Positions 1 to 64,000 of a DNA stretch of 64,000 nucleotides are shown piece after piece (positions within the stretch are counted from its first letter, which is position 1; the number at the start of each line of letters is the position of its first letter). Position numbers and translations under genes: made by a program. The DNA comes from Nitrospirota bacterium. GTDB lineage: Bacteria > Nitrospirota > Leptospirillia > Leptospirillales > Leptospirillaceae. The stretch is taken from assembly GCA_027314645.1 (NCBI GenBank), contig DAHVAL010000009.1:1-64000 (forward strand), read 5' to 3'. The notes under the pieces are model-generated. The model saw only the letters and a list, made by a program, of their open reading frames with translations, was not told the origin of the DNA and ran no database searches.

Positions 1-250
1 ATAACCGTCCTGTTTTGTATTTTTTCTCGTGGAGGATTTCCCGCTCATAACGGTCAATGTCTTCGAGTAGGGTGGTGCTATCGGCTTCCTTGCGAGATAC
101 GAAGGTTCCGGCTTTCATTTCGGATTTTGTTTTGTAGTACCAGGAGCTGGCTTCTTTTTCCGTGTCAAATGTGTTGCAGATTGTCTCGTGGCCACAAGAG
201 CGGATGACCGCTTGCCAAGCCTTGCCCCTCTTGTAAACTCCACCGGCCAT
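1..250 (-). CDS. Tyrosine recombinase / phage-type integrase, N-terminal part (runs off the window)
   Basis: The frame opens at ATG 250 behind a good GGGAGGAAAA ribosome site and stays open for 83 codons to the window edge. The product starts MAGGVYKRGKAWQAVIR, has the small N-terminal beta-sheet DNA-binding pattern of many phage and island integrases, and continues into a Lys/Glu-rich helical stretch typical of the SAM-like core-binding domain. The catalytic R-H-R-Y domain would lie outside the window, so activity cannot be judged. The gene reads away from tRNA-Cys and starts about 100 bases from the tRNA 3' end, which is the usual layout of an integrase beside its own attachment site. I infer that an integrated element extends to the left. 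The family call rests on sequence style and context. Confidence 0.75.
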   Translation of the reverse strand, partial: MAGGVYKRGKAWQAVIRSCGHETICNTFDTEKEASSWYYKTKSEMKAGTFVSRKEADSTTLLEDIDRYEREILHEKKYKTGRL

Positions 251-258
251 TTTTCCTC

Positions 259-276
259 CCGAATTCCAATATTCGG
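259..276. repeat. Perfect inverted repeat in the integrase leader
   Basis: CCGAAT, six bases, ATTCGG. It lies between a TATAAT-like -10 (299-304, read on the minus strand) and the integrase ribosome site, where a repressor or self-regulatory site would sit. Function is inferred from position only. Confidence 0.45.
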
Positions 277-298
277 AACGTCGTTTTAGGCTGGAAAA

Positions 299-304
299 AT
301 TATA
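299..304 (-). promoter_or_regulatory. Probable -10 element of the integrase promoter
   Basis: On the minus strand this reads TATAAT, about 50 bases before the integrase ATG. No convincing -35 is visible at 16-18 bases, so only the -10 is supported. Confidence 0.4.
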
Positions 305-353
305 CGAGGGATGAACAAATTGTATTTGAAGGACTGAAAAATTCTTTAAATCT

Positions 354-429
<76 letters not shown>

Positions 430-453
430 GAAGAGGAGATCCGTAATCGTGAG

Positions 454-482
454 ATTCTAACAAAGGAGAGGGGAGGGGGCAA
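454..482 (-). promoter_or_regulatory. Promoter of tRNA-Cys
   Basis: Minus-strand -35 TTGCCC (482-477), 17-base spacer, -10 TAGAAT (459-454) preceded by TG (extended -10). The -10 ends 26 bases before the mature tRNA 5' end, which suits a short 5' leader removed by RNase P. Confidence 0.6.
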
Positions 483-533
483 GAGAAATTTCCTGTCCCC
501 GCGCTGGCAGAAAAGCCCTTGGGACGAAAGATT

Positions 534-3530
534 TCAGGACCGCAGAGGTTCGTGAAAGGTGAATCGGTTGGGGCCCGCCCGCTTTGAGCGATACATGGCA
601 GAATCGGCCTTTCGGATAAGCTCGTCGATGACGGTGGCATGGTCCGGGAACAGGCTGATTCCGAAGCTTGCTGAAATGGAAAAGGTCTCCCCGTAGATTT
701 CGAAGGGATCTTGAAGGGACGTGAGAATCCGGCGGGCGATCCTTTCGCAATGGGAGCGGGAAATTGCGACGGGAGCAAAGATCAGGAATTCGTCGCCTCC
801 AATCCGTGCGACAAAGTCATTTTCACGGACCGCCGCCCGGATTCTCTGGCCGATCGTCACCAGAAGACGGTCTCCGGTTTCATGTCCGTAAGTATCGTTG
901 ATGGATTTGAAGTTATCGAGGTCGACATAAAAAAGGGCATGGCGCTCTCCAGGACGATGGTTATCGATGAATTGGGACATTTCACTCCAGAGGGCACTCC
1001 GGTTCATAAGTCCGGTGAGCGCGTCAATCTGGGCGAGCTGCCTCAACTCATTCTCATAGACATGGAGGTCGGTCACGTCCCGGAGCCGGATCTGCAAAAG
1101 CGGCTTGGTGCGCCAATTGATCTTAGATTCGATGATCTCCACTTGGCGGAAGGAATCCCCCTCGATTTGCAGCTTGAATCTGGAAGGAGAAGGAGAGAGA
1201 GGGGGCCCTTTCTCTTTGGGGGAGGAGGGGAAGAGGGGAGCCTGTGACCTGAGGCGGCTTCGAGTGGATTCCGGAAGGAGCGATTCCCTCGATCTTCCGA
1301 TCAGATCTCTTCTGTCGAGTTCAAAGAGGAGCGATGCCTGCCGATTGGCATCGATGACGGTCCCCGAATCGGCATCGACGATCAGGATGCCGTCTCCCGC
1401 CTCTTCCATCAGGAGGCGGTATTTTTCCTCCGAATTCCGGATGAATTCATTGGACTGCTGTTTTTCCCGATCGCGGTCAATGTTGTCCAACGCATGAGAA
1501 ATCGTCACGGAGATCTTTTCCAGAAGGGATACCAGGTCCCCGTCGAAAAATCCGATGCGGTCTGCGAACACCGACATGATGAAGCGCGGTTCTCCCCCCC
1601 GGCAGATGGGAAAGGACCCTTGGGACCAAAGGGCAAATTCCATGGCCTTTACCGAAAGGGTTTCGAGCCCCATGGCCTCCAATTCCTTAACCAAGTTGTG
1701 ATGGATGAAGGGACGATTTTTCGACAGGCAGGCCTGAAGGCTCAGATTCCGCATTTTCCAGGAGGTTTCCGAATCGGTCTGGTAGGAGAGATCTCGAAAA
1801 TAGGACACCATCGATTCATTTCTGGCATGCACTGCCACAGGACGTATGAGCCCGCCCTCCTTGTCCACCATCAGGATACGGACAAGGTAGAGCATTCCGA
1901 TCTCATTGATGATCCGGCAGGTTTCATCCAGGAGAAACTGTTCCTCGGGGCTCTGGTTGACCAGGTGGTTGATCCTGTTTAACGCGGCATAGAGTTCTGT
2001 GATCTTTGAAAGCTTTTCTTGGGATTCCCGGAGGGCTTCGTCTTCTTTGTGAAGCGACAGGGCCAGATTCAAATTGCGCGAGGCCTCATCCAGGAGGGCC
2101 ACAAGCCGATCGTGAAACACTCCGGACTCCCCCGAGGTGACGGTCAGGACTCCCACCACGGGACCGTTCGGAGAGGGGAAAGAATCCGGACTGTCGGGTC
2201 TGGTTCCAAAAAGAGGAAAACTCGCCCCCGACTTCCACCGGTACCGTTTTGACCATCGGTTCAATTTCCGGAATCCAGACTTCCCGATATTTTCAGAAAA
2301 GTCCAGGTCGATGACCGGTTTTCCAGTCACGAAGGCCTGCACAAGGCTGATATGTCCGTCCGGATGATCGGGAAGAAGCTGAAATCGTATTTGTTTAGGC
2401 ACTCTTCCGACCTGCTCGATACTCCCTCGGATCACTTCGGGTATCAGCGATTTTGTCAAAGGATCGTACAGAAGAACGGCCGCATCCAAAAAGCTCCCGC
2501 ACTCCAAAAGGATCTGGCAGGTTTCATCAAAAAGTCTATGCGGGAGAGGGCGGCTCCCGATGAGGCGGCTGATCCGGTAGAGGGCATCATTGATGCCCAT
2601 GAGGCTCCGGGATTCGAGCACCCCGGAAAGGGCCTGGGTGAAGATATCGATCCGGGAGAGTGCGGAAGGACCAAGAAGGGTGGAATCTCTCAACGAGAGG
2701 AGGAGCGTCCCCCAAAAATGGTCCATCCGCGTGACGGGAACTGCGGCGATCTGAAGGGAGGTGCCGTCAGCCACTTCCATGGAGGACAAAGAAGGGGATC
2801 TGGTCTTCCGGATCTCATCAAGGAGGACATGGAGCTGCTTCTGAGAGATGAATGGCCCCGCATCCAAGGAGGAGGCGATACACCGCGGGTCGTCGGAGGC
2901 CACCGAAATGGCGCAATGAAGAAAGGGAGAGTCGGTCACCATTTCGTGGGAAAAACGTTCCAGGAGGGAGAAGGTATCCTCGGAATTCAACAGGAGGGTG
3001 TTGATCCTCGCCGAGAGACGGTGCAGCGCGACATCGAGTTCGATTTGGTCGAGGGCATTTTTTAAGGTCGAGATATCCGCGATCAGACCGTTAATCGCGA
3101 TGACGGTACCGGTGTCGTCGAGGATGGGGGTCGCGACAATACGGCCCCAAAAGGTTGATCCGTCTTTTCTTCTGATGCGTTTTTCAATGGTATAGGAGGG
3201 AACAATCCCCGCAAAAAGATCGCGTGCGAGAGACCGGGTTCTTTCGAGATCCTCGGGAAGGGTGAGGCCGTAAATCCCGATCGAATAGAGTTCGTCGATC
3301 GAATATCCGGTCATGTCCGCCCATTTCCGATTGGAGAAAATATACTTTGCGTCCCGGTTCACCACCCCCACGCCGAAATCGGCGCTCTCCACAATTATTC
3401 GAAAGGGAGGATCGTTCCTGAAAAGATCGTCCTCATGCTGGTTGGAAGAGATCTCGTCCAATCCATGCTCCGGGATGAATAGTCGATCTGACAAGGGGCG
3501 GTCCCTCGAAAAAGCGGTCGAGGGAGACAA
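534..3530 (-). CDS. Multi-sensor diguanylate cyclase (PAS-GAF repeats-PAS-GGDEF)
   Basis: A 998-aa soluble signalling protein predicted to make cyclic di-GMP. An N-terminal PAS domain covers about residues 45-160 (SNRKWADMTGYS, then RRKDGSTFWGR with a PAC-like tail). Three GAF-like sensor modules follow (about 175-330, 330-500 and 520-690), then a second PAS near 705-830. The C-terminal GGDEF domain has DALTGLMNR, YVDLDNFKSINDTYGH and an intact RIGGDEF active site. RxxD lies exactly five residues before GGDEF, so product inhibition through the I-site is likely. There is no EAL domain, transmembrane segment or signal peptide. The furthest start is TTG 3530 without a clear ribosome site, so the true N-terminus may be somewhat shorter. 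The gene follows mtnB by 65 bases on the same strand and could be read through from that operon. Confidence 0.88.
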   Translation of the reverse strand: MSPSTAFSRDRPLSDRLFIPEHGLDEISSNQHEDDLFRNDPPFRIIVESADFGVGVVNRDAKYIFSNRKWADMTGYSIDELYSIGIYGLTLPEDLERTRSLARDLFAGIVPSYTIEKRIRRKDGSTFWGRIVATPILDDTGTVIAINGLIADISTLKNALDQIELDVALHRLSARINTLLLNSEDTFSLLERFSHEMVTDSPFLHCAISVASDDPRCIASSLDAGPFISQKQLHVLLDEIRKTRSPSLSSMEVADGTSLQIAAVPVTRMDHFWGTLLLSLRDSTLLGPSALSRIDIFTQALSGVLESRSLMGINDALYRISRLIGSRPLPHRLFDETCQILLECGSFLDAAVLLYDPLTKSLIPEVIRGSIEQVGRVPKQIRFQLLPDHPDGHISLVQAFVTGKPVIDLDFSENIGKSGFRKLNRWSKRYRWKSGASFPLFGTRPDSPDSFPSPNGPVVGVLTVTSGESGVFHDRLVALLDEASRNLNLALSLHKEDEALRESQEKLSKITELYAALNRINHLVNQSPEEQFLLDETCRIINEIGMLYLVRILMVDKEGGLIRPVAVHARNESMVSYFRDLSYQTDSETSWKMRNLSLQACLSKNRPFIHHNLVKELEAMGLETLSVKAMEFALWSQGSFPICRGGEPRFIMSVFADRIGFFDGDLVSLLEKISVTISHALDNIDRDREKQQSNEFIRNSEEKYRLLMEEAGDGILIVDADSGTVIDANRQASLLFELDRRDLIGRSRESLLPESTRSRLRSQAPLFPSSPKEKGPPLSPSPSRFKLQIEGDSFRQVEIIESKINWRTKPLLQIRLRDVTDLHVYENELRQLAQIDALTGLMNRSALWSEMSQFIDNHRPGERHALFYVDLDNFKSINDTYGHETGDRLLVTIGQRIRAAVRENDFVARIGGDEFLIFAPVAISRSHCERIARRILTSLQDPFEIYGETFSISASFGISLFPDHATVIDELIRKADSAMYRSKRAGPNRFTFHEPLRS

Positions 3531-3595
3531 AAACGCATTTTCTATTGTCTCATAAATCTGGAAATTTTAAATATCCTGAAAAACAGCCAAGCCCT

Positions 3596-4204
3596 CTAAG
3601 GGAGGCGTTCGCGACCCAGGATGAAGCGAAAGCAGTACTCCGCAAGTTCAAGGTGTCTGACGGCCTCCTCAAGGGATTTTCCCCAGGCCGTTGTCCCGTG
3701 ATGCCGAATCAAGAGGACGGGAACAGGAGAAGGAGGACCGGAAAGACGGCTGGTGATCTTTTTTGCGATGTCAGACACGGTGAGATCGTTTTCGAAGATG
3801 GGGATGGATGTCGGAACGCAGGGATCGGGGATCCCGAGCCCTTTTAACACTTCGAGGGGAGGGAGCGGGAGGTCCGGGCCAAGGCGCTCCGAAACCAAGG
3901 CGGATTCGATGGTATGAATATGGAGAACTGCCGCGGTGTCCGGGGCGAGGCGATAGATGGCCTGATGGATGGAGGTTTCGGCGGAGGGAGACCGGCCTCC
4001 GGAGGAGACGGGTGGGGCTCCATTCAGAGGAATGGTCAGGATGTCCTCCCGGGAGAGCGTTCCCTTGGGCCGTCCGCTTGCCGTGATGTACAATGTGTCT
4101 CCCTGCCTGATCGAGAGATTCCCGGCTGTTCCCTCCATCCATCCTCGTCTGTAAAACGTGCGGGCGAGTCCTCTGATCTGTCGGCTCGGGAGGGGCTCAA
4201 GCAT
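3596..4204 (-). CDS. mtnB: Methylthioribulose-1-phosphate dehydratase
   Basis: A 202-aa class II aldolase-fold protein that would dehydrate 5-methylthioribulose-1-phosphate to the diketo compound in methionine salvage. Family marks are GTAGNLSIR, ITASGRPKGTL, the metal-binding HIHT, and RHHGTTAWG with its own metal-binding histidines. Length fits MtnB. The start ATG 4204 sits behind GGAGGAAGAG and overlaps the end of mtnX by 8 bases, so the two are translationally coupled. A fuculose-phosphate aldolase fold alone would leave the substrate open; the mtnX/mtnW/mtnD neighbours decide it. The sulfur in MTA made by polyamine or ethylene-type reactions would be recycled here. Confidence 0.9.
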   Translation of the reverse strand: MLEPLPSRQIRGLARTFYRRGWMEGTAGNLSIRQGDTLYITASGRPKGTLSREDILTIPLNGAPPVSSGGRSPSAETSIHQAIYRLAPDTAAVLHIHTIESALVSERLGPDLPLPPLEVLKGLGIPDPCVPTSIPIFENDLTVSDIAKKITSRLSGPPSPVPVLLIRHHGTTAWGKSLEEAVRHLELAEYCFRFILGRERLP

Positions 4205-4844
4205 CTCTTCCTCCGCTCTTTAAAATGATTTCGATGTTTCTCGATATATCGAAAAAAGTGTCGAATTTCGTGAAAGGACGGCCTTCTTTCGACAACCGGT
4301 CGGCAAGGATGCTGCGCGCAAACACCTGGTCGGCCATCCGGGCCATGGCGAGGTCTGTGACCGAGTCCCCGATGGCGATCTTGCGGGCCTCCGGGTACTC
4401 CTTTAGAATCCCCGGCTTGTAAACAAGTTCGTCCTCTCCCGCCGAATCCGAGGAGATTTGGAGAAACGGACCTGACGTGTCGGCTTGGGCGGCGATCACG
4501 CGGAAGACGCGGGTTCGAAACGGGGCGAGACGTGCCAGGACAAGATCCTCGAGGCTTCCGGAGAGGACGATCAAGGGGACTTTGTAGCGGTCCAGGAGAT
4601 CCAGAAACTCCGGAAATCCGGGACGAAGAGGGGCCAGGCGCATCCGTTCCTGCATGTCGGCGAAACGGTCGCTGGAAATCGTTTCGAGAATGGCCGGGAC
4701 CCCGTCCCGGAGGGGGATTTCCCCCGAGAGGAGTTTCGGGATGATGGCCCGGGAGGCGTCGGGGGCAAATTCTTGCATGAGAAGGGAGAAGGTCTCCTGT
4801 TCGGTAATCGTTCCGTCGAAATCGGAAAAGACGATGGTGTTCAT
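4197..4844 (-). CDS. mtnX: 2-hydroxy-3-keto-5-methylthiopentenyl-1-phosphate phosphatase
   Basis: A 215-aa HAD-superfamily phosphatase. Motif I is FSDFDGTIT near the N-terminus (nucleophile Asp plus Asp+2), motif II is VLSGS, and a late IGDSVTDLAMA gives the Mg-binding aspartates. In the MtnW/MtnX version of methionine salvage this enzyme removes phosphate from the enol product of MtnW, giving acireductone. The start is ATG 4844, overlapping the mtnW stop as ATGA; a GTG nine bases upstream is less likely because the ATGA junction is typical of this operon. The gene lies between mtnW and mtnB. Confidence 0.88.
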   Translation of the reverse strand: MNTIVFSDFDGTITEQETFSLLMQEFAPDASRAIIPKLLSGEIPLRDGVPAILETISSDRFADMQERMRLAPLRPGFPEFLDLLDRYKVPLIVLSGSLEDLVLARLAPFRTRVFRVIAAQADTSGPFLQISSDSAGEDELVYKPGILKEYPEARKIAIGDSVTDLAMARMADQVFARSILADRLSKEGRPFTKFDTFFDISRNIEIILKSGGRDA

Positions 4845-6004
4845 GGTCCCCACTTGAGGATCGCCTGTCGAAGCGGGCCGTCCGGAACGGAGTGGAGGTC
4901 CATCGGTTCGCCGTTTTCGTACCGCCTGTAGGCTTCGAAGAAAGCATGGACGCCTGCGCCCGGCCCATGAGGATGATCCATCAGGCCAGTGCCAGCGTTT
5001 AATATGACGTGGCGTTCCCCCCGGGCAAGGAAGCGGGGAAGGGCTCCCGGATGGAGTCCGGCCGACGGAACAGGGGCCAGGCCTTCCCGGACCAGCAATT
5101 CCTTGAGTCCCCGCTCCACCTCCGCAGAAATGGGAAGGCTTCCGGCGGCGGTGGGATAAAGCACCGCATCCGCTCCTCCATGCACCATCAGGGATCCCAG
5201 GAGAACACGGTAATCAAACCCGTAGTCGGGTGAGCCCCCCAAGGCTCCGGCCATGGCAGGATGGGCAAATATCGGAAGATCCGTGTCCGGATGGGAGGCG
5301 AGGGCTTCCATGACGGAGAACCCATAGGCGACAGGAGAAAGAAGGTAGGCATTGGCGCCGGCGTCCCGCAAGCGCCTGGCTTGATCAATCAATTGATCGG
5401 CCCGCCCGGAGAGAGTGACGGCATAGAGCATCTCCCGACCGGTGGCGCCCCGAATTTCATCGAGAACAGGACGACAGGCCAGAAGGCGTGAAAGAGCGGT
5501 GGAGGTCTCCGTGTCGGGAAGGATCTCATCATCCTTGATCAGGTCAAGACCTGCCATCCCGACCTCTCGCAAGATCTCGGCGAAATCGGAAGGCGCGAGT
5601 CCGAGAGATGGTTTGAAAATTCCCATGAAAAGGGGCCGATTCCGGACTCCGGTCAAGGCGCGAAGCCCCTCCATTCCGAAGCGCCCGCGGGTCCCGTAGG
5701 TCTTTGGGAGTTCCAGGGAAAGGATCCGGACCGGACCGGCAAGGGAATATTTTCCTAAAATCATGACAAGAAGCGATCCGAGGTCTCCAGACACATTTCC
5801 GGCGGGAAATCTGACCCGGGCCCGACCTCGGCCGTCGTCGGAGGTCGAAATCTCTTCAAGGACGCCCATCCATCGGGTGAACCGGACCACCTGGTCCGGA
5901 TGGAAGGAGCCTACAGTTTGCCCAATGGCAAGCATCCGTCCGTGCGTTTCAGGATCCACCCCCTTGGGAAATTCGTAGAGAACATCAATGGAGTCCGAGG
6001 TCAT
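4841..6004 (-). CDS. mtnW: RuBisCO-like protein, probable 2,3-diketo-5-methylthiopentyl-1-phosphate enolase
   Basis: A 387-aa form IV RuBisCO-like protein. It keeps KPSLGL (Lys131) and the metal-ligand segment GLDLIKDDE, with Lys157 as the lysine that is carbamylated in the family, plus HPHGPGAG in the phosphate-binding region. The loop-6 region after HPAMAGALGG has no Gly-x-x-x-Gly-Lys, so it should not be a CO2-fixing RuBisCO. Position between mtnD and mtnX, with ATGA overlaps on both sides (start ATG 6004 inside the mtnD stop), argues for the enolase step of methionine salvage. Acid-mine Leptospirillum RuBisCO-like proteins have been treated as their own form IV subgroup; I recall this and did not check it. 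Confidence 0.88.
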   Translation of the reverse strand: MTSDSIDVLYEFPKGVDPETHGRMLAIGQTVGSFHPDQVVRFTRWMGVLEEISTSDDGRGRARVRFPAGNVSGDLGSLLVMILGKYSLAGPVRILSLELPKTYGTRGRFGMEGLRALTGVRNRPLFMGIFKPSLGLAPSDFAEILREVGMAGLDLIKDDEILPDTETSTALSRLLACRPVLDEIRGATGREMLYAVTLSGRADQLIDQARRLRDAGANAYLLSPVAYGFSVMEALASHPDTDLPIFAHPAMAGALGGSPDYGFDYRVLLGSLMVHGGADAVLYPTAAGSLPISAEVERGLKELLVREGLAPVPSAGLHPGALPRFLARGERHVILNAGTGLMDHPHGPGAGVHAFFEAYRRYENGEPMDLHSVPDGPLRQAILKWGP

Positions 6005-6558
6005 TGGATTGAGGCGTCCGGAAAGGCCTGGACAGCCCGGCCGGTATAATTCGGAACCCACCCCTCACGGGAGGTGAAGTAGCGGATTGCCTTGATCCTT
6101 TTGGACGACGTGAGTCTGAACCAGTGTTCCGCCCCACGGGGAACATGGATGTAATCCCCCGCCTGGACGGTGAGTTCGACCTGGTCTCCGCTTGGAAGGA
6201 CGAACCCGAAGATCCCTTCCCCTTCGACCACATACCGGATCTCATCGTCATCATGGGTGTGGCAGGAAATAAACTTGAGGAGAAGTCCGTCCAGACCGGG
6301 GAGGTCTTTATAGAGCACAATGAGGTCCCGGGTCTGGTATCCAAGGGACGATTTGAGAAGGCGGAATCGATCGTCAAAACACTCGAGGAGCCGCTCGGAC
6401 TCGTCGGGGCTGAGGCGATCCATGAGGAGAAGCCGTTCGGCGTGAGGGCTCTCCGGAATCTCCCATTTCTCAAGGCGAACTCCGATCGGACGAAGGATTT
6501 CCTGAATCGTCGGGGGATCGGTGGTTTGCCGACCGTCAGGGGTTGAAAGAATGGCCAT
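6001..6558 (-). CDS. mtnD: Acireductone dioxygenase (cupin)
   Basis: A 185-aa single-domain cupin. Metal ligands are visible as HTHDDDEIRY (two His and a Glu) and the later His in PRGAEHWFRL, in a family-typical beta barrel. The enzyme opens acireductone to the 2-keto acid precursor of methionine and formate (iron form). It starts at ATG 6558 behind a CGGAGC ribosome site, and its TGA overlaps the mtnW ATG. It is the first clear methionine-salvage gene of the operon in transcription order. Transaminase, MTA phosphorylase or nucleosidase, and MtnA are not in this window. Confidence 0.9.
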   Translation of the reverse strand: MAILSTPDGRQTTDPPTIQEILRPIGVRLEKWEIPESPHAERLLLMDRLSPDESERLLECFDDRFRLLKSSLGYQTRDLIVLYKDLPGLDGLLLKFISCHTHDDDEIRYVVEGEGIFGFVLPSGDQVELTVQAGDYIHVPRGAEHWFRLTSSKRIKAIRYFTSREGWVPNYTGRAVQAFPDASIQ

Positions 6559-6577
6559 GCGGTGCTCCGATAAAATG

Positions 6578-7033
6578 TCAGAAAACGCGGTAGAACCACC
6601 CGGAAATGGAACTTGACAGCCAAATCACCAGAAAGACGGGCCCGACTTTTGAATGGAACCGTCCGATATTACTCCCTCTTTTTCTCAAAAATCCCAGGAC
6701 CATCAGGAGGACGAACAGCCAGAGAGCCCCCTGGGCCGTGATCAAATGGAACCAGTCCAAGGCGGGAGGGACCGGATGAAATCGGATGCGGCCTTGGATC
6801 CGCTCATATTCCATGATGGCAGTGCCCGTAATATCGCATGTGAACCCGAAAAGGGCGGAAAAAATGTGTCCCCTCCGGATTCGGATAAAGTCTGAGGTGT
6901 GGGGCCCGGAAAAGAATCCCCCGATGAATCGTCCCGTGGGGCCACCGAATCTTGTCCGGATGAAGAGGGCGGTCAGATACCCTGTCAAGGCCAGATATAT
7001 CAGGACCGACATGGAGATGACATAGGGATTCAC
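6578..7033 (-). CDS. Small integral membrane protein, unknown function
   Basis: A 151-aa protein with about four predicted membrane segments, near residues 5-27, 55-75, 92-115 and 128-147. Histidines lie at or near membrane ends (RRGHIFSALF, DWFHLITAQG, GRFHSKVGP), a spacing that recalls heme-binding four-helix proteins, but no family is recognised. The stop is 19 bases before mtnD, so it may be the first gene of the methionine-salvage operon. GTG 7033 is preferred because GAGGTTGTAT lies just before it; TTG 7039 is an alternative. Confidence 0.65.
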   Translation of the reverse strand: MNPYVISMSVLIYLALTGYLTALFIRTRFGGPTGRFIGGFFSGPHTSDFIRIRRGHIFSALFGFTCDITGTAIMEYERIQGRIRFHPVPPALDWFHLITAQGALWLFVLLMVLGFLRKRGSNIGRFHSKVGPVFLVIWLSSSISGWFYRVF

Positions 7034-7530
7034 ATACAACCTCGTTTTCTGGAAGAAGGGGTCGGAGTGTCTTAAGAATTTTATCAGCGACCGGACGTCA
7101 AGTCACCTGAGAGCAACGTCGGAAGGAAGGGGAGAGATTGGGCGCTCCCCGTTCCTTCAGGCCTTCAAAGGGGGGATCGGCATCACAGACAAAAGGGCGT
7201 CGCCCGGGAAAAAGATCCCCCGTGCCCTTGCGCGAATAGGCGGATTTCCTAAAATCATTCGAGGCCCCCTTTTCGTCCCGGATAGACGAGCATGCCATGA
7301 GGGGGCAAACCGGCCGCGGCCTGGCATTTAATGGGCATCGAGAGAAAACCGGGGGCCATCGGCAGGTCCCGGAGGGCTCACATTCATCCGGAGACTGAAA
7401 TGATCCGATAATGTGTGAGTTGAGGCGATGCGATCCCATCGATGGGATCTCCTATTGCATTCAAAGACTCATGGAACCGGATGCATCGGACAATCTTTTC
7501 ATCGTTATATCAATGGAGGAGGCAGGCCGG
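7034..7530. other. Intergenic region, 497 bases, between divergent genes
   Basis: No gene supported. A 113-codon minus-strand frame (7439-7098) is present but is Cys/Arg/Pro-rich with no domain or ribosome site. The only clear structure is the 18-base palindrome at 7432-7449. Confidence 0.6.
7432..7449. repeat. Perfect 18-base palindrome upstream of the phosphoesterase gene
   Basis: GATCCCATC followed directly by GATGGGATC, with no mismatch and no spacer, about 80 bases before the ATG of the secreted phosphoesterase. Its compact, spacerless form suits a dimeric regulator site more than an RNA hairpin. Function inferred. Confidence 0.5.
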
Positions 7531-9480
7531 ATGAGGGGCATCGAAGAACGTGCGGGATGGAGATGGGCATATTTCGGAATGGGATTGATTCTGATCGCCG
7601 CAATGCTTCTCTTTCCGGGTCGGCCCGAGGCCAAGGAACGGACGCCCAAAAAAGCGGGCGCCTCTTCTCCCCTCACGCCGATCCGGCATGTCATTATCGT
7701 GGTCGGGGAAAACCGGTCTTTCGACAACCTTTTCGCCACCTATCGCCCGCTCCATGGCCAACATATTCGAAACCTTCTTTCCGAAGGGATTGTCACACCC
7801 TCGGGAGACCCGTGGATCCATTTTGGCAAGGCGTTACAGATGCGCGCGAGGAATGAAGGGCCCTTCCTTCTGGACCCTCCCCTCGAGGGACCTTTCAAAG
7901 TCCTGCCCGTGCCCGACGTGACCTATGCGGCCAAGGCCGCGTGGGGAACATCGGACCCGTCCCTCGTCCCCGACCCGGGCCTTTTCCCGTCCGATCAGTT
8001 TCTCCTTAAAACCGGCGGGGCAGGATTGCCGCACGATAATGCGGATACACGCTTTCCTGCCAATCTTCCCCCTGGACCCTTCCAAATCACGCATTTCGTT
8101 CCCTACGATTCCTATACCGGAGACCCGATTCACCGATTCTTCCAGATGTGGCAACAGTCGCATTTCCGGAAACAGGGGGCCTCTTCGAAGCGAAAGACGG
8201 AGGAGGGGCACGACCTGTACACCTGGGTGGCCGTCCAGGTCGGAAACGGCGGAAACGGGAACCCTCCTTCCACCCCCTTCGGTGTGGACTCCACCCACCA
8301 GGGGGGCGTTCCGATGGGGTTTTATAATATGGAAACGGGGGATGCCCCTTATTTCAAATGGCTCGCCGACCATTTTTCCTTGGCAGACAATTACCACCAA
8401 GCCATTATGGGGGGAACGGGGCCCAACCACGTGGCCATCGGCACCGGAGACGTCGTCTGGTACCAGAACGGCAAGGGGCGTCCCATCGTTCCCCCAGCGG
8501 GTCAGATCGAAAATCCGGACGCCATGAATGGAACCAATAATTGGTACATCCAAGATGGGTATTCGGGGGGGGCGTATGTCAACTGTTCCGACTCTGAAAG
8601 TCCTGGCGTGAAGGCCATCCTGTCCTATCTCACACGCCTTCCCTATCGGACCTCCTCCCGATGTGCCCCCCACCATTATTATATGGTGAACAACAATAAA
8701 CCGGGGTTCCATCGGGATGGAAGACGCTATGTGTCCGACTTCTTTGTTCCGCCTTCATCATTGCGAACGATCGGGGATGAGCTTTCGCAGCATGAAATCT
8801 CCTGGGGGTATTTCGGGGAAGGATTCCATCCGAACACACCGAGGACCCCTTACTATTGCAATATCTGCAATCCTTTCCAGTACGCCTCCTCCATCATGAC
8901 GACACCCCTCATCGGCCATCTTGGAGGGCTGGGGGATTTCTATCGCTCCATCGAGGAACGTACCCTTCCTGCGGTGTCCATCGTCAAGCCGGATGCCCTT
9001 CTCGATGGACATCCCGCCTATGGAAAGCCGGGTCTTTTTGAAGGATTCGTCAGGAAATTGGTCGACACGGTGCGCCGCAGCCCTTATTGGAATCACACAG
9101 CGATTTTTGTGACCTTCGATGAAGGGGGAGGGTATTACGATTCTGGATATATCCAATCCATCGACTTCTTCGGAGACGGGCCCAGGGTCCCTTTTTTTGC
9201 CATTTCTCCGTATTCTCGGGGAGGGACGGTGGTCCATGCGTATTTTGACCATGTCTCCCTCTTGAAGTTCATCGAGAGAAATTGGGCCCTTCCCCCGCTC
9301 ACCTCCCGAAGCCGTGACAACCTTCCCGACCCGATCGCCCGGAAGAACGATCCCTATGTCCCGGTCAACAATCCCGCCATCGGAGATCTGATGGAGATGT
9401 TTCATTTTCCCCGGACCAGGGTCTCTTCCCAGACCCCGTTTGTGTCAGACCCCCCGATCAATGATGCCCCCGGACGATAG
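7531..9480 (+). CDS. Secreted phosphoesterase (phospholipase C / acid phosphatase family)
   Basis: A 649-aa protein of the alkaline-phosphatase-like phosphoesterase family. A signal segment lies at about residues 14-35 (GMGLILIAAMLLF, then small residues), predicting export. Family motifs in order are VVGENRSFDNLF, PNHVAIGTGD, FVTFDEGGGYYDS, GPRVPFFAISPYSRGG and DHVSLLKFIERNW. These provide the metal and nucleophile positions of the fold. It should release phosphate from a phosphodiester or phosphomonoester in the periplasm or outside the cell; the substrate cannot be told. ATG 7531 is chosen because GGAGGAGGC lies 8-12 bases upstream and the signal peptide then begins properly; the frame is open further upstream across a palindrome. 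Confidence 0.85.
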   Translation: MRGIEERAGWRWAYFGMGLILIAAMLLFPGRPEAKERTPKKAGASSPLTPIRHVIIVVGENRSFDNLFATYRPLHGQHIRNLLSEGIVTPSGDPWIHFGKALQMRARNEGPFLLDPPLEGPFKVLPVPDVTYAAKAAWGTSDPSLVPDPGLFPSDQFLLKTGGAGLPHDNADTRFPANLPPGPFQITHFVPYDSYTGDPIHRFFQMWQQSHFRKQGASSKRKTEEGHDLYTWVAVQVGNGGNGNPPSTPFGVDSTHQGGVPMGFYNMETGDAPYFKWLADHFSLADNYHQAIMGGTGPNHVAIGTGDVVWYQNGKGRPIVPPAGQIENPDAMNGTNNWYIQDGYSGGAYVNCSDSESPGVKAILSYLTRLPYRTSSRCAPHHYYMVNNNKPGFHRDGRRYVSDFFVPPSSLRTIGDELSQHEISWGYFGEGFHPNTPRTPYYCNICNPFQYASSIMTTPLIGHLGGLGDFYRSIEERTLPAVSIVKPDALLDGHPAYGKPGLFEGFVRKLVDTVRRSPYWNHTAIFVTFDEGGGYYDSGYIQSIDFFGDGPRVPFFAISPYSRGGTVVHAYFDHVSLLKFIERNWALPPLTSRSRDNLPDPIARKNDPYVPVNNPAIGDLMEMFHFPRTRVSSQTPFVSDPPINDAPGR

Positions 9481-9675
9481 GCCGTGCGGTCCGGCCTTCC
9501 GGTCAGGATCCTTTTGTGCTTCTTTGGGCGGGGGATCCCTTAAAGAGGCGATGGAAGATCCTCCGGGGGAATGAAACTTGTTCCGGAATTTGCATTGATT
9601 GAAGGCGCAAAGTAAGCTTTGGGTGCTTTCCGGGACCTCATCCACAACGGAAATGTCAGGAAAGGGCCACGGGTT

Positions 9676-10914
9676 GTGACTAAAAACCTCCTTCCTTTTG
9701 AAGTTCCGTTTCGTTTATTTGTCGCCATCACCTTTGCCGGATCCATCGCCTTCCATATTCTCGGACTTGGAATCCATACTTATATCGGACACAAGAAAAA
9801 CGCCTTGGTCGACCAAATCGAAACTCTCGCCGAAACGAGAAGCCGTCTCATCGGCTTCGAAGCCGGATTGTCGGTGTTGACAGAGCGGCTACGGTCGGCC
9901 GGGATGAAGGAGAGAATCCAAAAAGAAATCGCGCTTCGGCAGCTGTTTCCCCAGATGCGCCTGATGACCCTGCTTTTGGAAAAACAGCACATTTTTTCTT
10001 TGGGAAAAAATCAGGCCCTCAAGAGGACCTTGGAGGGCGCCGCCCGTTCTTTGATGCAGTGCCGGGAGGCGGTCGGAGGTCCGGCTTTGGCATGCCTGGA
10101 CAGGGCCACGCTTGCCTTTTCCGAATTCGGCCGCCAACTCACCCGAATCCGCGCGCAGGTGTCATTGCAGCTAAACATCGTTGAACGGTTCCAATCAAGG
10201 CTTGAGCACTGGGATTCCATCCTTTATTGGTTGACCACGATTTTCGGGCTTCTGTTCATGGGGCTTGGATGGAGGAACGTGGTCCTTCAGGTCGGGAACC
10301 CTATCAAGGATGCCGCGCGTTATTTCGAAACCCTCCGGGATGATCAGCCGTCTCGATCTTCATCGCTTCCTGCGCTGTTTTCCATCCGAGAACTTAGGAT
10401 CCTGAAGGAGAATATGAAAAATGTCCACAGGGACGGATTGACGGGACTTCCGACCCGGCAAGCCATCGGAATCATTCTTAAAGACGAGATGGAAAGTGCG
10501 CAAAAGAGCTTGTCCCCCCTGTCGATCGGTCTATTGGATATTGACGGGTTTCGGAACTTCAATAAGCGCTACGGCCACGGAACGGGAGACCGGGTTTTGC
10601 GGGAAGTCGCCCGTACCATCGAACAGGCCCTTCGTCCCAAGGAATGCTGCGGGCGTTGGGGTGAAGAAGAGTTTCTGCTGGTTCTTCCGGGACTTTCCTT
10701 GGATATGGCGCGTGATTTTCTGGACATCCTCCGCAGCAAGATCGGCCGACCGATCGAAATCCCTCCGGAGACGACCCTTAAAGTGCGTGCAAGCGGGGGC
10801 GTCAGTTGTTTCAGCGGGGACGAAAAGTTTGAGGATCTGCTCAGCAGGGCCGAACGAGCGCTTTCAAGAGTCCGGCGTGAAGGGGGAAATGGCGTTGGGG
10901 CCGAGATCTCATGA
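9676..10914 (+). CDS. Membrane-anchored GGDEF protein with altered active-site motif
   Basis: A 412-aa inner-membrane protein. One transmembrane helix lies near residues 11-32 and a second near 185-205. Between them is a helical domain of about 150 residues that may face the periplasm. The C-terminus is a GGDEF domain with HRDGLTGLPTR, LLDIDGFRNFNKRYGHG and a final SRAERALSRVRREGGN. The signature reads RWGEEEF instead of RxGG[DE]EF: the second glycine is glutamate. The following acidic residues remain, but activity is doubtful and it may bind GTP or act as a receptor. GTG 9676 is preferred (AGGAAAGGG nine bases upstream, helix then N-terminal); TTG 9619 is possible but lacks a ribosome site. 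Confidence 0.82.
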   Translation: MTKNLLPFEVPFRLFVAITFAGSIAFHILGLGIHTYIGHKKNALVDQIETLAETRSRLIGFEAGLSVLTERLRSAGMKERIQKEIALRQLFPQMRLMTLLLEKQHIFSLGKNQALKRTLEGAARSLMQCREAVGGPALACLDRATLAFSEFGRQLTRIRAQVSLQLNIVERFQSRLEHWDSILYWLTTIFGLLFMGLGWRNVVLQVGNPIKDAARYFETLRDDQPSRSSSLPALFSIRELRILKENMKNVHRDGLTGLPTRQAIGIILKDEMESAQKSLSPLSIGLLDIDGFRNFNKRYGHGTGDRVLREVARTIEQALRPKECCGRWGEEEFLLVLPGLSLDMARDFLDILRSKIGRPIEIPPETTLKVRASGGVSCFSGDEKFEDLLSRAERALSRVRREGGNGVGAEIS

Positions 10915-10962
10915 TTTTAAGAGGTTCGTCATTCGAGGGATCCAGAAGGAAGGGATTCTTCC

Positions 10963-10990
10963 GCCAGACTCTGATCAGGTCAGGTCTGGC
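10963..10990. repeat. Inverted repeat at the convergent end of the GGDEF and HEPN-like genes
   Basis: GCCAGAC and GTCTGGC, perfect 7-base arms, 14-base loop containing CTGATCAG. It overlaps the stop of the minus-strand gene. There is no T-run, so it is at most a weak bidirectional terminator. Confidence 0.3.
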
Positions 10991-11453
10991 GCGCGTATCG
11001 GGGGGAGAGATGGCGGCCCAGGGAACGGGCCAGGTCCAGGATGTAGCGTGCATCGGAAAGCGCGGCCTGCGCTGATTCCTGGGAGGGTGCATCTGCAGGC
11101 GAGGAAGAGAAGGAGTCCTCTCCGAATGTCATGAAATCTCCGGCGCCGGCAAAGGGTGCACCCGTGGATTGCGGCTGTTCTGGCGAGACGATTTTTCCGA
11201 TCCGGTCCCAATCGGCGGGAATGGCTGAAGGAAACCGCTGTCGCTCTTTGGAAAAGACCTCACCAGGATTCTGAAATCGGTTGATTTCCATGCCTTGGGC
11301 ATGGAGCAAGGACTTGAAGGAAAAGTCGAGTGCCTCCCGGCATTCGCGGATGACGTCGGGCCACTCTTCACGGCCATAAAAGAGTTCCGCGGACTTGATC
11401 CGGGTGACCGCGTTCCAGAGATTGCGCCTGGCGAGATTGTCCGGATTTTTCAT
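10980..11453 (-). CDS. HEPN-like protein downstream of the SOS polymerase cassette
   Basis: A 157-aa protein whose first 75 residues match the HEPN pattern: NLWNAVTRIKSAELF, an ECREALDFSFKSLLHAQG helix, then a loop at the place of the usual H-[DN]-[IVL]-G segment. The RNase-type R-x4-6-H motif is not seen, so a catalytic role is unlikely; HEPN proteins also act as antitoxin partners, RNA binders or transferase partners. The C-terminal half looks disordered and ends in a short helix. ATG 11453 is preferred because GTGAGGACCTTC stands directly before it and the domain starts there; ATG 11573 (197 aa) is an alternative. It lies 154 bases after the polymerase stop on the same strand. Confidence 0.6.
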   Translation of the reverse strand: MKNPDNLARRNLWNAVTRIKSAELFYGREEWPDVIRECREALDFSFKSLLHAQGMEINRFQNPGEVFSKERQRFPSAIPADWDRIGKIVSPEQPQSTGAPFAGAGDFMTFGEDSFSSSPADAPSQESAQAALSDARYILDLARSLGRHLSPRYARQT

Positions 11454-11573
11454 GAAGGTCCTCACTTCCCCCTCGTGGATCGCCTCTTCGTCCTGGCTCC
11501 AGGGATCGCTCCGCGCATCCGCCCCGTGTGTCGATGAGTGCGACGCTTCGTCTTTGAATGCAATGGTCCTCAT

Positions 11574-11582
11574 TATAGCATG
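11574..11582 (-). promoter_or_regulatory. Possible extended -10 promoter before the HEPN-like gene
   Basis: The minus strand reads TGCTATAAT, a perfect extended -10 (TGnTATAAT), in the gap just after the polymerase stop. No good -35 is seen 17 bases upstream, which extended -10 promoters can tolerate. It would give the HEPN-like gene its own transcript with a leader of roughly 110 bases. Confidence 0.35.
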
Positions 11583-11607
11583 TCTTCTGATCTCCGGAGC
11601 CGGGGCC

Positions 11608-13851
11608 TTACCGTTTCCACAGAAGGGCTTCCAGAGGCTTCCGGGAAGGAGGAGCCTTCGCGCGAAGCGGCATTCCGGGAAGATCGAGAAGCGGCTCGCA
11701 CGCCCGAAGGAGCAACCGTTCATAGGCATTCCTGTCATAGGTGTAGTCCGGAGAAAAGGTGTCGTAGGCCCGAGCGCGGGAAGCGGGGTCGGGATCGTCC
11801 GCGGCCGTAATGACGTAGGCGACACGTTCCCCCGGCTGGGGGGAACGGCCTCGGGCCGCCAATTCCTGGGCCACAATTGCTTGGAAGGAACGTTTCTCGT
11901 AGCTTTCCGGAGATTTTGACAGGCGCTTCCGGATGACGAGACGGGCGACGGGAACCCGGCCTTGCCGGATTTCCTGCACAGCCTCTTCAAGGAGTTGCCT
12001 GGCGGCGGGAATCCGTGTCCGGTACTCCTGCAACGTGTGCGCGTATGCAAGATGATCGAGAAGCTTTTCCTGCGTATCGGAAATAAAGAGCGGCGTATCG
12101 CTTCGACGGACCTCGATCCCCCGAACCTTACGCTCTCCGGAGCGAAAGACTCCGAAGTATCGGTTGGGGACGGCCAGGCGTTCGCGTTTTGTGGAGGAGA
12201 AGAAAATAATCCATCGGTAGAGGCCTTCAAGAGCGATCGGGATGCCGGTTTCCTGCGTGATCTCTTCGGCAAGACGGCGGCAGTCGGCTTCATCGATCCC
12301 GGGACGAGAAAGCCAAAGAGAGTCCACGATGCCGTGCAGAAGCCGGTATCCGCGGTTTTCTGCGATTTCCTTCGCCTGGAGAAGCTTTTCACGGCTCAGT
12401 GCGGTGACGCATTCGTGGGCCTCGACTCTCCCGAAGCGTGCATTTTTGTATCCCAGATATCCGAATGAGACGACAAGAAGCCATTTGAGGGCTCCTTGCC
12501 GACGATCGTATTCGCCCTTGAGGTCGGGATCGTCCGTGGTGTTTTTCAGTTCTTTGTAGAGGCGTCTTTTCGCAAGGAGCGATTCAAGAACCGTGGGGAC
12601 CAGCCCCTTTCGGCGGGTACAAAGATGGTGGGTGCTGTTCGGAATCCGGTTGGTCGTGCAGCAGAGGCAGTTGACCGTTTCGGGCGAGATGTTGAACGTC
12701 GCCATCAGCGAAGGATACATGGACGCAAAGTCGAGTTCAGCGACCGATTCGTGAAAGCCCGGCCTCGGCAGGAAGACCATTCCTCCCTTATCACTTTTGA
12801 TCAGGTCGAGGCTGCTGCGGAATGATTCTGCGGAGCTTTTTTCGAGCGGAACAAGGATGCCTGCGGAGACGGCATAGGCCATCTGCATGGAGGTGATGCC
12901 TGTTCCCGTCGATGTTCTGGCAAGATGCTGGACGGGAATTCTTGTCACGCGGGATTGCTCAAAGAGGCCCGAGAGGCCGGCTTCTCCCAGGATGAAGGAG
13001 TTTTTCCGGTCCAGATGCCAACGTCCAAAGAGGGAAACCGAGCCGGCGCGAAAGATGGTTCTTCCGTAAGAAAAAAACGAACGGTCCCTGCCGGAAGAGA
13101 GCGCCTTCCCCTTCGTCCGGTTGAGCAGGAGCGGAATGCCGAGGCGGCTGGAAAGTGCGAGGAGGCGGGGAAAAATAAGGTCGTCTCCCCGGTTCGACAG
13201 AATGATGTCCGGATCGTTCCGTGTCAGAACGGCGTTGAAGGTCATCAGAAATTCCCGGGGATCTTCCCCGTCGAGAACCCGTCTCTCCCCGTCGATCTCG
13301 ATGGAAAGTGCTCCGAGGGCTCCTTCCCGCGCCGCCGGAATCTCTGGTTCAAGCTCGATCGACAGGATGCGGAAAGGCGGAAGCGGCGTGTCGGTCGCCC
13401 AAGGAGAGTCGAGAAGGTCGATCCGTCCTGGAATATGCGTGGTCCTGCAGAGGGCGAGAGGGAAGAGTCCGGATTCGTAAAAATAAAGCTGGGGCAAGGG
13501 GATGTCGGCGTTATAGAGCGCGATATCCTTCACCAAAGCCACTGTTCGAACGACGTCGAAAAAATCTGCAGGAGAGAAGACGGAGATTTCGAGAACGGGA
13601 TATGGAGCGCCGCTGAAAAGCTCGATGCGTTCCGTATGGGCGAGGGCGAGTTGAAAATTCCGCTGCCGAAGCCGCTGTTTTATTCGTTCGAGCGCCATTT
13701 CCGGCCCGCTCGCATAAAAACGGGGGCGAAAGGGGACCGGAAAAAAAATGTGTTCCCCCTGTTCGAGCATCATCCAAAGCAGCATCCCGCGGGAGATCGG
13801 GGTGGCGTCAAGCACCCATCCTTGGCGGTTAGGAGGGGAGACGAGAGCCAC
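11608..13851 (-). CDS. Divergent family-B DNA polymerase (PolB2-like), SOS cassette
   Basis: A 747-aa family-B polymerase. Motif A is ELDFASMYPS with Asp374, motif B is ALKWLLVVSFGYLGYKN with Lys456, and KVRGIE lies in the thumb. Motif C reads GIVDS instead of GDTDS: Ile508 replaces the first Asp, while the catalytic Asp510 remains. The 3'-5' exonuclease looks dead: Exo I is LSIELE rather than D-I-E, and no Exo III Y-x3-D is seen. Cys/His residues near 395-411 (NCLCC and HHLC) may bind zinc. Start GTG 13851 is a best guess overlapping the 91-aa gene by 23 bases. The combination of operon, likely no proofreading and LexA control suggests damage tolerance or mutagenic repair rather than replication. 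Archaeal and bacterial PolB2 enzymes share such motif loss, as I recall. Confidence 0.85.
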   Translation of the reverse strand: MALVSPPNRQGWVLDATPISRGMLLWMMLEQGEHIFFPVPFRPRFYASGPEMALERIKQRLRQRNFQLALAHTERIELFSGAPYPVLEISVFSPADFFDVVRTVALVKDIALYNADIPLPQLYFYESGLFPLALCRTTHIPGRIDLLDSPWATDTPLPPFRILSIELEPEIPAAREGALGALSIEIDGERRVLDGEDPREFLMTFNAVLTRNDPDIILSNRGDDLIFPRLLALSSRLGIPLLLNRTKGKALSSGRDRSFFSYGRTIFRAGSVSLFGRWHLDRKNSFILGEAGLSGLFEQSRVTRIPVQHLARTSTGTGITSMQMAYAVSAGILVPLEKSSAESFRSSLDLIKSDKGGMVFLPRPGFHESVAELDFASMYPSLMATFNISPETVNCLCCTTNRIPNSTHHLCTRRKGLVPTVLESLLAKRRLYKELKNTTDDPDLKGEYDRRQGALKWLLVVSFGYLGYKNARFGRVEAHECVTALSREKLLQAKEIAENRGYRLLHGIVDSLWLSRPGIDEADCRRLAEEITQETGIPIALEGLYRWIIFFSSTKRERLAVPNRYFGVFRSGERKVRGIEVRRSDTPLFISDTQEKLLDHLAYAHTLQEYRTRIPAARQLLEEAVQEIRQGRVPVARLVIRKRLSKSPESYEKRSFQAIVAQELAARGRSPQPGERVAYVITAADDPDPASRARAYDTFSPDYTYDRNAYERLLLRACEPLLDLPGMPLRAKAPPSRKPLEALLWKR

Positions 13852-14104
13852 GATCTTCGAGTTCCTGAATACGGCGCTCAAGTGTGAGGCGTTCACGCCG
13901 CTCTTCGAGAAGCATGCAGAGCAGCATGACGGGAAAGGGTTCAAGCGGAGAGAGCAAGGCGCCTGCTTGAGCATGGAAGCGAGCATCGGCGAATAGACTG
14001 TCGAAAATCATCTGATCGTCCCGCCGAAGAGCTTTCCGGAAGATCGACCATTCTGCCATCGTTTGCTCCACGGCCATCGTGAAGGTTGGAAGAGTCCGGC
14101 CCAT
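13829..14104 (-). CDS. 91-aa helical protein of the SOS polymerase cassette, unknown function
   Basis: A small protein starting MGRTLPTFTMAVEQTM and mostly predicted alpha-helical, with a distinctive FRKALRRDDQMIFDSLF segment and a charged C-terminal helix (LEERRERLTLERRIQE) that could be a short coiled coil. No catalytic motif is seen. ATG 14104 overlaps the stop of the RecA-like gene as TGATG, and its own stop overlaps the polymerase start, so it is fixed inside the operon and probably made in proportion with its neighbours. By position it may be an adaptor between the RecA-like protein and the polymerase; this is inference. The FRKALRR...FDSLF block looks conserved-family-like, but I cannot name the family. 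Confidence 0.75.
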   Translation of the reverse strand: MGRTLPTFTMAVEQTMAEWSIFRKALRRDDQMIFDSLFADARFHAQAGALLSPLEPFPVMLLCMLLEERRERLTLERRIQELEDRGSRLPS

Positions 14105-14763
14105 CAGGCTTGTTCCTTTGAAAAGAGAGGAGCGGCTTTGCGGCGACGTTCCTGGGGAGGGGGCGGATGCGAGAAAGAGACGGCAATCGTGTCGTCCGCC
14201 CATGAATTCAGGATCGACAGGATACGGTGGAGCCGTCTGTCATCATTCGTGCCGCCCTCTTCAGCCAATATCAGGCATGGCAGATCTTCCGCGCGCGAAA
14301 TCTTTCGTACAAGTTGCATGGTGCGCTCAAGAAGATCGGATGCAGTCCGTTCCGCGACGGCTCCGTCCGAAAACAGAACGGGGATACCGGAAAGGAGGAG
14401 AAAGGATCTCCGCCCCTTCCGGAGTGTTCTGTCCCCCTGGGCGGCCGCAAGGGCGTGAAACTGATGGATCGTGAATGCCCGGGCGATAAAGGTGCGCGAC
14501 AGGATGTCCTCGGGAGCCTTTCCCCGATTGCGCGCTTCACGGATCAGGACGGTCGGACAAAACACATTGTCTCCACAGAGGATCGCCCCGGTGTCGAACT
14601 GATGCGCGTGACTCAAAAGATGAAACGCCAGGATCCGATGGCCAAGCAGTCCCAGAACGTCGCCCTTTCCCCGGAGGAGGTGCAGGCCTCCTGCGTCCAG
14701 CGTCGACGCAGGAAATGGCAGGTTTACAGGCAGGGTTTCACCGGAGCATGAAGATGGCGTCAA
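14104..14763 (-). CDS. RecA/RadA-superfamily protein without Walker A (ImuA-like role)
   Basis: A 219-aa protein with RecA-fold layout: an N-terminal GGLHLLRGKGD where a P-loop would be, then a strand and helix (FDTGAILCGDNVFCPTVLI), IARAFTIHQFHALAA resembling the RadA segment after Walker A, a hydrophobic Walker-B-like strand (RRSFLLLSGIPVLF), and a late LPCLILAEEGG strand. There is no G-x4-GK-[ST], so ATP hydrolysis is unlikely. Gene order directly after lexA matches imuA or sulA-type RecA-like genes in lexA-imuA-imuB-dnaE2 cassettes. TTG 14763 overlaps the lexA stop as TTGA behind GGAGG, indicating coupling. It may help recruit RecA filaments or the polymerase. Confidence 0.72.
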   Translation of the reverse strand: MTPSSCSGETLPVNLPFPASTLDAGGLHLLRGKGDVLGLLGHRILAFHLLSHAHQFDTGAILCGDNVFCPTVLIREARNRGKAPEDILSRTFIARAFTIHQFHALAAAQGDRTLRKGRRSFLLLSGIPVLFSDGAVAERTASDLLERTMQLVRKISRAEDLPCLILAEEGGTNDDRRLHRILSILNSWADDTIAVSFSHPPPPQERRRKAAPLFSKEQA

Positions 14764-15389
14764 GGCGGGCTTCCTCCGAGGGAGGGCCGGAAGACGCCGC
14801 TCACGATTCCGATGATCCGGAACGCGCTGCCTTCCGTAACGACGATGGTCTCGTAGTCCGGGTTTTCCGGAACGAGGAGGATGGCGCCATCTTTTCGACG
14901 GAATCTTTTGACCGTTGTTTCTCCATTGATTTCGGCCACGACGATATCGTCGTTTTCGGCGGTCTCTTTCAGCCGGACAAGCACATAGTCACCATCAAGG
15001 ATCGCCGCCAACTTCATGCTTTCTCCCTTGACGCGGAGCAGAAAAACCGGTCCGGAAGGAATCCATGCCGGATCAAGCGCAACGGTATCGAGCCGATTTT
15101 CTTCTGAGACGATCGGGATACCCGCAACGACGCGCCCGAGCAGGGGAACGGAAATCGTCGGTGGGATGACCGGATCGATGTCGAGGGCGCGTGCGCCCTT
15201 TCTGCGGACGAGATATCCTTTTCGGATGAGTGCATCAAGATGCTTCCGGACGGCGCTGATCCCGACGATTCCCATCTTTCGGGCGATTTCCCTGAGGGTT
15301 GGCGGATAGCCGAAAGCCCCGGCATGCTCATGAATGAACTGCAGGATTACCTTCTGGCGATCTGTCAACGGATCTCGATCGTGCTCCAT
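14760..15389 (-). CDS. lexA: LexA repressor (SOS regulator)
   Basis: A 209-aa LexA. The N-terminal winged helix covers about residues 8-65 (LTDRQKVILQFIHEH, then PPTLREIARKMG and SAVRKHLDALIRKGY). The self-cleavage site is Ala89-Gly90 in RVVAGIP. The catalytic dyad is Ser124 in KGESM and Lys161 in TVKRF, so RecA-stimulated autocleavage should work. The start ATG 15389 follows AGAGGAA; an upstream GTG at 15440 lies inside the operator and is rejected. The gene leads a tightly overlapped operon with a RecA-like gene, a 91-aa gene and a family-B polymerase, which would all be induced by DNA damage. An operator overlaps its own transcription start. Confidence 0.95.
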   Translation of the reverse strand: MEHDRDPLTDRQKVILQFIHEHAGAFGYPPTLREIARKMGIVGISAVRKHLDALIRKGYLVRRKGARALDIDPVIPPTISVPLLGRVVAGIPIVSEENRLDTVALDPAWIPSGPVFLLRVKGESMKLAAILDGDYVLVRLKETAENDDIVVAEINGETTVKRFRRKDGAILLVPENPDYETIVVTEGSAFRIIGIVSGVFRPSLGGSPP

Positions 15390-15424
15390 TTCCTCTTCTT
15401 TCCCTCCCAGGCATTTTTTGAAAT

Positions 15425-15440
15425 GTGAACATTTGTTCAC
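15425..15440. promoter_or_regulatory. LexA operator (SOS box), GAAC-N4-GTTC type
   Basis: A perfect palindrome GTGAAC-ATTT-GTTCAC. The core GAACN4GTTC is the Gram-positive-type SOS box rather than the E. coli CTG-N10-CAG type. It begins four bases after the -10 of the lexA promoter, covering the transcription start, so LexA binding would block its own operon. Confidence 0.88.
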
Positions 15441-15444
15441 CTAA

Positions 15445-15473
15445 GGTATACCAAAGCGCCGGTTTTGCGTCAA
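15445..15473 (-). promoter_or_regulatory. Promoter of the lexA operon
   Basis: Minus-strand -35 TTGACG (15473-15468), 17-base spacer, -10 TATACC (15450-15445). The SOS box lies immediately downstream. Confidence 0.75.
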
Positions 15474-15561
15474 TGGGCGCCTCCCGGTCAGGGGGGGATC
15501 CGATGGCAGGATTTCCTGTTTTTCTGCTGACTCTTGTGCCTGGAATGGAGGGTCCAACGAT

Positions 15562-15591
15562 TTGACTTAGACCCCTTTTGTTAAGTAAGAT
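15562..15591 (+). promoter_or_regulatory. Candidate promoter of the ccsAB operon
   Basis: TTGACT (15562-15567), 18-base spacer, TAAGAT (15586-15591), about 70 bases before ccsA. It points away from the lexA promoter; the two are separated by about 90 bases. Confidence 0.5.
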
Positions 15592-15662
15592 ACTGCGGAA
15601 TTTTCCCCCATGAGACAGTTGCGAATTTCTTCGATACTCAAAATGCAAGGAGTCAAGAGAGA

Positions 15663-16913
15663 ATGAAGCTTTACGAGCACGAGGCGCTGGGGTCCATTTT
15701 CAAGAAATATAAAATTCCCGTCCCGCGTTATGTCTTTTCCGCAGAAATGAATGACGCGGTTCGGCAATTTGTCGAGAAGGAGCCCGGGGTCGTTATTAAG
15801 TCGATGGTGCTGGTCGGAAAGCGTGGAAAGGCCGGCGCTGTCAAGGTTGTCTCGGACAAGGCCCAGGTTGGCAAGATATTTGCCGATCTTGCGACGCGGG
15901 AGGTCTATGGCGAAAAGTCAATCGGCGCCTTGGTGGAAGAAAAGCTCGATATCGAAAAAGAGTTCTATCTGAGTGTGACCTATTCGACGAAAGATCGTGC
16001 TCCCGCAATCATTTTTAGCGAGCATGGCGGCATGGATGTGGAGGAGATCGATCCGAAGCTCATCCATACGTATGTCGTCTCCGATGTCCGTTCGGTCTAT
16101 CCCTACCAGATTCGCCAGTTTCTGGCCGGGATCGGCTTTTCGGACAAGGATCTGCTTCGTCCGCTCTCTGAAGTGATCGTGAATGTCTACAACGCTTTCT
16201 GGGGTTCCGAAAGCCGCCTTCTGGAAATCAATCCGCTTGTTGTGGCCCGTTCGGGGGAAAAGCGAAAGATCGTTGCTGCGGATGCCGTCGTGATTCTTGA
16301 CGATGATGCCTCGGTCAATCCCGCGGTCGTGTACGGAGCCAGAAGCGCCCAGGGGCGTCCATTGACCCAGCGCGAGCAGGACGCGATCTTGATCGACCAG
16401 GGAGATCACCGTGGAAAGGCAGGCTCTTATGTGGAGCTCGACGGCGATATCGCAATGATGACCTTCGGCGGCGGTGGCTCGACGGTTACGGCGGAGACGG
16501 CGATCGAGGCTGGTCTTCGGATCGCCAACCTCACGGATATCGGAGGGAATCCTCCCGCCGAGAAGATGTATCGGATCTCAAGAATCATCCTGTCGAAACC
16601 AGGCTTGAAAGGCGTTCTTGTGTGCGGCGGAACGGCCAGCAATACCCGGATCGATGTCACGCTTGGCGAAGGGTTGGCCAAGGCCATCGACGATATGATT
16701 GCGGAAGGTGTTCTGGCTAAAAATCTGGTCTGGGTGGTGCGCCGTTCTGGTCCCGAATATGTCAAGGGGCTGAAGATGCTTCATGAGTGTTTTGTCCGGA
16801 ACGGGATCCGAGGGGAAATTTTTGATTCACAGCTCCCCATCACGGAAGCCCCGATCCGGCTGAAGGAACTGCTGATCAAGCATATTGCCTACAAGCCCGA
16901 ACAGAGTGCGTAA
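15663..16913 (+). CDS. ccsA: Citryl-CoA synthetase, large (SucC-like) subunit
   Basis: A 416-aa ATP-grasp protein of the succinyl-CoA synthetase beta / ATP-citrate lyase group. It begins MKLYEHEALGSIFKKYKIPVP, has the LLEINPLVV metal/nucleotide segment, and a C-terminal CoA-ligase domain with GGGGSTVTAET and NLTDIGGNPP. It differs from sucC at 24444 in having a longer inter-domain region, and its partner at 16945 is SucD-like. With a separate citryl-CoA lyase at 20387, the set fits the two-step citrate cleavage known from Hydrogenobacter rather than a fused ATP-citrate lyase. It would use ATP, citrate and CoA to make citryl-CoA in the reductive TCA cycle. Start ATG 15663 follows AGGAGTCAAGAGAG. 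The size fits the roughly 46-kDa Hydrogenobacter subunit. Confidence 0.87.
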   Translation: MKLYEHEALGSIFKKYKIPVPRYVFSAEMNDAVRQFVEKEPGVVIKSMVLVGKRGKAGAVKVVSDKAQVGKIFADLATREVYGEKSIGALVEEKLDIEKEFYLSVTYSTKDRAPAIIFSEHGGMDVEEIDPKLIHTYVVSDVRSVYPYQIRQFLAGIGFSDKDLLRPLSEVIVNVYNAFWGSESRLLEINPLVVARSGEKRKIVAADAVVILDDDASVNPAVVYGARSAQGRPLTQREQDAILIDQGDHRGKAGSYVELDGDIAMMTFGGGGSTVTAETAIEAGLRIANLTDIGGNPPAEKMYRISRIILSKPGLKGVLVCGGTASNTRIDVTLGEGLAKAIDDMIAEGVLAKNLVWVVRRSGPEYVKGLKMLHECFVRNGIRGEIFDSQLPITEAPIRLKELLIKHIAYKPEQSA

Positions 16914-16944
16914 TTTTCTGACTTATAATTTAAGGGAGACTGTC

Positions 16945-17928
16945 TTGAAGGGAACCGTCTATTTAAACGACAAAACAGGCATCGTTGTCATCGGTGCCAC
17001 CGGCCGCGAGGCGTCCCAGGTCATCAAGGAATCGGAAGCGCTTTATCCGGGGATCGTAAAGGCTGGAATCACTCCAGGAAAAGGAGGGTCCACCGAATTA
17101 CCCGTTCCCGTTTTTGACACCTTGAAGGAAGCGATCAGTGATCCGAAGGTCGGACCGCTTTTAAATACCGCCTTGATCTATGTTCCTCCGGTGTCGGTTT
17201 TGGATGCGGTGATGGAATGTCTGGACAATGGAATTAAGGTCCTGTATATTATCACCGAACATGTGCCCATTCGGGATTCGGAGATCATTTTCCAGGAAAA
17301 AGTCCGACGCGGCGCAATCATCGTCGGGGGAACAAGTCTCGGCTGTTTCGTTCCCTCTGTCGGCCGGATTGGGGCGATCGGCGGGAAGGATCCTTCGATT
17401 GCTTTCCGGGACGGCGGGATCGTCGTCATCTCCAAGAGCGGTGGTCTGACTGTGACCACGGCCGAGATGTTCAAGCGTCGGGGATGGGGAACCTACATGG
17501 CCTTGGCGATCGGGGGTGACATCATCTCCAACACGACCTATGCCGATGTCCTGAAGGAGATCAAGGGAGATCCCCGGGTCAAAGGAGTGGTGATGCTTGG
17601 AGAGCCCGGCGGATCCTATGAGGAGCAGGTGGCGGACCTGATCCTTTCAGGCGGGTTTGACAAGCCTGTTGTAGCCTTTATTTCCGGCCGTTTTCAGGAA
17701 AGGATGCCGGAAGGTGTCGCTTTTGGACATGCCGGGGCGATCGTAGAACGCGGCATGGGAAAGGCGACGGACAAGATCGCCCGACTCGAGGCGGCGGGAA
17801 AAAAATGTCCCGTGAAGGTGGCCTTCTATTATCATGATCTCGTGAAGGCAATTGAGTCGCTCGGTGTGCCTCGTGACTTTGAGGACAGCACGACCGAGCA
17901 TGTGAAGCCCCTTTACTCCACGATCTAG
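16945..17928 (+). CDS. ccsB: Citryl-CoA synthetase, small (SucD-like) subunit
   Basis: A 327-aa CoA-ligase alpha-type subunit. An N-terminal Rossmann CoA-binding domain has VVIGATGREASQ and TPGKGGSTELPV; the C-terminal flavodoxin-like domain carries FGHAGAIVERG, whose histidine is phosphorylated in this family. It pairs with ccsA 31 bases upstream. The start is taken as TTG 16945, behind AAGGGAGACTGTC. A longer reading from 16885 would begin inside ccsA and lacks a ribosome site. The same leader-plus-TTG pattern occurs at sucC. It differs from sucD (25628) by a longer C-terminus ending in a region of charged residues. Confidence 0.87.
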   Translation: MKGTVYLNDKTGIVVIGATGREASQVIKESEALYPGIVKAGITPGKGGSTELPVPVFDTLKEAISDPKVGPLLNTALIYVPPVSVLDAVMECLDNGIKVLYIITEHVPIRDSEIIFQEKVRRGAIIVGGTSLGCFVPSVGRIGAIGGKDPSIAFRDGGIVVISKSGGLTVTTAEMFKRRGWGTYMALAIGGDIISNTTYADVLKEIKGDPRVKGVVMLGEPGGSYEEQVADLILSGGFDKPVVAFISGRFQERMPEGVAFGHAGAIVERGMGKATDKIARLEAAGKKCPVKVAFYYHDLVKAIESLGVPRDFEDSTTEHVKPLYSTI

Positions 17929-17959
17929 GGGCAAATCAACCGAAGGGGGGTGAAGGAAG

Positions 17960-18127
17960 ATGGCAGAAGAACGGACTGCAGGATTGGCAAAAGGCCCTGC
18001 AATTATTGGGGGAGTGATCATCCTGTTCGGAACTCTTATGTTCCTCATTTTTCTTGGAAAGGGTGCGGAAACCGCTAACCACATGACTGGGTGGATGCCC
18101 GGGTCGGCAACCCACCTCTGGCCATAA
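17960..18127 (+). CDS. 55-aa single-pass membrane protein in the reductive TCA operon
   Basis: A short open frame behind GGTGAAGGAAG, starting ATG 17960 and ending TAA 18127. The product begins MAEERTAGLAKGPAIIGG, has one strongly hydrophobic segment (about residues 14-33), then a short tail with GKGAETANHMTG and a C-terminal THLWP. The positive/negative layout gives no firm orientation. It sits 31 bases after ccsB and just before a strong terminator, so it is probably the last gene of the ccsAB transcript. Small size means coding status rests on the ribosome site, membrane-like composition and operon position. No known family is recognised; it may tether or regulate citryl-CoA synthetase, which is speculation. 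Confidence 0.6.
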   Translation: MAEERTAGLAKGPAIIGGVIILFGTLMFLIFLGKGAETANHMTGWMPGSATHLWP

Positions 18128-18166
18128 AGCACTTTTTCTTATTATCTTATCGGAATACCTAAAATT

Positions 18167-18214
18167 GCCCCTGCTTTCCTTTTTGCATTCAAGGAAAAGT
18201 AGGGGCTTTTTTTT
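18167..18214 (+). terminator. Rho-independent terminator after ccsA-ccsB-55-aa gene
   Basis: A long stem beginning GCCCCTGCTTTCCTT and closing AAGGAAAAGTAGGGGC, with one bulge and a short loop, followed by eight T residues. Very clear. Confidence 0.92.
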
Positions 18215-18238
18215 GTAAGGAAATCCGGATAAAATATT

Positions 18239-18267
18239 TTGACTACGAATGCGGCCCTTGCTATGCA
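18239..18267 (+). promoter_or_regulatory. Candidate promoter of the aconitase gene
   Basis: TTGACT (18239-18244), 17-base spacer, TATGCA (18262-18267), about 98 bases before the ATG. It follows the terminator directly, as expected for a separate transcript. Confidence 0.5.
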
Positions 18268-18292
18268 AAGGACCGATCCGAATGCCGGGGCG

Positions 18293-18309
18293 CTCTCATC
18301 GGATGAGAG
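18293..18309. repeat. Inverted repeat in the aconitase leader
   Basis: CTCTCATC, one base, GATGAGAG: a perfect 8-base repeat in the predicted 5' leader, about 20 bases after the probable transcription start. The one-base centre cannot form a good RNA loop without losing pairs, so a protein site is more likely. Confidence 0.45.
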
Positions 18310-18364
18310 GTGGATTTAGGTGTTCCCAGGCAATGTTGACATATCCCCCTAAGGAGATTAAGCA

Positions 18365-20290
18365 ATGGCGCTTAACCTGACGCAGAAAATCATCAAAAAT
18401 CATCTTGCTTCTGGAGAAATGGTTCCCGGGAAACAAGTGGCGATCAAAATTGATCAGACCCTGACCCAGGATGCAACCGGAACAATGTCCTACCTTCAGT
18501 TCGAAGCCCTTGGTCTTGACCGCGTTCAGACCGAGCTCTCTGTTTCCTATGTCGACCACAACATGCTTCAGACCGGCTTTGAAAATGCTGACGATCACCG
18601 CTACCTTCAAACGGTGGCCGCTCGATATGGAATTGTTTTCTCCCGCCCCGGGAACGGCATTTGCCATCAGGTCCATCTGGAACGCTTTGGAAGACCGGGC
18701 AAGACCCTTCTTGGGTCCGACAGCCATACCCCGACCAATGGGGGCCTTGCCATGCTGGCGATCGGCGCCGGAGGCCTCGATGTGTCCTTGGCCATGGGGG
18801 GCGAGCCTTTCTATACCACGATGCCGAAGATCGTTCTTGTCAAACTGACCGGAAAACTTCAACCCTTCGTCTCCGCCAAAGATGTCATTCTTGAACTTCT
18901 TCGCCGGCTCACAGTGAAGGGAGGCGTGGGACGGATCTTTGAGTACGGGGGAGAGGGCGTCAAGGGATTGTCTGTGCCCGAACGCTCCACGATCACGAAC
19001 ATGGGAGCCGAACTCGGCGCAACAACCTCCCTCTTTCCTTCTGATGATCAGACCCGCAAATACTTGAAAGCTCAGGGTCGGGAAAAGGATTATGTTCCGA
19101 TGGAGGCCGATCCTGGGGCCACCTACGATGAAACGGTCGAAATCGACCTGAACACGCTCGAGCCACTGATCGCCCAGCCCCATTCGCCGGACAATGTGGT
19201 CAAGGTCCGTGAAATTCAGGGCATTCCGGTAAGCCAGGTTGCGATCGGATCCTGCACCAATTCCTCTTACAAGGATCTCTTGTCGATTGCGGGAATCATG
19301 AAGGGCAAAACGGTGCACCCTTCCGTGAGCTTGGGATTTTCCCCCGGGTCCCGCCAGACATTGGAAATGATCTCCCAGAACGGAGTCCTTGGCGATTTGA
19401 TCGCCGCTGGAGCCCGCTTGCTTGAATCCGCCTGCGGACCTTGCATCGGGATGGGATTTGCTCCCCCATCGGGCGGGGTTTCGGTCCGGACCTTCAACCG
19501 AAATTTTGAAGGCCGTTCCGGCACCAAAGATGCGAAGGTGTACCTTGCCAGCCCCGAAGTTGCTGCGGCCTGTGCCATTACGGGGGTCATCACCGATCCC
19601 CGGGACCTAAAGGTCAAGGCGGAAAACGTGGAACTCCCCGAGAAATATGTCCTAGATGACAGAATGGTCATTTTCCCACCGGCGGATGGTCACAGCATCG
19701 AGGTCCTTCGCGGGCCCAACATCAAACCTCTTCCCACCCGTGACCGCATCTCCGAGACCGTTAGCGGAACAGTATTGCTGAAGGTCGGAGACAATATCAC
19801 CACCGACCATATCATGCCGGCGGGGGCCAAGGTTCTTCCTCTCCGCTCCAATGTGCCCGCAATCTCCCAATACGTGTTCGAATCGGTGGATCCCACCTTT
19901 CCGAAGCGCGCGAAGGAGGCGGGTGGCGGCTTCATCGTCGGTGGAGCCAACTATGGACAGGGTTCCAGCCGTGAACACGCCGCGCTCGCTCCGATGTATC
20001 TGGGAGTCCGAGCTGTCATTGTCAAAGGCTTTGCGCGGATTCACTTGGCGAACCTCATCAATTTCGGGATTCTGCCGCTGACCTTTGCCAACGAGTCCGA
20101 TTACGACAAGATTGATCGTGATGACAAGCTTGAATTCAGCACCAAGGGACTTGAAACGGGACATCTTGTTTTAAGGAACCTGACCAAAAAGATCGACATT
20201 CCTGTCACGCACTCCCTTTCTGCCCGGGACCTTGAGATCGTTCGGGCGGGGGGAACGTTGGCGTATGTCAAGGAACAAGCCAAGAAATAG
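18365..20290 (+). CDS. acnA: Aconitate hydratase (641-aa Aquifex-type)
   Basis: An aconitase of the short, single-chain group seen in Aquificales and other reductive-TCA bacteria. Cluster and substrate motifs include GSDSHTPTNGGL, the first cluster cysteine in IGSCTNSS, and CGPC in ESACGPCIGMG, giving the three Fe-S ligands. The C-terminal swivel domain has GGANYGQGSSREHAAL. It interconverts citrate and isocitrate, linking isocitrate made by reductive carboxylation to citrate cleavage by the neighbouring ccs and ccl genes. The start ATG 18365 lies behind TAAGGAGATTAAGC. A terminator follows the stop, so it appears monocistronic. The symbol is by homology class only. Confidence 0.93.
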   Translation: MALNLTQKIIKNHLASGEMVPGKQVAIKIDQTLTQDATGTMSYLQFEALGLDRVQTELSVSYVDHNMLQTGFENADDHRYLQTVAARYGIVFSRPGNGICHQVHLERFGRPGKTLLGSDSHTPTNGGLAMLAIGAGGLDVSLAMGGEPFYTTMPKIVLVKLTGKLQPFVSAKDVILELLRRLTVKGGVGRIFEYGGEGVKGLSVPERSTITNMGAELGATTSLFPSDDQTRKYLKAQGREKDYVPMEADPGATYDETVEIDLNTLEPLIAQPHSPDNVVKVREIQGIPVSQVAIGSCTNSSYKDLLSIAGIMKGKTVHPSVSLGFSPGSRQTLEMISQNGVLGDLIAAGARLLESACGPCIGMGFAPPSGGVSVRTFNRNFEGRSGTKDAKVYLASPEVAAACAITGVITDPRDLKVKAENVELPEKYVLDDRMVIFPPADGHSIEVLRGPNIKPLPTRDRISETVSGTVLLKVGDNITTDHIMPAGAKVLPLRSNVPAISQYVFESVDPTFPKRAKEAGGGFIVGGANYGQGSSREHAALAPMYLGVRAVIVKGFARIHLANLINFGILPLTFANESDYDKIDRDDKLEFSTKGLETGHLVLRNLTKKIDIPVTHSLSARDLEIVRAGGTLAYVKEQAKK

Positions 20291-20312
20291 CCTTCGCAAT
20301 CCATCAGGGCGC

Positions 20313-20343
20313 AAAAGGGCCGGATTGTTCCGGCCCTTTTTTT
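20313..20343 (+). terminator. Rho-independent terminator after aconitase
   Basis: AAAAGGGCCGG, six-base loop, CCGGCCCTTTT, then TTT. Perfect 11-base stem with a T-run. Confidence 0.93.
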
Positions 20344-20386
20344 GATTAAAAACGAATTTCCCTTTGTGAACTCAGAAAGGATCCGT

Positions 20387-21181
20387 ATGAGCAAGGACAG
20401 TGAGGAAAAGGACATCAAATGGCGCACGCGTGTGGGAGGGCAGATCCAAGGGAAACCGGTCGTCAGAGGGTACCCCCTCGATGATTTGGTGGGCCGGGTG
20501 TCCTTTGCCGAAGCGATCTATTTGATTCTGAAAGGGGAGCTTCCGACCGAGCGGGAAAAGAAAATGATGGAGGCGATGCTTGTCGCCTGTATCGATAACG
20601 GGATCGGACCTCCCTCCGTTGTCGCTGCCCGGACGGTATTTTCCGGGGGAAATTCCTTGAATGCGGCAGTCGCCGGCGGAGTGTTGACGCTGGGGGATTC
20701 TCACGGCGGGGCCATTGAGCAATGTGCCCGGATCTACCAGGAGAACTTCCCATCTGAGGTGACGGATGTCAAGGCCCATGCCCAGGCCGTTGTCGAGGAG
20801 TTCGACAAGAAAAAGAAGCGTCTCCCGGGATATGGCCACAAACTTTACAAGCGCGATCCAAGAACAATGCGCTTGCTCGAATTGGCCAAGGAATATGGAT
20901 ATATGGGACGTTTCGTCGAATTTGCCGTCGCGGTTCAGGACGTCCTTGAAGCCAAGAGTGGAAAGAACCTTCCTTTAAACGTCGACGGAATGATCGCCGC
21001 GATTATTTCCGAGATGGGACTTTCCTGGAAAACCGGAAAGGGAATCTTCATCATCGGACGCATCCCAGGGCTTGTGGCCCATGTCGTCGAAGAGTGGGAA
21101 CGCGAAAAGCCATTCCGACGCCTCGAAGAAGGGACCTATGTGTATGATGGAACTCCGGTGAGGCCTGTGCCATCCAAATGA
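20387..21181 (+). CDS. ccl: Citryl-CoA lyase
   Basis: A 264-aa citrate-synthase-like protein, much shorter than citrate synthase (about 370-430 aa) and matching citryl-CoA lyase. Catalytic positions of the citrate synthase fold are present as LGDSHGGAIEQ (His), LPGYGHKLYKRDPR (His) and LNVDGMIAA (Asp). It would split citryl-CoA into acetyl-CoA and oxaloacetate after citryl-CoA synthetase. The start ATG 20387 follows AGAAAGGATCCGT. A nucleotide-level terminator precedes the gene and a weaker hairpin follows it. It is separated from ccsAB by the aconitase gene. A 2-methylcitrate or citrate synthase role is less likely given the length and ccs neighbours. Confidence 0.88.
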   Translation: MSKDSEEKDIKWRTRVGGQIQGKPVVRGYPLDDLVGRVSFAEAIYLILKGELPTEREKKMMEAMLVACIDNGIGPPSVVAARTVFSGGNSLNAAVAGGVLTLGDSHGGAIEQCARIYQENFPSEVTDVKAHAQAVVEEFDKKKKRLPGYGHKLYKRDPRTMRLLELAKEYGYMGRFVEFAVAVQDVLEAKSGKNLPLNVDGMIAAIISEMGLSWKTGKGIFIIGRIPGLVAHVVEEWEREKPFRRLEEGTYVYDGTPVRPVPSK

Positions 21182-21204
21182 TTGAGATGACCGGCGTCAG
21201 GAGG

Positions 21205-21229
21205 GAGGGGAGAGTCTCGACTCTCCCTC
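21205..21229 (+). terminator. Probable hairpin terminator after citryl-CoA lyase
   Basis: GAGGGGAGAGT, four-base loop, ACTCTCCCTC with one bulged G. Followed by TTAACC and then TTT, so the U-tract is poor. Confidence 0.45.
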
Positions 21230-21362
21230 TTAACCTGTTTGGAATAAGACCATGGATACACTTTCCTGGTTCCTTCGAGCCACCCGATGCTCGGCCATCA
21301 GAAACCATACGCGTCCGACAATCTGAATGCCTTCGGACAGATTTCAAAAAGGATTTTGGGGC

Positions 21363-21908
21363 ATGCCTGAAGAAGTGACCGAAAAATCCTCCACTCCCCC
21401 CTTCGAGGAGATCGAACAGCGATTCCCGAACTGGTACCTCGGAGGGGTGAAACTGGTCCTCCTGGCACTTTTGCTGATCATGTTTCTTTCCATGGTCTGG
21501 GGGGTATGGGAGACTATCGCGCAAGCCTTTCTTCACGCAAGAAAGGGACTTTTGTCCATGCTGAAGTCTCTGATCGTCAACATCCTTCTTCTTTTAGCGC
21601 TTCTCGAGGTGTCGCGGACGATCCTGACCTATTTTACCCTCGGCCGCGTCAAGGTGACCTACATCGTCGATTCCGTGTTGGCGGTTCTTCTGTCCGAAAC
21701 CCTGGTGACTTGGTTTTCCAATGAACCGCTTTCCCGGTATGTCGAGCTTGTGTTGGTGCTTATCGCCTTGACGGTTCTACGCGTCTATGCCATTCAATAT
21801 CATCCCGCCCCGATCGGGCTCAAAGAGAAAAAGCCCTTTCTCGATCCCACCTTTCCTGCCGTATGGAGACGGAGAGAAAAAAAGTCTGACAGTTCCCCCC
21901 CGACCTGA
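21363..21908 (+). CDS. PsiE-like four-helix membrane protein
   Basis: A 181-aa protein with four membrane segments (about residues 28-50, 68-85, 95-115 and 128-146) and charged ends. The block LEVSRTILTYFTLGRVKVTYIVD resembles phosphate-starvation-inducible PsiE-family proteins, whose biochemical role is unclear. ATG 21363 is chosen for the charged start MPEEVTEKSS and the nearby GGGG. It sits between ccl and frdB. Because no membrane anchor for the fumarate reductase genes is visible downstream, a role as an anchor was considered, but it has no obvious heme or quinone-site histidines and a 218-base gap separates them. Confidence 0.6.
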   Translation: MPEEVTEKSSTPPFEEIEQRFPNWYLGGVKLVLLALLLIMFLSMVWGVWETIAQAFLHARKGLLSMLKSLIVNILLLLALLEVSRTILTYFTLGRVKVTYIVDSVLAVLLSETLVTWFSNEPLSRYVELVLVLIALTVLRVYAIQYHPAPIGLKEKKPFLDPTFPAVWRRREKKSDSSPPT

Positions 21909-21968
21909 TGCACAGGGTGATCAGGAGGGCAGGGAAATTCCGTTTTCTCCGAGCGGCTTCCGAAAAGT

Positions 21969-22002
21969 CCAATTGAATTGGAACCGGGCACTTTGATAGA
22001 CT
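21969..22002 (+). promoter_or_regulatory. Candidate frdB operon promoter with embedded palindrome
   Basis: TTGAAT (21973-21978), 18-base spacer, TAGACT (21997-22002). The -35 lies inside the perfect repeat CCAATT-G-AATTGG (21969-21981), so a regulator binding it would compete with polymerase. Leader of about 120 bases. Confidence 0.4.
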
Positions 22003-22126
22003 TTAGTTCCCGAGAAAGCAAATTCATTTAGGATTTCTTCGGTTTTGACGTGCCTTCTTGAGGACAAGGGAAGAGGGTCGACAATTCCGTCGACGAATGT
22101 GGTCCAATAGCCGCAGGAGCAAGAAT

Positions 22127-22813
22127 ATGGATAATGCCTTGAAAGAAAGCCAAACCATGGTCCATGTCACCATTAATGGCCGTGACTATAAGGTGCCTGC
22201 GGGATCAACGATGGTCCAGGCGATGTGGTATACCGGCCATGAGGTTATTCACGGAATCGGCTGCCTCGGAGGAGTCTGCGGGGCGTGTGCCTCTGTATAC
22301 CGGATGAAGGGGGATTTCCGGCTGAGAAATGCCCTGGCGTGTCAAACGCTCGTTCAGGATGGAATGAGCTTTTCCATGCTCGATTCCTATCCCATCCAAC
22401 GGGCCCATTACGATGTGGCCGCCCTTTCGGACCCAAAAGAGGAGCTGTTCACCTTCTATCCCGAATCTGCGACCTGCCGTAACTGCAATGCCTGTACCGA
22501 GGTCTGCCCCCAAGGAATTGATGTGAGGGATGCCGTGTGGCGGGCAAATTTCGGGGACTTCAAGGCTGTCGCGGACCTGACGATGAGCTGCGTGATGTGC
22601 GGCCTTTGCGTGTCCCGCTGCATCGCGGAGATGGCCCCCCATGAAATCGCCCTGTATGCGCGAAGGGCTTATGGAGCCAAGGAGCTTCCTTACCCCGAAA
22701 ACCTCAAGATACGGCTTGATGAGATTGTCGCCGGAACATTTTCGAAGGAGATGGACCGTCTTCTCGGGCTGTCCACGGGCGAACTCAAGAAAGAATGCGA
22801 GGTCAAGTCTTAG
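22127..22813 (+). CDS. frdB: Fumarate reductase iron-sulfur subunit
   Basis: A 228-aa protein with an N-terminal plant-type [2Fe-2S] domain (GCLGGVCGAC and a later LACQ cysteine) and two clusters of C-x2-C-x2-C-x3-C type (CRNCNACTEVCPQG and CVMCGLCVSRC). Both later motifs look like [4Fe-4S] sites; classical SdhB/FrdB has one [3Fe-4S] motif instead. It would pass electrons to the flavoprotein frdA one base downstream, for fumarate reduction in the reductive TCA cycle. ATG 22127 follows GCAGGAGCAAGAAT. No FrdC/FrdD-like membrane anchor follows, so the complex may be soluble or use an unusual donor. Confidence 0.83.
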   Translation: MDNALKESQTMVHVTINGRDYKVPAGSTMVQAMWYTGHEVIHGIGCLGGVCGACASVYRMKGDFRLRNALACQTLVQDGMSFSMLDSYPIQRAHYDVAALSDPKEELFTFYPESATCRNCNACTEVCPQGIDVRDAVWRANFGDFKAVADLTMSCVMCGLCVSRCIAEMAPHEIALYARRAYGAKELPYPENLKIRLDEIVAGTFSKEMDRLLGLSTGELKKECEVKS

Positions 22814-22814
22814 A

Positions 22815-24410
22815 ATGTCCGATCTGATCGAAGAGTTTTATGCCCGTGTTCCGGTCATGGATGAAACACCTGCTCCATCCCTTTCCTCTGAAGATCGTCA
22901 GAAACTGCTCACCCATTTCTATCCGGACTATCGGCCTGAAGGAAAGGCCACGCTCAGAGTCGGCCCGAATGCGGGAACCGTTGTGCCGGAGGAAATCGCC
23001 GCCCTCCTGGAATCGCGCAGCCGCCTTCAAGGACCAAGAACGCTTCCGGAGAATCCGGACCGTGAGGTGGATATCCTCATTATAGGGGGAGGCGGAGCGG
23101 GTATCACCGCGGCCCTTCATGCCGTGGAACAAGGGGCGGATGTTCTGTTGGCCACCAAGCTCCGCGTCGGGGATTCGAATACAGTGATGGCCGAAGGGGG
23201 AATCCAGTCGGCCTTGGGTGAGGGCGATAGCCCAGTCGAGCATTTTCGGGACACGTTCCGGGGAGGGCATGGGGCCAATGACCCCACCTTGTTGTCGATC
23301 CTCGTCCAGGAAGGTCCCCGGATGGTGGAGTGGTTGATTTCGCGCGGGATTCTTTTCGACCGGGATCCCCAGGGAAATCTTTCTTTGCGGAAGGGGGGCG
23401 GAACGTCCCGGCCTCGATTGATTTCTGCGAAAGACTATACGGGGCTGGAACTGGTTCGGGTGTTGAAGGAGGATGTGGTCAATGCGCCTCTGGAGATTCT
23501 GGAGTTTTCCCCGGCCGTTGAGCTTTTGCAGGGGCCCGGAGGGGCCTGTGCCGGAGCCGTCTTGTGGGACTTGGACAGCAGGAAGCATATCTTTGTGAAG
23601 TCGCGCACGACCATTCTTGCCACCGGCGGAAGCGGCCGCCTCCATATCGGAGGATTTGCCACATCGAACCATTTCGGTGCCACGGGCGACGGACTGTCGA
23701 TGGCCTATCGACTGGGAGCCAAGCTGGTCCATGTGGACAGCTTCCAGTATCATCCCACCGGAGTCATTTTCCCCTCGGAAATGGCTGGAATGCTCATTAC
23801 CGAGGCCGTTCGGGGGGCGGGTGCCAGAATGTACAACACGCTCGGCCGCCGATTTGTGAATGAACTTGAAACACGCGATGTCGTGGCTTCAGCCATCATT
23901 CGGGAATGTGCCGAAGGGCGGGGTGTTCCGACCCCTTCGGGAGCAAGCGGCGTCTATCTGGATTTGGCGTCGATCGACCGGGATGCCGGGGAAGGGACTG
24001 TCGCCAAACGCTTCCCGAACATCGTGAAACTGATGACCCGCCACAATGTCGATCCCACAAAGGTTCCCATCCTCGTCTATCCCACCCTCCACTACCAGAA
24101 CGGAGGGGTGCAAACCGATGCTCAATCCCGCACCGCCATCCCGCACCTCCTGGTGGCCGGGGAAGCGTCGGGAGGCCTGCATGGGACAAACAGGCTCATG
24201 GGAAACTCCCTCCTCGAACTTTTTGTTTTCGGCCGGCGGGCCGGTCTTGAGGCTGCCCAGGAGGCGCGCGAGCGTCCTCCTTTCTCATGGAAAGAGGTCT
24301 CGATCGCTCACGTCGACCAGTTTGAAAAGGACCTTGCCCGGGAATTCAAGGGCGGGGATCGTCCCATCGCCCCCACGCTTTTCCCGGACTACCGACGCAA
24401 AGATTCCTGA
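22815..24410 (+). CDS. frdA: Fumarate reductase flavoprotein subunit (non-covalent FAD type)
   Basis: A 531-aa FAD protein of the SdhA/FrdA family. The Rossmann motif IIGGGGAGITAALHA begins near residue 89, so there is an N-terminal extension of about 85 residues of unknown role. Substrate-site residues are kept: QYHPTG, the HYQNGGVQTD histidine and LHGTNRLMGNSL arginine. At the place where E. coli FrdA has SHTVAAEGG with the FAD-linked His, this protein reads SNTVMAEGG with Asn122, so FAD is probably not covalently bound. ATG 22815 directly follows the frdB stop. It is cotranscribed with frdB and sucCD. An L-aspartate oxidase was considered, but the Fe-S partner and succinyl-CoA synthetase neighbours favour fumarate reductase. 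Confidence 0.85.
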   Translation: MSDLIEEFYARVPVMDETPAPSLSSEDRQKLLTHFYPDYRPEGKATLRVGPNAGTVVPEEIAALLESRSRLQGPRTLPENPDREVDILIIGGGGAGITAALHAVEQGADVLLATKLRVGDSNTVMAEGGIQSALGEGDSPVEHFRDTFRGGHGANDPTLLSILVQEGPRMVEWLISRGILFDRDPQGNLSLRKGGGTSRPRLISAKDYTGLELVRVLKEDVVNAPLEILEFSPAVELLQGPGGACAGAVLWDLDSRKHIFVKSRTTILATGGSGRLHIGGFATSNHFGATGDGLSMAYRLGAKLVHVDSFQYHPTGVIFPSEMAGMLITEAVRGAGARMYNTLGRRFVNELETRDVVASAIIRECAEGRGVPTPSGASGVYLDLASIDRDAGEGTVAKRFPNIVKLMTRHNVDPTKVPILVYPTLHYQNGGVQTDAQSRTAIPHLLVAGEASGGLHGTNRLMGNSLLELFVFGRRAGLEAAQEARERPPFSWKEVSIAHVDQFEKDLAREFKGGDRPIAPTLFPDYRRKDS

Positions 24411-24443
24411 GTGCGAACTATTACCTTTTGAGAGGAGACAGTC

Positions 24444-25631
24444 TTGAATATCCATGAATACCAGGCGAAGGAATTGTTCAAAAGCTACGGCGTTGCTGTC
24501 CCTTCCGGCGTGGTGGTGGATTCGGCCGAAGACGCCGGCGCACTTATCTCGGCAAAATCGGGGATCTTTGGAGGCGGCACGTCGGTTTTTGCTGTGAAGG
24601 CTCAGATCCATGCGGGAGGACGGGGGAAGGCCGGAGGGGTCAAGATCGCGAAGAACATGGCCGATATTCCCGCCATGGTGGCCGGTCTTCTTGGAAAGAC
24701 TCTTGTGACCCACCAAACCGGTCCGGAAGGCCGCTTGGTGCGCAAGGTGTGGATCGAGGAAGGAGCGGTCATTGCGCGTGAGTTTTATCTAAGCCTTGTG
24801 TTGGATCGTTCGAGCCGGCGCGTGTCCATTCTCGCGAGCACGGAAGGGGGGATGGAGATCGAGGAGGTCTCGGCCACCCACCCGGAGAAAATTCTGACTC
24901 TTTCGATCGATCCGGAAATGGGCTGCAAGGGTTTTGTTGGTCGAAGGATCGCCTCATTTCTTGGGTTGCCGGTGTCCCTCTATAACGCGTTTTCAACGCT
25001 TCTTGGAAACCTGTACCGCTTCTTCACGGAAACAGACTGCATGATGGTCGAAATCAACCCCCTCATTCTCACGGGAGATGGTCGCCTTCTCGCGCTCGAT
25101 GCAAAAGTCTCCTTTGACGACAACGCCCTCTATCGCCAGGAAAAAGTGTTGGCCTTGAGGGATTTGTTCGAGGAAAACGAATTGGAAATCGAGGCCTCCA
25201 AACACCGGCTCAATTACGTCAAACTCGATGGATCGATCGCGTGCATGGTGAACGGGGCTGGGCTGGCGATGGCCACAATGGACGTCATTGCTCTCGCAGG
25301 CGGAACACCGGCCAACTTCCTCGATGTGGGTGGCGGGGCCAGCAAGGAGACAGTGGAGCAGGCCTTCAGAATCCTTTTGGGAGATCCGGCGGTAAAAGGG
25401 ATCTTCGTGAATATTTTCGGGGGGATCGTTCGCTGTGAACGGATCGCCGGAGGAATCATCGCCGCGGCAAAGGATGTGAAGCTTCATGTGCCCCTTGTGG
25501 TACGCCTTCAGGGAACCAACGCGAAGGAAGGGCGGGAGATGCTTCGGGAATCCGGCCTGAATCTGCAGGTTGCCGAGGAACTGTTCGAAGGGGCGGAAAA
25601 AATCGTTTTGGCTGTGAAAGGAGCAAAATGA
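24444..25631 (+). CDS. sucC: Succinyl-CoA synthetase beta subunit
   Basis: A 395-aa ATP-grasp subunit starting [17 protein letters not shown] (TTG start, behind GAGGAGACAGTC). It carries [15 protein letters not shown] in the nucleotide-binding region, the metal-ligand MVEINPLIL, and the [14 protein letters not shown] and [12 protein letters not shown] segments of the CoA-ligase domain. It forms the heterotetramer with SucD and would make succinyl-CoA from succinate for the reductive TCA cycle, directly following fumarate reductase. It overlaps sucD as ATGA. The paralogue ccsA at 15663 is longer and lacks the standard HIEGxR-type ending. Confidence 0.95.
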
Positions 25632-26548
25632 GCATTCTTGTCGACCGGTCAACGCGCGTCATCGTTCAGGGAATTACCGGAAAGGAAGGAAGTTACCATG
25701 CGATGGCCTGTAGAGAATATGGGACTCTTGTTCTGGGAGGGGTGACCCCCGGAAAAGGAGGGACGGTCCATGAAGGGTTTCCGGTGTGGGACTCTGTTCG
25801 TGACGCTGTGGATGCCGTCCACCCCGATGTGTCGTTAATTTTTGTTCCGCCTCCTTTTGCCGCGGACGCGATTCTCGAAGCGGCCGACGCAGGGATCGGC
25901 CTGATCGTTTGCATTACGGAAGGAATTCCTGTTCAGGACATGATGCGCGTCAGAAGGATCCTCGACATTCGGAATGAAGAGGGGGAGGAGATCCGTCTCA
26001 TCGGACCCAACTGCCCTGGAATCATCACACCCGATGGGGCGAAAATCGGAATCATGCCGGGGTACATCCATAAAAGGGGCCGTGTGGGGGTCGTTTCACG
26101 AAGCGGAACCCTTACGTATGAGGCTGTGTGGCAACTTACCCAGTTGGGATTGGGGGAATCGACATGCGTCGGAATCGGGGGAGATCCGATCCGGGGGCTG
26201 AACTTTGTCGATGTGCTCGCCTTGTTTGAAAAAGATCCTGAAACGGAAGCGGTGGTCATGATCGGGGAGATCGGAGGGGACGACGAAGAAAAGGCGGCAG
26301 CCTTTGCGCGTGCCCATATGACGAAACCGATCATCGGGTTTATTGCAGGATTGACGGCGCCTCCCGGACGCCGGATGGGGCACGCAGGAGCGATCGTTTC
26401 CGGTGGGAAAGGATCCGCCCGGGACAAGATGAAGGCCCTGGAATCCTATGGGGTCATTGTGGTCGACAATCCGTCGATCATCGGGCAGACGGTGAGCCAG
26501 ACCTTGAAAAATGGAAATTACCGTCGGACACCGACCTGTCACCACTAA
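25628..26548 (+). CDS. sucD: Succinyl-CoA synthetase alpha subunit
   Basis: A 306-aa subunit. The CoA-binding domain shows [19 protein letters not shown] and [14 protein letters not shown], followed by [12 protein letters not shown]. The active-site histidine is in [11 protein letters not shown] and the [12 protein letters not shown] loop is typical. The ATG lies in the ATGA overlap with sucC, so the subunits are coupled in translation. It ends 34 bases before a peroxiredoxin gene on the same strand. Compared with ccsB it lacks the extended C-terminus. Confidence 0.95.
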
Positions 26549-26582
26549 TCAGAATCACCCTCATTGTTGAAAGGATATGAAC

Positions 26583-27044
26583 ATGGCCGCTGAAATAAAG
26601 GTCGGGGATGTCGCCCCGGATTTTACCCTTGACGATCAGGATAAGAATCCTGTCACCTTGTCGTCCTTCCGGGGAAAGAAAAATGTCGTCCTTGCGTTTT
26701 ATCCGTTGGACTGGAGTCCGATCTGCACCAACGAGAATACATGCTTTTCCAACGATCTTCCGCGCTTCGAAGATGCGGGTTCGGTGATTTTAGGCATCAG
26801 CACAGACAGCACATTTTCTCATAAGGCCTGGAGGGAGCACCTCAAGCTTCGGCAAACCCTTCTCTCGGACATTAAAAGAAAGGTCTGCAAGGATTACGGG
26901 CTCTATATTGAAGAAGCAAACATCAACAAGCGTGCCACGGTGATCGTCGACAAGAAGGGCGTGGTCCGATACGTCAAAGTCCAGGAAATCCTGACGGCGC
27001 GTGACGACCAGGAAATTCTTGCGGAACTTAAGAAAATCTCCTGA
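26583..27044 (+). CDS. Peroxiredoxin (AhpC/TSA family, Bcp/AhpE-like)
   Basis: A 153-aa thioredoxin-fold peroxidase. [17 protein letters not shown] carries the peroxidatic cysteine (Cys48), in place of the more usual P-x3-T-x2-C pattern with Ser instead of Thr, which is seen in some members. Two further cysteines (about 53 and 101) might resolve the sulfenate. It probably protects oxygen-sensitive reductive-TCA enzymes or Fe-S clusters; this is inferred from position after sucD. ATG 26583 is preferred over ATG 26577 because AAAGGAT then stands eight bases upstream. A strong terminator follows. Confidence 0.87.
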
Positions 27045-27070
27045 CAAGAAGAACGGTTCCGGACCTGTCG

Positions 27071-27096
27071 AAAAGGCCTCCCCTGGGAGGCCTTTT
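27071..27096. terminator. Bidirectional terminator between peroxiredoxin and lipoprotein genes
   Basis: AAAAGGCCTCCC, short loop, GGAGGCCTTTT: near-perfect stem with A-run and T-run, so it can serve both converging genes. Confidence 0.85.
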
Positions 27097-27107
27097 CAAT
27101 TTGGGGG

Positions 27108-27674
27108 TTATTCTCCGGAGGAGGAATAATGATTGGTGGGGGAGGCTCCTCCCGGAAGGGGAAGCACCAGACGGACTTCATCATAGGTGGCTGTTTCCGG
27201 ATAAGAATAGGAGAGATGAAGAACCAGCTTCCGGGGGACAGGGGCAGGACCTGGCAGCACGAAGAGAAGCGGAACTGTTTTCTTCGAGATGGCTGGAACG
27301 ACCCAATCTTGATGGGACATGTAATGGTCGGTCCAGTCTGATTTCCAGGAGGGCGGATAGAGGTCCTTGAACGGTTTGCTGGCGTTTTCCAGGATGAATC
27401 GGTAGCTCTTTTTTCCTCGCAACCGGAAATGCTGGTCATTTGCGGTCAGATCAAGAATATTTTCCCGAAGATGCACACGCAGGGTCCGGGATCCCGAGTC
27501 CTCGATTTCGAGCGGGATGGTAATGAAGGTGATCCCGTTTTTTTCCTCGATTATCGGCGGAGAAGGCCGAAACTTGAGGGGGGAATGGGTCCTGATCGTG
27601 CATGCAGCGAGAAAAAACAAGGAAAGACACAAAATCCCAAACGATCCGGGAACCTTCAACAGCCCAATTTTCAT
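27108..27674 (-). CDS. Predicted lipoprotein, unknown function
   Basis: A 188-aa protein with a bacterial lipoprotein signal: a hydrophobic run ending in FFLAAC, Cys near residue 25. The mature part is beta-rich and may adopt an Ig-like fold (alternating hydrophobic segments such as ITFITIPLEIEDSG and RKLVLHLSYSYP). No catalytic motif is visible. It resembles in general style the membrane protein at 49869 and that at 59599, each with a single anchor and a beta-rich domain. The ribosome site before ATG 27674 is weak. It is 27 bases downstream of the FmdB-like gene. Confidence 0.7.
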   Translation of the reverse strand: MKIGLLKVPGSFGILCLSLFFLAACTIRTHSPLKFRPSPPIIEEKNGITFITIPLEIEDSGSRTLRVHLRENILDLTANDQHFRLRGKKSYRFILENASKPFKDLYPPSWKSDWTDHYMSHQDWVVPAISKKTVPLLFVLPGPAPVPRKLVLHLSYSYPETATYDEVRLVLPLPGGASPTNHYSSSGE

Positions 27675-27701
27675 GCAATTACTTTCGAATGAGGGTCGAT
27701 C

Positions 27702-27938
27702 CTAACCGCAGCCACATCCTCCGCCGCAGCATCCTCCCCCTCCGCTCGGTTGTGTTGCCGGGGCCGCAAACTCGGAGCCGGGCGGTCCTGCAACGGCGCT
27801 CGCGAAAGAGGACGGGATTTTCCGAAGGTCCAGACTTTTGCATTTCGAACATTCGGTCTCCCCCGGCCCTGTTCGGATTGATTGAAGCAGAGAAAAGACA
27901 TTTCCGCAGGTGTTGCAGGCATATTCATAAATCGGCAT
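27702..27938 (-). CDS. FmdB-family zinc-ribbon protein with Gly/Cys-rich tail
   Basis: A 78-aa protein. MPIYEYACNTCGNVF and ETECSKCKS supply the two CxxC knuckles of the FmdB-type zinc ribbon. The C-terminus ends in a run of Gly and Cys (GGGGCCGGGCGCG), a probable metal-binding tail. The start ATG 27938 follows AAGGAGGATGGA. FmdB proteins are named after a putative regulator, but their function is not known. It may share a transcript with the lipoprotein gene downstream. Confidence 0.85.
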   Translation of the reverse strand: MPIYEYACNTCGNVFSLLQSIRTGPGETECSKCKSLDLRKIPSSFASAVAGPPGSEFAAPATQPSGGGGCCGGGCGCG

Positions 27939-28087
27939 TCCATCCTCCTTACTCGAGTTCTTTCAAGTGGATTCATTTTCTCACACCATTTCGTTCACTT
28001 CAAGGTGACGGAGCCCGTCAATTCTGGAAAGCCGATCTCCCACACAACACCTCTTCGTGTTCGATAAGGAGGAAGTATGGAGCAGGA

Positions 28088-28115
28088 TTGACAGATTGAA
28101 TCCTCAATCTATAAT
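28088..28115 (+). promoter_or_regulatory. Consensus promoter of the dcw cluster
   Basis: TTGACA (28088-28093), 16-base spacer, TATAAT (28110-28115): both hexamers match consensus exactly. The spacer is itself an inverted repeat, GATTGA-ATCC-TCAATC (28094-28109). It drives mraZ and probably the downstream cell-wall genes. Confidence 0.88.
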
Positions 28116-28128
28116 GAGGGGTGGCAAG

Positions 28129-28153
28129 TGGGGAAATGTGGGGGAAGGTGGAT
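28129..28153 (+). promoter_or_regulatory. Putative MraZ operator repeats
   Basis: TGGGG (28129), TGGGG (28139) and TGGAT (28149) repeat every ten bases with five-base spacers, just after the promoter. This matches the known MraZ site design (TGGGN repeats with N5 spacers), so autoregulation of the cluster is likely. The last repeat overlaps the mraZ ribosome site and start. Confidence 0.7.
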
Positions 28154-28592
28154 GACGTTATTTCGAGGACGGTTTCTTCACAGCGTGGATTCGAAGGGAC
28201 GAGTCGCCATTCCCCAACGATTTCGAGAGGCGATGGGAGGAGAGGAGGACCTCCGGCTCGTCATGACCGTCGACCCCGAAGGATGTCTGGTGGTCTATCC
28301 TGAGCCCGCCTGGGTCGAACTCGAACGGAAATGGCAGGAGCTCCCCCAGATGAATGAAGACCTCAAGACCTATCTTCGTTTTATGGTCGGGTGGGCATCG
28401 GACGGGGGCCTGGATCGCCAGGGACGCATCCTCGTTCCCCCTCCTCTCAGGGAATATGCCGGACTTGAACATGAGGTATGGTTCATCGGACTCCTTCATA
28501 AATTCGAAATCTGGAACGGAGAGCGCCTGGGAATGGCCACAGGTCCCGAGAAGGTCCGTGCCGTAACACAAAAGCTGTCGGGCCTCTTTTGA
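28152..28592 (+). CDS. mraZ: Transcriptional regulator MraZ
   Basis: A 146-aa MraZ with two AbrB-like halves: FLHSVDSKGRVAIPQRFR and, in the second repeat, GGLDRQGRILVPPPLREYAGL, each holding the D-x-[KQ]-GR DNA-contact signature. MraZ forms a ring and represses or tunes the dcw operon. ATG 28152 is chosen (AAGGTGG upstream, usual MTLFRGRF start); an ATG at 28128 would add eight odd residues. It overlaps rsmH as TTGA. Confidence 0.96.
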   Translation: MTLFRGRFLHSVDSKGRVAIPQRFREAMGGEEDLRLVMTVDPEGCLVVYPEPAWVELERKWQELPQMNEDLKTYLRFMVGWASDGGLDRQGRILVPPPLREYAGLEHEVWFIGLLHKFEIWNGERLGMATGPEKVRAVTQKLSGLF

Positions 28593-29503
28593 ACATCGAC
28601 CCGGAGGCGTCTTTCGAGGGCCACCGCCCCGTCATGCTTGACGAGACGATGGAATGGCTGAACATTGAATCGGAACGCTGGTATATCGATGCCAACCTGG
28701 GCGGAGGCGGGCACGCGCGCGAAATCCTCAACCGCGGAGGCAAGGTGTTGGCCATCGACCGGGATCAACGCGCGGTGACTGAGTTCAGGGACGCCGCTGA
28801 GACACTTTATCCAGGGCGGTTCATCGCCATCTTGGGAAACAACGCCGACCTGGGAGAGATCGCCGGAAAAGAGGGGATCACGCCCTCCGGAATTCTTTTT
28901 GATCTGGGGTGGTCCTCGATTCAAGGGGAGGATCCGGAGAGAGGGCTTTCCTTTTCAGAGGAGGGTCCCCTTGACATGCGGCTGGACATTCGGGAGGACG
29001 ACAGAGCTGAAGATTTTCTCGAACGCTTTTCGGAAGAGGAATTCGTCGACCTTTTTTCCGAGGTGGACGAGCCCTTGGCCCGTCCGATTGCCCGGGCCCT
29101 TGTCCAGGCGCGAAGGCAGGGACGACTTCCAAGGACGACTCTTAAGCTGGCGTCTTTCGTGTCCGGAGTGTACTACAGAAAAGGATTTCGGAGAAGTCGA
29201 AGGCATCCTGCGACGCGGGTATTCATGGCCCTCAGGATCAGGGTCAACAAAGAATACGAAAACCTGGCCCGGGCTCTTGCGGGGTCGTTGGACCTTTTAA
29301 AGGATCGGGGAGGTCGACTCTTGGTTCTGACCTTTCATTCCGGAGAGGACCGGATCGTCAAAAGAACCTTCCGGGAATGGACGCAGTCAGGAACGGCCGA
29401 ATATCTTTTTCGCAAATCTCTTCAACCGGACCGTGAAGAGATCAGGAGAAATCCCCGGGCACGGAGCGCAAGGCTGAGGGGGGTGCGCTTTGGGCGAGAG
29501 TGA
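28589..29503 (+). CDS. rsmH: 16S rRNA (cytosine(1402)-N4)-methyltransferase
   Basis: A 304-aa SAM-dependent methyltransferase (old name MraW). EGHRPVMLDETMEWL opens the protein, DANLGGGGHAREIL is the SAM motif, and GILFDLGWSS, LDMRLD, TRVFMALRIRVNKE and LTFHSGEDRIVK are family blocks. The residue after DLG is Trp where Val is most common (DLGVSS). TTG 28589 overlaps the mraZ stop (TTGA). It methylates C1402 in the decoding centre and sits in its normal dcw position. Confidence 0.95.
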   Translation: MNIDPEASFEGHRPVMLDETMEWLNIESERWYIDANLGGGGHAREILNRGGKVLAIDRDQRAVTEFRDAAETLYPGRFIAILGNNADLGEIAGKEGITPSGILFDLGWSSIQGEDPERGLSFSEEGPLDMRLDIREDDRAEDFLERFSEEEFVDLFSEVDEPLARPIARALVQARRQGRLPRTTLKLASFVSGVYYRKGFRRSRRHPATRVFMALRIRVNKEYENLARALAGSLDLLKDRGGRLLVLTFHSGEDRIVKRTFREWTQSGTAEYLFRKSLQPDREEIRRNPRARSARLRGVRFGRE

Positions 29504-29786
29504 GAAAAGCGAGATAGAAGCATTTTGGAAACGCCGCTCCCTTGCGTTTCTCTTTTTCGCAAGTGGGATCGGAGGACTGCTCCTGGCGATGTCCGTCAGC
29601 ATCGAGTCGGTCAGGATCAAAAGAAAGGTGATCGTCCTCAATGGAGAAGTCGTTCGCGCACAATCCCGGGCGAAGGAGCTTGAAGAAGAGATGATCGGAC
29701 TCACGCGAGAGGCCCGTCTCAGAAAGTATGCCCGAGACAATCAGTTAAAACGTGCCCTCCCTGCGGAGGTGCTGTATCTTCCGTAA
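29490..29786 (+). CDS. ftsL: Cell division protein FtsL
   Basis: A 98-aa bitopic protein: a short charged cytoplasmic N-terminus, one membrane helix (about residues 18-37), then a coiled coil with heptad spacing (VLNGEVVRAQSRAKELEEEMIGL). Sequence is poorly conserved in the family; identity rests on topology, size and position between rsmH and ftsI. TTG 29490 overlaps rsmH by 14 bases behind GAGGGGGG. It would form the FtsQLB subcomplex; no ftsB is seen in the cluster. Confidence 0.82.
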   Translation: MGESEKSEIEAFWKRRSLAFLFFASGIGGLLLAMSVSIESVRIKRKVIVLNGEVVRAQSRAKELEEEMIGLTREARLRKYARDNQLKRALPAEVLYLP

Positions 29787-29842
29787 CCGTTCTTAACCAT
29801 CAACCCAGACGACACTTCCAGGTCGTCCCAAGGGCCCACAGA

Positions 29843-31543
29843 ATGAAACGACGGACAACGATTGCGGTGATGATGGTCCTTGCAGGATTTTCCGTCATTA
29901 TCGGCCGCCTCTTCGTCCTTCAGGTCCTGGATTTCCCCGTGTACGAAACCCTTTCAAAACATGAACGGGAACGGGAAGCCCGCATCCAAGGCGCCCGTGG
30001 AGTGATTCTGTCCGCAGACGGACATCCTCTGGCGGACAATCGTTCGGTCATGAGTCTTGCCGCCGACCCGAACCAGATCAGGCATTTCGAGAGCCCCACG
30101 CTACTGTCCGCCCAATTGGCCCCGGTCCTCGGAATGTCTTCCTCAACGATTCGGAAAAAATTTTTTGCGCGACGGCGGTTTGTCTGGATCAAACACGAAA
30201 TCAGCGCGGCCGATCGAAAAAGGATCGGGACAAAAATCAGAGGGCTGTATTTCCTTCCGGAAAAAAAGAGAAGCTATCCCTACAAGTCTGTTTTTCGTCC
30301 TGTCGTGGGATGGGTTCACCCGGATGGGACGCCGATCTCAGGAATCGAAAAAAAATATGATGAATATCTTAAGGGCAAGACAGGGACGGTGGTTCGGGAA
30401 GTGTCGGCAAGAGGCCGATCCTATTTTCAGACGGAGTCCGGGTCACCGGACACCCTTTCCGGAAACACGGTGCAAACCACGCTCATTGCCAGCCTCCAGG
30501 AATACACCCAGGATGCATTGGATGAGGAAATTCGTGCCGTGGACGCAATCGGGGGAATCGTCCTTGTGATGGATCCGCGGACAGGGGCGGTCCTCTCCCT
30601 GGCAAGCCGGGTGTCGGGGCGATGGGGGGGGATCAGTCCCGGGGTCTCTCTCGTTTACGAGCCGGGGTCGATCTTTAAGCTCGTGACTGCCAGTGCAGCC
30701 TTGAACGAACACCGGGTGTCCGGCCGTGATACCTTTTATTGCTTTAAAGGAGCCATGCCGATTCCCGGAGGGGTTCTCCATGATGCCGAGCCCTATGACA
30801 CCCTGACGCTTGGAGAAATTCTCGCACATTCGAGCAATATTGGAATCGCTCAGGTGGCCTCGCGTTTGGGTCCCGAGGTCTTTGCGCGATATATTAGGAA
30901 ATTCGGGTTCGGTCAGAAAACGAATATCGATTTTCCCGGGGAATCGGGAGGCATCTTTCGGGGAACCCGGCACTGGTCAAGGCGATCGCTCTATACTATA
31001 GCGATGGGACAGGAAGTGGGGGTGACGCCGATCCAGTTGATCACGGCTGTCAGCGCCATCGCCAACGGGGGAACCCTGATGCGGCCGTACTTCGTCAGGC
31101 GGGTGACGGCTCCGGACGGCAGGGTGCTGTACGAGCACCGCCCTGAAAAAGTGAGGCGCGTGATCTCGAAAGAGACCTCGCGAACCCTTCTGTCCCTTCT
31201 GACCGGGGTGGTGTCTCCGGAGGGTACGGGGGCCAGCGCGGCGATAACCGGGTTCAATGTTGCTGGAAAGACCGGAACGGCGGAGGTGTATGATCCTGAA
31301 AAACATGCCTATTCCAGAACGCGGACGGTCGACTCTTTCGTGGGAATCCTTCCGGTCGACAATCCCTCGCTCGTGGTTCTGGTGGTGGTCATTCAGCCCA
31401 AGGGGATTTCATGGGGCGGGACGGTGGCCGCCCCCCTCTTCAGGAAGGTCGCCGAGATGGCCCTCGTTCAATTCAGGATTCCGGCAAGCAAACCGAGGAT
31501 GGAGGGCGATGTGGTAAGGGCGGACTTTGGAATGATTCCTTAG
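29843..31543 (+). CDS. ftsI: Septal peptidoglycan transpeptidase FtsI (PBP3)
   Basis: A 566-aa class B penicillin-binding protein. One N-terminal membrane helix (about residues 7-28), a dimerisation/pedestal domain, then the transpeptidase domain with S276-x-x-K in EPGSIFKL, the SxN motif in AHSSNIG (S330) and KTGT in AGKTGTAEV. No PASTA domain. It crosslinks septal peptidoglycan with FtsW. The start ATG 29843 has a weak ribosome site; 56 bases separate it from ftsL. Confidence 0.96.
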   Translation: MKRRTTIAVMMVLAGFSVIIGRLFVLQVLDFPVYETLSKHEREREARIQGARGVILSADGHPLADNRSVMSLAADPNQIRHFESPTLLSAQLAPVLGMSSSTIRKKFFARRRFVWIKHEISAADRKRIGTKIRGLYFLPEKKRSYPYKSVFRPVVGWVHPDGTPISGIEKKYDEYLKGKTGTVVREVSARGRSYFQTESGSPDTLSGNTVQTTLIASLQEYTQDALDEEIRAVDAIGGIVLVMDPRTGAVLSLASRVSGRWGGISPGVSLVYEPGSIFKLVTASAALNEHRVSGRDTFYCFKGAMPIPGGVLHDAEPYDTLTLGEILAHSSNIGIAQVASRLGPEVFARYIRKFGFGQKTNIDFPGESGGIFRGTRHWSRRSLYTIAMGQEVGVTPIQLITAVSAIANGGTLMRPYFVRRVTAPDGRVLYEHRPEKVRRVISKETSRTLLSLLTGVVSPEGTGASAAITGFNVAGKTGTAEVYDPEKHAYSRTRTVDSFVGILPVDNPSLVVLVVVIQPKGISWGGTVAAPLFRKVAEMALVQFRIPASKPRMEGDVVRADFGMIP

Positions 31544-31642
31544 GAGGAAGAAGGGTGGATGTGTGTCCGTTGTCATGGGAGGAACGGATGACTTTACGTA
31601 CAATGGCGTGGGATTCGGCACGGATCCGGTGGGGACGATTGC

Positions 31643-33178
31643 ATGGCTAGGGAACGAACTGAGGGACGAGGACGTGAATGGATGGAGCGGTTCCTTCCTC
31701 CGCCAGTCTTGGGGGCATTTCCCGAGAAGTTGACCGGGATTTCCGATGACTCGCGAAAGATCCGCCCGGGGAATCTCTTCATTCTGCGGTGCGGGATCGC
31801 TTATGAGGAGTCGTTTCTCTTTGAAGCCCTGGACAAGGAAGCGAGTCTTTTGCTGGTTCCGGAACGGCATCTGCCTTCGGTCTGCGAAAGAATGGGAATT
31901 CATGGGACGAAGGTTCCTGTGTGTTCCGTTCCAAATATTCAGGAAGCCGCCGGCATGGTCTCTTCCGCGTGGTGGGGGAATCCGAGCAAGGATCTCGTGG
32001 TGGTGGGGGTCACCGGAACCAATGGAAAAACGACGTCAAGTTTTTTGACCCGGAATATCCTTGAAACCTCTGGATACCGGTGTGGCTTGGTCGGAACGGT
32101 CTGGTTCGATTTGGGAAACGGGATGGTCGAAGCGCCCCAAACCACACCGGGGGCCCTGGAACTTCAGGAGGCCTTTTCCGAGGCGCGGGAAAACGGGCTT
32201 CGAGCGATATCCATGGAGGTGTCGTCCCATGCCCTCGATCAGGAGAGGGTGTCAGGGACGCATTTCTCGGCAGTCCATTTTACCAATTTGACCCGGGATC
32301 ATCTCGATTATCACAAGACCTTTGAGGATTACTTTGCCGCAAAATCCCGCCTCCTTCTATGGACGAATCCGGATGGCACCCCGCCAATGGCGGTCGTCAA
32401 CGGAGACGACCCTTATGGAAAGCGCCTTCTCGCACTCTTAAAGGACGATGGACGCAAGGTGATCTCCTATGGTCATGATTCAGGCTTCGACATCCATCCG
32501 GAAGATGTCCGTATCTCCCTGGACGGAATTGAAGGAACACTGGTCATCCCGGGTGGACGGTTGCCGATTTCTTCCGCTCTCCCCGGGGATTTCAACCTTC
32601 AAAACATCATGGGTTCGGTGGGGTGTGCGCTGGCCTTGGGGATTCCCCCGGAAACCATTGCGTCGGGGATTCGAAACCTCAAAGGTGTTCCCGGCCGATT
32701 CGAACGGGTCAATCCCGGCGAAAGAATCGCTGTCATCGTCGACTATGCCCATACCGACGATGCCTTGAAGAACATTCTTTCCTCTCTCCGTCCCCTGACA
32801 AAGGGGCGGGTGATCACCGTCTTCGGGTGTGGAGGCGATCGTGACCGCGGAAAGCGTCCACGGATGGGCAGGGTTGCCGGAGAACTCTCCGATCTTGTCG
32901 TCCTGACATCGGACAATCCGAGGACGGAAAGCCCCGAGGCGATCATGGAGGAGGTTGAACCCGGAATCCGAGCATCAGGCCGCCCCTTTCTCAAGGAAGC
33001 GGACCGTAGGAATGCGATCAAAATGGCGATTGGGGCCGCAAAGCCTGGGGACGTGGTCTTGATCGCAGGAAAGGGGCATGAGCCTTATCAGATTCTTGGC
33101 AAGACCAAAACTCCTTTCGATGATCGGCAGGTGGCAAGGGAATGTCTTTCCGCCGGCTCGTCGGGGACGGCCCAGTGA
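31643..33178 (+). CDS. murE: UDP-MurNAc-tripeptide synthetase MurE (meso-DAP type)
   Basis: A 511-aa Mur ligase. ATP-binding is GVTGTNGKTTSSF, and the middle domain has ISMEVSSHALDQERV and NLTRDHLDYHKT. The C-terminal TSDNPRTESPE has the DNPR motif that marks meso-diaminopimelate as the added amino acid, and AGKGHEPYQ closes the domain. Start uncertain: ATG 31643 or the ATG of WMERFLPPP about 42 bases later, since the domain begins there. It overlaps murF as GTGA. A 100-base gap after ftsI holds only a 31-codon frame with no support. Confidence 0.95.
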   Translation: MARERTEGRGREWMERFLPPPVLGAFPEKLTGISDDSRKIRPGNLFILRCGIAYEESFLFEALDKEASLLLVPERHLPSVCERMGIHGTKVPVCSVPNIQEAAGMVSSAWWGNPSKDLVVVGVTGTNGKTTSSFLTRNILETSGYRCGLVGTVWFDLGNGMVEAPQTTPGALELQEAFSEARENGLRAISMEVSSHALDQERVSGTHFSAVHFTNLTRDHLDYHKTFEDYFAAKSRLLLWTNPDGTPPMAVVNGDDPYGKRLLALLKDDGRKVISYGHDSGFDIHPEDVRISLDGIEGTLVIPGGRLPISSALPGDFNLQNIMGSVGCALALGIPPETIASGIRNLKGVPGRFERVNPGERIAVIVDYAHTDDALKNILSSLRPLTKGRVITVFGCGGDRDRGKRPRMGRVAGELSDLVVLTSDNPRTESPEAIMEEVEPGIRASGRPFLKEADRRNAIKMAIGAAKPGDVVLIAGKGHEPYQILGKTKTPFDDRQVARECLSAGSSGTAQ

Positions 33179-34590
33179 AAACCCCCGTGGTCGGCGTCGA
33201 CACCTTGGCCGAGTGTCTGGGGGGAACTTGGGTCAAGGGAGCCGGTCCCGCCACCTCCCAATGGATCAATGCCCGCACCGACTCCCGGGCGATCCGCCCA
33301 GGAGAGATCTTTGTGGCCCTTTCAGGGTCCCGGACGGACGGCCATGACCATCTGGAAGATGCCCGGGCCAAGGGGGCGGCCTGTGCCATCGTTCGCCGGA
33401 TTGTGTCGTCTTCGTCCTTGCCTCAGCTTCTCGTCCCGGACCCGGTACTGGCCCTCCGGGAAATGGCCCGGCTTGCGCTTGAGGCTCATCGGGACGCCGG
33501 CCATCGACTCATCACTGTCACCGGGTCCGTCGGAAAGACCACCACCCGGGAGCTTCTTCGGTTGGGGCTGATGCCCGAAGGGGGAGCCCATGCCAGTCGG
33601 GGCAACGAAAACAATGAAATCGGCGTTCCCCTGACGCTTCTCTCATGGGCCCCCGACCAGCGATACTGTGTTTTGGAGGTCGGAATCCGAAAATCGGGGG
33701 ACATGGATTATCTCTCTTCGCTCCTTTCGGCCGATGTGGGAGTCATCACGGCCATCGCTCCCGGCCATCTTGAGAGTCTCGGAACCCTTGAACGGGTGTG
33801 GGAGGAGAAATCCAAGCTTTTGCGCTATGTTCTCCCCGGAGGAATCCTTGTCATGCCGGATTCTGTGCGGAAAATCTTTGGGGCGGATCCCCTTTTTAGA
33901 GACCGGACCAAAAAAGTGGTGACCGGCTCCTTAAATGAGGATGGGGCCTTTCCTGACTCCATTGTGGCCTCCGTCCGACCGGCTCCCTCCACGTTGGTCC
34001 TCCATGTTGAGGAGTGGGGGCTCGACCTTCCCCTTTCACGCCCATCGATGGCCCTGGCGTGGTGTGCGCTTCTGGCCATTTTGGTCATGAAGGAGCTGGG
34101 GGTTCCCCCCAAAGTCCTCCCTTCCCGCCTCGCTGGCTATGAGGGGTTTGCAGGAAGGATGGAACGGCGGCAACACCCCTCCGGGCTCTTGCTCCTTCTG
34201 GACCATTACAACGCCAATCCAGCCTCAATGCGCGAGGCGCTGGATTGGCTGTCAAGGGAAAGGACCTTGCGGGAAGGGACGAAAGCGTATGCGGTTCTGG
34301 GCGACATGTTGGAGCTTGGAGAATCCACCGGGAAATTTCATGTCGAAGCGGGAAAAATGGCCGCCCGATCGGGGATTGAACGGATCTGGTATCGGGGGCA
34401 AGGAAGGGAGGACTTCACGAAAGGATACATGGAGGGAGGGGGAGATCCAACGCGCGTTCGCCCCGCAGAGGACTTCACGAATGATTGGATTGGTGGCCAT
34501 GGACCGGCGACTCCGGGGATTCTTCTCGTCAAAGGATCCCGAGGAATGAAGCTTGAAGAGGTCGTCGCGCCTCTTCTTGAAGGGATGTAG
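33175..34590 (+). CDS. murF: UDP-MurNAc-pentapeptide synthetase MurF
   Basis: A 471-aa Mur ligase adding D-Ala-D-Ala. Features: NARTDSRAIRPGEIFVAL (UDP-substrate domain), TGSVGKTTTRELL (P-loop), NENNEIGVPLTLL, VGITAIAPGHLESLGT-like segment and LDHYNANPASMREAL, the last being the family D-x-Y-N-A-[NS]P motif. GTG 33175 in the GTGA overlap with murE is the likely start; ATG 33142 would overlap murE by 37 bases. Followed at once by mraY. Confidence 0.94.
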   Translation: MKTPVVGVDTLAECLGGTWVKGAGPATSQWINARTDSRAIRPGEIFVALSGSRTDGHDHLEDARAKGAACAIVRRIVSSSSLPQLLVPDPVLALREMARLALEAHRDAGHRLITVTGSVGKTTTRELLRLGLMPEGGAHASRGNENNEIGVPLTLLSWAPDQRYCVLEVGIRKSGDMDYLSSLLSADVGVITAIAPGHLESLGTLERVWEEKSKLLRYVLPGGILVMPDSVRKIFGADPLFRDRTKKVVTGSLNEDGAFPDSIVASVRPAPSTLVLHVEEWGLDLPLSRPSMALAWCALLAILVMKELGVPPKVLPSRLAGYEGFAGRMERRQHPSGLLLLLDHYNANPASMREALDWLSRERTLREGTKAYAVLGDMLELGESTGKFHVEAGKMAARSGIERIWYRGQGREDFTKGYMEGGGDPTRVRPAEDFTNDWIGGHGPATPGILLVKGSRGMKLEEVVAPLLEGM

Positions 34591-34593
34591 GCG

Positions 34594-35667
34594 GTGTTTT
34601 ACCAGCTGTTTTACCTTCATCATGCCATGCCGGCCCTGAATGTGTTTCGTTACATTACCTTCCGGTCGATTTACGCCTGCCTCACCGCCCTGGTGATCGC
34701 CCTTCTGATGGGGCCGATGCTGATTCGGCTCCTTCGACGTCTCCAGATCGGACAGGAGGTGCGGGACGACGGCCCGCAGAGCCATCTATCCAAAAAAGGG
34801 ACGCCGACCATGGGGGGCGTTTTGATCGTTGGAGCCCTTTTAAGCGCGGTCCTTCTTTGGGCCGACCTTTCAAACCGTTTTGTTTGGATGGTTCTCGTGA
34901 GCCTTCTGGCAAATGGGACGATCGGGTTCGTCGATGACTATATGAAGGTGGTCAAAAAGAGATCCAAGGGCCTTTCGGCCCGGCAGAAGTTTTCCCTCCA
35001 AATGGGCGTGGCCCTGATGCTGGCCCTGTGGTTCTGGGGCAGTCTCGACGGTGATACACGGATCGTCGTTCCCTTCCTGAAAACGCTGAATCCTGCGCTT
35101 GGGGCCTTCTTCATACCCTTCCTCATGCTTGTCCTCGTCGGAACGGCAAATGCGGTGAACCTGACCGACGGCCTCGACGGACTTGCGATCGGTCCCACGA
35201 TCGTGGTCAGCCTTTCCTTTGTGGTGATCAGCTATGTGGTGGGGCATCACGTTTTTGCCTCCTATTTGAAAGTCCTTGAGGTACCGGGAGTCGGCGAGCT
35301 GGCAGTGGTGATGGGAGCTCTCGTCGGGGCGGCGCTGGGATTCCTTTGGTTCAATACCTATCCGGCCCAGGTCTTTATGGGAGACACCGGGTCCCTGGCG
35401 ATCGGGGGCGCCATCGGAATGGCGGCGATCGTGACGCGGCAGGAACTGTTGCTACTCATTGTTGGGGGGGTCTTTGTTGCCGAGGCCCTCTCCGTCATCC
35501 TGCAGGTGTCGTCCTACAAGCTGAGGAAAAAACGGGTGTTCCGAATGGCTCCGATCCATCATCATTTTGAATTGGGAGGGATCTCCGAGCCGAAGGTGAT
35601 CGTCCGGTTCTGGATTGTCTCGATCGTCCTTGCCCTGATCGCGTTGTCGACCTTCAAGCTCAGATAG
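34594..35667 (+). CDS. mraY: Phospho-MurNAc-pentapeptide translocase MraY
   Basis: A 357-aa polytopic membrane enzyme with about ten helices. Signature segments are KKGTPTMGGVLI, GFVDDYMKV (the catalytic Asp pair), NAVNLTDGLDGLAIGP, FMGDTGSLAIGG and MAPIHHHFE, all intact. It makes lipid I on the inner face. GTG 34594 starts four bases after the murF stop. Confidence 0.97.
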   Translation: MFYQLFYLHHAMPALNVFRYITFRSIYACLTALVIALLMGPMLIRLLRRLQIGQEVRDDGPQSHLSKKGTPTMGGVLIVGALLSAVLLWADLSNRFVWMVLVSLLANGTIGFVDDYMKVVKKRSKGLSARQKFSLQMGVALMLALWFWGSLDGDTRIVVPFLKTLNPALGAFFIPFLMLVLVGTANAVNLTDGLDGLAIGPTIVVSLSFVVISYVVGHHVFASYLKVLEVPGVGELAVVMGALVGAALGFLWFNTYPAQVFMGDTGSLAIGGAIGMAAIVTRQELLLLIVGGVFVAEALSVILQVSSYKLRKKRVFRMAPIHHHFELGGISEPKVIVRFWIVSIVLALIALSTFKLR

Positions 35668-35679
35668 GAGAGTTCGGGC

Positions 35680-37167
35680 ATGGGGGATTTCATCGGAAGA
35701 GGAACGGATGTTCTGGTGGTCGGAGGGGGGCGATCCGGACTGTCGGCTGTCCGGCTGGCTCTCGAACGGGGGGCCAGGGTGTCCGTGGTCGACGATCAGC
35801 CTCAGACCTTTTCTTCTCCGGAGTGGGAGCCCCTTGGAAAATTAGGGGCCCGGTTCTTGTCCGAACGCAACATTGGCGTATGGATCAAGGAAAGAACGCT
35901 GCCGGTACTGATCAGTCCGGGAGTGCCCCCCGAGAAATGGTGCGGTATGGTGGTCGCGCCCCCTTTTCCCAATGTCCGAGGCGAACTTGAATGGGCGTTT
36001 TCCCTCTGGAAACTTCCCGTGATCGCCATTGCGGGAACAAACGGAAAATCCACCACGACAGCCTTGATCGGACATCTCTTGTCGGAGCTTGGTTTTTCCC
36101 CCTTCATCGGAGGGAATTTCGGAACCCCCCTTTCTGAAGGGGTCCTGCAGGTACAGCACGCCATAGATCACGGAGGACCGCCCCCCTTCGATGTCGGAGT
36201 CGTTGAGGTGTCGAGTTTCCAGACGGAATCGATGCAGGCGTTCTCTCCAGAACTCTATCTTTTGCTCAACATCACGTCGGATCATCTGGACCGGTACGGG
36301 CGATTCGATATTTATCGGGAGGCCAAGCTTCATGCGGTCTCTCTTTTCGATCGGGACACGACCGTCGTCTGGAATGGCGATCAGGACGATTTTCGGGAGG
36401 GAATGAACCGGGGATCGGCCAAAGCGGCGTTTGTGACTCGAAGGGAGGGCGCCGGCGGGCTTTTTGAGGGACCCGTCATCCGGATTCGTCCCGGTCATCT
36501 CGAGGCGTACGGGTTATCCGATGGAAAGGACCCCATATGCTTGAAGACCGGGCGCTTTCGGTTGACGGGCGGGGGAAACCAGGAAAATCTTGCCTTCGCG
36601 CTCCTCGCGGTTCTGCTATTCCTGAAAAAAAGGAGAAAGGAAATCTCCATTCCCCGCCTTGAACAGGCAATCGAACGATTCCAGGGATTGCCGCATCGGA
36701 TGGAACACATTGCAACCGTCCGGGGGGTGGAATTCGTGAACGATTCGAAGGCCACCAATGTCGGCGCGGTCGAAGCGGCCCTGGCCGGACTCCAGGGTGC
36801 CGGGAAGCCGCACGTCGTCCTGATCCTGGGGGGGCGGGACAAAGGGGGATCGTACTTGCCCCTTCTCCCGGGGATAAAATCCCATGTGAAAAGCGTGGTG
36901 GTGTTGGGGGAGGCCCGGGAAAAAATTCGGAAGGACCTTTCTCCCCATGTTCGGATCGAGGAGGCGACGGATTTTTCCGATGCGGTGGAGCGGGCTTTTG
37001 GGGCCGCGGAGGAGGGAGATATGGTGCTTCTCTCGCCCGCATGCTCCAGTTACGACATGTTTCATGGGTATGAAGAACGGGGAGAAAAATTCCGCGACGC
37101 CGTCAACCATCTGGAGTCCCGATGGGGGGAAGGAGGGCATGGGTATGCTGCCACCCCCCACTCCTGA
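35680..37167 (+). CDS. murD: UDP-MurNAc-L-Ala:D-Glu ligase MurD
   Basis: A 495-aa Mur ligase, somewhat longer than usual (about 440-460). N-terminal DVLVVGGGRSGLSAV Rossmann segment, P-loop IAGTNGKSTTTALIG, VVEVSSFQTESM, NITSDHLDRYG, and C-terminal NDSKATNVGAVEAAL and LSPACSSYDMFHGYEERG. The last two are MurD-specific. The extra length is in the central and linker regions. It overlaps the ftsW start by 23 bases. Confidence 0.95.
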   Translation: MGDFIGRGTDVLVVGGGRSGLSAVRLALERGARVSVVDDQPQTFSSPEWEPLGKLGARFLSERNIGVWIKERTLPVLISPGVPPEKWCGMVVAPPFPNVRGELEWAFSLWKLPVIAIAGTNGKSTTTALIGHLLSELGFSPFIGGNFGTPLSEGVLQVQHAIDHGGPPPFDVGVVEVSSFQTESMQAFSPELYLLLNITSDHLDRYGRFDIYREAKLHAVSLFDRDTTVVWNGDQDDFREGMNRGSAKAAFVTRREGAGGLFEGPVIRIRPGHLEAYGLSDGKDPICLKTGRFRLTGGGNQENLAFALLAVLLFLKKRRKEISIPRLEQAIERFQGLPHRMEHIATVRGVEFVNDSKATNVGAVEAALAGLQGAGKPHVVLILGGRDKGGSYLPLLPGIKSHVKSVVVLGEAREKIRKDLSPHVRIEEATDFSDAVERAFGAAEEGDMVLLSPACSSYDMFHGYEERGEKFRDAVNHLESRWGEGGHGYAATPHS

Positions 37168-38350
37168 GACAGGGTCGGATCAACCATGGGATTCCCGCCC
37201 CCGGGGATTCTTCCCTTCAACCGCCATGGATGGCGCCCTGGTCATCCTTGTCTTCCTCTTGATGATGCTCGGGGCGGCGTTGGTCATGTCGGCGCGCCTC
37301 GCCCTCAAACTCCCTTACCAACTGTTTACGCGTCAGATCCTTTCGACATCGATCGCGCTTGTCGTGATGTTAGGCGTGTCGAGAATCGATTACCACTTTT
37401 GGGTCCGGAAACGAATTATTCTCTGGTTTTCCGGCCTTGCGGGACTTTTGCTCCTGATGGTTCCCCATGTGGGCATCGTTCTCAATGGAGCGCGGAGATG
37501 GATCCATCTTGGCTTCATGACGCTCCAGCCTTCGGAACTCGCCCGTGTGATCCTCGTCATTTTGATGGGGGCTCTCCTTGCCCGGGAACGGGCGGATCAT
37601 CAGGTCCCGGAGGGAAAACCCATGCGCGTGCGCCCTTCGAAGGCCTTGGGATTCGGCCTCCTCATGCTTCCTTACCTCGCCATCATTCTGCATGAGCCGG
37701 ATTTCGGATCCGACCTCTTCATCGTCATTGTGATGGGGGGGATGCTCTTTCTGTCAGGGGTGTCGTTTCGCCAGCTGGGACTCCTCATGGCCGCACTCAT
37801 GGCCGCCGCCACCCTGTTCCTTCTTCATCATGACTACGCCCTCGAACGGTTCCATAATTTTTCCCGGACGCACACGCCCGCCTCCCTCCTGGGGACCCAG
37901 TTGGGGCAAAGCCTCGTGGCCATTGGATCGGGCGGGTTGTGGGGACAAGGGCTTGGTCATGACTGGATCGGAGGGGGGGTTCTCCCGGAGCCAGGAACGG
38001 ATTTCATCTTCGCCCTAGTCGGCGAAGAGCTGGGGTTTTTCTGGTCGGTGGCGGTGGTCGTTGTTTTTGTCGGGATTTTCTACCTCGGGATGAGGGCCGC
38101 GGCCCGATCTCCGGATTTTGAGGGAAGGATTCTGGCCCAGGGCCTGACGATCTCAGTGGTCCTCGAAGCCTTGATGAACCTTGGTGTGGTGACGGGCCTT
38201 TTCCCCACGAAAGGAATTCCGCTCCCGTTCATGAGCTTCGGAGGATCTTCCCTGTTGGCGAATGCGTGGGGAATCGGGATTATCCTGTCCGTCTCCAGAT
38301 TCCAAGCGCGCCAGGAAGGTCAGGACCTTGACGGTCCTTCACAGGAGTAA
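37145..38350 (+). CDS. ftsW: Lipid II polymerase FtsW (SEDS family)
   Basis: A 401-aa SEDS membrane glycosyltransferase with about ten helices after a 30-residue Pro-rich N-terminus. Family marks: NGARRWIHLGFMTLQPSELAR, LHEPDFGSDLFI, QLGQSLVAIGSGG, ALVGEELGFF and KGIPLPFMSFGGSSLLAN. These cover the catalytic and substrate positions. It works with FtsI. ATG 37145 is preferred over ATG 37139 because the AAGGAGG box then stands eight bases upstream. Confidence 0.95.
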   Translation: MLPPPTPETGSDQPWDSRPRGFFPSTAMDGALVILVFLLMMLGAALVMSARLALKLPYQLFTRQILSTSIALVVMLGVSRIDYHFWVRKRIILWFSGLAGLLLLMVPHVGIVLNGARRWIHLGFMTLQPSELARVILVILMGALLARERADHQVPEGKPMRVRPSKALGFGLLMLPYLAIILHEPDFGSDLFIVIVMGGMLFLSGVSFRQLGLLMAALMAAATLFLLHHDYALERFHNFSRTHTPASLLGTQLGQSLVAIGSGGLWGQGLGHDWIGGGVLPEPGTDFIFALVGEELGFFWSVAVVVVFVGIFYLGMRAAARSPDFEGRILAQGLTISVVLEALMNLGVVTGLFPTKGIPLPFMSFGGSSLLANAWGIGIILSVSRFQARQEGQDLDGPSQE

Positions 38351-38354
38351 ACGG

Positions 38355-39440
38355 ATGGGACGATTGTACGGACCCTCGACACGCCTTCTTCTGACGGGAG
38401 GAGGAACGGGCGGACATGTGATTCCCGCGATCGAGCTGGCCCGCGCCCATCGTGCTCTCACCGATGCGCCGGTGATCTATGCAGGATCCCCCGACAGTCT
38501 CGAGTCCCGTCTGGCGGGCGAGTCCCGTATCCCTTTTTTCCGTGTCCGTTCGAGCGGATTCGTGGGCAAGTCTTTCGGAGGAAAGATCCGTGCCCTGGCG
38601 AACCTCCTCCGGGGAATCCCGGAGGCACTGGATGTCTTGAAGGATCACACTCCCGACCTGGTGATCGGGACCGGGGGGTATGTTCAGATTCCGGTTGTTC
38701 TGGCGGCATGGCTTCGCCGCATTCCCGTGGTGCTCCTGGAGCCGAACCGGGTCACGGGACTTGCCAACCGGCTTCTTCGTCCTTTTGCTTCCAAGATTGT
38801 GTTTGGAGAAGGGGACCCAGACGGCTCCCTCAAGGGGATTCCGGTGCCGCCTTCAGTGCGGGGGGTGAGGCCGGAGTGCGAGCGTTTCTTGGGGCATCCC
38901 GTGAAGATCATGATCATGGGAGGGAGCCAGGGAGCGCAAACCATCAACCAAAAAGTTCCTGAAATTCTTGCAGGTTTGAGAAATACGCCGCTTTGGCCGA
39001 TAGAGATTCTGCATCAGAGCGGAGAACGCTGGAAGGAAGACACGAAAATTCGCTATGAAACACTTGGGATCGGGGCAAGGGTCGAAGGGTTTTTGTCGGG
39101 TCTCTCCGGGCACCTTTCGGAGCAGATGCTCGTGATCGCAAGGGCCGGAGCTATGACGATCGCCGAGATCACCGCTTCCGGAACCCCGGCGATTTATGTT
39201 CCCTATCCCCATGCTGCGGGGGGACATCAGGAGAAAAATGCCCGATCGGTGGAAATTCGCGAGGCCGGTTGGTGCTGGACAGAGGAAGAACTCGCAGACG
39301 TGAAAGCCCGTTCGGCAGACCTTTTAAAGATTCTCGAAGATAGGATGGCGCTTCTATCCGTGGCACAGAAGGCATGGACGCTCTCTCCGGCAGTGACAGG
39401 AGAGGAATGGCTCAGATCCTTGAGTCTATCTGAAAAATAA
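38355..39440 (+). CDS. murG: MurG, lipid II synthase (N-acetylglucosaminyl transferase)
   Basis: A 361-aa GT28 glycosyltransferase. The N-terminal glycine loop is LLTGGGTGGHVIPAIELA, followed by GTGGYVQIPVVLAA and LEPNRVTGLANRLL (the normal H/E-Q-N-x-x-P-G segment altered but recognisable), then IMGGSQGAQTIN and a C-terminal AGAMTIAEITASGTPAIYVPYPHAAGGHQ. ATG 38355 follows ACAGGAGTAAACGG. It adds GlcNAc to lipid I. Confidence 0.95.
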   Translation: MGRLYGPSTRLLLTGGGTGGHVIPAIELARAHRALTDAPVIYAGSPDSLESRLAGESRIPFFRVRSSGFVGKSFGGKIRALANLLRGIPEALDVLKDHTPDLVIGTGGYVQIPVVLAAWLRRIPVVLLEPNRVTGLANRLLRPFASKIVFGEGDPDGSLKGIPVPPSVRGVRPECERFLGHPVKIMIMGGSQGAQTINQKVPEILAGLRNTPLWPIEILHQSGERWKEDTKIRYETLGIGARVEGFLSGLSGHLSEQMLVIARAGAMTIAEITASGTPAIYVPYPHAAGGHQEKNARSVEIREAGWCWTEEELADVKARSADLLKILEDRMALLSVAQKAWTLSPAVTGEEWLRSLSLSEK

Positions 39441-39473
39441 TTTTTATTATTTGGTGTATTATTTTGGTAGGCC

Positions 39474-39502
39474 TTGGAAATTTCTGGCGTATTCAGTACA
39501 AT
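39474..39502 (+). promoter_or_regulatory. Internal promoter before murC
   Basis: TTGGAA (39474-39479), 17-base spacer, TACAAT (39497-39502), 26 bases before the murC ATG. An A/T-rich stretch directly upstream (39437-39470) could act as an UP element. It splits the dcw cluster into two transcription segments. Confidence 0.6.
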
Positions 39503-39527
39503 AACATGGGACACTTTGGAGGACGGG

Positions 39528-40940
39528 ATGCGCAATCAGTTGGGCAAAAAGGTCCATTTTATCGGAATCGGCGGTGCCGGGATGGCCCCAATTGCAGAGA
39601 TCCTGCTTGAAAGGGGAGTCACGGTGTCGGGATCGGATATTGGAACCAACGACTGTACCCGACGGCTGGCGGAAAAAGGGGCGACAATCTTGGAGGGGCA
39701 CGACGCATCCAATCTTTTGGATGTTGGGCGGGTCGTGGTGTCCTCCGCGATCAAACCCGGAAATCCGGAATGGATTGCAGCGATCACGCGTGGCATTCCT
39801 GTCGTCCATCGCGGCGACATCCTAGCCGAGCTCCTCAATCCTTCCTTCGGAATTGCCGTCACCGGATCCCACGGAAAAACCACGACGACCTCCATGATCG
39901 GCTCGATCCTTCTTGCGGCCGGCCTCGATCCGACATGTGTCGTCGGCGGGAAGGTCAGCACCTTTCCTGGATGCGCCCTTGTCGGGAAATCCCCGTATTT
40001 TGTTTCCGAGGCCGATGAGAGCGATGGATCTTTCCTAAAGCTGAGGCCGCGCATTCGTGTCGTGACGAATATCGATCGCGAGCATATGGATTTTTACGGG
40101 ACGTTCGATACATTGATCCAAGCGTTCGCCACCTATCTTGATGCCGGTGCGGAGGGCGGAATCGGGGTTCTTTGTATCGATGATCCAGGCATCGTTTCAG
40201 TCATCGGCCACCTGTCGAGCGTTCCTTTGACCTACGGTCTTTCCCAGGACGCCCGGATACGGGCCGTCAATATCTCGTACGAGGGGGTCGGGTCGGCCTT
40301 TGACGTGATGGTCGATGAATCCCTCTGGGGACGGTTTGTTCTCAAGGTACCGGGAATCCATAACATTTTGAATGCGCTCGCCGCGATCACCGTCGGCCTT
40401 TGTCTTGAAATTTCTCCGGAAGTCATGCAGCGGGCCCTGGGAGAATTCGTCAGTGTCGGTCGAAGATTCACGATTCTCGGGGAAAAGGCCGGGGTGCTTG
40501 TCGTCGATGATTACGGCCATCATCCAACTGAAATTCGCGCGACTCTGGCCGCTGCGCGCTTGGCCTATCCCCAAAGACGCATCGTCGCGGTATTCCAGCC
40601 CCATCGATTTACGCGGGTTCGGGATCTCCAGAACGCCTTCGTGGAGTCATTCGGAGATGCCGACAAAATCCTTGTGACGGACATCTATCCGGCGGGTGAG
40701 GAGCCGATTCCTGGAGTGGGGGGAGAATTCCTCTCCCAGAAGATGCGCGATAGATGGGGAGAGAAGGTGGATTATGAGCCGAGGCGTGAATGCTGGATGG
40801 ATCGGCTGATCTCCATCCTCAAGCCCGGCGATCTTCTCCTGACCCTTGGAGCCGGTGATATCACCAGACTTGGAAAGGAATTCCTCCTGTGGCAGCCGGT
40901 TTCAGTTGCCTCCCGCGAGTCCGATCCAGTGAACGTCTGA
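39528..40940 (+). CDS. murC: UDP-MurNAc:L-alanine ligase MurC
   Basis: A 470-aa Mur ligase. HFIGIGGAGMAPIAEIL opens the UDP-substrate domain, VTGSHGKTTTTSMIG is the P-loop, and FVSEADESDGSFL, VTNIDREHMDFYG, VDDYGHHPTEIRATL and FQPHRFTR are family blocks. ATG 39528 follows TTTGGAGGACGGG. It overlaps murB by 52 bases. Confidence 0.96.
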   Translation: MRNQLGKKVHFIGIGGAGMAPIAEILLERGVTVSGSDIGTNDCTRRLAEKGATILEGHDASNLLDVGRVVVSSAIKPGNPEWIAAITRGIPVVHRGDILAELLNPSFGIAVTGSHGKTTTTSMIGSILLAAGLDPTCVVGGKVSTFPGCALVGKSPYFVSEADESDGSFLKLRPRIRVVTNIDREHMDFYGTFDTLIQAFATYLDAGAEGGIGVLCIDDPGIVSVIGHLSSVPLTYGLSQDARIRAVNISYEGVGSAFDVMVDESLWGRFVLKVPGIHNILNALAAITVGLCLEISPEVMQRALGEFVSVGRRFTILGEKAGVLVVDDYGHHPTEIRATLAAARLAYPQRRIVAVFQPHRFTRVRDLQNAFVESFGDADKILVTDIYPAGEEPIPGVGGEFLSQKMRDRWGEKVDYEPRRECWMDRLISILKPGDLLLTLGAGDITRLGKEFLLWQPVSVASRESDPVNV

Positions 40941-41848
40941 GCCGATATTCTTCGATCAGGATCGGCGGCCCCGTCTCGCGAGTCGTGTCCGTGACCTCCA
41001 GGTCGGATGTGGAGGAGGTCTTTTCCTGGCTGGCGCGAGGATTAGTCCCCGGTCCGATTTTTTTCGTCGGACGTGGAAGCAATATCCTCTTTCCCGACAA
41101 GGGACTCGAGGGGACGCTGGTCCGATTCGAGTCCGGAGTGTCGGGTTCGGCCTCCCGCTGGAATGATGACACAGAGGTTTTTGTGGAAGCCGGATTCCCT
41201 TTGCCCGCCTTGGCTCGCGAGGCAACGAGAAGAGGGGTCGCCGGCTTCGAGTTCCTTGCCGGCATCCCCGGTACGGTCGGAGGGGCGGCGGTCATGAACG
41301 CCGGTGCGGGGGGAAAGGACTGGGCAGGTATCTGCAAAAGCGTGACGGTCATGACCCCATTGGGGGAAGTGCGCACGCTGTCCGAAGGACAAATGGGATA
41401 CGGCTACAGGAGGTCCATTCTGACCTCTTCCGGCAGTGGGCAAGGGCCGAAGGGGGGGGCGGCGGACCTTCCGGCAGGAACGGTTGTATTGAGCGCGGTG
41501 CTTCGCGGAACGGCGGGGTCCCCTGATCACTGCCAGGAGCTTCTTTTCCGCCACCTCGAATACCGAAGGAGAACCCAGCCCCTCGAAGATCCAAGCCTAG
41601 GATCGGTCTTCCGAAACCCCGCTGATGCTCCTGATGGCTATACGGCCGGACGCCTGATCGAAGAAACGGGCTTGAAAGGGGAAGCTCGCGGGGGGGTGAT
41701 GGTGTCTCCAAGACATGCGAACTTTTTTATCAATACCGGCCCAGGACGTGCGGTGGAATTCCTGGAGCTTCTCGATCATGTGATCTCGCGCGTCAAGGAG
41801 CGATGGCAGATTGCGTTAGAACCTGAGGTGAGAGTGTGGAACGCGTAA
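40889..41848 (+). CDS. murB: UDP-N-acetylenolpyruvoylglucosamine reductase MurB
   Basis: A 319-aa FAD-dependent reductase. FAD-binding segments are FFVGRGSNILFPD and LAGIPGTVGGAAVMNAGA; the catalytic serine lies in LGSVFRNP (type I/II-like GS.F.NP) and the final Glu in ALEPEVRV. MYGYRxS-type residues appear as GYGYRRSIL. GTG 40889 starts within murC. It makes UDP-MurNAc from the MurA product; murA is not in the window. Confidence 0.94.
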   Translation: MAAGFSCLPRVRSSERLSRYSSIRIGGPVSRVVSVTSRSDVEEVFSWLARGLVPGPIFFVGRGSNILFPDKGLEGTLVRFESGVSGSASRWNDDTEVFVEAGFPLPALAREATRRGVAGFEFLAGIPGTVGGAAVMNAGAGGKDWAGICKSVTVMTPLGEVRTLSEGQMGYGYRRSILTSSGSGQGPKGGAADLPAGTVVLSAVLRGTAGSPDHCQELLFRHLEYRRRTQPLEDPSLGSVFRNPADAPDGYTAGRLIEETGLKGEARGGVMVSPRHANFFINTGPGRAVEFLELLDHVISRVKERWQIALEPEVRVWNA

Positions 41849-42813
41849 CACAGTCCATGGTTCGTGAAAAAGGGATCAACAGGATTGCCGTCCTTTGCGG
41901 CGGGGAATCCCAGGAAGCTCAGGTATCGAGGATCTCTTCAAGGGCCGTCACGGACGCCCTTTCGAAGGGGGAATTCCTCGTCCGGGAGTTTGAGGCGGAC
42001 AGGACGCTTGCGACCGGCCTTCTGGATTTTGCTCCAGACGTGGCCTTCCTCGCGACCCATGGCGGGATTGGCGAGGATGGAACTCTTCAAGGGTTTTTGG
42101 AAACATTGAAAATTCCCTATACCGGGTCCGGGGTCTTAGGGTCTGCGATTGGGATGTCCAAGATGCGGTCCCGTGCCTTGTTTCGGGAAAGGGGATTGGC
42201 GGTTCCGTTGACCTATGCCCATCGGATGGGAACCACCTTTCACCGCGACAACGTCTCCTTTGACCCGCCCTATATGGTCAAGCCGGAATCCGCTGGGTCC
42301 TCGATCGGGGTCCGCCGGATCGAGGGCCGGGAAGATCTTCTTGACGCGGTGAACGAGGCCGGGCTCTATTCCTCGTGGGTCCTTGTGGAACAATGCATTC
42401 CGGGACGGGAAGTTCAGTCCGCAGTCCTGTCCAATCGCTTCCTTGGCGCGATCGAAATTATTCCCGAAAAAAGCGAGCCTTTTTATACCTATAACTCGAA
42501 GTATGCTCCCGGCGGCTCCCGTCACATATGCCCCGCCCCCCTCTCCAAGGGCCTGTGGGAAGATCTTGGCGAAACCACCCTTGAGGCCCATCGGGTTCTC
42601 GAACTTCGGGGATGCAGCCGCCTCGACACTATTCTAAATGAAGAGGGTGTGTTCGTTGTCCTGGAGATCAATACCCTTCCCGGACTGACGCCTACGTCTC
42701 TCCTTCCGGAAATCGCGGCTCACGCGGGGCTTTCCTTTACGGACCTTCTTTTGGAGCTTCTCTGGACAGCCCGTCTTGATGGCGACCGGCCCGCAGTCCA
42801 CGCTGGACTCTGA
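41836..42813 (+). CDS. ddl: D-alanine--D-alanine ligase
   Basis: A 325-aa ATP-grasp ligase. CGGESQEAQVSRISS (family usually GG-x-S-x-E), THGGIGEDGTLQGFLE, YTGSGVLGSAIGMSK, MVKPESAGSSIGV and LEINTLPGLTPTSLLPE are all present, the last giving metal and substrate ligands. GTG 41836 overlaps murB by 13 bases; a Met at residue 9 is an alternative start. It supplies D-Ala-D-Ala to MurF. Confidence 0.95.
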   Translation: MERVTQSMVREKGINRIAVLCGGESQEAQVSRISSRAVTDALSKGEFLVREFEADRTLATGLLDFAPDVAFLATHGGIGEDGTLQGFLETLKIPYTGSGVLGSAIGMSKMRSRALFRERGLAVPLTYAHRMGTTFHRDNVSFDPPYMVKPESAGSSIGVRRIEGREDLLDAVNEAGLYSSWVLVEQCIPGREVQSAVLSNRFLGAIEIIPEKSEPFYTYNSKYAPGGSRHICPAPLSKGLWEDLGETTLEAHRVLELRGCSRLDTILNEEGVFVVLEINTLPGLTPTSLLPEIAAHAGLSFTDLLLELLWTARLDGDRPAVHAGL

Positions 42814-43652
42814 TGGCCGCATCCGAACCCAAATCTGGGCGTGCGTTCCTCTTTCGGCCCGGCTCTGGAAGGTATTACCTGCTCGTTCTCTTTTGGATCA
42901 TCTGGGGGTGGATGTTTCTCCTTGGCCTCCCCCCGGTTCCCTTCAAATCGATTCACACCACGATCGTGGGTCCGCCTGTCATCGACTCTGAATTGGTCGA
43001 GGGATGGGTGGCAGGAATTCCTTTCCGCACCTTTCCGTTTCTCGACCAGAACCTCCTCGAGACTCTGAAAATCAATCATCCATGGATCGAGTCCGTGAGT
43101 GAAAAAAAAGTGCCGGGCCTGGGGCGCGCCGTGCTGGTGAAAGTGTGGTCGCCGATAGCGATCCTTCGTCCCGCCTACGGGCTCCTGGGCTTTGGGTCGC
43201 CCGCCCCCAAGGCACGGCCGGACCGGGTCTCTTTTTTGACCAATCAGGGACTCTCCCTGTTGGGAAATCCCTTCCCAGGCTCTGGGACCCTGCCTCAGGT
43301 CATTCTGAAATCCCCCATGACGCGGGAGGTGGGACGTCGGCTGGTTAAAACGATTCAGACCGTCCAGGCCTGCAGGGGGAATGGCGCTCCGGACGGCCGT
43401 TGGTACAGTCTCAACGGCCCCCATGAAATCCGTTTTTATCCCGGCCACAACCTCCCGGTCCTTTTGTTGGGCACCGACCTCGGCTGCGCCCCATTCAAGC
43501 TTTTTCGTTCTTTCATGGAAAGGTCCAGCGAGCTGTCTCCCGGCCGGATGCCGGAAGGAATCGACCTGAGATTTTCTGGAATGCTTCTTTTAAGACCGAC
43601 TTTGGATCCTGCCCCTCCTTTGTCCCCTCCCAAAATTTCTGTCCGTTCCTGA
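42813..43652 (+). CDS. ftsQ: Cell division protein FtsQ (divergent)
   Basis: A 279-aa protein with one membrane helix (about residues 21-40), then a POTRA-like part containing FKSIHTTIVG and HPWIESVSEKKV, and a beta domain with RPDRVSFLTNQGLSLLG. Sequence is divergent from E. coli FtsQ, but size, topology and place between ddl and ftsA fit. ATG 42813 overlaps the ddl stop as TGATG. It recruits FtsL and later divisome proteins. Confidence 0.82.
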   Translation: MAASEPKSGRAFLFRPGSGRYYLLVLFWIIWGWMFLLGLPPVPFKSIHTTIVGPPVIDSELVEGWVAGIPFRTFPFLDQNLLETLKINHPWIESVSEKKVPGLGRAVLVKVWSPIAILRPAYGLLGFGSPAPKARPDRVSFLTNQGLSLLGNPFPGSGTLPQVILKSPMTREVGRRLVKTIQTVQACRGNGAPDGRWYSLNGPHEIRFYPGHNLPVLLLGTDLGCAPFKLFRSFMERSSELSPGRMPEGIDLRFSGMLLLRPTLDPAPPLSPPKISVRS

Positions 43653-43675
43653 CAACTTCCTTACCTTCATCGATG

Positions 43676-43704
43676 TTGAGACACATTGCGTGATGTGCGA
43701 AAAT
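43676..43704 (+). promoter_or_regulatory. Candidate promoter before ftsA
   Basis: TTGAGA (43676-43681), 17-base spacer, GAAAAT (43699-43704), 61 bases before the ATG. The spacer contains the repeat CACAT...ATGTG (43682-43697). Confidence 0.4.
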
Positions 43705-43765
43705 GGGCAAGCTCCGGAATCAGTAGGTCCGGAAGATCCATGATGAGGGGAGACAGAGGCAATCG

Positions 43766-45052
43766 ATGACAGAACAGCCTATTTTCGCAGCAATTGATTT
43801 GGGGTCCACGAAGGTGTGCGCCGTTCTGGGCCAGGCCCTCGATGAGGACCGGTTGGAAATCGTGGGGATCGGGACGGCATCGACACAAAGCGGAATTCGG
43901 AACGGGACCATTGTGGATGTCCAGCATACGGTGTCCGCCATCCGGAAAGCGGTGGACATGGCGGCCCGAAAGGCGAACTGTCAGGTGACGCGGGTGGTGG
44001 TCGGATTTGCCGGAGGGGAGATCGAGGGACAAGACCAGAGAGTGATGATCGCTCTCAAGGATCGTGAAGTCATGGCCACCGATATCGACCGGATCCTTCA
44101 GGAAGCGCGCACAATGATGGGGTGTTCGTCATCGGAACTCCTGCACACGATTCCCAAGACCTACAAGATTGACGAGCAAGGCGGCATCGTGAATCCCATC
44201 GGGATGGTCGGCGCGCGTTTAGAAGCTCTGGTCCATGTCGTCAGGGGATCGGACATGGTGCTTGCAAACCTTAAACGGAGCGTTGAACGGGCTGGATTGA
44301 CCGTCCGTGACGGGGACCTCATCCTTCAGCCTCTCGCCAGCGCCCGGGCCGTTCTTACGGAGGACGACAAGGAACTCGGCGTATGCGTTGTTGACATCGG
44401 AGGCGGAACGACCACGATGGTCCTGTATCAGAATGGGGCCCTGTGCGGGGTTCGGGTGATTCCTCTGGGGGGAACCGCGATGACAAAGGATCTGGCTGCG
44501 GTCATGAGAATCTCCCAATCCGATGCGGAGCGGATCAAAAAGGAAGTCTTTTCTTTGCCAGGGACCTTCCCGGCGACGGATGCCCCGGAAAATGAGGCGA
44601 GCCATTCAAGCCCGGTTCTTGAGGACCCTCCCCACTCCGGAGGGAGGCGGGCCCAGGTCAAGGAAGTCGTGGAGGCCCGGCTGGAAGAAATCTTGACGAG
44701 AGTCAAGGGCGAACTTGAACGCATGCGCCAGAGCACGTATCTTGCGAGAGGGGTGGTCCTGGTCGGGGGGATTGCCCGCATGCCGGACATCGTTCCCTTT
44801 GCGGAGAAAATATTTGACATGCCCGTTTCCGTGGGTGAGGTGGGCTCCCGAGTCCAGGGGTTGGTCGATCAGGTGGCCTCTCCGGAGTTTGCCTCCGCGG
44901 TTGGCCTGCTCTATTTTGCGCGGGATCAATGGGCTCCCGGAGAAATTTCCCGACGCAACGGCTTTGTGTCCGAACAGCCCCAAGAATCGCTAAAAAGGGC
45001 GGTTCCTTCCTCCGGGATAAGGGTCTGGAAATGGCTCAAGGATATTATCTGA
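43766..45052 (+). CDS. ftsA: Cell division protein FtsA
   Basis: A 428-aa actin-like protein that anchors FtsZ to the membrane. Phosphate 1 is FAAIDLGSTKVCAVLG, the 1C domain follows, phosphate 2 is VVDIGGGTTTMVLY, and adenosine binding is VLVGGIARMPDI. An insertion rich in Pro, Ser and Glu (near residues 272-295) is unusual. The C-terminus ends in an amphipathic RVWKWLKDII helix, the membrane target sequence. A 113-base gap with a promoter separates it from ftsQ. Confidence 0.95.
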   Translation: MTEQPIFAAIDLGSTKVCAVLGQALDEDRLEIVGIGTASTQSGIRNGTIVDVQHTVSAIRKAVDMAARKANCQVTRVVVGFAGGEIEGQDQRVMIALKDREVMATDIDRILQEARTMMGCSSSELLHTIPKTYKIDEQGGIVNPIGMVGARLEALVHVVRGSDMVLANLKRSVERAGLTVRDGDLILQPLASARAVLTEDDKELGVCVVDIGGGTTTMVLYQNGALCGVRVIPLGGTAMTKDLAAVMRISQSDAERIKKEVFSLPGTFPATDAPENEASHSSPVLEDPPHSGGRRAQVKEVVEARLEEILTRVKGELERMRQSTYLARGVVLVGGIARMPDIVPFAEKIFDMPVSVGEVGSRVQGLVDQVASPEFASAVGLLYFARDQWAPGEISRRNGFVSEQPQESLKRAVPSSGIRVWKWLKDII

Positions 45053-45114
45053 GGGACATTTTCGCTGTGTTGTTCCCGGACTCCTCGGGACCTTGTGTGA
45101 ATAGCGTGGACGGT

Positions 45115-45130
45115 TCTCGTGTTCACGAGA
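45115..45130. repeat. Perfect inverted repeat between ftsA and ftsZ
   Basis: TCTCGTG-TT-CACGAGA, seven-base arms with a two-base centre, in the 211-base ftsA-ftsZ gap, 134 bases before ftsZ. It is a candidate regulatory site for ftsZ. The rest of the gap shows no convincing gene. Confidence 0.45.
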
Positions 45131-45263
45131 GTGTGGGGAAACGGGTCCGGTTCTTTTTCGGGTGTGGCCATGGCCGTGGCATTCTTAAAAGGACCCCGCT
45201 CCAAAAGACGGCCTAAACGATCCTCCCCTATCCGGAGCCTTTGCGCTCCCTGGAGAAGTGATC

Positions 45264-46436
45264 ATGGATTCAGAATGGGGCGAGGAGCCCTTGATCGACT
45301 ATAAACAGTCCGGAATTCTCGGGGCGCGGATCCTGGTGATCGGGGTTGGTGGCGGGGGATGCAACGCCATTCATTCCATGATCATGTCGGACTTGACGGG
45401 GGTCGAGTTTGTCGCTGTCAACACGGACGTCCAAGCGCTCAACCGGATCGATGCCCACAGGGTTCAGATAGGAAGTGCCGTGAGCCGGGGCCTGGGGGCC
45501 GGAGCAAACCCGGAGGTCGGGCGACGATCCGCTCTTGAAGACATCGAGAAAATCCGGGGGGTGGTGTCGGGGGCGGACATGGTTTTTGTGACGGCGGGGA
45601 TGGGGGGTGGAACCGGAACCGGGGCCGCTCCCGTCATTGCCCAAGTGGCTCGGGAAAGCGGCATTCTTACGGTTGCGGTCGTCACCACCCCGTTCGGGTT
45701 TGAAGGGCCGAAGAGGAGCAGAAATGCGGAAGAGGGGTTACGCGAGCTGCGCCGCTTTACCGATACCCTGATCGTCATTCCGAACGACCGATTGGAGTCG
45801 GTGGTCGATCGGGGGACCCCCCTCATCGATGCCTTTAAAAAGGCGGACGACGTTCTTCGGCAGGGAGTTCAAGGGATCTCAGACATCATTACCCGACCTG
45901 GACTGATCAACCTTGATTTTGCGGACGTTAAGACAACGATGGCCAACATGGGACGCGCCGTCATGGGGATCGGAACGGCATCAGGCCCCGAAAGGGCGCT
46001 TCTTGCCGCACGATCGGCGATCAATAGCCCTCTCCTTGAAGACAGCTCGATTCGCGGGGCAAAGGGAATCCTGGTGAACTTCAGAGGGGGATCGGACATG
46101 ACCTTGAATGAAATTACAGGAGCTTCGCGTCTGATCGAGGAAGAGGCAGAAAAAGGATCGGCAAACCTGATCTTTGGAACAGTCGTGGAAGACCATCCCA
46201 TGGAGGAGATCCATATTACCGTGATCGCGACGGGATTCGATCTTCCTTCCGAGCGCAAGGGGGAATCCGAGGAGTCCTCCTCTCAGGAGATTCCGGACGA
46301 CTCCCAGGAAGAAATTCCCGCCTATCTGAGGCGGCAGGGACGGCCGTTCCATCGTGAGGCTCCCTCCGCGGAACCGGCGATTCACGAAGTCGACTCGGAG
46401 CGCCCTGCAATTTGGAGAAAACGGGGAGACGGGTGA
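45264..46436 (+). CDS. ftsZ: Cell division GTPase FtsZ
   Basis: A 390-aa tubulin-like GTPase. VGGGGCNAIHSMI, FVTAGMGGGTGTGAAPVIA (tubulin signature), NEVIPNDRLE-type segment and NLDFADVKTTMANMG (T7 loop) are all intact. The tail EIPAYLRRQGRPF is the conserved C-terminal peptide bound by FtsA, but it is followed by about 28 further residues, longer than usual. ATG 45264 follows TGGAGAAGTGATC. It overlaps pgeF by one base. Confidence 0.97.
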   Translation: MDSEWGEEPLIDYKQSGILGARILVIGVGGGGCNAIHSMIMSDLTGVEFVAVNTDVQALNRIDAHRVQIGSAVSRGLGAGANPEVGRRSALEDIEKIRGVVSGADMVFVTAGMGGGTGTGAAPVIAQVARESGILTVAVVTTPFGFEGPKRSRNAEEGLRELRRFTDTLIVIPNDRLESVVDRGTPLIDAFKKADDVLRQGVQGISDIITRPGLINLDFADVKTTMANMGRAVMGIGTASGPERALLAARSAINSPLLEDSSIRGAKGILVNFRGGSDMTLNEITGASRLIEEEAEKGSANLIFGTVVEDHPMEEIHITVIATGFDLPSERKGESEESSSQEIPDDSQEEIPAYLRRQGRPFHREAPSAEPAIHEVDSERPAIWRKRGDG

Positions 46437-47092
46437 TGTTCCTTCATCACCCCATGTTGAGGGCGATGGGGATCGATCATGGCTTCGGAACCCTTCAAAG
46501 CCTCCCAAGGCCCGGCTGCTCCACCCTCCGGCAAGTCCATGGAACGGACATTTTGGTTCGCTCCCGACCTCGACCTGGGCGCATGGAGGAGTCCGGGGAC
46601 GGTCTGATCGCCTCCGAGGCCGGAGTCGAAGTGGGGGTTTGGACCGCTGACTGCCTTCCGGTGCTCGTGTCAACGGAGTCCGGCTCCCATGTCGGTGCGT
46701 TCCATGCGGGATGGCGTGGAGCCGCAGCGGGGATCGCCCTGAAAGGACTCCGGAGGATGATGGACGAATGGGGTCTTCACTCGGCGTCTTTTAGGGTTGT
46801 TCTGGGCCCCGCCATCGGACCCTGCTGTTATGAGGTCGGCCGCGATGTTTGGGAGGCCGTCCGGACCACGACGTCGGATTTTCGCCCGGGGAACGAAGCC
46901 ACGCTCGATCTCTGGGATCTCGTGACCCATCAGCTTCTCTCTGCAGGGGTCCCGGCTGGTCACATCGGTCGGATCTCCCTTTGTACACGATGCCATCCCG
47001 AGCTTTTCTATTCTCATCGGGGATGGGGACCGAAAAGAGAGGGGCGGTCCATGCTAAACTACATCCGTTCGACAGGTCATGATCGCACATAA
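46436..47092 (+). CDS. pgeF: Polyphenol oxidase-fold protein YfiH/PgeF
   Basis: A 218-aa protein of the multicopper-polyphenol-oxidase-like (DUF152) family. Zinc/active-site residues appear in LRQVHGTDIL, VWTADCLPVLV, AFHAGWRGAAAGI and LGPAIGPCCYEVG. In E. coli the homologue edits wrongly incorporated L-Ser in cell-wall precursors. ATG 46436 overlaps the ftsZ stop (TGATG) behind GGGGAG. It overlaps yggS by 14 bases. Confidence 0.92.
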   Translation: MFLHHPMLRAMGIDHGFGTLQSLPRPGCSTLRQVHGTDILVRSRPRPGRMEESGDGLIASEAGVEVGVWTADCLPVLVSTESGSHVGAFHAGWRGAAAGIALKGLRRMMDEWGLHSASFRVVLGPAIGPCCYEVGRDVWEAVRTTTSDFRPGNEATLDLWDLVTHQLLSAGVPAGHIGRISLCTRCHPELFYSHRGWGPKREGRSMLNYIRSTGHDRT

Positions 47093-47774
47093 TGTCCTGA
47101 CCGTTCGGGCCCGCATCGCGGAGGTTGCAAAGAAGGCTGGAAGGACGGATTGTCCCCGGCTTGTTGGGGTGACAAAAACCCGTCCGGTAGAGGATGTTCG
47201 TGAGGTCATTCGCGCGGGTATTTTCCATCTCGCTGAAAACAGGTGGGCGGAATGGGACCAAAAAGCCAAGGACCTCGGGGAAATCCCTGAAACCCCGATT
47301 TCGTGGCATTTTATCGGAGCCATTCAAGGGCGGTCACTTCGGCGATATTACCGGCCCCTTTTCCGAATAGATTCACTGGACAGTGTCGCCCATGCCGCTC
47401 TTATTTCGGACCTCTCACGAAATCATGGAACAAGCCAGGATGTTCTCATAGAAGTCAACGCGACCCGGGAACGTGGGCGGTCCGGCTTTCTTCCGGAAGA
47501 TCTCGATGCGGGATTGGGCCGAATCTCTCCGCTTCCGGGAGTGCGGGTCCGAGGGCTGATGGTCATGGGGCCGGTTCCCGACCCTTCGGGATCGAAGGAC
47601 CACGTTCGAAGGGTCTTTGAGGACGCCCATGACCTGTGGGGACGTTTGAAAATGGCATGGCCCTTCCTCGAGGAGCTGTCCATGGGGATGTCTCAGGATT
47701 TCGAGGAAGGAATTCTTTGCGGAGCGACTGAAGTGCGTATTGGGCGATTACTTTTTGAGGAAGGATCCCCGTGA
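47079..47774 (+). CDS. PLP homeostasis protein (YggS/PLPBP family)
   Basis: A 231-aa alanine-racemase-fold protein without the C-terminal racemase domain. The PLP lysine lies in RLVGVTKTRPVEDV, followed by LAENRWAEW, SWHFIGAIQGR and LSMGMSQDFEEGILCGATEVRIG, all family blocks. Two changes stand out: GENR/Y is AENR and the middle is shorter than in E. coli YggS. It is the usual dcw-adjacent neighbour of proC and yggT. Confidence 0.92.
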   Translation: MIAHNVLTVRARIAEVAKKAGRTDCPRLVGVTKTRPVEDVREVIRAGIFHLAENRWAEWDQKAKDLGEIPETPISWHFIGAIQGRSLRRYYRPLFRIDSLDSVAHAALISDLSRNHGTSQDVLIEVNATRERGRSGFLPEDLDAGLGRISPLPGVRVRGLMVMGPVPDPSGSKDHVRRVFEDAHDLWGRLKMAWPFLEELSMGMSQDFEEGILCGATEVRIGRLLFEEGSP

Positions 47775-48673
47775 GCGACGCTCGGAAATCGGGAAAGAAG
47801 AACGCTAAAATCGGAGCCTCCGGCCTCCACCTCTCGACCCACGAAATCCCATCGAAAATTTGGGTGGTCGGGGGAGGACAGATGGGAGGCGTGATCGTTC
47901 GTCAGCTGATGGCGAACCGCAGCGGCATGCGGCCGAAGGTGAGCGTCGCCGATCCCAATCCGGACGTGCTGAAGGCGATGAAACTCGAGGAGGTCGAGGT
48001 CGATATGTCCCTTTCCTCCCTGATGAAAAAAGAGGGAAAACCCGACATGGTTGTCCTTGCAGTCAAGCCGGGGATCTTCACAAAACAGGACTCCGAGCTA
48101 TCAGAATCCTTGGCCTGTCTTCCGCAGGGGGTTCTGGGCGTTTCTGTCATGGCGGGGGTGTCCATTAAACAGCTCAGGGACAAAGGGCCGAACCTCCGGT
48201 GGGTACGGGCAATGACAAATTTGGCGCTGTCGGCCGGAAAGGGAATGACGCTCCTCGCCGCCTCACAGGACGTCAGCCACGGGCAGCAGACATATGTATA
48301 TGGACTTTTTTCGGGGATGGGAAGGGCGTTATGGCTTCCTGAGGAGTCTTTCGACGCCGCGACCGCGCTTGCGGGGTCGGGACCCGGAATTCTCGCATTG
48401 ATTGCCGAAGCTCTGGCCGATGGAGGCGTTCGGGAAGGATTGTCCCGGGAAACCGCCACGCTTCTCGCTTCTTGGGCCTTGCTCGGAACGGGGGCTCTTT
48501 TAGCCGAGCGGGGAAACTTGCCGGAATTGTTGAAAGCCCGGGTTGCTTCACCGTCCGGCACGACGATCGAAGGGTTGGCCACCCTTGAACGTCTGGGAGT
48601 CCGCGGTGCCATCATTGATGCCGTCAGGGCCATGGCCGCGCGGTCGCGGGAAATCTCACACAGCGTCTTCTAA
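47771..48673 (+). CDS. proC: Pyrroline-5-carboxylate reductase
   Basis: A 300-aa NAD(P)H enzyme making proline. An N-terminal extension of about 33 residues precedes the Rossmann segment KIWVVGGGQMGGVIV. VKPGIFTK and VSVMAGVSIKQL follow, then WVRAMTNLALSAGKGMT, ALAGSGPGILALI and the signature ASPSGTTIEGLATLE near the C-terminus. GTG 47771 overlaps the yggS stop by four bases. Its TAA is in the same reading frame as the next gene. Confidence 0.93.
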   Translation: MSDARKSGKKNAKIGASGLHLSTHEIPSKIWVVGGGQMGGVIVRQLMANRSGMRPKVSVADPNPDVLKAMKLEEVEVDMSLSSLMKKEGKPDMVVLAVKPGIFTKQDSELSESLACLPQGVLGVSVMAGVSIKQLRDKGPNLRWVRAMTNLALSAGKGMTLLAASQDVSHGQQTYVYGLFSGMGRALWLPEESFDAATALAGSGPGILALIAEALADGGVREGLSRETATLLASWALLGTGALLAERGNLPELLKARVASPSGTTIEGLATLERLGVRGAIIDAVRAMAARSREISHSVF

Positions 48674-48688
48674 AGGAAGGAGGACTCC

Positions 48689-48925
48689 ATCCGTCTGTTC
48701 AACACCATCCTGAATTTGTTTACATGGATCGTCATCATTCGTGCCCTGATCTCCTGGGTGAACCCAGATCCCCACAATCCCATTGTTCGGTTTATGGATT
48801 ACGTGACGGAACCCTTTCTGGCTCCGATCCGCCGTCTCGTTCCTCCGGAAAAGTTGGGAGGCATTGATATCTCACCCTTGATCCTCATCTTCATCATCCA
48901 GGTGATCCAGCGATTTGTCTATTGA
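48689..48925 (+). CDS. yggT: YggT-family membrane protein, apparent non-ATG start
   Basis: A protein of about 78 aa with two membrane helices and the family block RALISWVNPDPHNPIVRFM followed by VTEPFLAPIRRLVPP. Full family length requires translation from before residue TTG 48716. In frame after the proC TAA there is no ATG, GTG or TTG until 48716. AAGGAAGGAGG (48673-48683) stands five bases before an ATC codon at 48689 and eleven before CTG 48695. The start at 48689 is therefore given as likely; TTG 48716 would cut the first helix and has no ribosome site. YggT proteins work in osmotic or division-related membrane functions. Confidence 0.8.
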   Translation: MRLFNTILNLFTWIVIIRALISWVNPDPHNPIVRFMDYVTEPFLAPIRRLVPPEKLGGIDISPLILIFIIQVIQRFVY

Positions 48926-48972
48926 TTGCAGAGGCGCTCCAGAACCCTGCCGTCCAGGAGAAAGGTGATCGA

Positions 48973-49497
48973 ATGCTTGACCATACAAAGCTCAATGATC
49001 TTCGGGGGAGAGAATTTTCAAGGGGTTTCCGGGGGTATTCAGCCGGAGAAGTGGACGAATTCATCGAGGAGCTCCTGTCCGGAGCCGCCCAATTGATTGA
49101 TTTGGTGTCCCTCCTGACCCAACAGCTCAAGGGCTTGGAACAGGATAAGGATGAGGTGAGGAGGCGGGAGGAACAGCTTTCCGCCACGTTGGTCTTGGCT
49201 CAAACGACGGCCGAAGAATGGAAAAAAGTGGCCAAGAAAGATGCGGAGAACCTTCTTCAAGATGCCCAACGAGCGGCGGAGGAGATTCTGAAGCGGGCCA
49301 AAAGCGACTCGGATGAGATGCTCCGGCAAGCACAGGGACGAATGCGGGATTTGGAGGAGTCACGGTCCCGTCTTGGGCATGACATCTCTCTTAAAATCGC
49401 TCGCCTCAAGGGAGAGCTGGGCTCCATGAAGGAGTCCATGGACCGATGGGAAGAGGAGGCCTCTGAAATCGGGGACCATTCGGGTGGGAAGACATAA
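48973..49497 (+). CDS. divIVA: DivIVA-like coiled-coil protein
   Basis: A 174-aa protein. The N-terminal DivIVA block is REFSRGFRGYSAGEVDEFI, close to the family F-x3-x-RGY-x3-EVD-x-FL pattern. Two coiled-coil stretches follow: about residues 35-100 and 110-165, rich in Glu, Lys, Arg and Ala. It probably binds curved membrane and guides division or growth proteins. ATG 48973 follows AGAAAGGTGATCGA. It overlaps the DUF167 gene by 14 bases. Confidence 0.88.
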   Translation: MLDHTKLNDLRGREFSRGFRGYSAGEVDEFIEELLSGAAQLIDLVSLLTQQLKGLEQDKDEVRRREEQLSATLVLAQTTAEEWKKVAKKDAENLLQDAQRAAEEILKRAKSDSDEMLRQAQGRMRDLEESRSRLGHDISLKIARLKGELGSMKESMDRWEEEASEIGDHSGGKT

Positions 49498-49828
49498 AGG
49501 GAAAGCCCTTCACACCTCCCAAGGGAGAGCCATCAAGGATCACGCGGATTGGACCTTTGAACTTCATGTTCGTCCCGGACACCCCAAGGTGATGCTCAAG
49601 AAATCGGAGACCGGGTGGGTCCTCGGAGTTCGGGAACAGCCCAGGGACGGAATGGCAAACAGGGGGGTTCTCCGGGTCCTCGCCGACATTTTGGGGGTGC
49701 CCGTTTCCACCCTCTCGATCCTTCGGGGAGAGTCCAGCCGGATCAAGCGGATCGAAGTGGCCGGGTTGGCCCCTGAGGAAGGGGTCAGAAGGCTTGAAGT
49801 CTTTCTCAAAAAATCCGTAGGCCAGTAA
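49484..49828 (+). CDS. DUF167 (YggU-like) protein
   Basis: A 114-aa protein with the DUF167 pattern: FELHVRPGHPKVMLKKSE, WVLGVREQPRDGMANRGVLRVLADILGVP and the IVRGxxSRxK-type segment LRGESSRIKRIEV. Its function is unknown; it commonly follows yggT. GTG 49484 starts within divIVA. It ends the dcw-linked run of plus-strand genes. Confidence 0.88.
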   Translation: MGRHKGKALHTSQGRAIKDHADWTFELHVRPGHPKVMLKKSETGWVLGVREQPRDGMANRGVLRVLADILGVPVSTLSILRGESSRIKRIEVAGLAPEEGVRRLEVFLKKSVGQ

Positions 49829-49868
49829 AGGGGCGTTTCAGGGAAGGCGGGGTATTTTCAAACCGGTT

Positions 49869-50483
49869 TCAATTGAACGTCACGGTCTCGCTGCGAATCT
49901 CATGTCCGTCATCGATGCGCATTTCAATGGTGATCGAATACACCGGAGATCCGCCGAGCCAGAAGGCCCGCGAAGTCTCCTCCTTGGGGGCCAAAGGCTC
50001 GAACATCATGTAGGCAGGAGGGAGCTTCAAGGGAACTTCCGATCCATTCCCAATCTTATAATGGGCCCCCAACATTTGAAGCTTGATCGGGGTTCCTTCA
50101 ACAGAGTATTTCAAATAGGCGACCGAGGGGGAGAGGAGCATGGACAAGTTAAGCCTCCACCCTTGACCTTGAATGGTCTTGAAGGTCGTCCGTGTGCTGA
50201 TGCTTCGTTGGGACACAACTTTATGGGGTTTTCCAAGCGGTCCGCTCTTGATCCCTATGATCGATCCCCCAATGCCTGCGACCAAGAGAAGTCCCACGAC
50301 GATATAGATCGCGATGGTGACGGGGCTGAAGCCTTGTTCCTCTTTCGGACGGCTGGGGCTGTACAGTTCTTCGTATTCAGGTGTCTTGGGCCGAGCAGCC
50401 GATTTTTCCGGGGTCTCCGGTTTTGAGGAGGCTGAATTCTTCGAGGCTTCCTCCGGCCCTTGGCCTTGTCTCGATGCTGTCAT
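49869..50483 (-). CDS. Membrane-anchored protein of unknown function
   Basis: A 204-aa protein. The first 50 residues are Ser/Pro/Glu-rich and probably disordered, then one membrane helix (about residues 55-78, VTIAIYIVVGLLLVAGIGG), then a beta-rich domain of about 120 residues. The end pattern ITIEMRIDDGHEIRSE and the overall layout recall the protein at 59599. No domain is recognised. ATG 50483 follows ACGAGGAGTTTTTGTCC. It lies after pgl on the same strand with a 152-base gap. Confidence 0.65.
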   Translation of the reverse strand: MTASRQGQGPEEASKNSASSKPETPEKSAARPKTPEYEELYSPSRPKEEQGFSPVTIAIYIVVGLLLVAGIGGSIIGIKSGPLGKPHKVVSQRSISTRTTFKTIQGQGWRLNLSMLLSPSVAYLKYSVEGTPIKLQMLGAHYKIGNGSEVPLKLPPAYMMFEPLAPKEETSRAFWLGGSPVYSITIEMRIDDGHEIRSETVTFN

Positions 50484-50635
50484 GGACAAAAACTCCTCGT
50501 TCTTCCAGATCATCCGGATCATTCAAAAAACGGTCAGGACAGGCCACACATATCCTTTTATGATACTTCATATGCCTGGTTTCGGGCAAGGATGGGCGGG
50601 ATACGTGCGTTTCAGCAGAGGGAGGGGCGGAATCC

Positions 50636-51442
50636 CTAGTCCCTTCTGATGTCTGCCCATTGGGTGGCTCCCGCAGGGCACGCTTCCTGGTCGATCCAAA
50701 ACTCGGAGGGATGATCTTTCATCTCGGCCTCCCTGATGACCCATTGGGTGGGAAGGAGACCTTCGGGATTAAGGACATCGCCCAGAATGGCGTTCTTTTC
50801 CCGTCCCGTGACGAGGAAAATCCTGGTTCCCGCCTCGCCAAGGCTCCGGTAAGACAATGAAATTCTTGCGACCCTGTCGGGTGAAGGGGGAACGGCGACC
50901 ACAAGGCGATGTCTGTCATCTTCGGGGGAGGTTCCCGGGAAAAGGCTCGCCGTGTGGCCATCAGGTCCGACGCCCAACAAAAGAATGTCAAGGGAAGGGG
51001 GATGAGGAAGAAAGGCCCCCAAGGTGTCGGAAAGGACCTTTTCGTATCGAAGGGCTTCCCGGTCGTGATGGGAATTTTCTCCATGAATTCGGAACACGGT
51101 GGCTTCCGAAATTTTTCCGGGTGAAAAAAGATTTTCATGGACCATCCGATAGTTGCTCTGTTCATGATCCGGCGGGACGCAGCGTTCATCCGAAAAAAAC
51201 CAAAGGATCCGCTCCTTCCGATCTTCCGGCCACGAGGAAATTTTTTTTGCGGCCGCCCGATAGAAGGGGATCGGGGTGTTTCCCCCCGAAAGACCAACAG
51301 ACACGAAATTTTTTTTGTTCATAAGGCCGGAGATCCTGGTTAGAAGCGCCTCCGCACCTTTTTCAGCCCAAGGCTTTGGGGCGGGAAAAACACGGACGAG
51401 TACGGTCGGGGAGCTTCCTTCAATGTCCGTGAGCTTGGCCAT
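50636..51442 (-). CDS. pgl: 6-phosphogluconolactonase
   Basis: A 268-aa SugarP-isomerase-fold protein. SVGLSGGNTPIPFYR, WFFSDERCVPPDHEQSNYRM (family D-E-R-x-V-P-x-x-x-x-x-S-N) and LLLGVGPDGHTASLFPG are all present, the last being the active-site GxGxDGHxASLFP block. It hydrolyses 6-phosphogluconolactone in the oxidative pentose phosphate pathway. It starts nine bases after glk on the same strand; zwf and gnd are not in view. Glucosamine-6-phosphate deaminase is excluded by the SDERCVPP motif. Confidence 0.94.
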   Translation of the reverse strand: MAKLTDIEGSSPTVLVRVFPAPKPWAEKGAEALLTRISGLMNKKNFVSVGLSGGNTPIPFYRAAAKKISSWPEDRKERILWFFSDERCVPPDHEQSNYRMVHENLFSPGKISEATVFRIHGENSHHDREALRYEKVLSDTLGAFLPHPPSLDILLLGVGPDGHTASLFPGTSPEDDRHRLVVAVPPSPDRVARISLSYRSLGEAGTRIFLVTGREKNAILGDVLNPEGLLPTQWVIREAEMKDHPSEFWIDQEACPAGATQWADIRRD

Positions 51443-51451
51443 GGTGTCCTC

Positions 51452-52483
51452 CTATCTTGATGATTGGCCGATGGATTGGCAGGCCAATCTCCATGCTCCC
51501 AATATTCCGATATCGGGGTGATCGACGATGTGGACCGGGATACCGGATAGCAGGGGCCGGTATCGTCCCTTATTGGAAAAATGCTCCATAAAGGAGGGAT
51601 GCTGAAGGAAGGTCCGGATTTTGCCAGGAATGCCTCCTGCCAGGAACACCCCCCCCGTTGAGAGCGCTTTCAACGCCAAATTCCCTGACTCCTGAGCAAG
51701 GAATCGGCAGAAATTCTCAAGGATCATGAGGCACAGGGGGTCTTGTCTGGTCATTGCCACGTGGGTGATGGCCGCTGGAAGATCGCTCTCAGGAACCTCG
51801 GGACCGATGGGACGCCTGTCAACCGGCCGGTCCTGGGTATAAAAGCGATAGAGATTCACAAAGCCCTGTCCCGAAATGACCCGCTCGCAACTGGCATGGC
51901 CGAACCGGGACCAGAGGAAGGTCAGAAAGGGAAGGTCGGCGGGAGATTCGGGAGCCCAATCGGTATGGCCTCCCTCGGTCGGAAGAATAACAGGCCCGGA
52001 AGGGCCAGGGACGAGAATGGATTCCCCCAATCCCGTTCCCGGTGCGACAATGATCCGCGCTCCCGAAGGGTTGGGGATGCCTTCGTTGATGGGGATGGTT
52101 TCATTCCCGTCCAGGAGGGTCGTTCCCCAGGCGATTGCGACGAGATCATTCGCGAGCCGGACGCGTGATTTCGGAAGATTTAAAAAGCCGGCGATTGTGT
52201 CCGTTTCGACCACCCAGGGAAGATTGGTCGTCTGGCATCGGCCGTTGACAACAGGGCCCGCGATTCCAAAGGCGGCTGCCTCGATCGCGGGCGGGGGCGA
52301 ACATTCTGAGCGCAGGTCCTTGAGGAAGTCTTCGAGCGCGTTTTCAAGAGACGCATAGTGGGCAGAAGGATATTCCCGCTCAAAGAGCCTTTCAGGCTTT
52401 TTTCCGTTGCCCACATTCTTTGTGGGCAACGGAAAAAGCCCGAGAAGCGTTTTTGTTCCTCCGATGTCTCCTGCAATAATCAT
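51452..52483 (-). CDS. glk: Glucokinase
   Basis: A 343-aa ROK-distinct, E. coli-type glucokinase. The ATP site starts IAGDIGGTKTLLGLF, followed by FGIAGPVVNGRC, TTNLPWVVE, RLANDLVAIAWG with the catalytic Asp, IVAPGTGLGES, LPTEGGHTDWAP and FLAGGIPGK. ATG 52483 has no clear ribosome site, and the frame is open upstream without homology. A 20-bp hairpin sits in the coding sequence just after the phosphate-binding loop and encodes the PLPTKNVGNGKKPE stretch. It is the first gene of a glk-pgl operon. Confidence 0.92.
   Translation of the reverse strand: MIIAGDIGGTKTLLGLFPLPTKNVGNGKKPERLFEREYPSAHYASLENALEDFLKDLRSECSPPPAIEAAAFGIAGPVVNGRCQTTNLPWVVETDTIAGFLNLPKSRVRLANDLVAIAWGTTLLDGNETIPINEGIPNPSGARIIVAPGTGLGESILVPGPSGPVILPTEGGHTDWAPESPADLPFLTFLWSRFGHASCERVISGQGFVNLYRFYTQDRPVDRRPIGPEVPESDLPAAITHVAMTRQDPLCLMILENFCRFLAQESGNLALKALSTGGVFLAGGIPGKIRTFLQHPSFMEHFSNKGRYRPLLSGIPVHIVDHPDIGILGAWRLACQSIGQSSR
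52395..52440. repeat. Long hairpin-forming inverted repeat inside glk
   Basis: Left arm 52395-52415, right arm 52421-52440, loop of five bases. The 20-base arms are perfectly complementary apart from one extra T in the left arm. The arms carry CCGTTGCCCACA and TGTGGGCAACGG. The element keeps the glk frame and has no T-run beyond it. Confidence 0.85.
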
Positions 52484-52624
52484 GAATGATTTGGGGACCG
52501 AACCAAAAGTTCGGTGGAAGAGCCCGGCAACCCTCCCGCCTCCCTCCCCTTTCCTCCTTTTCTCTAACGGCTCTTTAATGATAAGATAATGAGGAGAATC
52601 CATGATTCGGAAGGCCCGCATTTC

Positions 52625-52653
52625 TTGACAGGGACTGAATCGGCTACTATCAT
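52625..52653 (+). promoter_or_regulatory. Promoter of hpnH
   Basis: TTGACA (52625-52630), 17-base spacer, TATCAT (52648-52653), about 98 bases before hpnH. Near-consensus. No clear promoter is seen for glk on the other strand in the 267-base gap. Confidence 0.75.
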
Positions 52654-52750
52654 CATAGTGTGTCACGGAGATTTTGTCATCATCTTCCCATTTTCCCCGT
52701 AGATATTAACCGCATGCCTGACCCAATATGAACGAAAGGCACCGACTCCT

Positions 52751-53767
52751 ATGTCCATTCCTCTTCAGCAAGCCCTGAAAGTCGGGGCATATGTGATGCA
52801 GAAAAAGTGGAAAAAAGAAGGAAAATATCCGCTGGTTCTTATGCTTGAACCGCTTTTCCGCTGCAATCTCGAGTGCGCGGGATGTGGAAAGATCCAGTAT
52901 CCGGAGGAAATCCTCAAGAAAAGGCTGTCCCCCGAAGAATGCTTCAGGGCGACGGATGAATGCGAGGCGCCAGTCGTCACCATTGCCGGTGGGGAGCCTC
53001 TGATTCATCCTGAGATCGCGGAAATCGTTTCAGGAATGATCAAGCGGAAAAAGTTCGTCTATCTTTGTACCAACGGGATTCTCCTGGAAAAGTATATCGA
53101 CCGCTTCAAACCCTCCCCATATTTTACGTTCAGTATCCACCTCGACGGACTGAAGGAGACCCATGACCGCCTTGTGTGCCGGGAAGGTGTCTTCGAAACG
53201 GCGGTCAAAGCCATTCGGACGGCCTTGGCGAAAGGGTTCCGCGTCACCACGAATACGACAGTTTTTGATGGGGAGGATCCTCAAGAAATCCGAGCGTTTT
53301 TCGATTACGTGAAGGAGCTTGGGGTCGATGGGATGATGATTTCTCCGGGGTATTCCTATGATTGGGCTCCTGATCAGGGGCACTTTCTCAAAAAGGATGG
53401 AACGCGAAATCTGTTCAAGGCGATCCTCGCAAATCGCGTCGGGAAAGGCTGGAATTTCAATCACAGCCCATTTTACCTTGATTTTCTTGAGGGTAAGAGG
53501 AACTATGACTGCACTCCTTGGGGAAATCCAAATTTTTCCGTTCTCGGGTGGCAGCGGCCATGCTACCTTATGAATGAGGGGTATGCGTCCTCCTTCAAGG
53601 AATTGGTCAATGAAACGGATTGGAGCAAGTATGGACCCTCGTCCGGGCATCCAAAATGCCGGGATTGCATGGTTCATTGCGGATTCGAGCCCTCGGCCGT
53701 GGATGATGCCACCTCTTCGCTGAAGAATACCATCCGCTCAATCTCAAGCCTTCTCCCGGCCGGATAA
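52751..53767 (+). CDS. hpnH: Adenosyl-hopene transferase HpnH (radical SAM)
   Basis: A 338-aa radical SAM enzyme. The Fe-S motif is [12 protein letters not shown] (Cys38, Cys42, Cys45) and the SAM-binding GGEP lies in [15 protein letters not shown]-terminal cysteine region ([13 protein letters not shown]) belongs to the family. It adds adenosine to diploptene, the first step to extended hopanoids, which strengthen membranes of acidophiles. ATG 52751 has only GAAAGG at 13 bases. The next gene is 19 bases downstream on the same strand, though its role is unrelated. Confidence 0.94.
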
Positions 53768-53786
53768 ATTCAGGATCGCCTCTAGA

Positions 53787-54461
53787 ATGGCGACTTACGT
53801 GGTGGGAGATCTCCACGGTCAATTGCCTCTGCTCCTCGATCTTCTTCGGAAGGTCCTCTTTGACAAAAGACAGGACCGGCTGATTGGGGTGGGAGATCTC
53901 CTCGACAGGGGACGGCGTGTTGGAGATCTCCTCCTTTTTCTTTACGAGGCTTGGCAGGAGGGATGGTTTCATTCCGTCAAGGGCAATCATGAGGAAACCT
54001 TCCTTCGTCATCGGGGCGGAGAGCCCCTCCCTTGGTATACAGAACCCGAATTTGGTGGGGAAGTGACGCTGGATTTCTTCGGGAAAACTGAACCGAAGAT
54101 GGCGGGAAAGCTTGAAGACTGGCTTCATTCATGGCCGTTGGTCTGGTCTGACCACCAGACGATTGTCGTGCATGGAAGCCTTCCTCCCGTCCCAGGGTCC
54201 CGCTTCGGCGACATCAATCTTTGCACCCAGCGTCTATCCGTGACCGGACGATCCCACGAATGTTTGGAGCTTCGGCCGCCGAGCCTCTTCCCTTCCTGGG
54301 ATGGACGAGTGGTCGTCTCCGGGCACACCATTGTTCGGAAGGCTGGTTTTTGGGGCGAAGGGATAGCCCTGGTGGATACAGGGGCCTACCGGACCGGTGT
54401 CCTTTCGGCAATATGTCTTGAAACCGGGTGTTTTTACAAAGTGTCAGGGACACCGGTCTGA
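53787..54461 (+). CDS. PP2A-type metallophosphatase (Ap4A hydrolase-like or protein phosphatase)
   Basis: A 224-aa calcineurin-like phosphoesterase. YVVGDLHGQLPLLLDLL, GVGDLLDRGRRVGDLL and VKGNHEETFL provide the metal-binding D-x-H, GD-x2-DRG and GNHE motifs; VVHGSLPPV and VVSGHTIV provide the later histidines. The length and short motif spacing fit bacterial PrpA/ApaH-like enzymes; which substrate cannot be told. ATG 53787 has a poor ribosome site and may rely on read-through from hpnH. It converges with hemG, 12 bases apart. Confidence 0.85.
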   Translation: MATYVVGDLHGQLPLLLDLLRKVLFDKRQDRLIGVGDLLDRGRRVGDLLLFLYEAWQEGWFHSVKGNHEETFLRHRGGEPLPWYTEPEFGGEVTLDFFGKTEPKMAGKLEDWLHSWPLVWSDHQTIVVHGSLPPVPGSRFGDINLCTQRLSVTGRSHECLELRPPSLFPSWDGRVVVSGHTIVRKAGFWGEGIALVDTGAYRTGVLSAICLETGCFYKVSGTPV

Positions 54462-54473
54462 CGGGCGCATCCC

Positions 54474-55868
54474 TCAGTCCTCCGGGGGAAACGCCAGAAT
54501 GTTCTTGGCTGCTTCGATTCCCGAGGAAAAGGTTTGGGAGACTGAGACGCCCGCTAGATAGGCTCCTGCAAGGTGGATCCCCTCAGGGAGCGCTGTTGTG
54601 ATTCGCTCGATCCTGTCGTGATGCCCCAGGGTATATTGAGGGATGGCCCCTTCCCATCGTTGAATGCGTATAAAATCCGGAGATCCTTGGGTCCCGAGGA
54701 TCGACTTCAACTCGCTTTCAACAAGGCTGATCAGGTCTTCGTCAAACGAAAAAGCGAGCTTGGGATTCACCATTCCCCCCACGTAGACCGTCAACAGAAC
54801 CTGACCATCAGGGGCCCGTCCCGGGAAAAGGGACGAGGAAAAAAGAATTCCCAGGATCTTGCGCCGTTCCTTTGTTGGAACTAAAATTCCGAATCCGTCG
54901 AGCGGGTGGCGGACATTTTTGCGGGAAAAACCGACGGAGGCGACCGCGATGGGGGCGTAGGGAATTTCCGTAAGGGGATTGACGACATCCGGGCACAAAT
55001 CCTTGAGGATTTCCGAACAATGCAGCGCGCTGGTGGCAATGACGACATGCCGGGATCTCAGGTAATAGGTCTCATCTTCGTACAGAAGCGCGGTGCGAAA
55101 TCCTTCAGGTGTTTTCGTGCAACCAAGAACTTCGGCATTCGTTCCGGCATCGGTTCCAAGAAAGTCGGCGAAGGCGTTGGGAAGGCGTCCCATTCCCGTA
55201 TCAAAAGAGAGGATCTTTCGAACGAATCGGGGAGAGGGGATCTTTCGGCCCATTTGCAGGGCGATTGCGGCCCGGATGACGGAGCCGTGGTGAGATTCCA
55301 TTGACGTCAGGCGAGGAAATGTCTCCTCCATCGAAAGAATGTCCGGGGTCGAGGCATACACTCCCTTTACGAATGGATCGACCACCCAATCCAGGAATTC
55401 TTCTCCAAATCGACGCGTCACGAATTCTGAGACGGTTTCTTCGTGAGGGTCTTCGGAGTCATCCGGATCGTATGGGGGAATGAACGCCTCCTTGAGGACC
55501 CGGAGCTTTCCCGCAAAGGAAAGGACCGGGGAGACGAGCCCGTCGAAAATGGACATCGGAAGAGGCTTCGGACTCCCATTTTTCAGGATGAACCTTTTCT
55601 GCCCAGCGGTTCCCGCAAGAAGAACATGCTGGTCCAGGCCCATTTTGGGGAGGTATTCCAGGAGGGGGTCTTCAGCCCGTAAATAGAGGCTGTTCGGACC
55701 TGTTTCGATGAGGTACCCATCTTCGCGAAACGTTTTGACAACGCCCCCCAAATGATCGTTTCTTTCGACCAATTTGACGGTGCGGCCATTTGCTTTCAGG
55801 TGAGCGGCGCAGGCAAGTCCTGCGATCCCTCCTCCCACAACAAGAGTTTCGACATCGTGTGCGGACAA
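54474..55868 (-). CDS. hemG: Protoporphyrinogen oxidase (HemG/HemY-type)
   Basis: A 464-aa FAD amine-oxidase-fold enzyme. LVVGGGIAGLACAAHL and VKLVERNDHLGGVVKT bind FAD, followed by GYLIETGPNSL, the family substrate segment, and a C-terminal HLAGAYLAGVSVSQTFSSG closing the FAD site. It oxidises protoporphyrinogen IX in heme synthesis using oxygen. TTG 55868 is the start, behind GGAGGGAGATAACCG. It is divergent from tig. The coproporphyrinogen oxidase (HemY/CgoX) variant of the coproporphyrin route is an alternative. Confidence 0.88.
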   Translation of the reverse strand: MSAHDVETLVVGGGIAGLACAAHLKANGRTVKLVERNDHLGGVVKTFREDGYLIETGPNSLYLRAEDPLLEYLPKMGLDQHVLLAGTAGQKRFILKNGSPKPLPMSIFDGLVSPVLSFAGKLRVLKEAFIPPYDPDDSEDPHEETVSEFVTRRFGEEFLDWVVDPFVKGVYASTPDILSMEETFPRLTSMESHHGSVIRAAIALQMGRKIPSPRFVRKILSFDTGMGRLPNAFADFLGTDAGTNAEVLGCTKTPEGFRTALLYEDETYYLRSRHVVIATSALHCSEILKDLCPDVVNPLTEIPYAPIAVASVGFSRKNVRHPLDGFGILVPTKERRKILGILFSSSLFPGRAPDGQVLLTVYVGGMVNPKLAFSFDEDLISLVESELKSILGTQGSPDFIRIQRWEGAIPQYTLGHHDRIERITTALPEGIHLAGAYLAGVSVSQTFSSGIEAAKNILAFPPED

Positions 55869-56183
55869 CGGTTATCTCCCTCCTCAACATGATGTTGGAC
55901 TCACGAAGAAATCTGGCCGGGCGGGATCACTTTAATCGCTTGGAGGGGAGAGGTCAATATTTGAGTCGTCATTCGCTTCTTGCCGATGGGGGAAATCATC
56001 CGGTGCTTCGTTCGTTTCGACCAAATATCGAGAGGGTTCCCTTCTTCGGGACTCCCCTTTAATTGGGGACGCCGTTGATTTAAAATAAAAAGAATTGAGT
56101 CGCGCCACGCTGGGATGTGGAAAATTTGTATTTTAATCCAGATGGCACACAAACATTATTATCATGAAGGGAAAACGCGACTG
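55869..56183. other. Intergenic region, 315 bases, between hemG and tig
   Basis: No gene supported. A short inverted repeat TCCCC-N7-GGGGA (56053-56069) is seen, followed by an A/T-rich stretch around 56075-56095 that may hold the tig promoter. No clear -35/-10 pair was found. Confidence 0.5.
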
Positions 56184-57575
56184 ATGGAAGTCCTTATCGA
56201 GCCTCTTGAAGGAGCCCAAAAAAAATTTCGAGTGGTTTTTTCCAATGAAGATGTCCGCTCGAAGGTTGAAAAGGAAATCCGCTCCGCCATAAAAGGACTG
56301 AAGGTTCCGGGATATAGGGTGGGGCACGTCCCTGCATCTTATATTCGTTCTCGGGCTCCCTATCTGGCCTCAATTCACGAATCCGTGACAGAGGAACTCC
56401 GTCAGGCGGTAATCGATGCCCTTGTCAATGAAGGATCAGGGACCGTCGTTTTTCTGGACCCCGAGCCATTTTCCGTATCGGGGGAGCATGAGAGTTCAGG
56501 GATTACCGTATTGGGGACCCTTGAATCTTTTGAGCTCCCGGAGGGGTTCGTCTATGAAGGGATTTCCCTCCCACCCGAATCGGCGCCAGCTGCGAGCTCC
56601 GAGGAAATCGCGAAAGATGTCGACTATTTGTCGAAGCGCATCGGAACGAAGGTGAGGGAGAATCTTCCGGAGGAGTCCCAGATCGAAGAAGGCGATCATG
56701 TCACCTTTGCATTTTCCTTCACACATCCCGACACGAATTTGCCCTATGAAAACATACAGACGATCACGGTCGGGGATCCCGCCCATCCGGAAGCGTTGAC
56801 ACGGTCCTTGATTGGTCGCCGCGTGGGGGAATCTTTTTCCGAAAAGCTTCCGTTTAATATTCCCGCCGAAAAAAAGGGAGCGGGATCCCGTGTCGAAACC
56901 CTGGAGGCCCACCTTAAGATCGAGAGTCTGAAACGATTCGAGCCGGCCACTCCGGAAGAGCTTTTGAAGGCGCTGACGGGAGGCAAGGGAGCAGGGTCTC
57001 CCGAGGAAACCGTCGAATCTCTCATCGGAAAAAGGATTCTCGAGAAAAAGGTTTCGGAGGCGTTGAGCCGAAAATTAGATGAGCTTGTTCTGGAAGTGTT
57101 GTCGCGCAATACGATCGCCATTCCCGAGAGACGAATCGATCTTGAGGTCGAACGGATGACCTCCGCCGGAGTCCCCCCGAATGAAATCGACAAAGAACAG
57201 GTCCGCCGGGAGACTCTGTGGTGGTTCATTCTCGATAGCCTGTCGCAAAAGTTGGACATAAGGCCGGATATGCAGCGGGTTGAGCATGAGTATCTCTCGC
57301 TTGTCCGACGAGGAGGAAACCCGGACAAGGATGAGGGAAAGAGGCGGGAATATGTGGAGCAAGCGTTTCTTTCGGCCCGCCGCCGCTTGACGGAGGAATT
57401 CCTTTTGAAGAAGTCCACCTTTTCGGGTTGGGAGGAATTCTTTGGTCCCGAAGGGGTTCTTAACACCTTGGGATGGAAAACCTTTGGGGTCTTGCCCGAA
57501 CCGCATGATCACACTGCGCAGGAGCCTCATGCCCATGACCACCATGATCACGGGCATGAGCAACATCAACATTAA
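56184..57575 (+). CDS. tig: Trigger factor with His-rich C-terminal tail
   Basis: A 463-aa ribosome-bound chaperone. The ribosome-binding signature G-[FY]-R-x-G-x-x-P is present as VPGYRVGHVP near residue 50. An FKBP-type PPIase domain follows (about 150-245, EEGDHVTFAFSF to LKIES), then a long helical C-terminal domain. The last 23 residues hold ten histidines in H-x-H and HH patterns, absent from ordinary trigger factors and suggesting metal binding as in SlyD. ATG 56184 is chosen because the ribosome-binding domain begins MEVLIEPLEG; a longer start at 56115 adds unlike residues. It heads the usual tig-clpP-clpX set. Confidence 0.93.
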   Translation: MEVLIEPLEGAQKKFRVVFSNEDVRSKVEKEIRSAIKGLKVPGYRVGHVPASYIRSRAPYLASIHESVTEELRQAVIDALVNEGSGTVVFLDPEPFSVSGEHESSGITVLGTLESFELPEGFVYEGISLPPESAPAASSEEIAKDVDYLSKRIGTKVRENLPEESQIEEGDHVTFAFSFTHPDTNLPYENIQTITVGDPAHPEALTRSLIGRRVGESFSEKLPFNIPAEKKGAGSRVETLEAHLKIESLKRFEPATPEELLKALTGGKGAGSPEETVESLIGKRILEKKVSEALSRKLDELVLEVLSRNTIAIPERRIDLEVERMTSAGVPPNEIDKEQVRRETLWWFILDSLSQKLDIRPDMQRVEHEYLSLVRRGGNPDKDEGKRREYVEQAFLSARRRLTEEFLLKKSTFSGWEEFFGPEGVLNTLGWKTFGVLPEPHDHTAQEPHAHDHHDHGHEQHQH

Positions 57576-57641
57576 ATTCCGGACCATGTGTGTCCAGGGA
57601 CATGTGGTGGATGAACCACCGATGGAAAGGGTCCGATTAAT

Positions 57642-58241
57642 ATGCTGATTCCTATGGTCGTAGAACAGACAAACAGAGGGGAGCGGGCGTACGATATTTA
57701 TTCCCGCCTTCTCAAGGACAGGATCATCATTCTTGGTACGGCGATCGACGACAATGTGGCCAATCTTGTCATTGCCCAGATGCTGTTTCTTGATTCCGAG
57801 GATTCCTCCAAGGACATCAATCTTTATATTAATTCCCCTGGAGGAATTGTGACGGCAGGACTTGCAATCTACGATACAATTAAATTCATCAAGCCGGATG
57901 TGTCGACGATCTGCATCGGTCAGGCCGCGAGCATGGGGGCTTTTCTGCTTTCCGCGGGAACGAAGGGAAAGAGATTCGCGTTGCCGAATTCCCGGATCAT
58001 GATTCATCAACCCATGGGAGGGTTCCAGGGCCAGGCGACGGATATCGAAATTCATGCAAGGGAGATCCTCAAGCTGAAAGCGGATCTCAACAAGATGCTT
58101 GCAGAACATTGTACCCAACCGATTGAAAAGGTGGCCCAGGATACGGACAGGGATTACTTCATGTCCGCCTCCGAAGCCAAGGATTACGGATTGATCGATT
58201 CGGTGATCATGCCGCATAGTCCGGTATCCAAGACTAAGTGA
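57642..58241 (+). CDS. clpP: ATP-dependent Clp protease proteolytic subunit
   Basis: A 199-aa serine protease. The catalytic triad is Ser97 in GQAASMGAF, His122 in RIMIHQP and Asp171 in DTDRDYFM. The N-terminus [24 protein letters not shown] is typical. It forms the 14-mer that works with ClpX, encoded 33 bases downstream. The start ATG 57642 has a weak GGGTCCG ribosome region. Confidence 0.97.
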
Positions 58242-58274
58242 CGCACAATGGAAATATTTTAGGGCGAGGGCGCG

Positions 58275-59582
58275 ATGGCAGGTAGGGATCGGAAGGATAA
58301 GAGCAATGTTGGGGACGGAAGCGTCGCTTGCTCGTTTTGTGGAAAAAGCCGGGAGGACGTTCGTCGACTGATCTCGGGGCCGGGAGTCTACATTTGCGAC
58401 GAGTGTATCGAACAATGTTCCGCAATTTTATCGGAGTCGTGGGAAGAAGAGCAGGAAAAAGTGGCGGCTCCGAACCTGATGAAGCCGGCCGAAATCAAAA
58501 AATCCCTCGACCAATATATTATTGGACAGGCCAAGGCCAAAAAGATTCTCTCCGTAGCCGTCTATAATCACTACAAGCGCGCCCGCGCCAACAAGATCGC
58601 CGAGGACGTGGAGCTTCAGAAGGGGAATATCATCATGCTGGGTCCTACGGGGACCGGAAAAACACTCCTGGCCCAGACCCTGGCCCGAATTTTGGATGTC
58701 CCGTTCGCCATCGCCGATGCGACGACCCTCACCGAGGCCGGGTACGTTGGCGAAGACGTTGAAAATATCATTCTAAAGTTGTTGCAGGCGGCGGACTATG
58801 ATGTGGAAAAGGCGGAGTGGGGCATCATCTACATCGACGAAATCGATAAGATCAGCCGGAAGTCCGAAAATCCTTCCATCACGCGAGATGTTTCCGGGGA
58901 AGGTGTCCAACAGGCGCTCCTCAAGCTGGTTGAAGGGACGATCGCCAATGTTCCTCCGCAGGGGGGACGAAAACATCCCCACCAGGAATTCATCCAGGTC
59001 GATACCACAAATATTCTTTTTATTTGCGGAGGCGCTTTTGTCGGCCTCGACTCGATTATTTCCCAGCGTCTTTCAAGGAAGACGATCGGATTTGGGGCCG
59101 ATGTCAATCCCGCCCAGGATCGGACGGTTTCAGGGAAACTTTTGATGGAGGCACGTCCGGACGATCTCTTAAAGTATGGAATCATCCCGGAGTTCATCGG
59201 AAGATTCCCAGTGATGGCTATTCTGGAGGAGTTGGACGAGTCGGCGTTCTTTCAGATTCTCACCGAACCCAAAAATGCCCTTGTGAAACAATTCGAAAAG
59301 CTTTTTGCGCTGGAAAAAGTGAAGCTGAAGTTCACGGAAGGGGCCTTGAAGGCTGTCGCTCATAAGGCCTTTATTCAAAAAACCGGGGCGCGCGGATTAC
59401 GGGCGATTTTGGAGGAGGTCATGCTAGATCTCATGTATGAGATCCCCTCTCTGCAAAACTTGTCGGAGGTGGTGATCTCCGAACCGACCATCAACGATCG
59501 GGAGCCCCCGACACTCATCTGGGGAGAAAAGAAGAAGGACCTTGCTGGAAACGACACCAACCGGGGAACCTTGTCCGCCTGA
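58275..59582 (+). CDS. clpX: Clp protease ATPase subunit ClpX
   Basis: A 435-aa AAA+ unfoldase. The zinc-binding domain has Cys19/Cys22 in ACSFCGKS and Cys41/Cys44 in ICDECIEQC. Walker A is [13 protein letters not shown], Walker B is [10 protein letters not shown], and the substrate pore loop GYVGEDVEN follows. [12 protein letters not shown] and the C-terminal [13 protein letters not shown] are typical. The IGF loop for ClpP is visible in the [11 protein letters not shown] area. It ends 16 bases before a convergent minus-strand gene. Confidence 0.97.
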
Positions 59583-59598
59583 TTGGCGGCACTCTCGA

Positions 59599-60222
59599 TC
59601 AGGGAGCGTGTGCCGGGAGGGGGACATCTTTTTGAGGACGTTTAAGAACAAAAAGAATGTTTTTGAAGGGCTGGGCATTGAGGTTCATATGCGCGAACTT
59701 GATGACGAAGGACTGCGGGCCTTCGACGAAGCGGGGAAAGAGAAGAATTCCTTTACGCTCGTATCCAGGAAATAGGCGGGCGGGCGGCAGATACGTCATC
59801 CGGATCAGTTTTCGGGCCACCCTGATGGGTTTTGCTGATCCAATGAATCCGCTCGACACGGTATCCTGGGCTTCCTCAGGGCTAAAGGCGCGCTCGACCT
59901 TTTTCGGCCCATTTTCTAGAAAAAAATCCATGGGATCGTAATCAAGGTATCCGGTTCCGTTGTTTTTGATCGTGATGAGGAATGCATTGAACTCGGCGCT
60001 CAGGATGGAATCATAATACGGCGATCCCTTGGGAATGAACGAGAGGGCAAAGGTGATCCCGTTGACGGTCTGCACCGGCGGATTGACGATGTAATTCGTG
60101 TCGACAAGATGAAACCCCTTTAAGTAGTAAAGGGTCGTGGCGATTCTGTTTCCGATCGAAAAAATGATAATGACAAAAATGGTTACAATCAACACGAGGG
60201 TGTAATTGATCTTGAGTTTCAA
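59599..60222 (-). CDS. Single-pass membrane protein of unknown function
   Basis: A 207-aa protein starting MKLKINYTLVLI from TTG 60222, chosen because AGGAAGGATTGG precedes it. One membrane helix (about residues 7-30), then a beta-rich domain with segments such as VNGITFALSFIPKG and NAFLITIKNNGTGYLDYDP, suggesting an Ig-like fold on the outer face of the membrane. No named family. Its start region is 27 bases from the divergent lipoprotein gene at 60250, so the two may be coregulated. It converges with clpX. Confidence 0.65.
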   Translation of the reverse strand: MKLKINYTLVLIVTIFVIIIFSIGNRIATTLYYLKGFHLVDTNYIVNPPVQTVNGITFALSFIPKGSPYYDSILSAEFNAFLITIKNNGTGYLDYDPMDFFLENGPKKVERAFSPEEAQDTVSSGFIGSAKPIRVARKLIRMTYLPPARLFPGYERKGILLFPRFVEGPQSFVIKFAHMNLNAQPFKNILFVLKRPQKDVPLPAHAP

Positions 60223-60249
60223 GGGGCCAATCCTTCCTAATCGCTCAGC

Positions 60250-61611
60250 GTGAACATTCTCCGCACTCTCCAAAAATTCGAGCTGAAGCACGCGGTTATT
60301 CTCATGATTTTACCGTTTTTTTTCGGCTGTGCCCATTCCGGCGATCTTCATCCTTACCTCACCAAGAAGGGTCTTCTCGTTCCCATCAGTGATCCGGATG
60401 GATTGATCGATAACCCGACGGCGCTTTCTCTCTACCTTGGGGACGTCTTCAATGCCAGAGCAGAAGGGGGGACGGTCCTGTCGGGGCAAAAATTGACCGG
60501 AAAATTGCGTCAACTGTTGGGCGGTCAGGTCTCGGAAACCTGCCGTTCACTCCAATGTTACGCGAACGCAGCTAAGACGTGGAACATGAATTTTCTCCTT
60601 TCGGCAAGCATTCGGAGGGAAGAAAGAGATTCCCGGTCCGAAGGGGTCTTGACGTTGACCCGCTGGTCGGTGGAGCCGCTGATTCCGGATTTGACGGTTC
60701 CGGTTGTTTTCCCCTTGGGAACGTCCCACCCTTCTTTTGAGACTCTGATCGACCGCGCCGTAAAAGAGTTCATGAAACAGGCCGCCGAACGGAGGAGTCG
60801 AACGAGGGCCGGATCCGGGTCCGATGAAACCGCCGATTTTAGAAAGCTGATCGGAGAAGGAAAGATTGATCAAGCTCTCAGGGTGGGTGAATTAGCGGCG
60901 AAAAATTCCCCTGACGCTTCACGGTCACCAGAATTCTATCCAACCTTGTATCGTCTTGAAATGAGCGCGGGCAATCTTGAGAGGGCTCAGGCGATTGGTG
61001 AGGACGCACTCAGGACCCATAGGGCTTCTCCCTCCCTGCTGTTACAAATGGCGAATGATGCAAGAAGAATGGGGGAGCCGAATCGCGAACGGAATATTCT
61101 TTTTAAAGGGCTTGCCCTTTATCCGGATGATCGGTATTTCTGGCGTCAGCTGATTCGCGAGGAAATTCGAAAAAAAGACTTTAAACAAGCGTATGATGTC
61201 ATCCGTCACTTTGAAAAAAGGAATCCTTCCCCGATGGGACATCCCCGGTTCCGTTTCGAGGTCTACGCCTGTCTTGTGGGGTTGGGAAGAGGGGACGAAG
61301 CCGATCTATGGTATCGTCAAAATATAGAAAAATCCAACAAAAATTCCGGTTCTCCCCCACTTTTTTTTGCCCACGCGCTTGTGAGCCGGGAATTGGAAAA
61401 GGGGGACTGGAGAACGGCGGAAAAAAAGGCAAAGAGCTATATTGCAAGGGGGATCCGATCTCCCCAGTTGTACCAGGACTGGATAACGGCTTTGGGGGCC
61501 GGGAACAATCCGATCGAAGAGGCCCATGCCGCGAGAGAGGCCATATCGGTCGGATTGGGTTCGCGATGGATTCGGGATCAGCTTGCCTATCTCGAGCAAA
61601 AGGGGTACTAA
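60250..61611 (+). CDS. TPR-type lipoprotein, unknown function
   Basis: A 453-aa protein. The N-terminus has a lipoprotein signal (ILMILPFFFGC, Cys near 27), then a domain of about 150 residues with PLIPDLTVPVVFPLGTSHPS, followed from about residue 190 by helix pairs resembling TPR or Sel1 repeats (DQALRVGELAAKNS, ERAQAIGEDALRTH, EPNRERNILFKGLALYP, AHAAREAISVGLG). TPR lipoproteins often scaffold outer-membrane complexes. GTG 60250 has no ribosome site; it is chosen for the signal sequence. It ends seven bases before the pgsA-like gene. Confidence 0.7.
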   Translation: MNILRTLQKFELKHAVILMILPFFFGCAHSGDLHPYLTKKGLLVPISDPDGLIDNPTALSLYLGDVFNARAEGGTVLSGQKLTGKLRQLLGGQVSETCRSLQCYANAAKTWNMNFLLSASIRREERDSRSEGVLTLTRWSVEPLIPDLTVPVVFPLGTSHPSFETLIDRAVKEFMKQAAERRSRTRAGSGSDETADFRKLIGEGKIDQALRVGELAAKNSPDASRSPEFYPTLYRLEMSAGNLERAQAIGEDALRTHRASPSLLLQMANDARRMGEPNRERNILFKGLALYPDDRYFWRQLIREEIRKKDFKQAYDVIRHFEKRNPSPMGHPRFRFEVYACLVGLGRGDEADLWYRQNIEKSNKNSGSPPLFFAHALVSRELEKGDWRTAEKKAKSYIARGIRSPQLYQDWITALGAGNNPIEEAHAAREAISVGLGSRWIRDQLAYLEQKGY

Positions 61612-61617
61612 TTTCCA

Positions 61618-62172
61618 TTGACAATTCCTAATATTCTTTCGGTTTTGCGGATTTTGATGGCCCCGGTATTCTTTGGGTTGGTCGCTTACAAAAACATGAC
61701 CTGGGCATTTTGGGTGTTTTTCATCGGAGGACTGACCGATAGTCTTGACGGATTGCTGGCCCGGCTGCTTCACCAAAAAAGCGAGCTCGGAAAGTCGCTT
61801 GATCCCGTTGCGGATAAAATCTTTCTCTCTTCTGCCGCTCTGTCCTTGGGATGGTACGGCATCATTCCCCGCTGGGTCGTGATCGTGTTTGTCACCCGTG
61901 ATATTCTTCTTATTTCTGGAGTTGTCCTCCTGAAACTGGTCGATAGCCCTATCCCGGTGGAGCCCCATCTGCTTGGAAAAACCACGACGGGGTTCCAAGT
62001 TTTTTACCTTGGTTTTGTCGTGTTGAATATTTCCGAGTACCATCTTCGGCCCATCATTCATCCCCTCCAGGTGTTGTCAGTGTTATTCGCATTTATCTCT
62101 GGAGGATATTATATTGTTCGGGGACTCTCCTGGGTCCAAAAGGAAAAAAATGGAAGCAGTCGTCACGGTTGA
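61618..62172 (+). CDS. pgsA: CDP-alcohol phosphatidyltransferase (PgsA-like)
   Basis: A 184-aa membrane enzyme with about five helices. The family active-site signature D-G-x2-A-R-x8-G-x3-D-x3-D is intact in the stretch from TDSLDGLLARLL to LGKSLDPVADK. MTIPNILSVLRILMAP is a typical PgsA start. It probably makes phosphatidylglycerol phosphate; another CDP-alcohol substrate cannot be excluded. TTG 61618 is the start. It overlaps the DUF512 gene by 23 bases. Confidence 0.85.
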   Translation: MTIPNILSVLRILMAPVFFGLVAYKNMTWAFWVFFIGGLTDSLDGLLARLLHQKSELGKSLDPVADKIFLSSAALSLGWYGIIPRWVVIVFVTRDILLISGVVLLKLVDSPIPVEPHLLGKTTTGFQVFYLGFVVLNISEYHLRPIIHPLQVLSVLFAFISGGYYIVRGLSWVQKEKNGSSRHG

Positions 62173-63532
62173 ATCCTCCCCCAAAGAGCGGGAAAAAAGC
62201 GGTCTTCTCGTGAAGGAGGTCATCCCCGAAAGTCCGGCCTGGGAATCGGGCGTAAAAAAAGGGGATCGGATCATTTCCATCAATGGAGCCCCCCTCAGGG
62301 ATCTGATCGACTTGGAGTTTTTTCAGGCTGATTCAGAAATCTCGCTGGAAATCCTTTCCGAAGGCCGGGTCCATTCCATTGAGATCGTGAAGGATCCCGA
62401 CCTTTCCTTAGGTCTGGTGGTGGACCCTCCTCCCATTCGCCGTTGTCCGAATGATTGTGAATTCTGTTTCGTGGATCAGATGCCGGAGGGTGCAAGGAAG
62501 ACCCTCTATATTCGGGACGAAGACTACCGCTACAGTTTCTTGTATGGAAATTTCATTACCCTGACGAATTTGACCGAAAAAGATTATCAAAGAATCCTTG
62601 AGCAACGACTCTCTCCCCTTTATGTGTCCGTTCATGCCACGCCCCTTTCCATCAGGAGAAAGATTCTGAAAAACGAGAGGGCGCCCGATGTTCTTCCCTT
62701 GCTCCGCCGTCTTACGGAAGGAGGAATAACCGTCCACACTCAGATTGTTTTGACTCCAGGGGTGAACGATGGGGATGTTCTTCAGCAAACATGGAAGGAT
62801 CTCATGGCCCTCTATCCGGGAGTGGGGTCGTTAGCCGTCGTTCCGGTAGGTCTGACATCTTATCGGACGGGATTGGCGAATGTTCCTTCGATCGATCGGA
62901 CTTTTGCAAAAAATATGATTCACATCCTCTCTTCCATGCAGAAAATCTCTTTGGACGCGATTGGGGATCCGTTCATTTTTCCGGCAGACGAATGGTACGT
63001 GATCACCGGGGGCACCTTCCCATCGGTGTCGCGTTACGGATCCCTGCCTCAACTGGGAAACGGAGTGGGGCTCGTGCCGCTATTCCAGAGGCAGTGGAAA
63101 CGGGCGATGCGGACAAGGACCGGGCCCGTTTCCAAACCGTTGATCCTTGTGACAGGAAAAGCCTTCGCGTCTTATCTGCAAGAGTTGGTCAATGCAAGGA
63201 TCAAGATGGAAGGGTCCAAGAAGAACGAAATGATGGTCCTTCCGGTTGAAAATCATTTCTTCGGGTCAAGCGTCACTGTGGCAGGCCTTCTTTCCGCACG
63301 GGACATTCTCGCGGCGGTCGAAAAGGCGGGTCTCCCTGACGACTCGCTCCTGTGCATTCCGGATATTTGTCTGAAGGACGATTCCGACATGTTGATCGAT
63401 GACGCCACAATCGGGGATATCGGGAGAATCTCTGGGTTCGAATCGGTGGCTGTTCCTTCCACTGGCAGAGAATTTTGGCGATGGGTCCGGGAGAATCCGG
63501 ATGGTCCATGGGCGAAGGAGGCTTCAGCCTGA
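62150..63532 (+). CDS. PDZ / radical SAM-like DUF512 protein
   Basis: A 460-aa protein. A PDZ-like domain covers about residues 15-80 (VIPESPAWESGVKKGDRIISING). A CxxxCxxC site RRCPNDCEFCF (Cys99, Cys103, Cys106) follows, resembling a radical SAM cluster, and the C-terminal half has the DUF512 features FPSVSRYGSLPQLGNGVG and VENHFFGSSVTVAGLLSARD. The family is of unknown function; in several bacteria it lies near der or ispE-like genes. ATG 62150 follows AAAAGGAAAAAA. It overlaps pgsA and its stop overlaps the ispE start. Confidence 0.9.
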   Translation: MEAVVTVESSPKEREKSGLLVKEVIPESPAWESGVKKGDRIISINGAPLRDLIDLEFFQADSEISLEILSEGRVHSIEIVKDPDLSLGLVVDPPPIRRCPNDCEFCFVDQMPEGARKTLYIRDEDYRYSFLYGNFITLTNLTEKDYQRILEQRLSPLYVSVHATPLSIRRKILKNERAPDVLPLLRRLTEGGITVHTQIVLTPGVNDGDVLQQTWKDLMALYPGVGSLAVVPVGLTSYRTGLANVPSIDRTFAKNMIHILSSMQKISLDAIGDPFIFPADEWYVITGGTFPSVSRYGSLPQLGNGVGLVPLFQRQWKRAMRTRTGPVSKPLILVTGKAFASYLQELVNARIKMEGSKKNEMMVLPVENHFFGSSVTVAGLLSARDILAAVEKAGLPDDSLLCIPDICLKDDSDMLIDDATIGDIGRISGFESVAVPSTGREFWRWVRENPDGPWAKEASA

Positions 63533-64000
63533 TGGCCTCCAGCACGATCTATCTCCGGTCTCCGGCAAAGATCAACGTGTCCCTCGTTGTCCTAGGAAAA
63601 CGCCCTGACGGGTACCATGAACTCTTGACAGAAATGATCATGATCGACCTTTTCGATGAAATCGTCCTGGAGCGAACGAAGGATGCCGGGATTCATCTTC
63701 GAATGTCGGGACGGCCGATCGATGGCGAACCTGACGACAATCTTGTTGTGAGGGCGTTGGCGCGCACACTTCAAGCCGTCTCCAAAAAAGGGAAAAACCC
63801 TTCGGGGGGGTTCGCCGCCGATCTGACCAAAAGAATTCCTGTCGGCGCCGGCTTGGGAGGAGGCTCCTCGAATGCCGCCCTTGCTCTTTGGGGAGCGAAC
63901 CGCCTGTTGGATTCGCCTCTTTCCCGGGAAGAGCTGCTGGAAATCGCCAGAGGTTTGGGGGCGGATGTTCCCTTTTTCCTTGGCCCCCCCCGGGCCATGG
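63532..64000 (+). CDS. ispE: 4-diphosphocytidyl-2-C-methyl-D-erythritol kinase, N-terminal part (runs off the window)
   Basis: The first 156 codons of a GHMP kinase. RSPAKINVSLVVLGKRPDGYHEL is the IspE opening with its substrate-binding Lys and Tyr-His, and IPVGAGLGGGSSNAALAL is the ATP-binding GHMP motif. Between them lies the region binding CDP-methylerythritol. It phosphorylates in the MEP isoprenoid pathway, which would feed hopanoid and quinone synthesis. ATG 63532 overlaps the stop of the previous gene and follows AAGGAGGCTTCAGC. The C-terminus is outside the window. Confidence 0.94.
   Translation, partial: MASSTIYLRSPAKINVSLVVLGKRPDGYHELLTEMIMIDLFDEIVLERTKDAGIHLRMSGRPIDGEPDDNLVVRALARTLQAVSKKGKNPSGGFAADLTKRIPVGAGLGGGSSNAALALWGANRLLDSPLSREELLEIARGLGADVPFFLGPPRAM

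Follow-up and report, generated by a model that had tools for sequence, protein, structure and literature searches.

A PolB2 mutasome operon with a putative LexA operator in a Leptospirillaceae genome

The locus and its gene calls

The window analysed here is a 64,000-nucleotide stretch of a Nitrospirota genome (family Leptospirillaceae; GenBank assembly GCA_027314645.1, contig DAHVAL010000009.1, positions 1 to 64,000). Between positions 10980 and 15473 it carries five genes, lexA, iRadA, PPB2, polB2 and a gene for a HEPN-like protein, all on the minus strand. The features are listed below, from the promoter side.

15445..15473, minus strand: putative sigma70-like promoter, TTGACG-17 bp-TATACC, read in the sequence; the same -35/-10 layout is also found before lexA in relatives.
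15424..15441, minus strand: putative LexA operator GGTGAACAAATGTTCACA over the presumed transcription start, a palindrome conserved in the family.
14760..15389, minus strand: lexA, 209 aa; TIGR00498 at 180 bits, with matches to PF01726 and PF00717; start taken from relatives.
14104..14763, minus strand: iRadA, 219 aa, a RadA/Rad51 fold without Walker A, Walker B or the N-terminal domain; from AlphaFold and Foldseek.
13829..14104, minus strand: PPB2 (arCOG07300 family), 91 aa, with an MGRT start; from homologue comparison, and matching the published description (PMC11791011).
11608..13851, minus strand: PolB2, a family-B DNA polymerase of 747 aa; PF00136, NF004416 at 397 bits, and motif alignment.
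10980..11453, minus strand: HEPN-like protein, 157 aa; Pfam HEPN at E=6e-4 and fold search; adjacent, probably not core.

The lexA and iRadA genes overlap by TTGA (14760-14763), iRadA and the 91-aa gene by TGATG (14102-14106), and the 91-aa gene and polB2 by 23 bases (13829-13851). An earlier sequence-only reading had reported these five genes, their strand and the three overlaps, and all were re-found. LexA retains the Ala-Gly cleavage site (VVAGIP) and the Ser and Lys residues (GESM, TVKRF). As read from the sequence, then, the LexA, iRadA, PPB2 and PolB2 genes overlap behind a presumed promoter, which is itself overlapped by a conserved LexA-operator-like palindrome.

Two starts needed a decision. 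The lexA start is most likely the ATG at 15389, because the mechanically called GTG start at 15440 falls within the putative operator and relatives point to 15389. For the HEPN-like gene the most likely start is 11453.

The neighbouring genes lie on the plus strand. Divergent from lexA, at 15663-17928, are genes that by inspection encode an ATP-grasp/citrate-binding protein and a CoA-ligase, a pair resembling a two-gene ATP-citrate lyase or citryl-CoA synthetase; an aconitase-like gene follows at 18365, also by inspection. Heading toward the 3′ end of the cassette are a GGDEF diguanylate cyclase gene (9619-10914) and a phosphoesterase-family (PF04185) gene (7411-9480).

The polymerase, its partners and a neighbour

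Partner genes of PolB2 were renamed iRadA and PPB2 by Timinskas et al. 2025, who modelled a 1:1:3 complex, a heteropentamer, for other members of the family (PMC11791011).

The polymerase matches PF00136 at E=5e-42. In an alignment of 14 family sequences motif A reads DF[AS]S[ML]YP (DFASMYP in the window), and motif C is IVD instead of DTD in all 14. The loop before the palm is D(K/R)GG in 14/14 (SDKGGMV in the window). The exonuclease is degenerate, the acidic residues of Exo I, II and III not being conserved. The family-B assignment, the changed motif C and the apparently dead exonuclease were already part of the sequence-only reading and agree with these data. Loss of the first motif C Asp together with the degenerate exonuclease would also suit a PolB2 with little or no catalytic activity in these bacteria, in which case the complex would have a structural role or would regulate stalled forks or replication initiation; inactivation and a possible regulatory role were first proposed for archaeal PolB2 (PMC4104785). 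We consider this unlikely, as the catalytic Asp of motif A and the second Asp of motif C are invariant (14/14), and the association with missing Y-family polymerases described below suggests a working bypass enzyme. To our knowledge no bacterial PolB2 has been assayed, and the claim of activity leans on the Sulfolobus enzyme. That enzyme, Dpo2, with IID at motif C, is according to work cited in PMC11791011 both active and needed for targeted mutagenesis, which further argues against a dead polymerase.

The RecA-like gene derives from archaea and encodes an inactivated RadA/Rad51 homologue. It has no significant Pfam or NCBIfam match, and its sequence matches to RadA are weak (E=0.005). Its AlphaFold model (pLDDT 83, pTM 0.79) was compared with known structures by Foldseek and matched the ATPase domains of RadA, Rad51 and DMC1 at E about 1e-9, bearing out the description of the gene, made before any search, as a RecA fold lacking a P-loop. 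The features of iRadA are all present: the RadA/Rad51 fold, the missing N-terminal domain and the missing Walker residues. Discounting three chance matches, none of 59 iRadA homologues has an aligned Walker A motif. These look-alikes, in Bacteroidetes-labelled sequences (L138, L145, L149), read GAVxPGKT but lie one strand too early, the GKT preceding the strand before the P-loop position; they are probably due to chance and were rejected. Near the C terminus the window protein and its close relatives have LF in common (APLFSK, GRLFGT, GKLFAD), with no clear QLxLF clamp-binding motif. A clamp-binding motif in iRadA or PolB2 is present in only part of the PolB2 mutasome family.

The window PPB2 starts with MGRT; of 65 homologues encoded upstream of PolB2, 60 have an MGRT-type start (M, V or L first).

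The HEPN-like gene was counted as part of the cassette in the sequence-only reading, a placement we withdraw: it is a neighbour at the level of the genus rather than a conserved component. The Pfam HEPN match scores 20.4 bits against a curated cut-off of 22, and in Foldseek HEPN structures rank first with weak E values (0.026-0.4) and probabilities of 0.99-1.00. The gene could belong functionally to the cassette, for instance as a toxin or an effector acting with the mutasome under SOS control, given that it follows polB2 in the same orientation after a gene-free gap of 154 bp, and lies near polB2 in close relatives. This is very unlikely. In our sample the gene is confined to the genus (13 of the 21 family genomes) and is unlinked to polB2 in several; it occurs at 5 of 80 PolB2 loci, all Leptospirillum-like, and was not detected at the loci of other groups; and the R and H of the RxxxxH motif of HEPN RNases are not conserved in 11 homologues. 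In close relatives, furthermore, a SAM-dependent methyltransferase gene intervenes between polB2 and the HEPN-like gene (L035:6208-7266, and at matching places in L033, L036, L038 and L048); the window does not have it.

Operator, linkage and distribution

The palindrome over the lexA promoter fits the LexA box type GAAC-N4-GTTC and would function as a LexA operator. It is found at the same position before lexA in 11 of 13 Leptospirillum-family loci, window included; the other two (L035 and L041) retain only its outer parts. A lone palindrome would be weak evidence, as a 6+4+6 palindrome arose by chance in 6% of trials with the shuffled 300 bp upstream, and the operator claim therefore rests on conservation in relatives. 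In a pattern search of the window's 2.04-Mb genome a single site had at most one mismatch to GGTGAACNNNNGTTCACC, namely the putative lexA operator. Five sites with two mismatches, all inside possible reading frames (frame calls were mechanical), were rejected as promoter operators on that ground. At up to three mismatches there are 75 sites versus 39 in a reversed-pattern control, and such weak sites cannot be judged. Around recA, 18 neighbourhoods had no operator site with two or fewer mismatches (one strand was scanned, the pattern being palindromic). With recA lacking an operator, the SOS circuit is not the classical one. The conservation of the operator, its uniqueness in the genome and its absence near recA are new relative to the literature.

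The polymerase was found in 16 of the 21 family genomes. The order lexA-iRadA-PPB2-PolB2 is kept in all 12 fetched family loci with a detected lexA, the window not counted. A wider scan for PolB2, with each species represented by one genome, yielded 80 loci with labels that include Nitrospirota, Acidobacteria, Armatimonadetes, Chloroflexi, Bacteroidota/Ignavibacteria, Rokubacteria, Deltaproteobacteria and others; close relatives of the window polymerase are Nitrospirae metagenome bins. Upstream genes were counted in the 57 loci with at least 1.7 kb of upstream DNA. As to whether the partner genes always accompany this polymerase clade and LexA, iRadA and PPB2 lie upstream of PolB2 in 54/57 loci, and a co-directed lexA lies upstream in 30/57. 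At PolB2 loci lexA is thus common, not universal. Enrichment of lexA in bacterial PolB2 neighbourhoods has been published, along with a single transfer from archaea (PMC11791011). Since the gene order recurs both in relatives and across phyla, the arrangement is not due to chance.

No Y-family polymerase (PF00817) was found in any of the 21 family genomes, the window's included, several of which are incomplete; the search was positive in 11 of 14 controls. DnaE never matches more than once in a family genome, and matches once in the window's, leaving no sign of a second DnaE (DnaE2). In the window's family, no dedicated translesion polymerase other than PolB2 is apparent. For a comparison across the phylum we took 118 genomes at least 85% complete, of which 82 have a Y-family polymerase. 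The PolB2 alignment matched 17 genomes at 1e-60, and excluding one weak match (G093) left 16 carriers. A Y-family polymerase is absent in 13/16 carriers versus 23/102 non-carriers (Fisher p=9e-6, an overstated significance since the genomes are related). Outside the window's family it is absent in 5/8 versus 21/100 (p=0.019, uncorrected for relatedness). Genomes there with PolB2 and no Y-family polymerase are G029, G044 and those of family f7 (G026, G035 and G043). The recurrence of this pattern in families f1, f7, f9 and f10 suggests that PolB2 replaced the Y-family more than once in the phylum. The complementarity of PolB2 and Y-family polymerases is new relative to the literature.

In a phage collection, relatives of PolB2 occur in four Leptospira phage records only. 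Complete iRadA-PPB2-PolB2 cassettes, the PPB2 with its MGRT start, lie in two of these Leptospira phages, at L200:3186-6262 (KF114878.1) and L201:3174-6442 (KF114879.1). Profile searches of the two loci detected PPB2 (E 8e-22 and 9e-20) and iRadA (E 5e-15 and 9e-17) directly upstream of the polymerase, while a tblastn search of phages with PPB2 gave no match. In both phages the genes for PPB2 and iRadA carry the annotation "hypothetical protein", and PHROGs 30126 and 26583, of unknown function, match PPB2. No LexA was detected beside the cassettes in the two loci read. The phage cassettes may be unreported, as the published survey was restricted to bacterial and archaeal sequences (PMC11791011).

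Proposed function and comparison with known systems

The locus is very probably a LexA-controlled bacterial operon for the PolB2 mutasome. Under DNA damage, RecA filaments would promote self-cleavage of LexA and so free the operator. LexA and the three mutasome proteins would then be made together, and rising LexA would close the operon again. The complex, once formed, would carry out bypass synthesis: PolB2, without proofreading, would bypass lesions, chiefly by extending distorted primer ends, with iRadA docked on it like a Rad51 subunit in a filament and the MGRT arm of the PPB2 trimer inserted close to the active site, as in the published model. We infer damage induction, complex formation and bypass from these features. 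The mutasome would fill the role held elsewhere by Pol IV, Pol V or ImuB/DnaE2, because it appears to include the only dedicated translesion polymerase of the family. The sequence-only reading had proposed an SOS family-B translesion system in place of ImuB/DnaE2; the published mutasome, the conserved operator and the missing Y-family support it well, and it is not new.

A broader reading is offered tentatively, as somewhat less than an even prospect. In Leptospirillaceae the LexA regulon may have shrunk to essentially LexA and the PolB2 mutasome operon, with recA out of it, and an archaeal-derived complex may have replaced the Y-family as the only SOS mutagenesis machine, one of several such replacements in the phylum. 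A family seemingly without Y-family polymerases, and with its LexA operator on one operon, would be a clean setting in which to test SOS mutagenesis by a family-B polymerase only. The phage-borne copies would extend the PolB2 mutasome to mobile elements. What makes the locus interesting is chiefly the data on regulation and distribution, together with the phage copies.

E. coli DNA polymerase II is likewise a LexA-regulated family-B polymerase, and an accurate SOS enzyme of that kind lying beside lexA by chance is hardly credible, being contradicted by the lost exonuclease motifs, by a best Pol II model at 80 bits versus 397 for NF004416, and by the conserved iRadA and PPB2 partners. Pol II, cited as SOS-inducible (PMC12926913), is alike in polymerase family and SOS context; it differs in having an active exonuclease, a DTD motif C and single-subunit action.

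The lexA-imuA-imuB-dnaE2 cassettes, which the order of the genes had been said to mimic, are alike in function, each being a LexA-led operon that pairs an error-prone polymerase with a protein of the RecA superfamily. The likeness stops there: the polymerase here is of family B, no Y-family ImuB and no DnaE2 were found, and the RecA-like part is RadA/Rad51-like without a P-loop. Parallels between Pol V and the PolB2 mutasome have been drawn: the E. coli Pol V mutasome (UmuD'2C-RecA) also joins a polymerase to a RecA/Rad51-family subunit and a small subunit that forms oligomers and has an N-terminal arm (PMC11791011), although its polymerase is of family Y and its small subunit is unrelated.

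The Sulfolobus Dpo2 operon has the same three-gene core, an IxD motif C (IID there, IVD here), an inactive exonuclease and the DK loop, and differs in its archaeal regulators where the present operon has the bacterial LexA. The bacterial order is always iRadA-PPB2-PolB2, whereas archaeal orders vary (PMC11791011).

PolB2, arCOG07300 and the inactivated RadA were linked in archaea and bacteria by Makarova et al. 2014, with lexA in some bacteria, and the four genes LFML04_0990-0993 of Leptospirillum ferriphilum were named as a typical example (PMC4104785); a 2026 polymerase survey lists the group as G2/PolB2 (PMC12926913). The present locus has the gene order in one orientation, the MGRT start, the retained motif A Asp, the IVD, the D(K/R) loop, the dead exonuclease and the iRadA features. 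It is the known PolB2 mutasome operon iRadA-PPB2-PolB2 and hence a rediscovery: with no substantial anatomical difference, its genes, order, orientation and motifs are like those described before (PMC4104785, PMC11791011).
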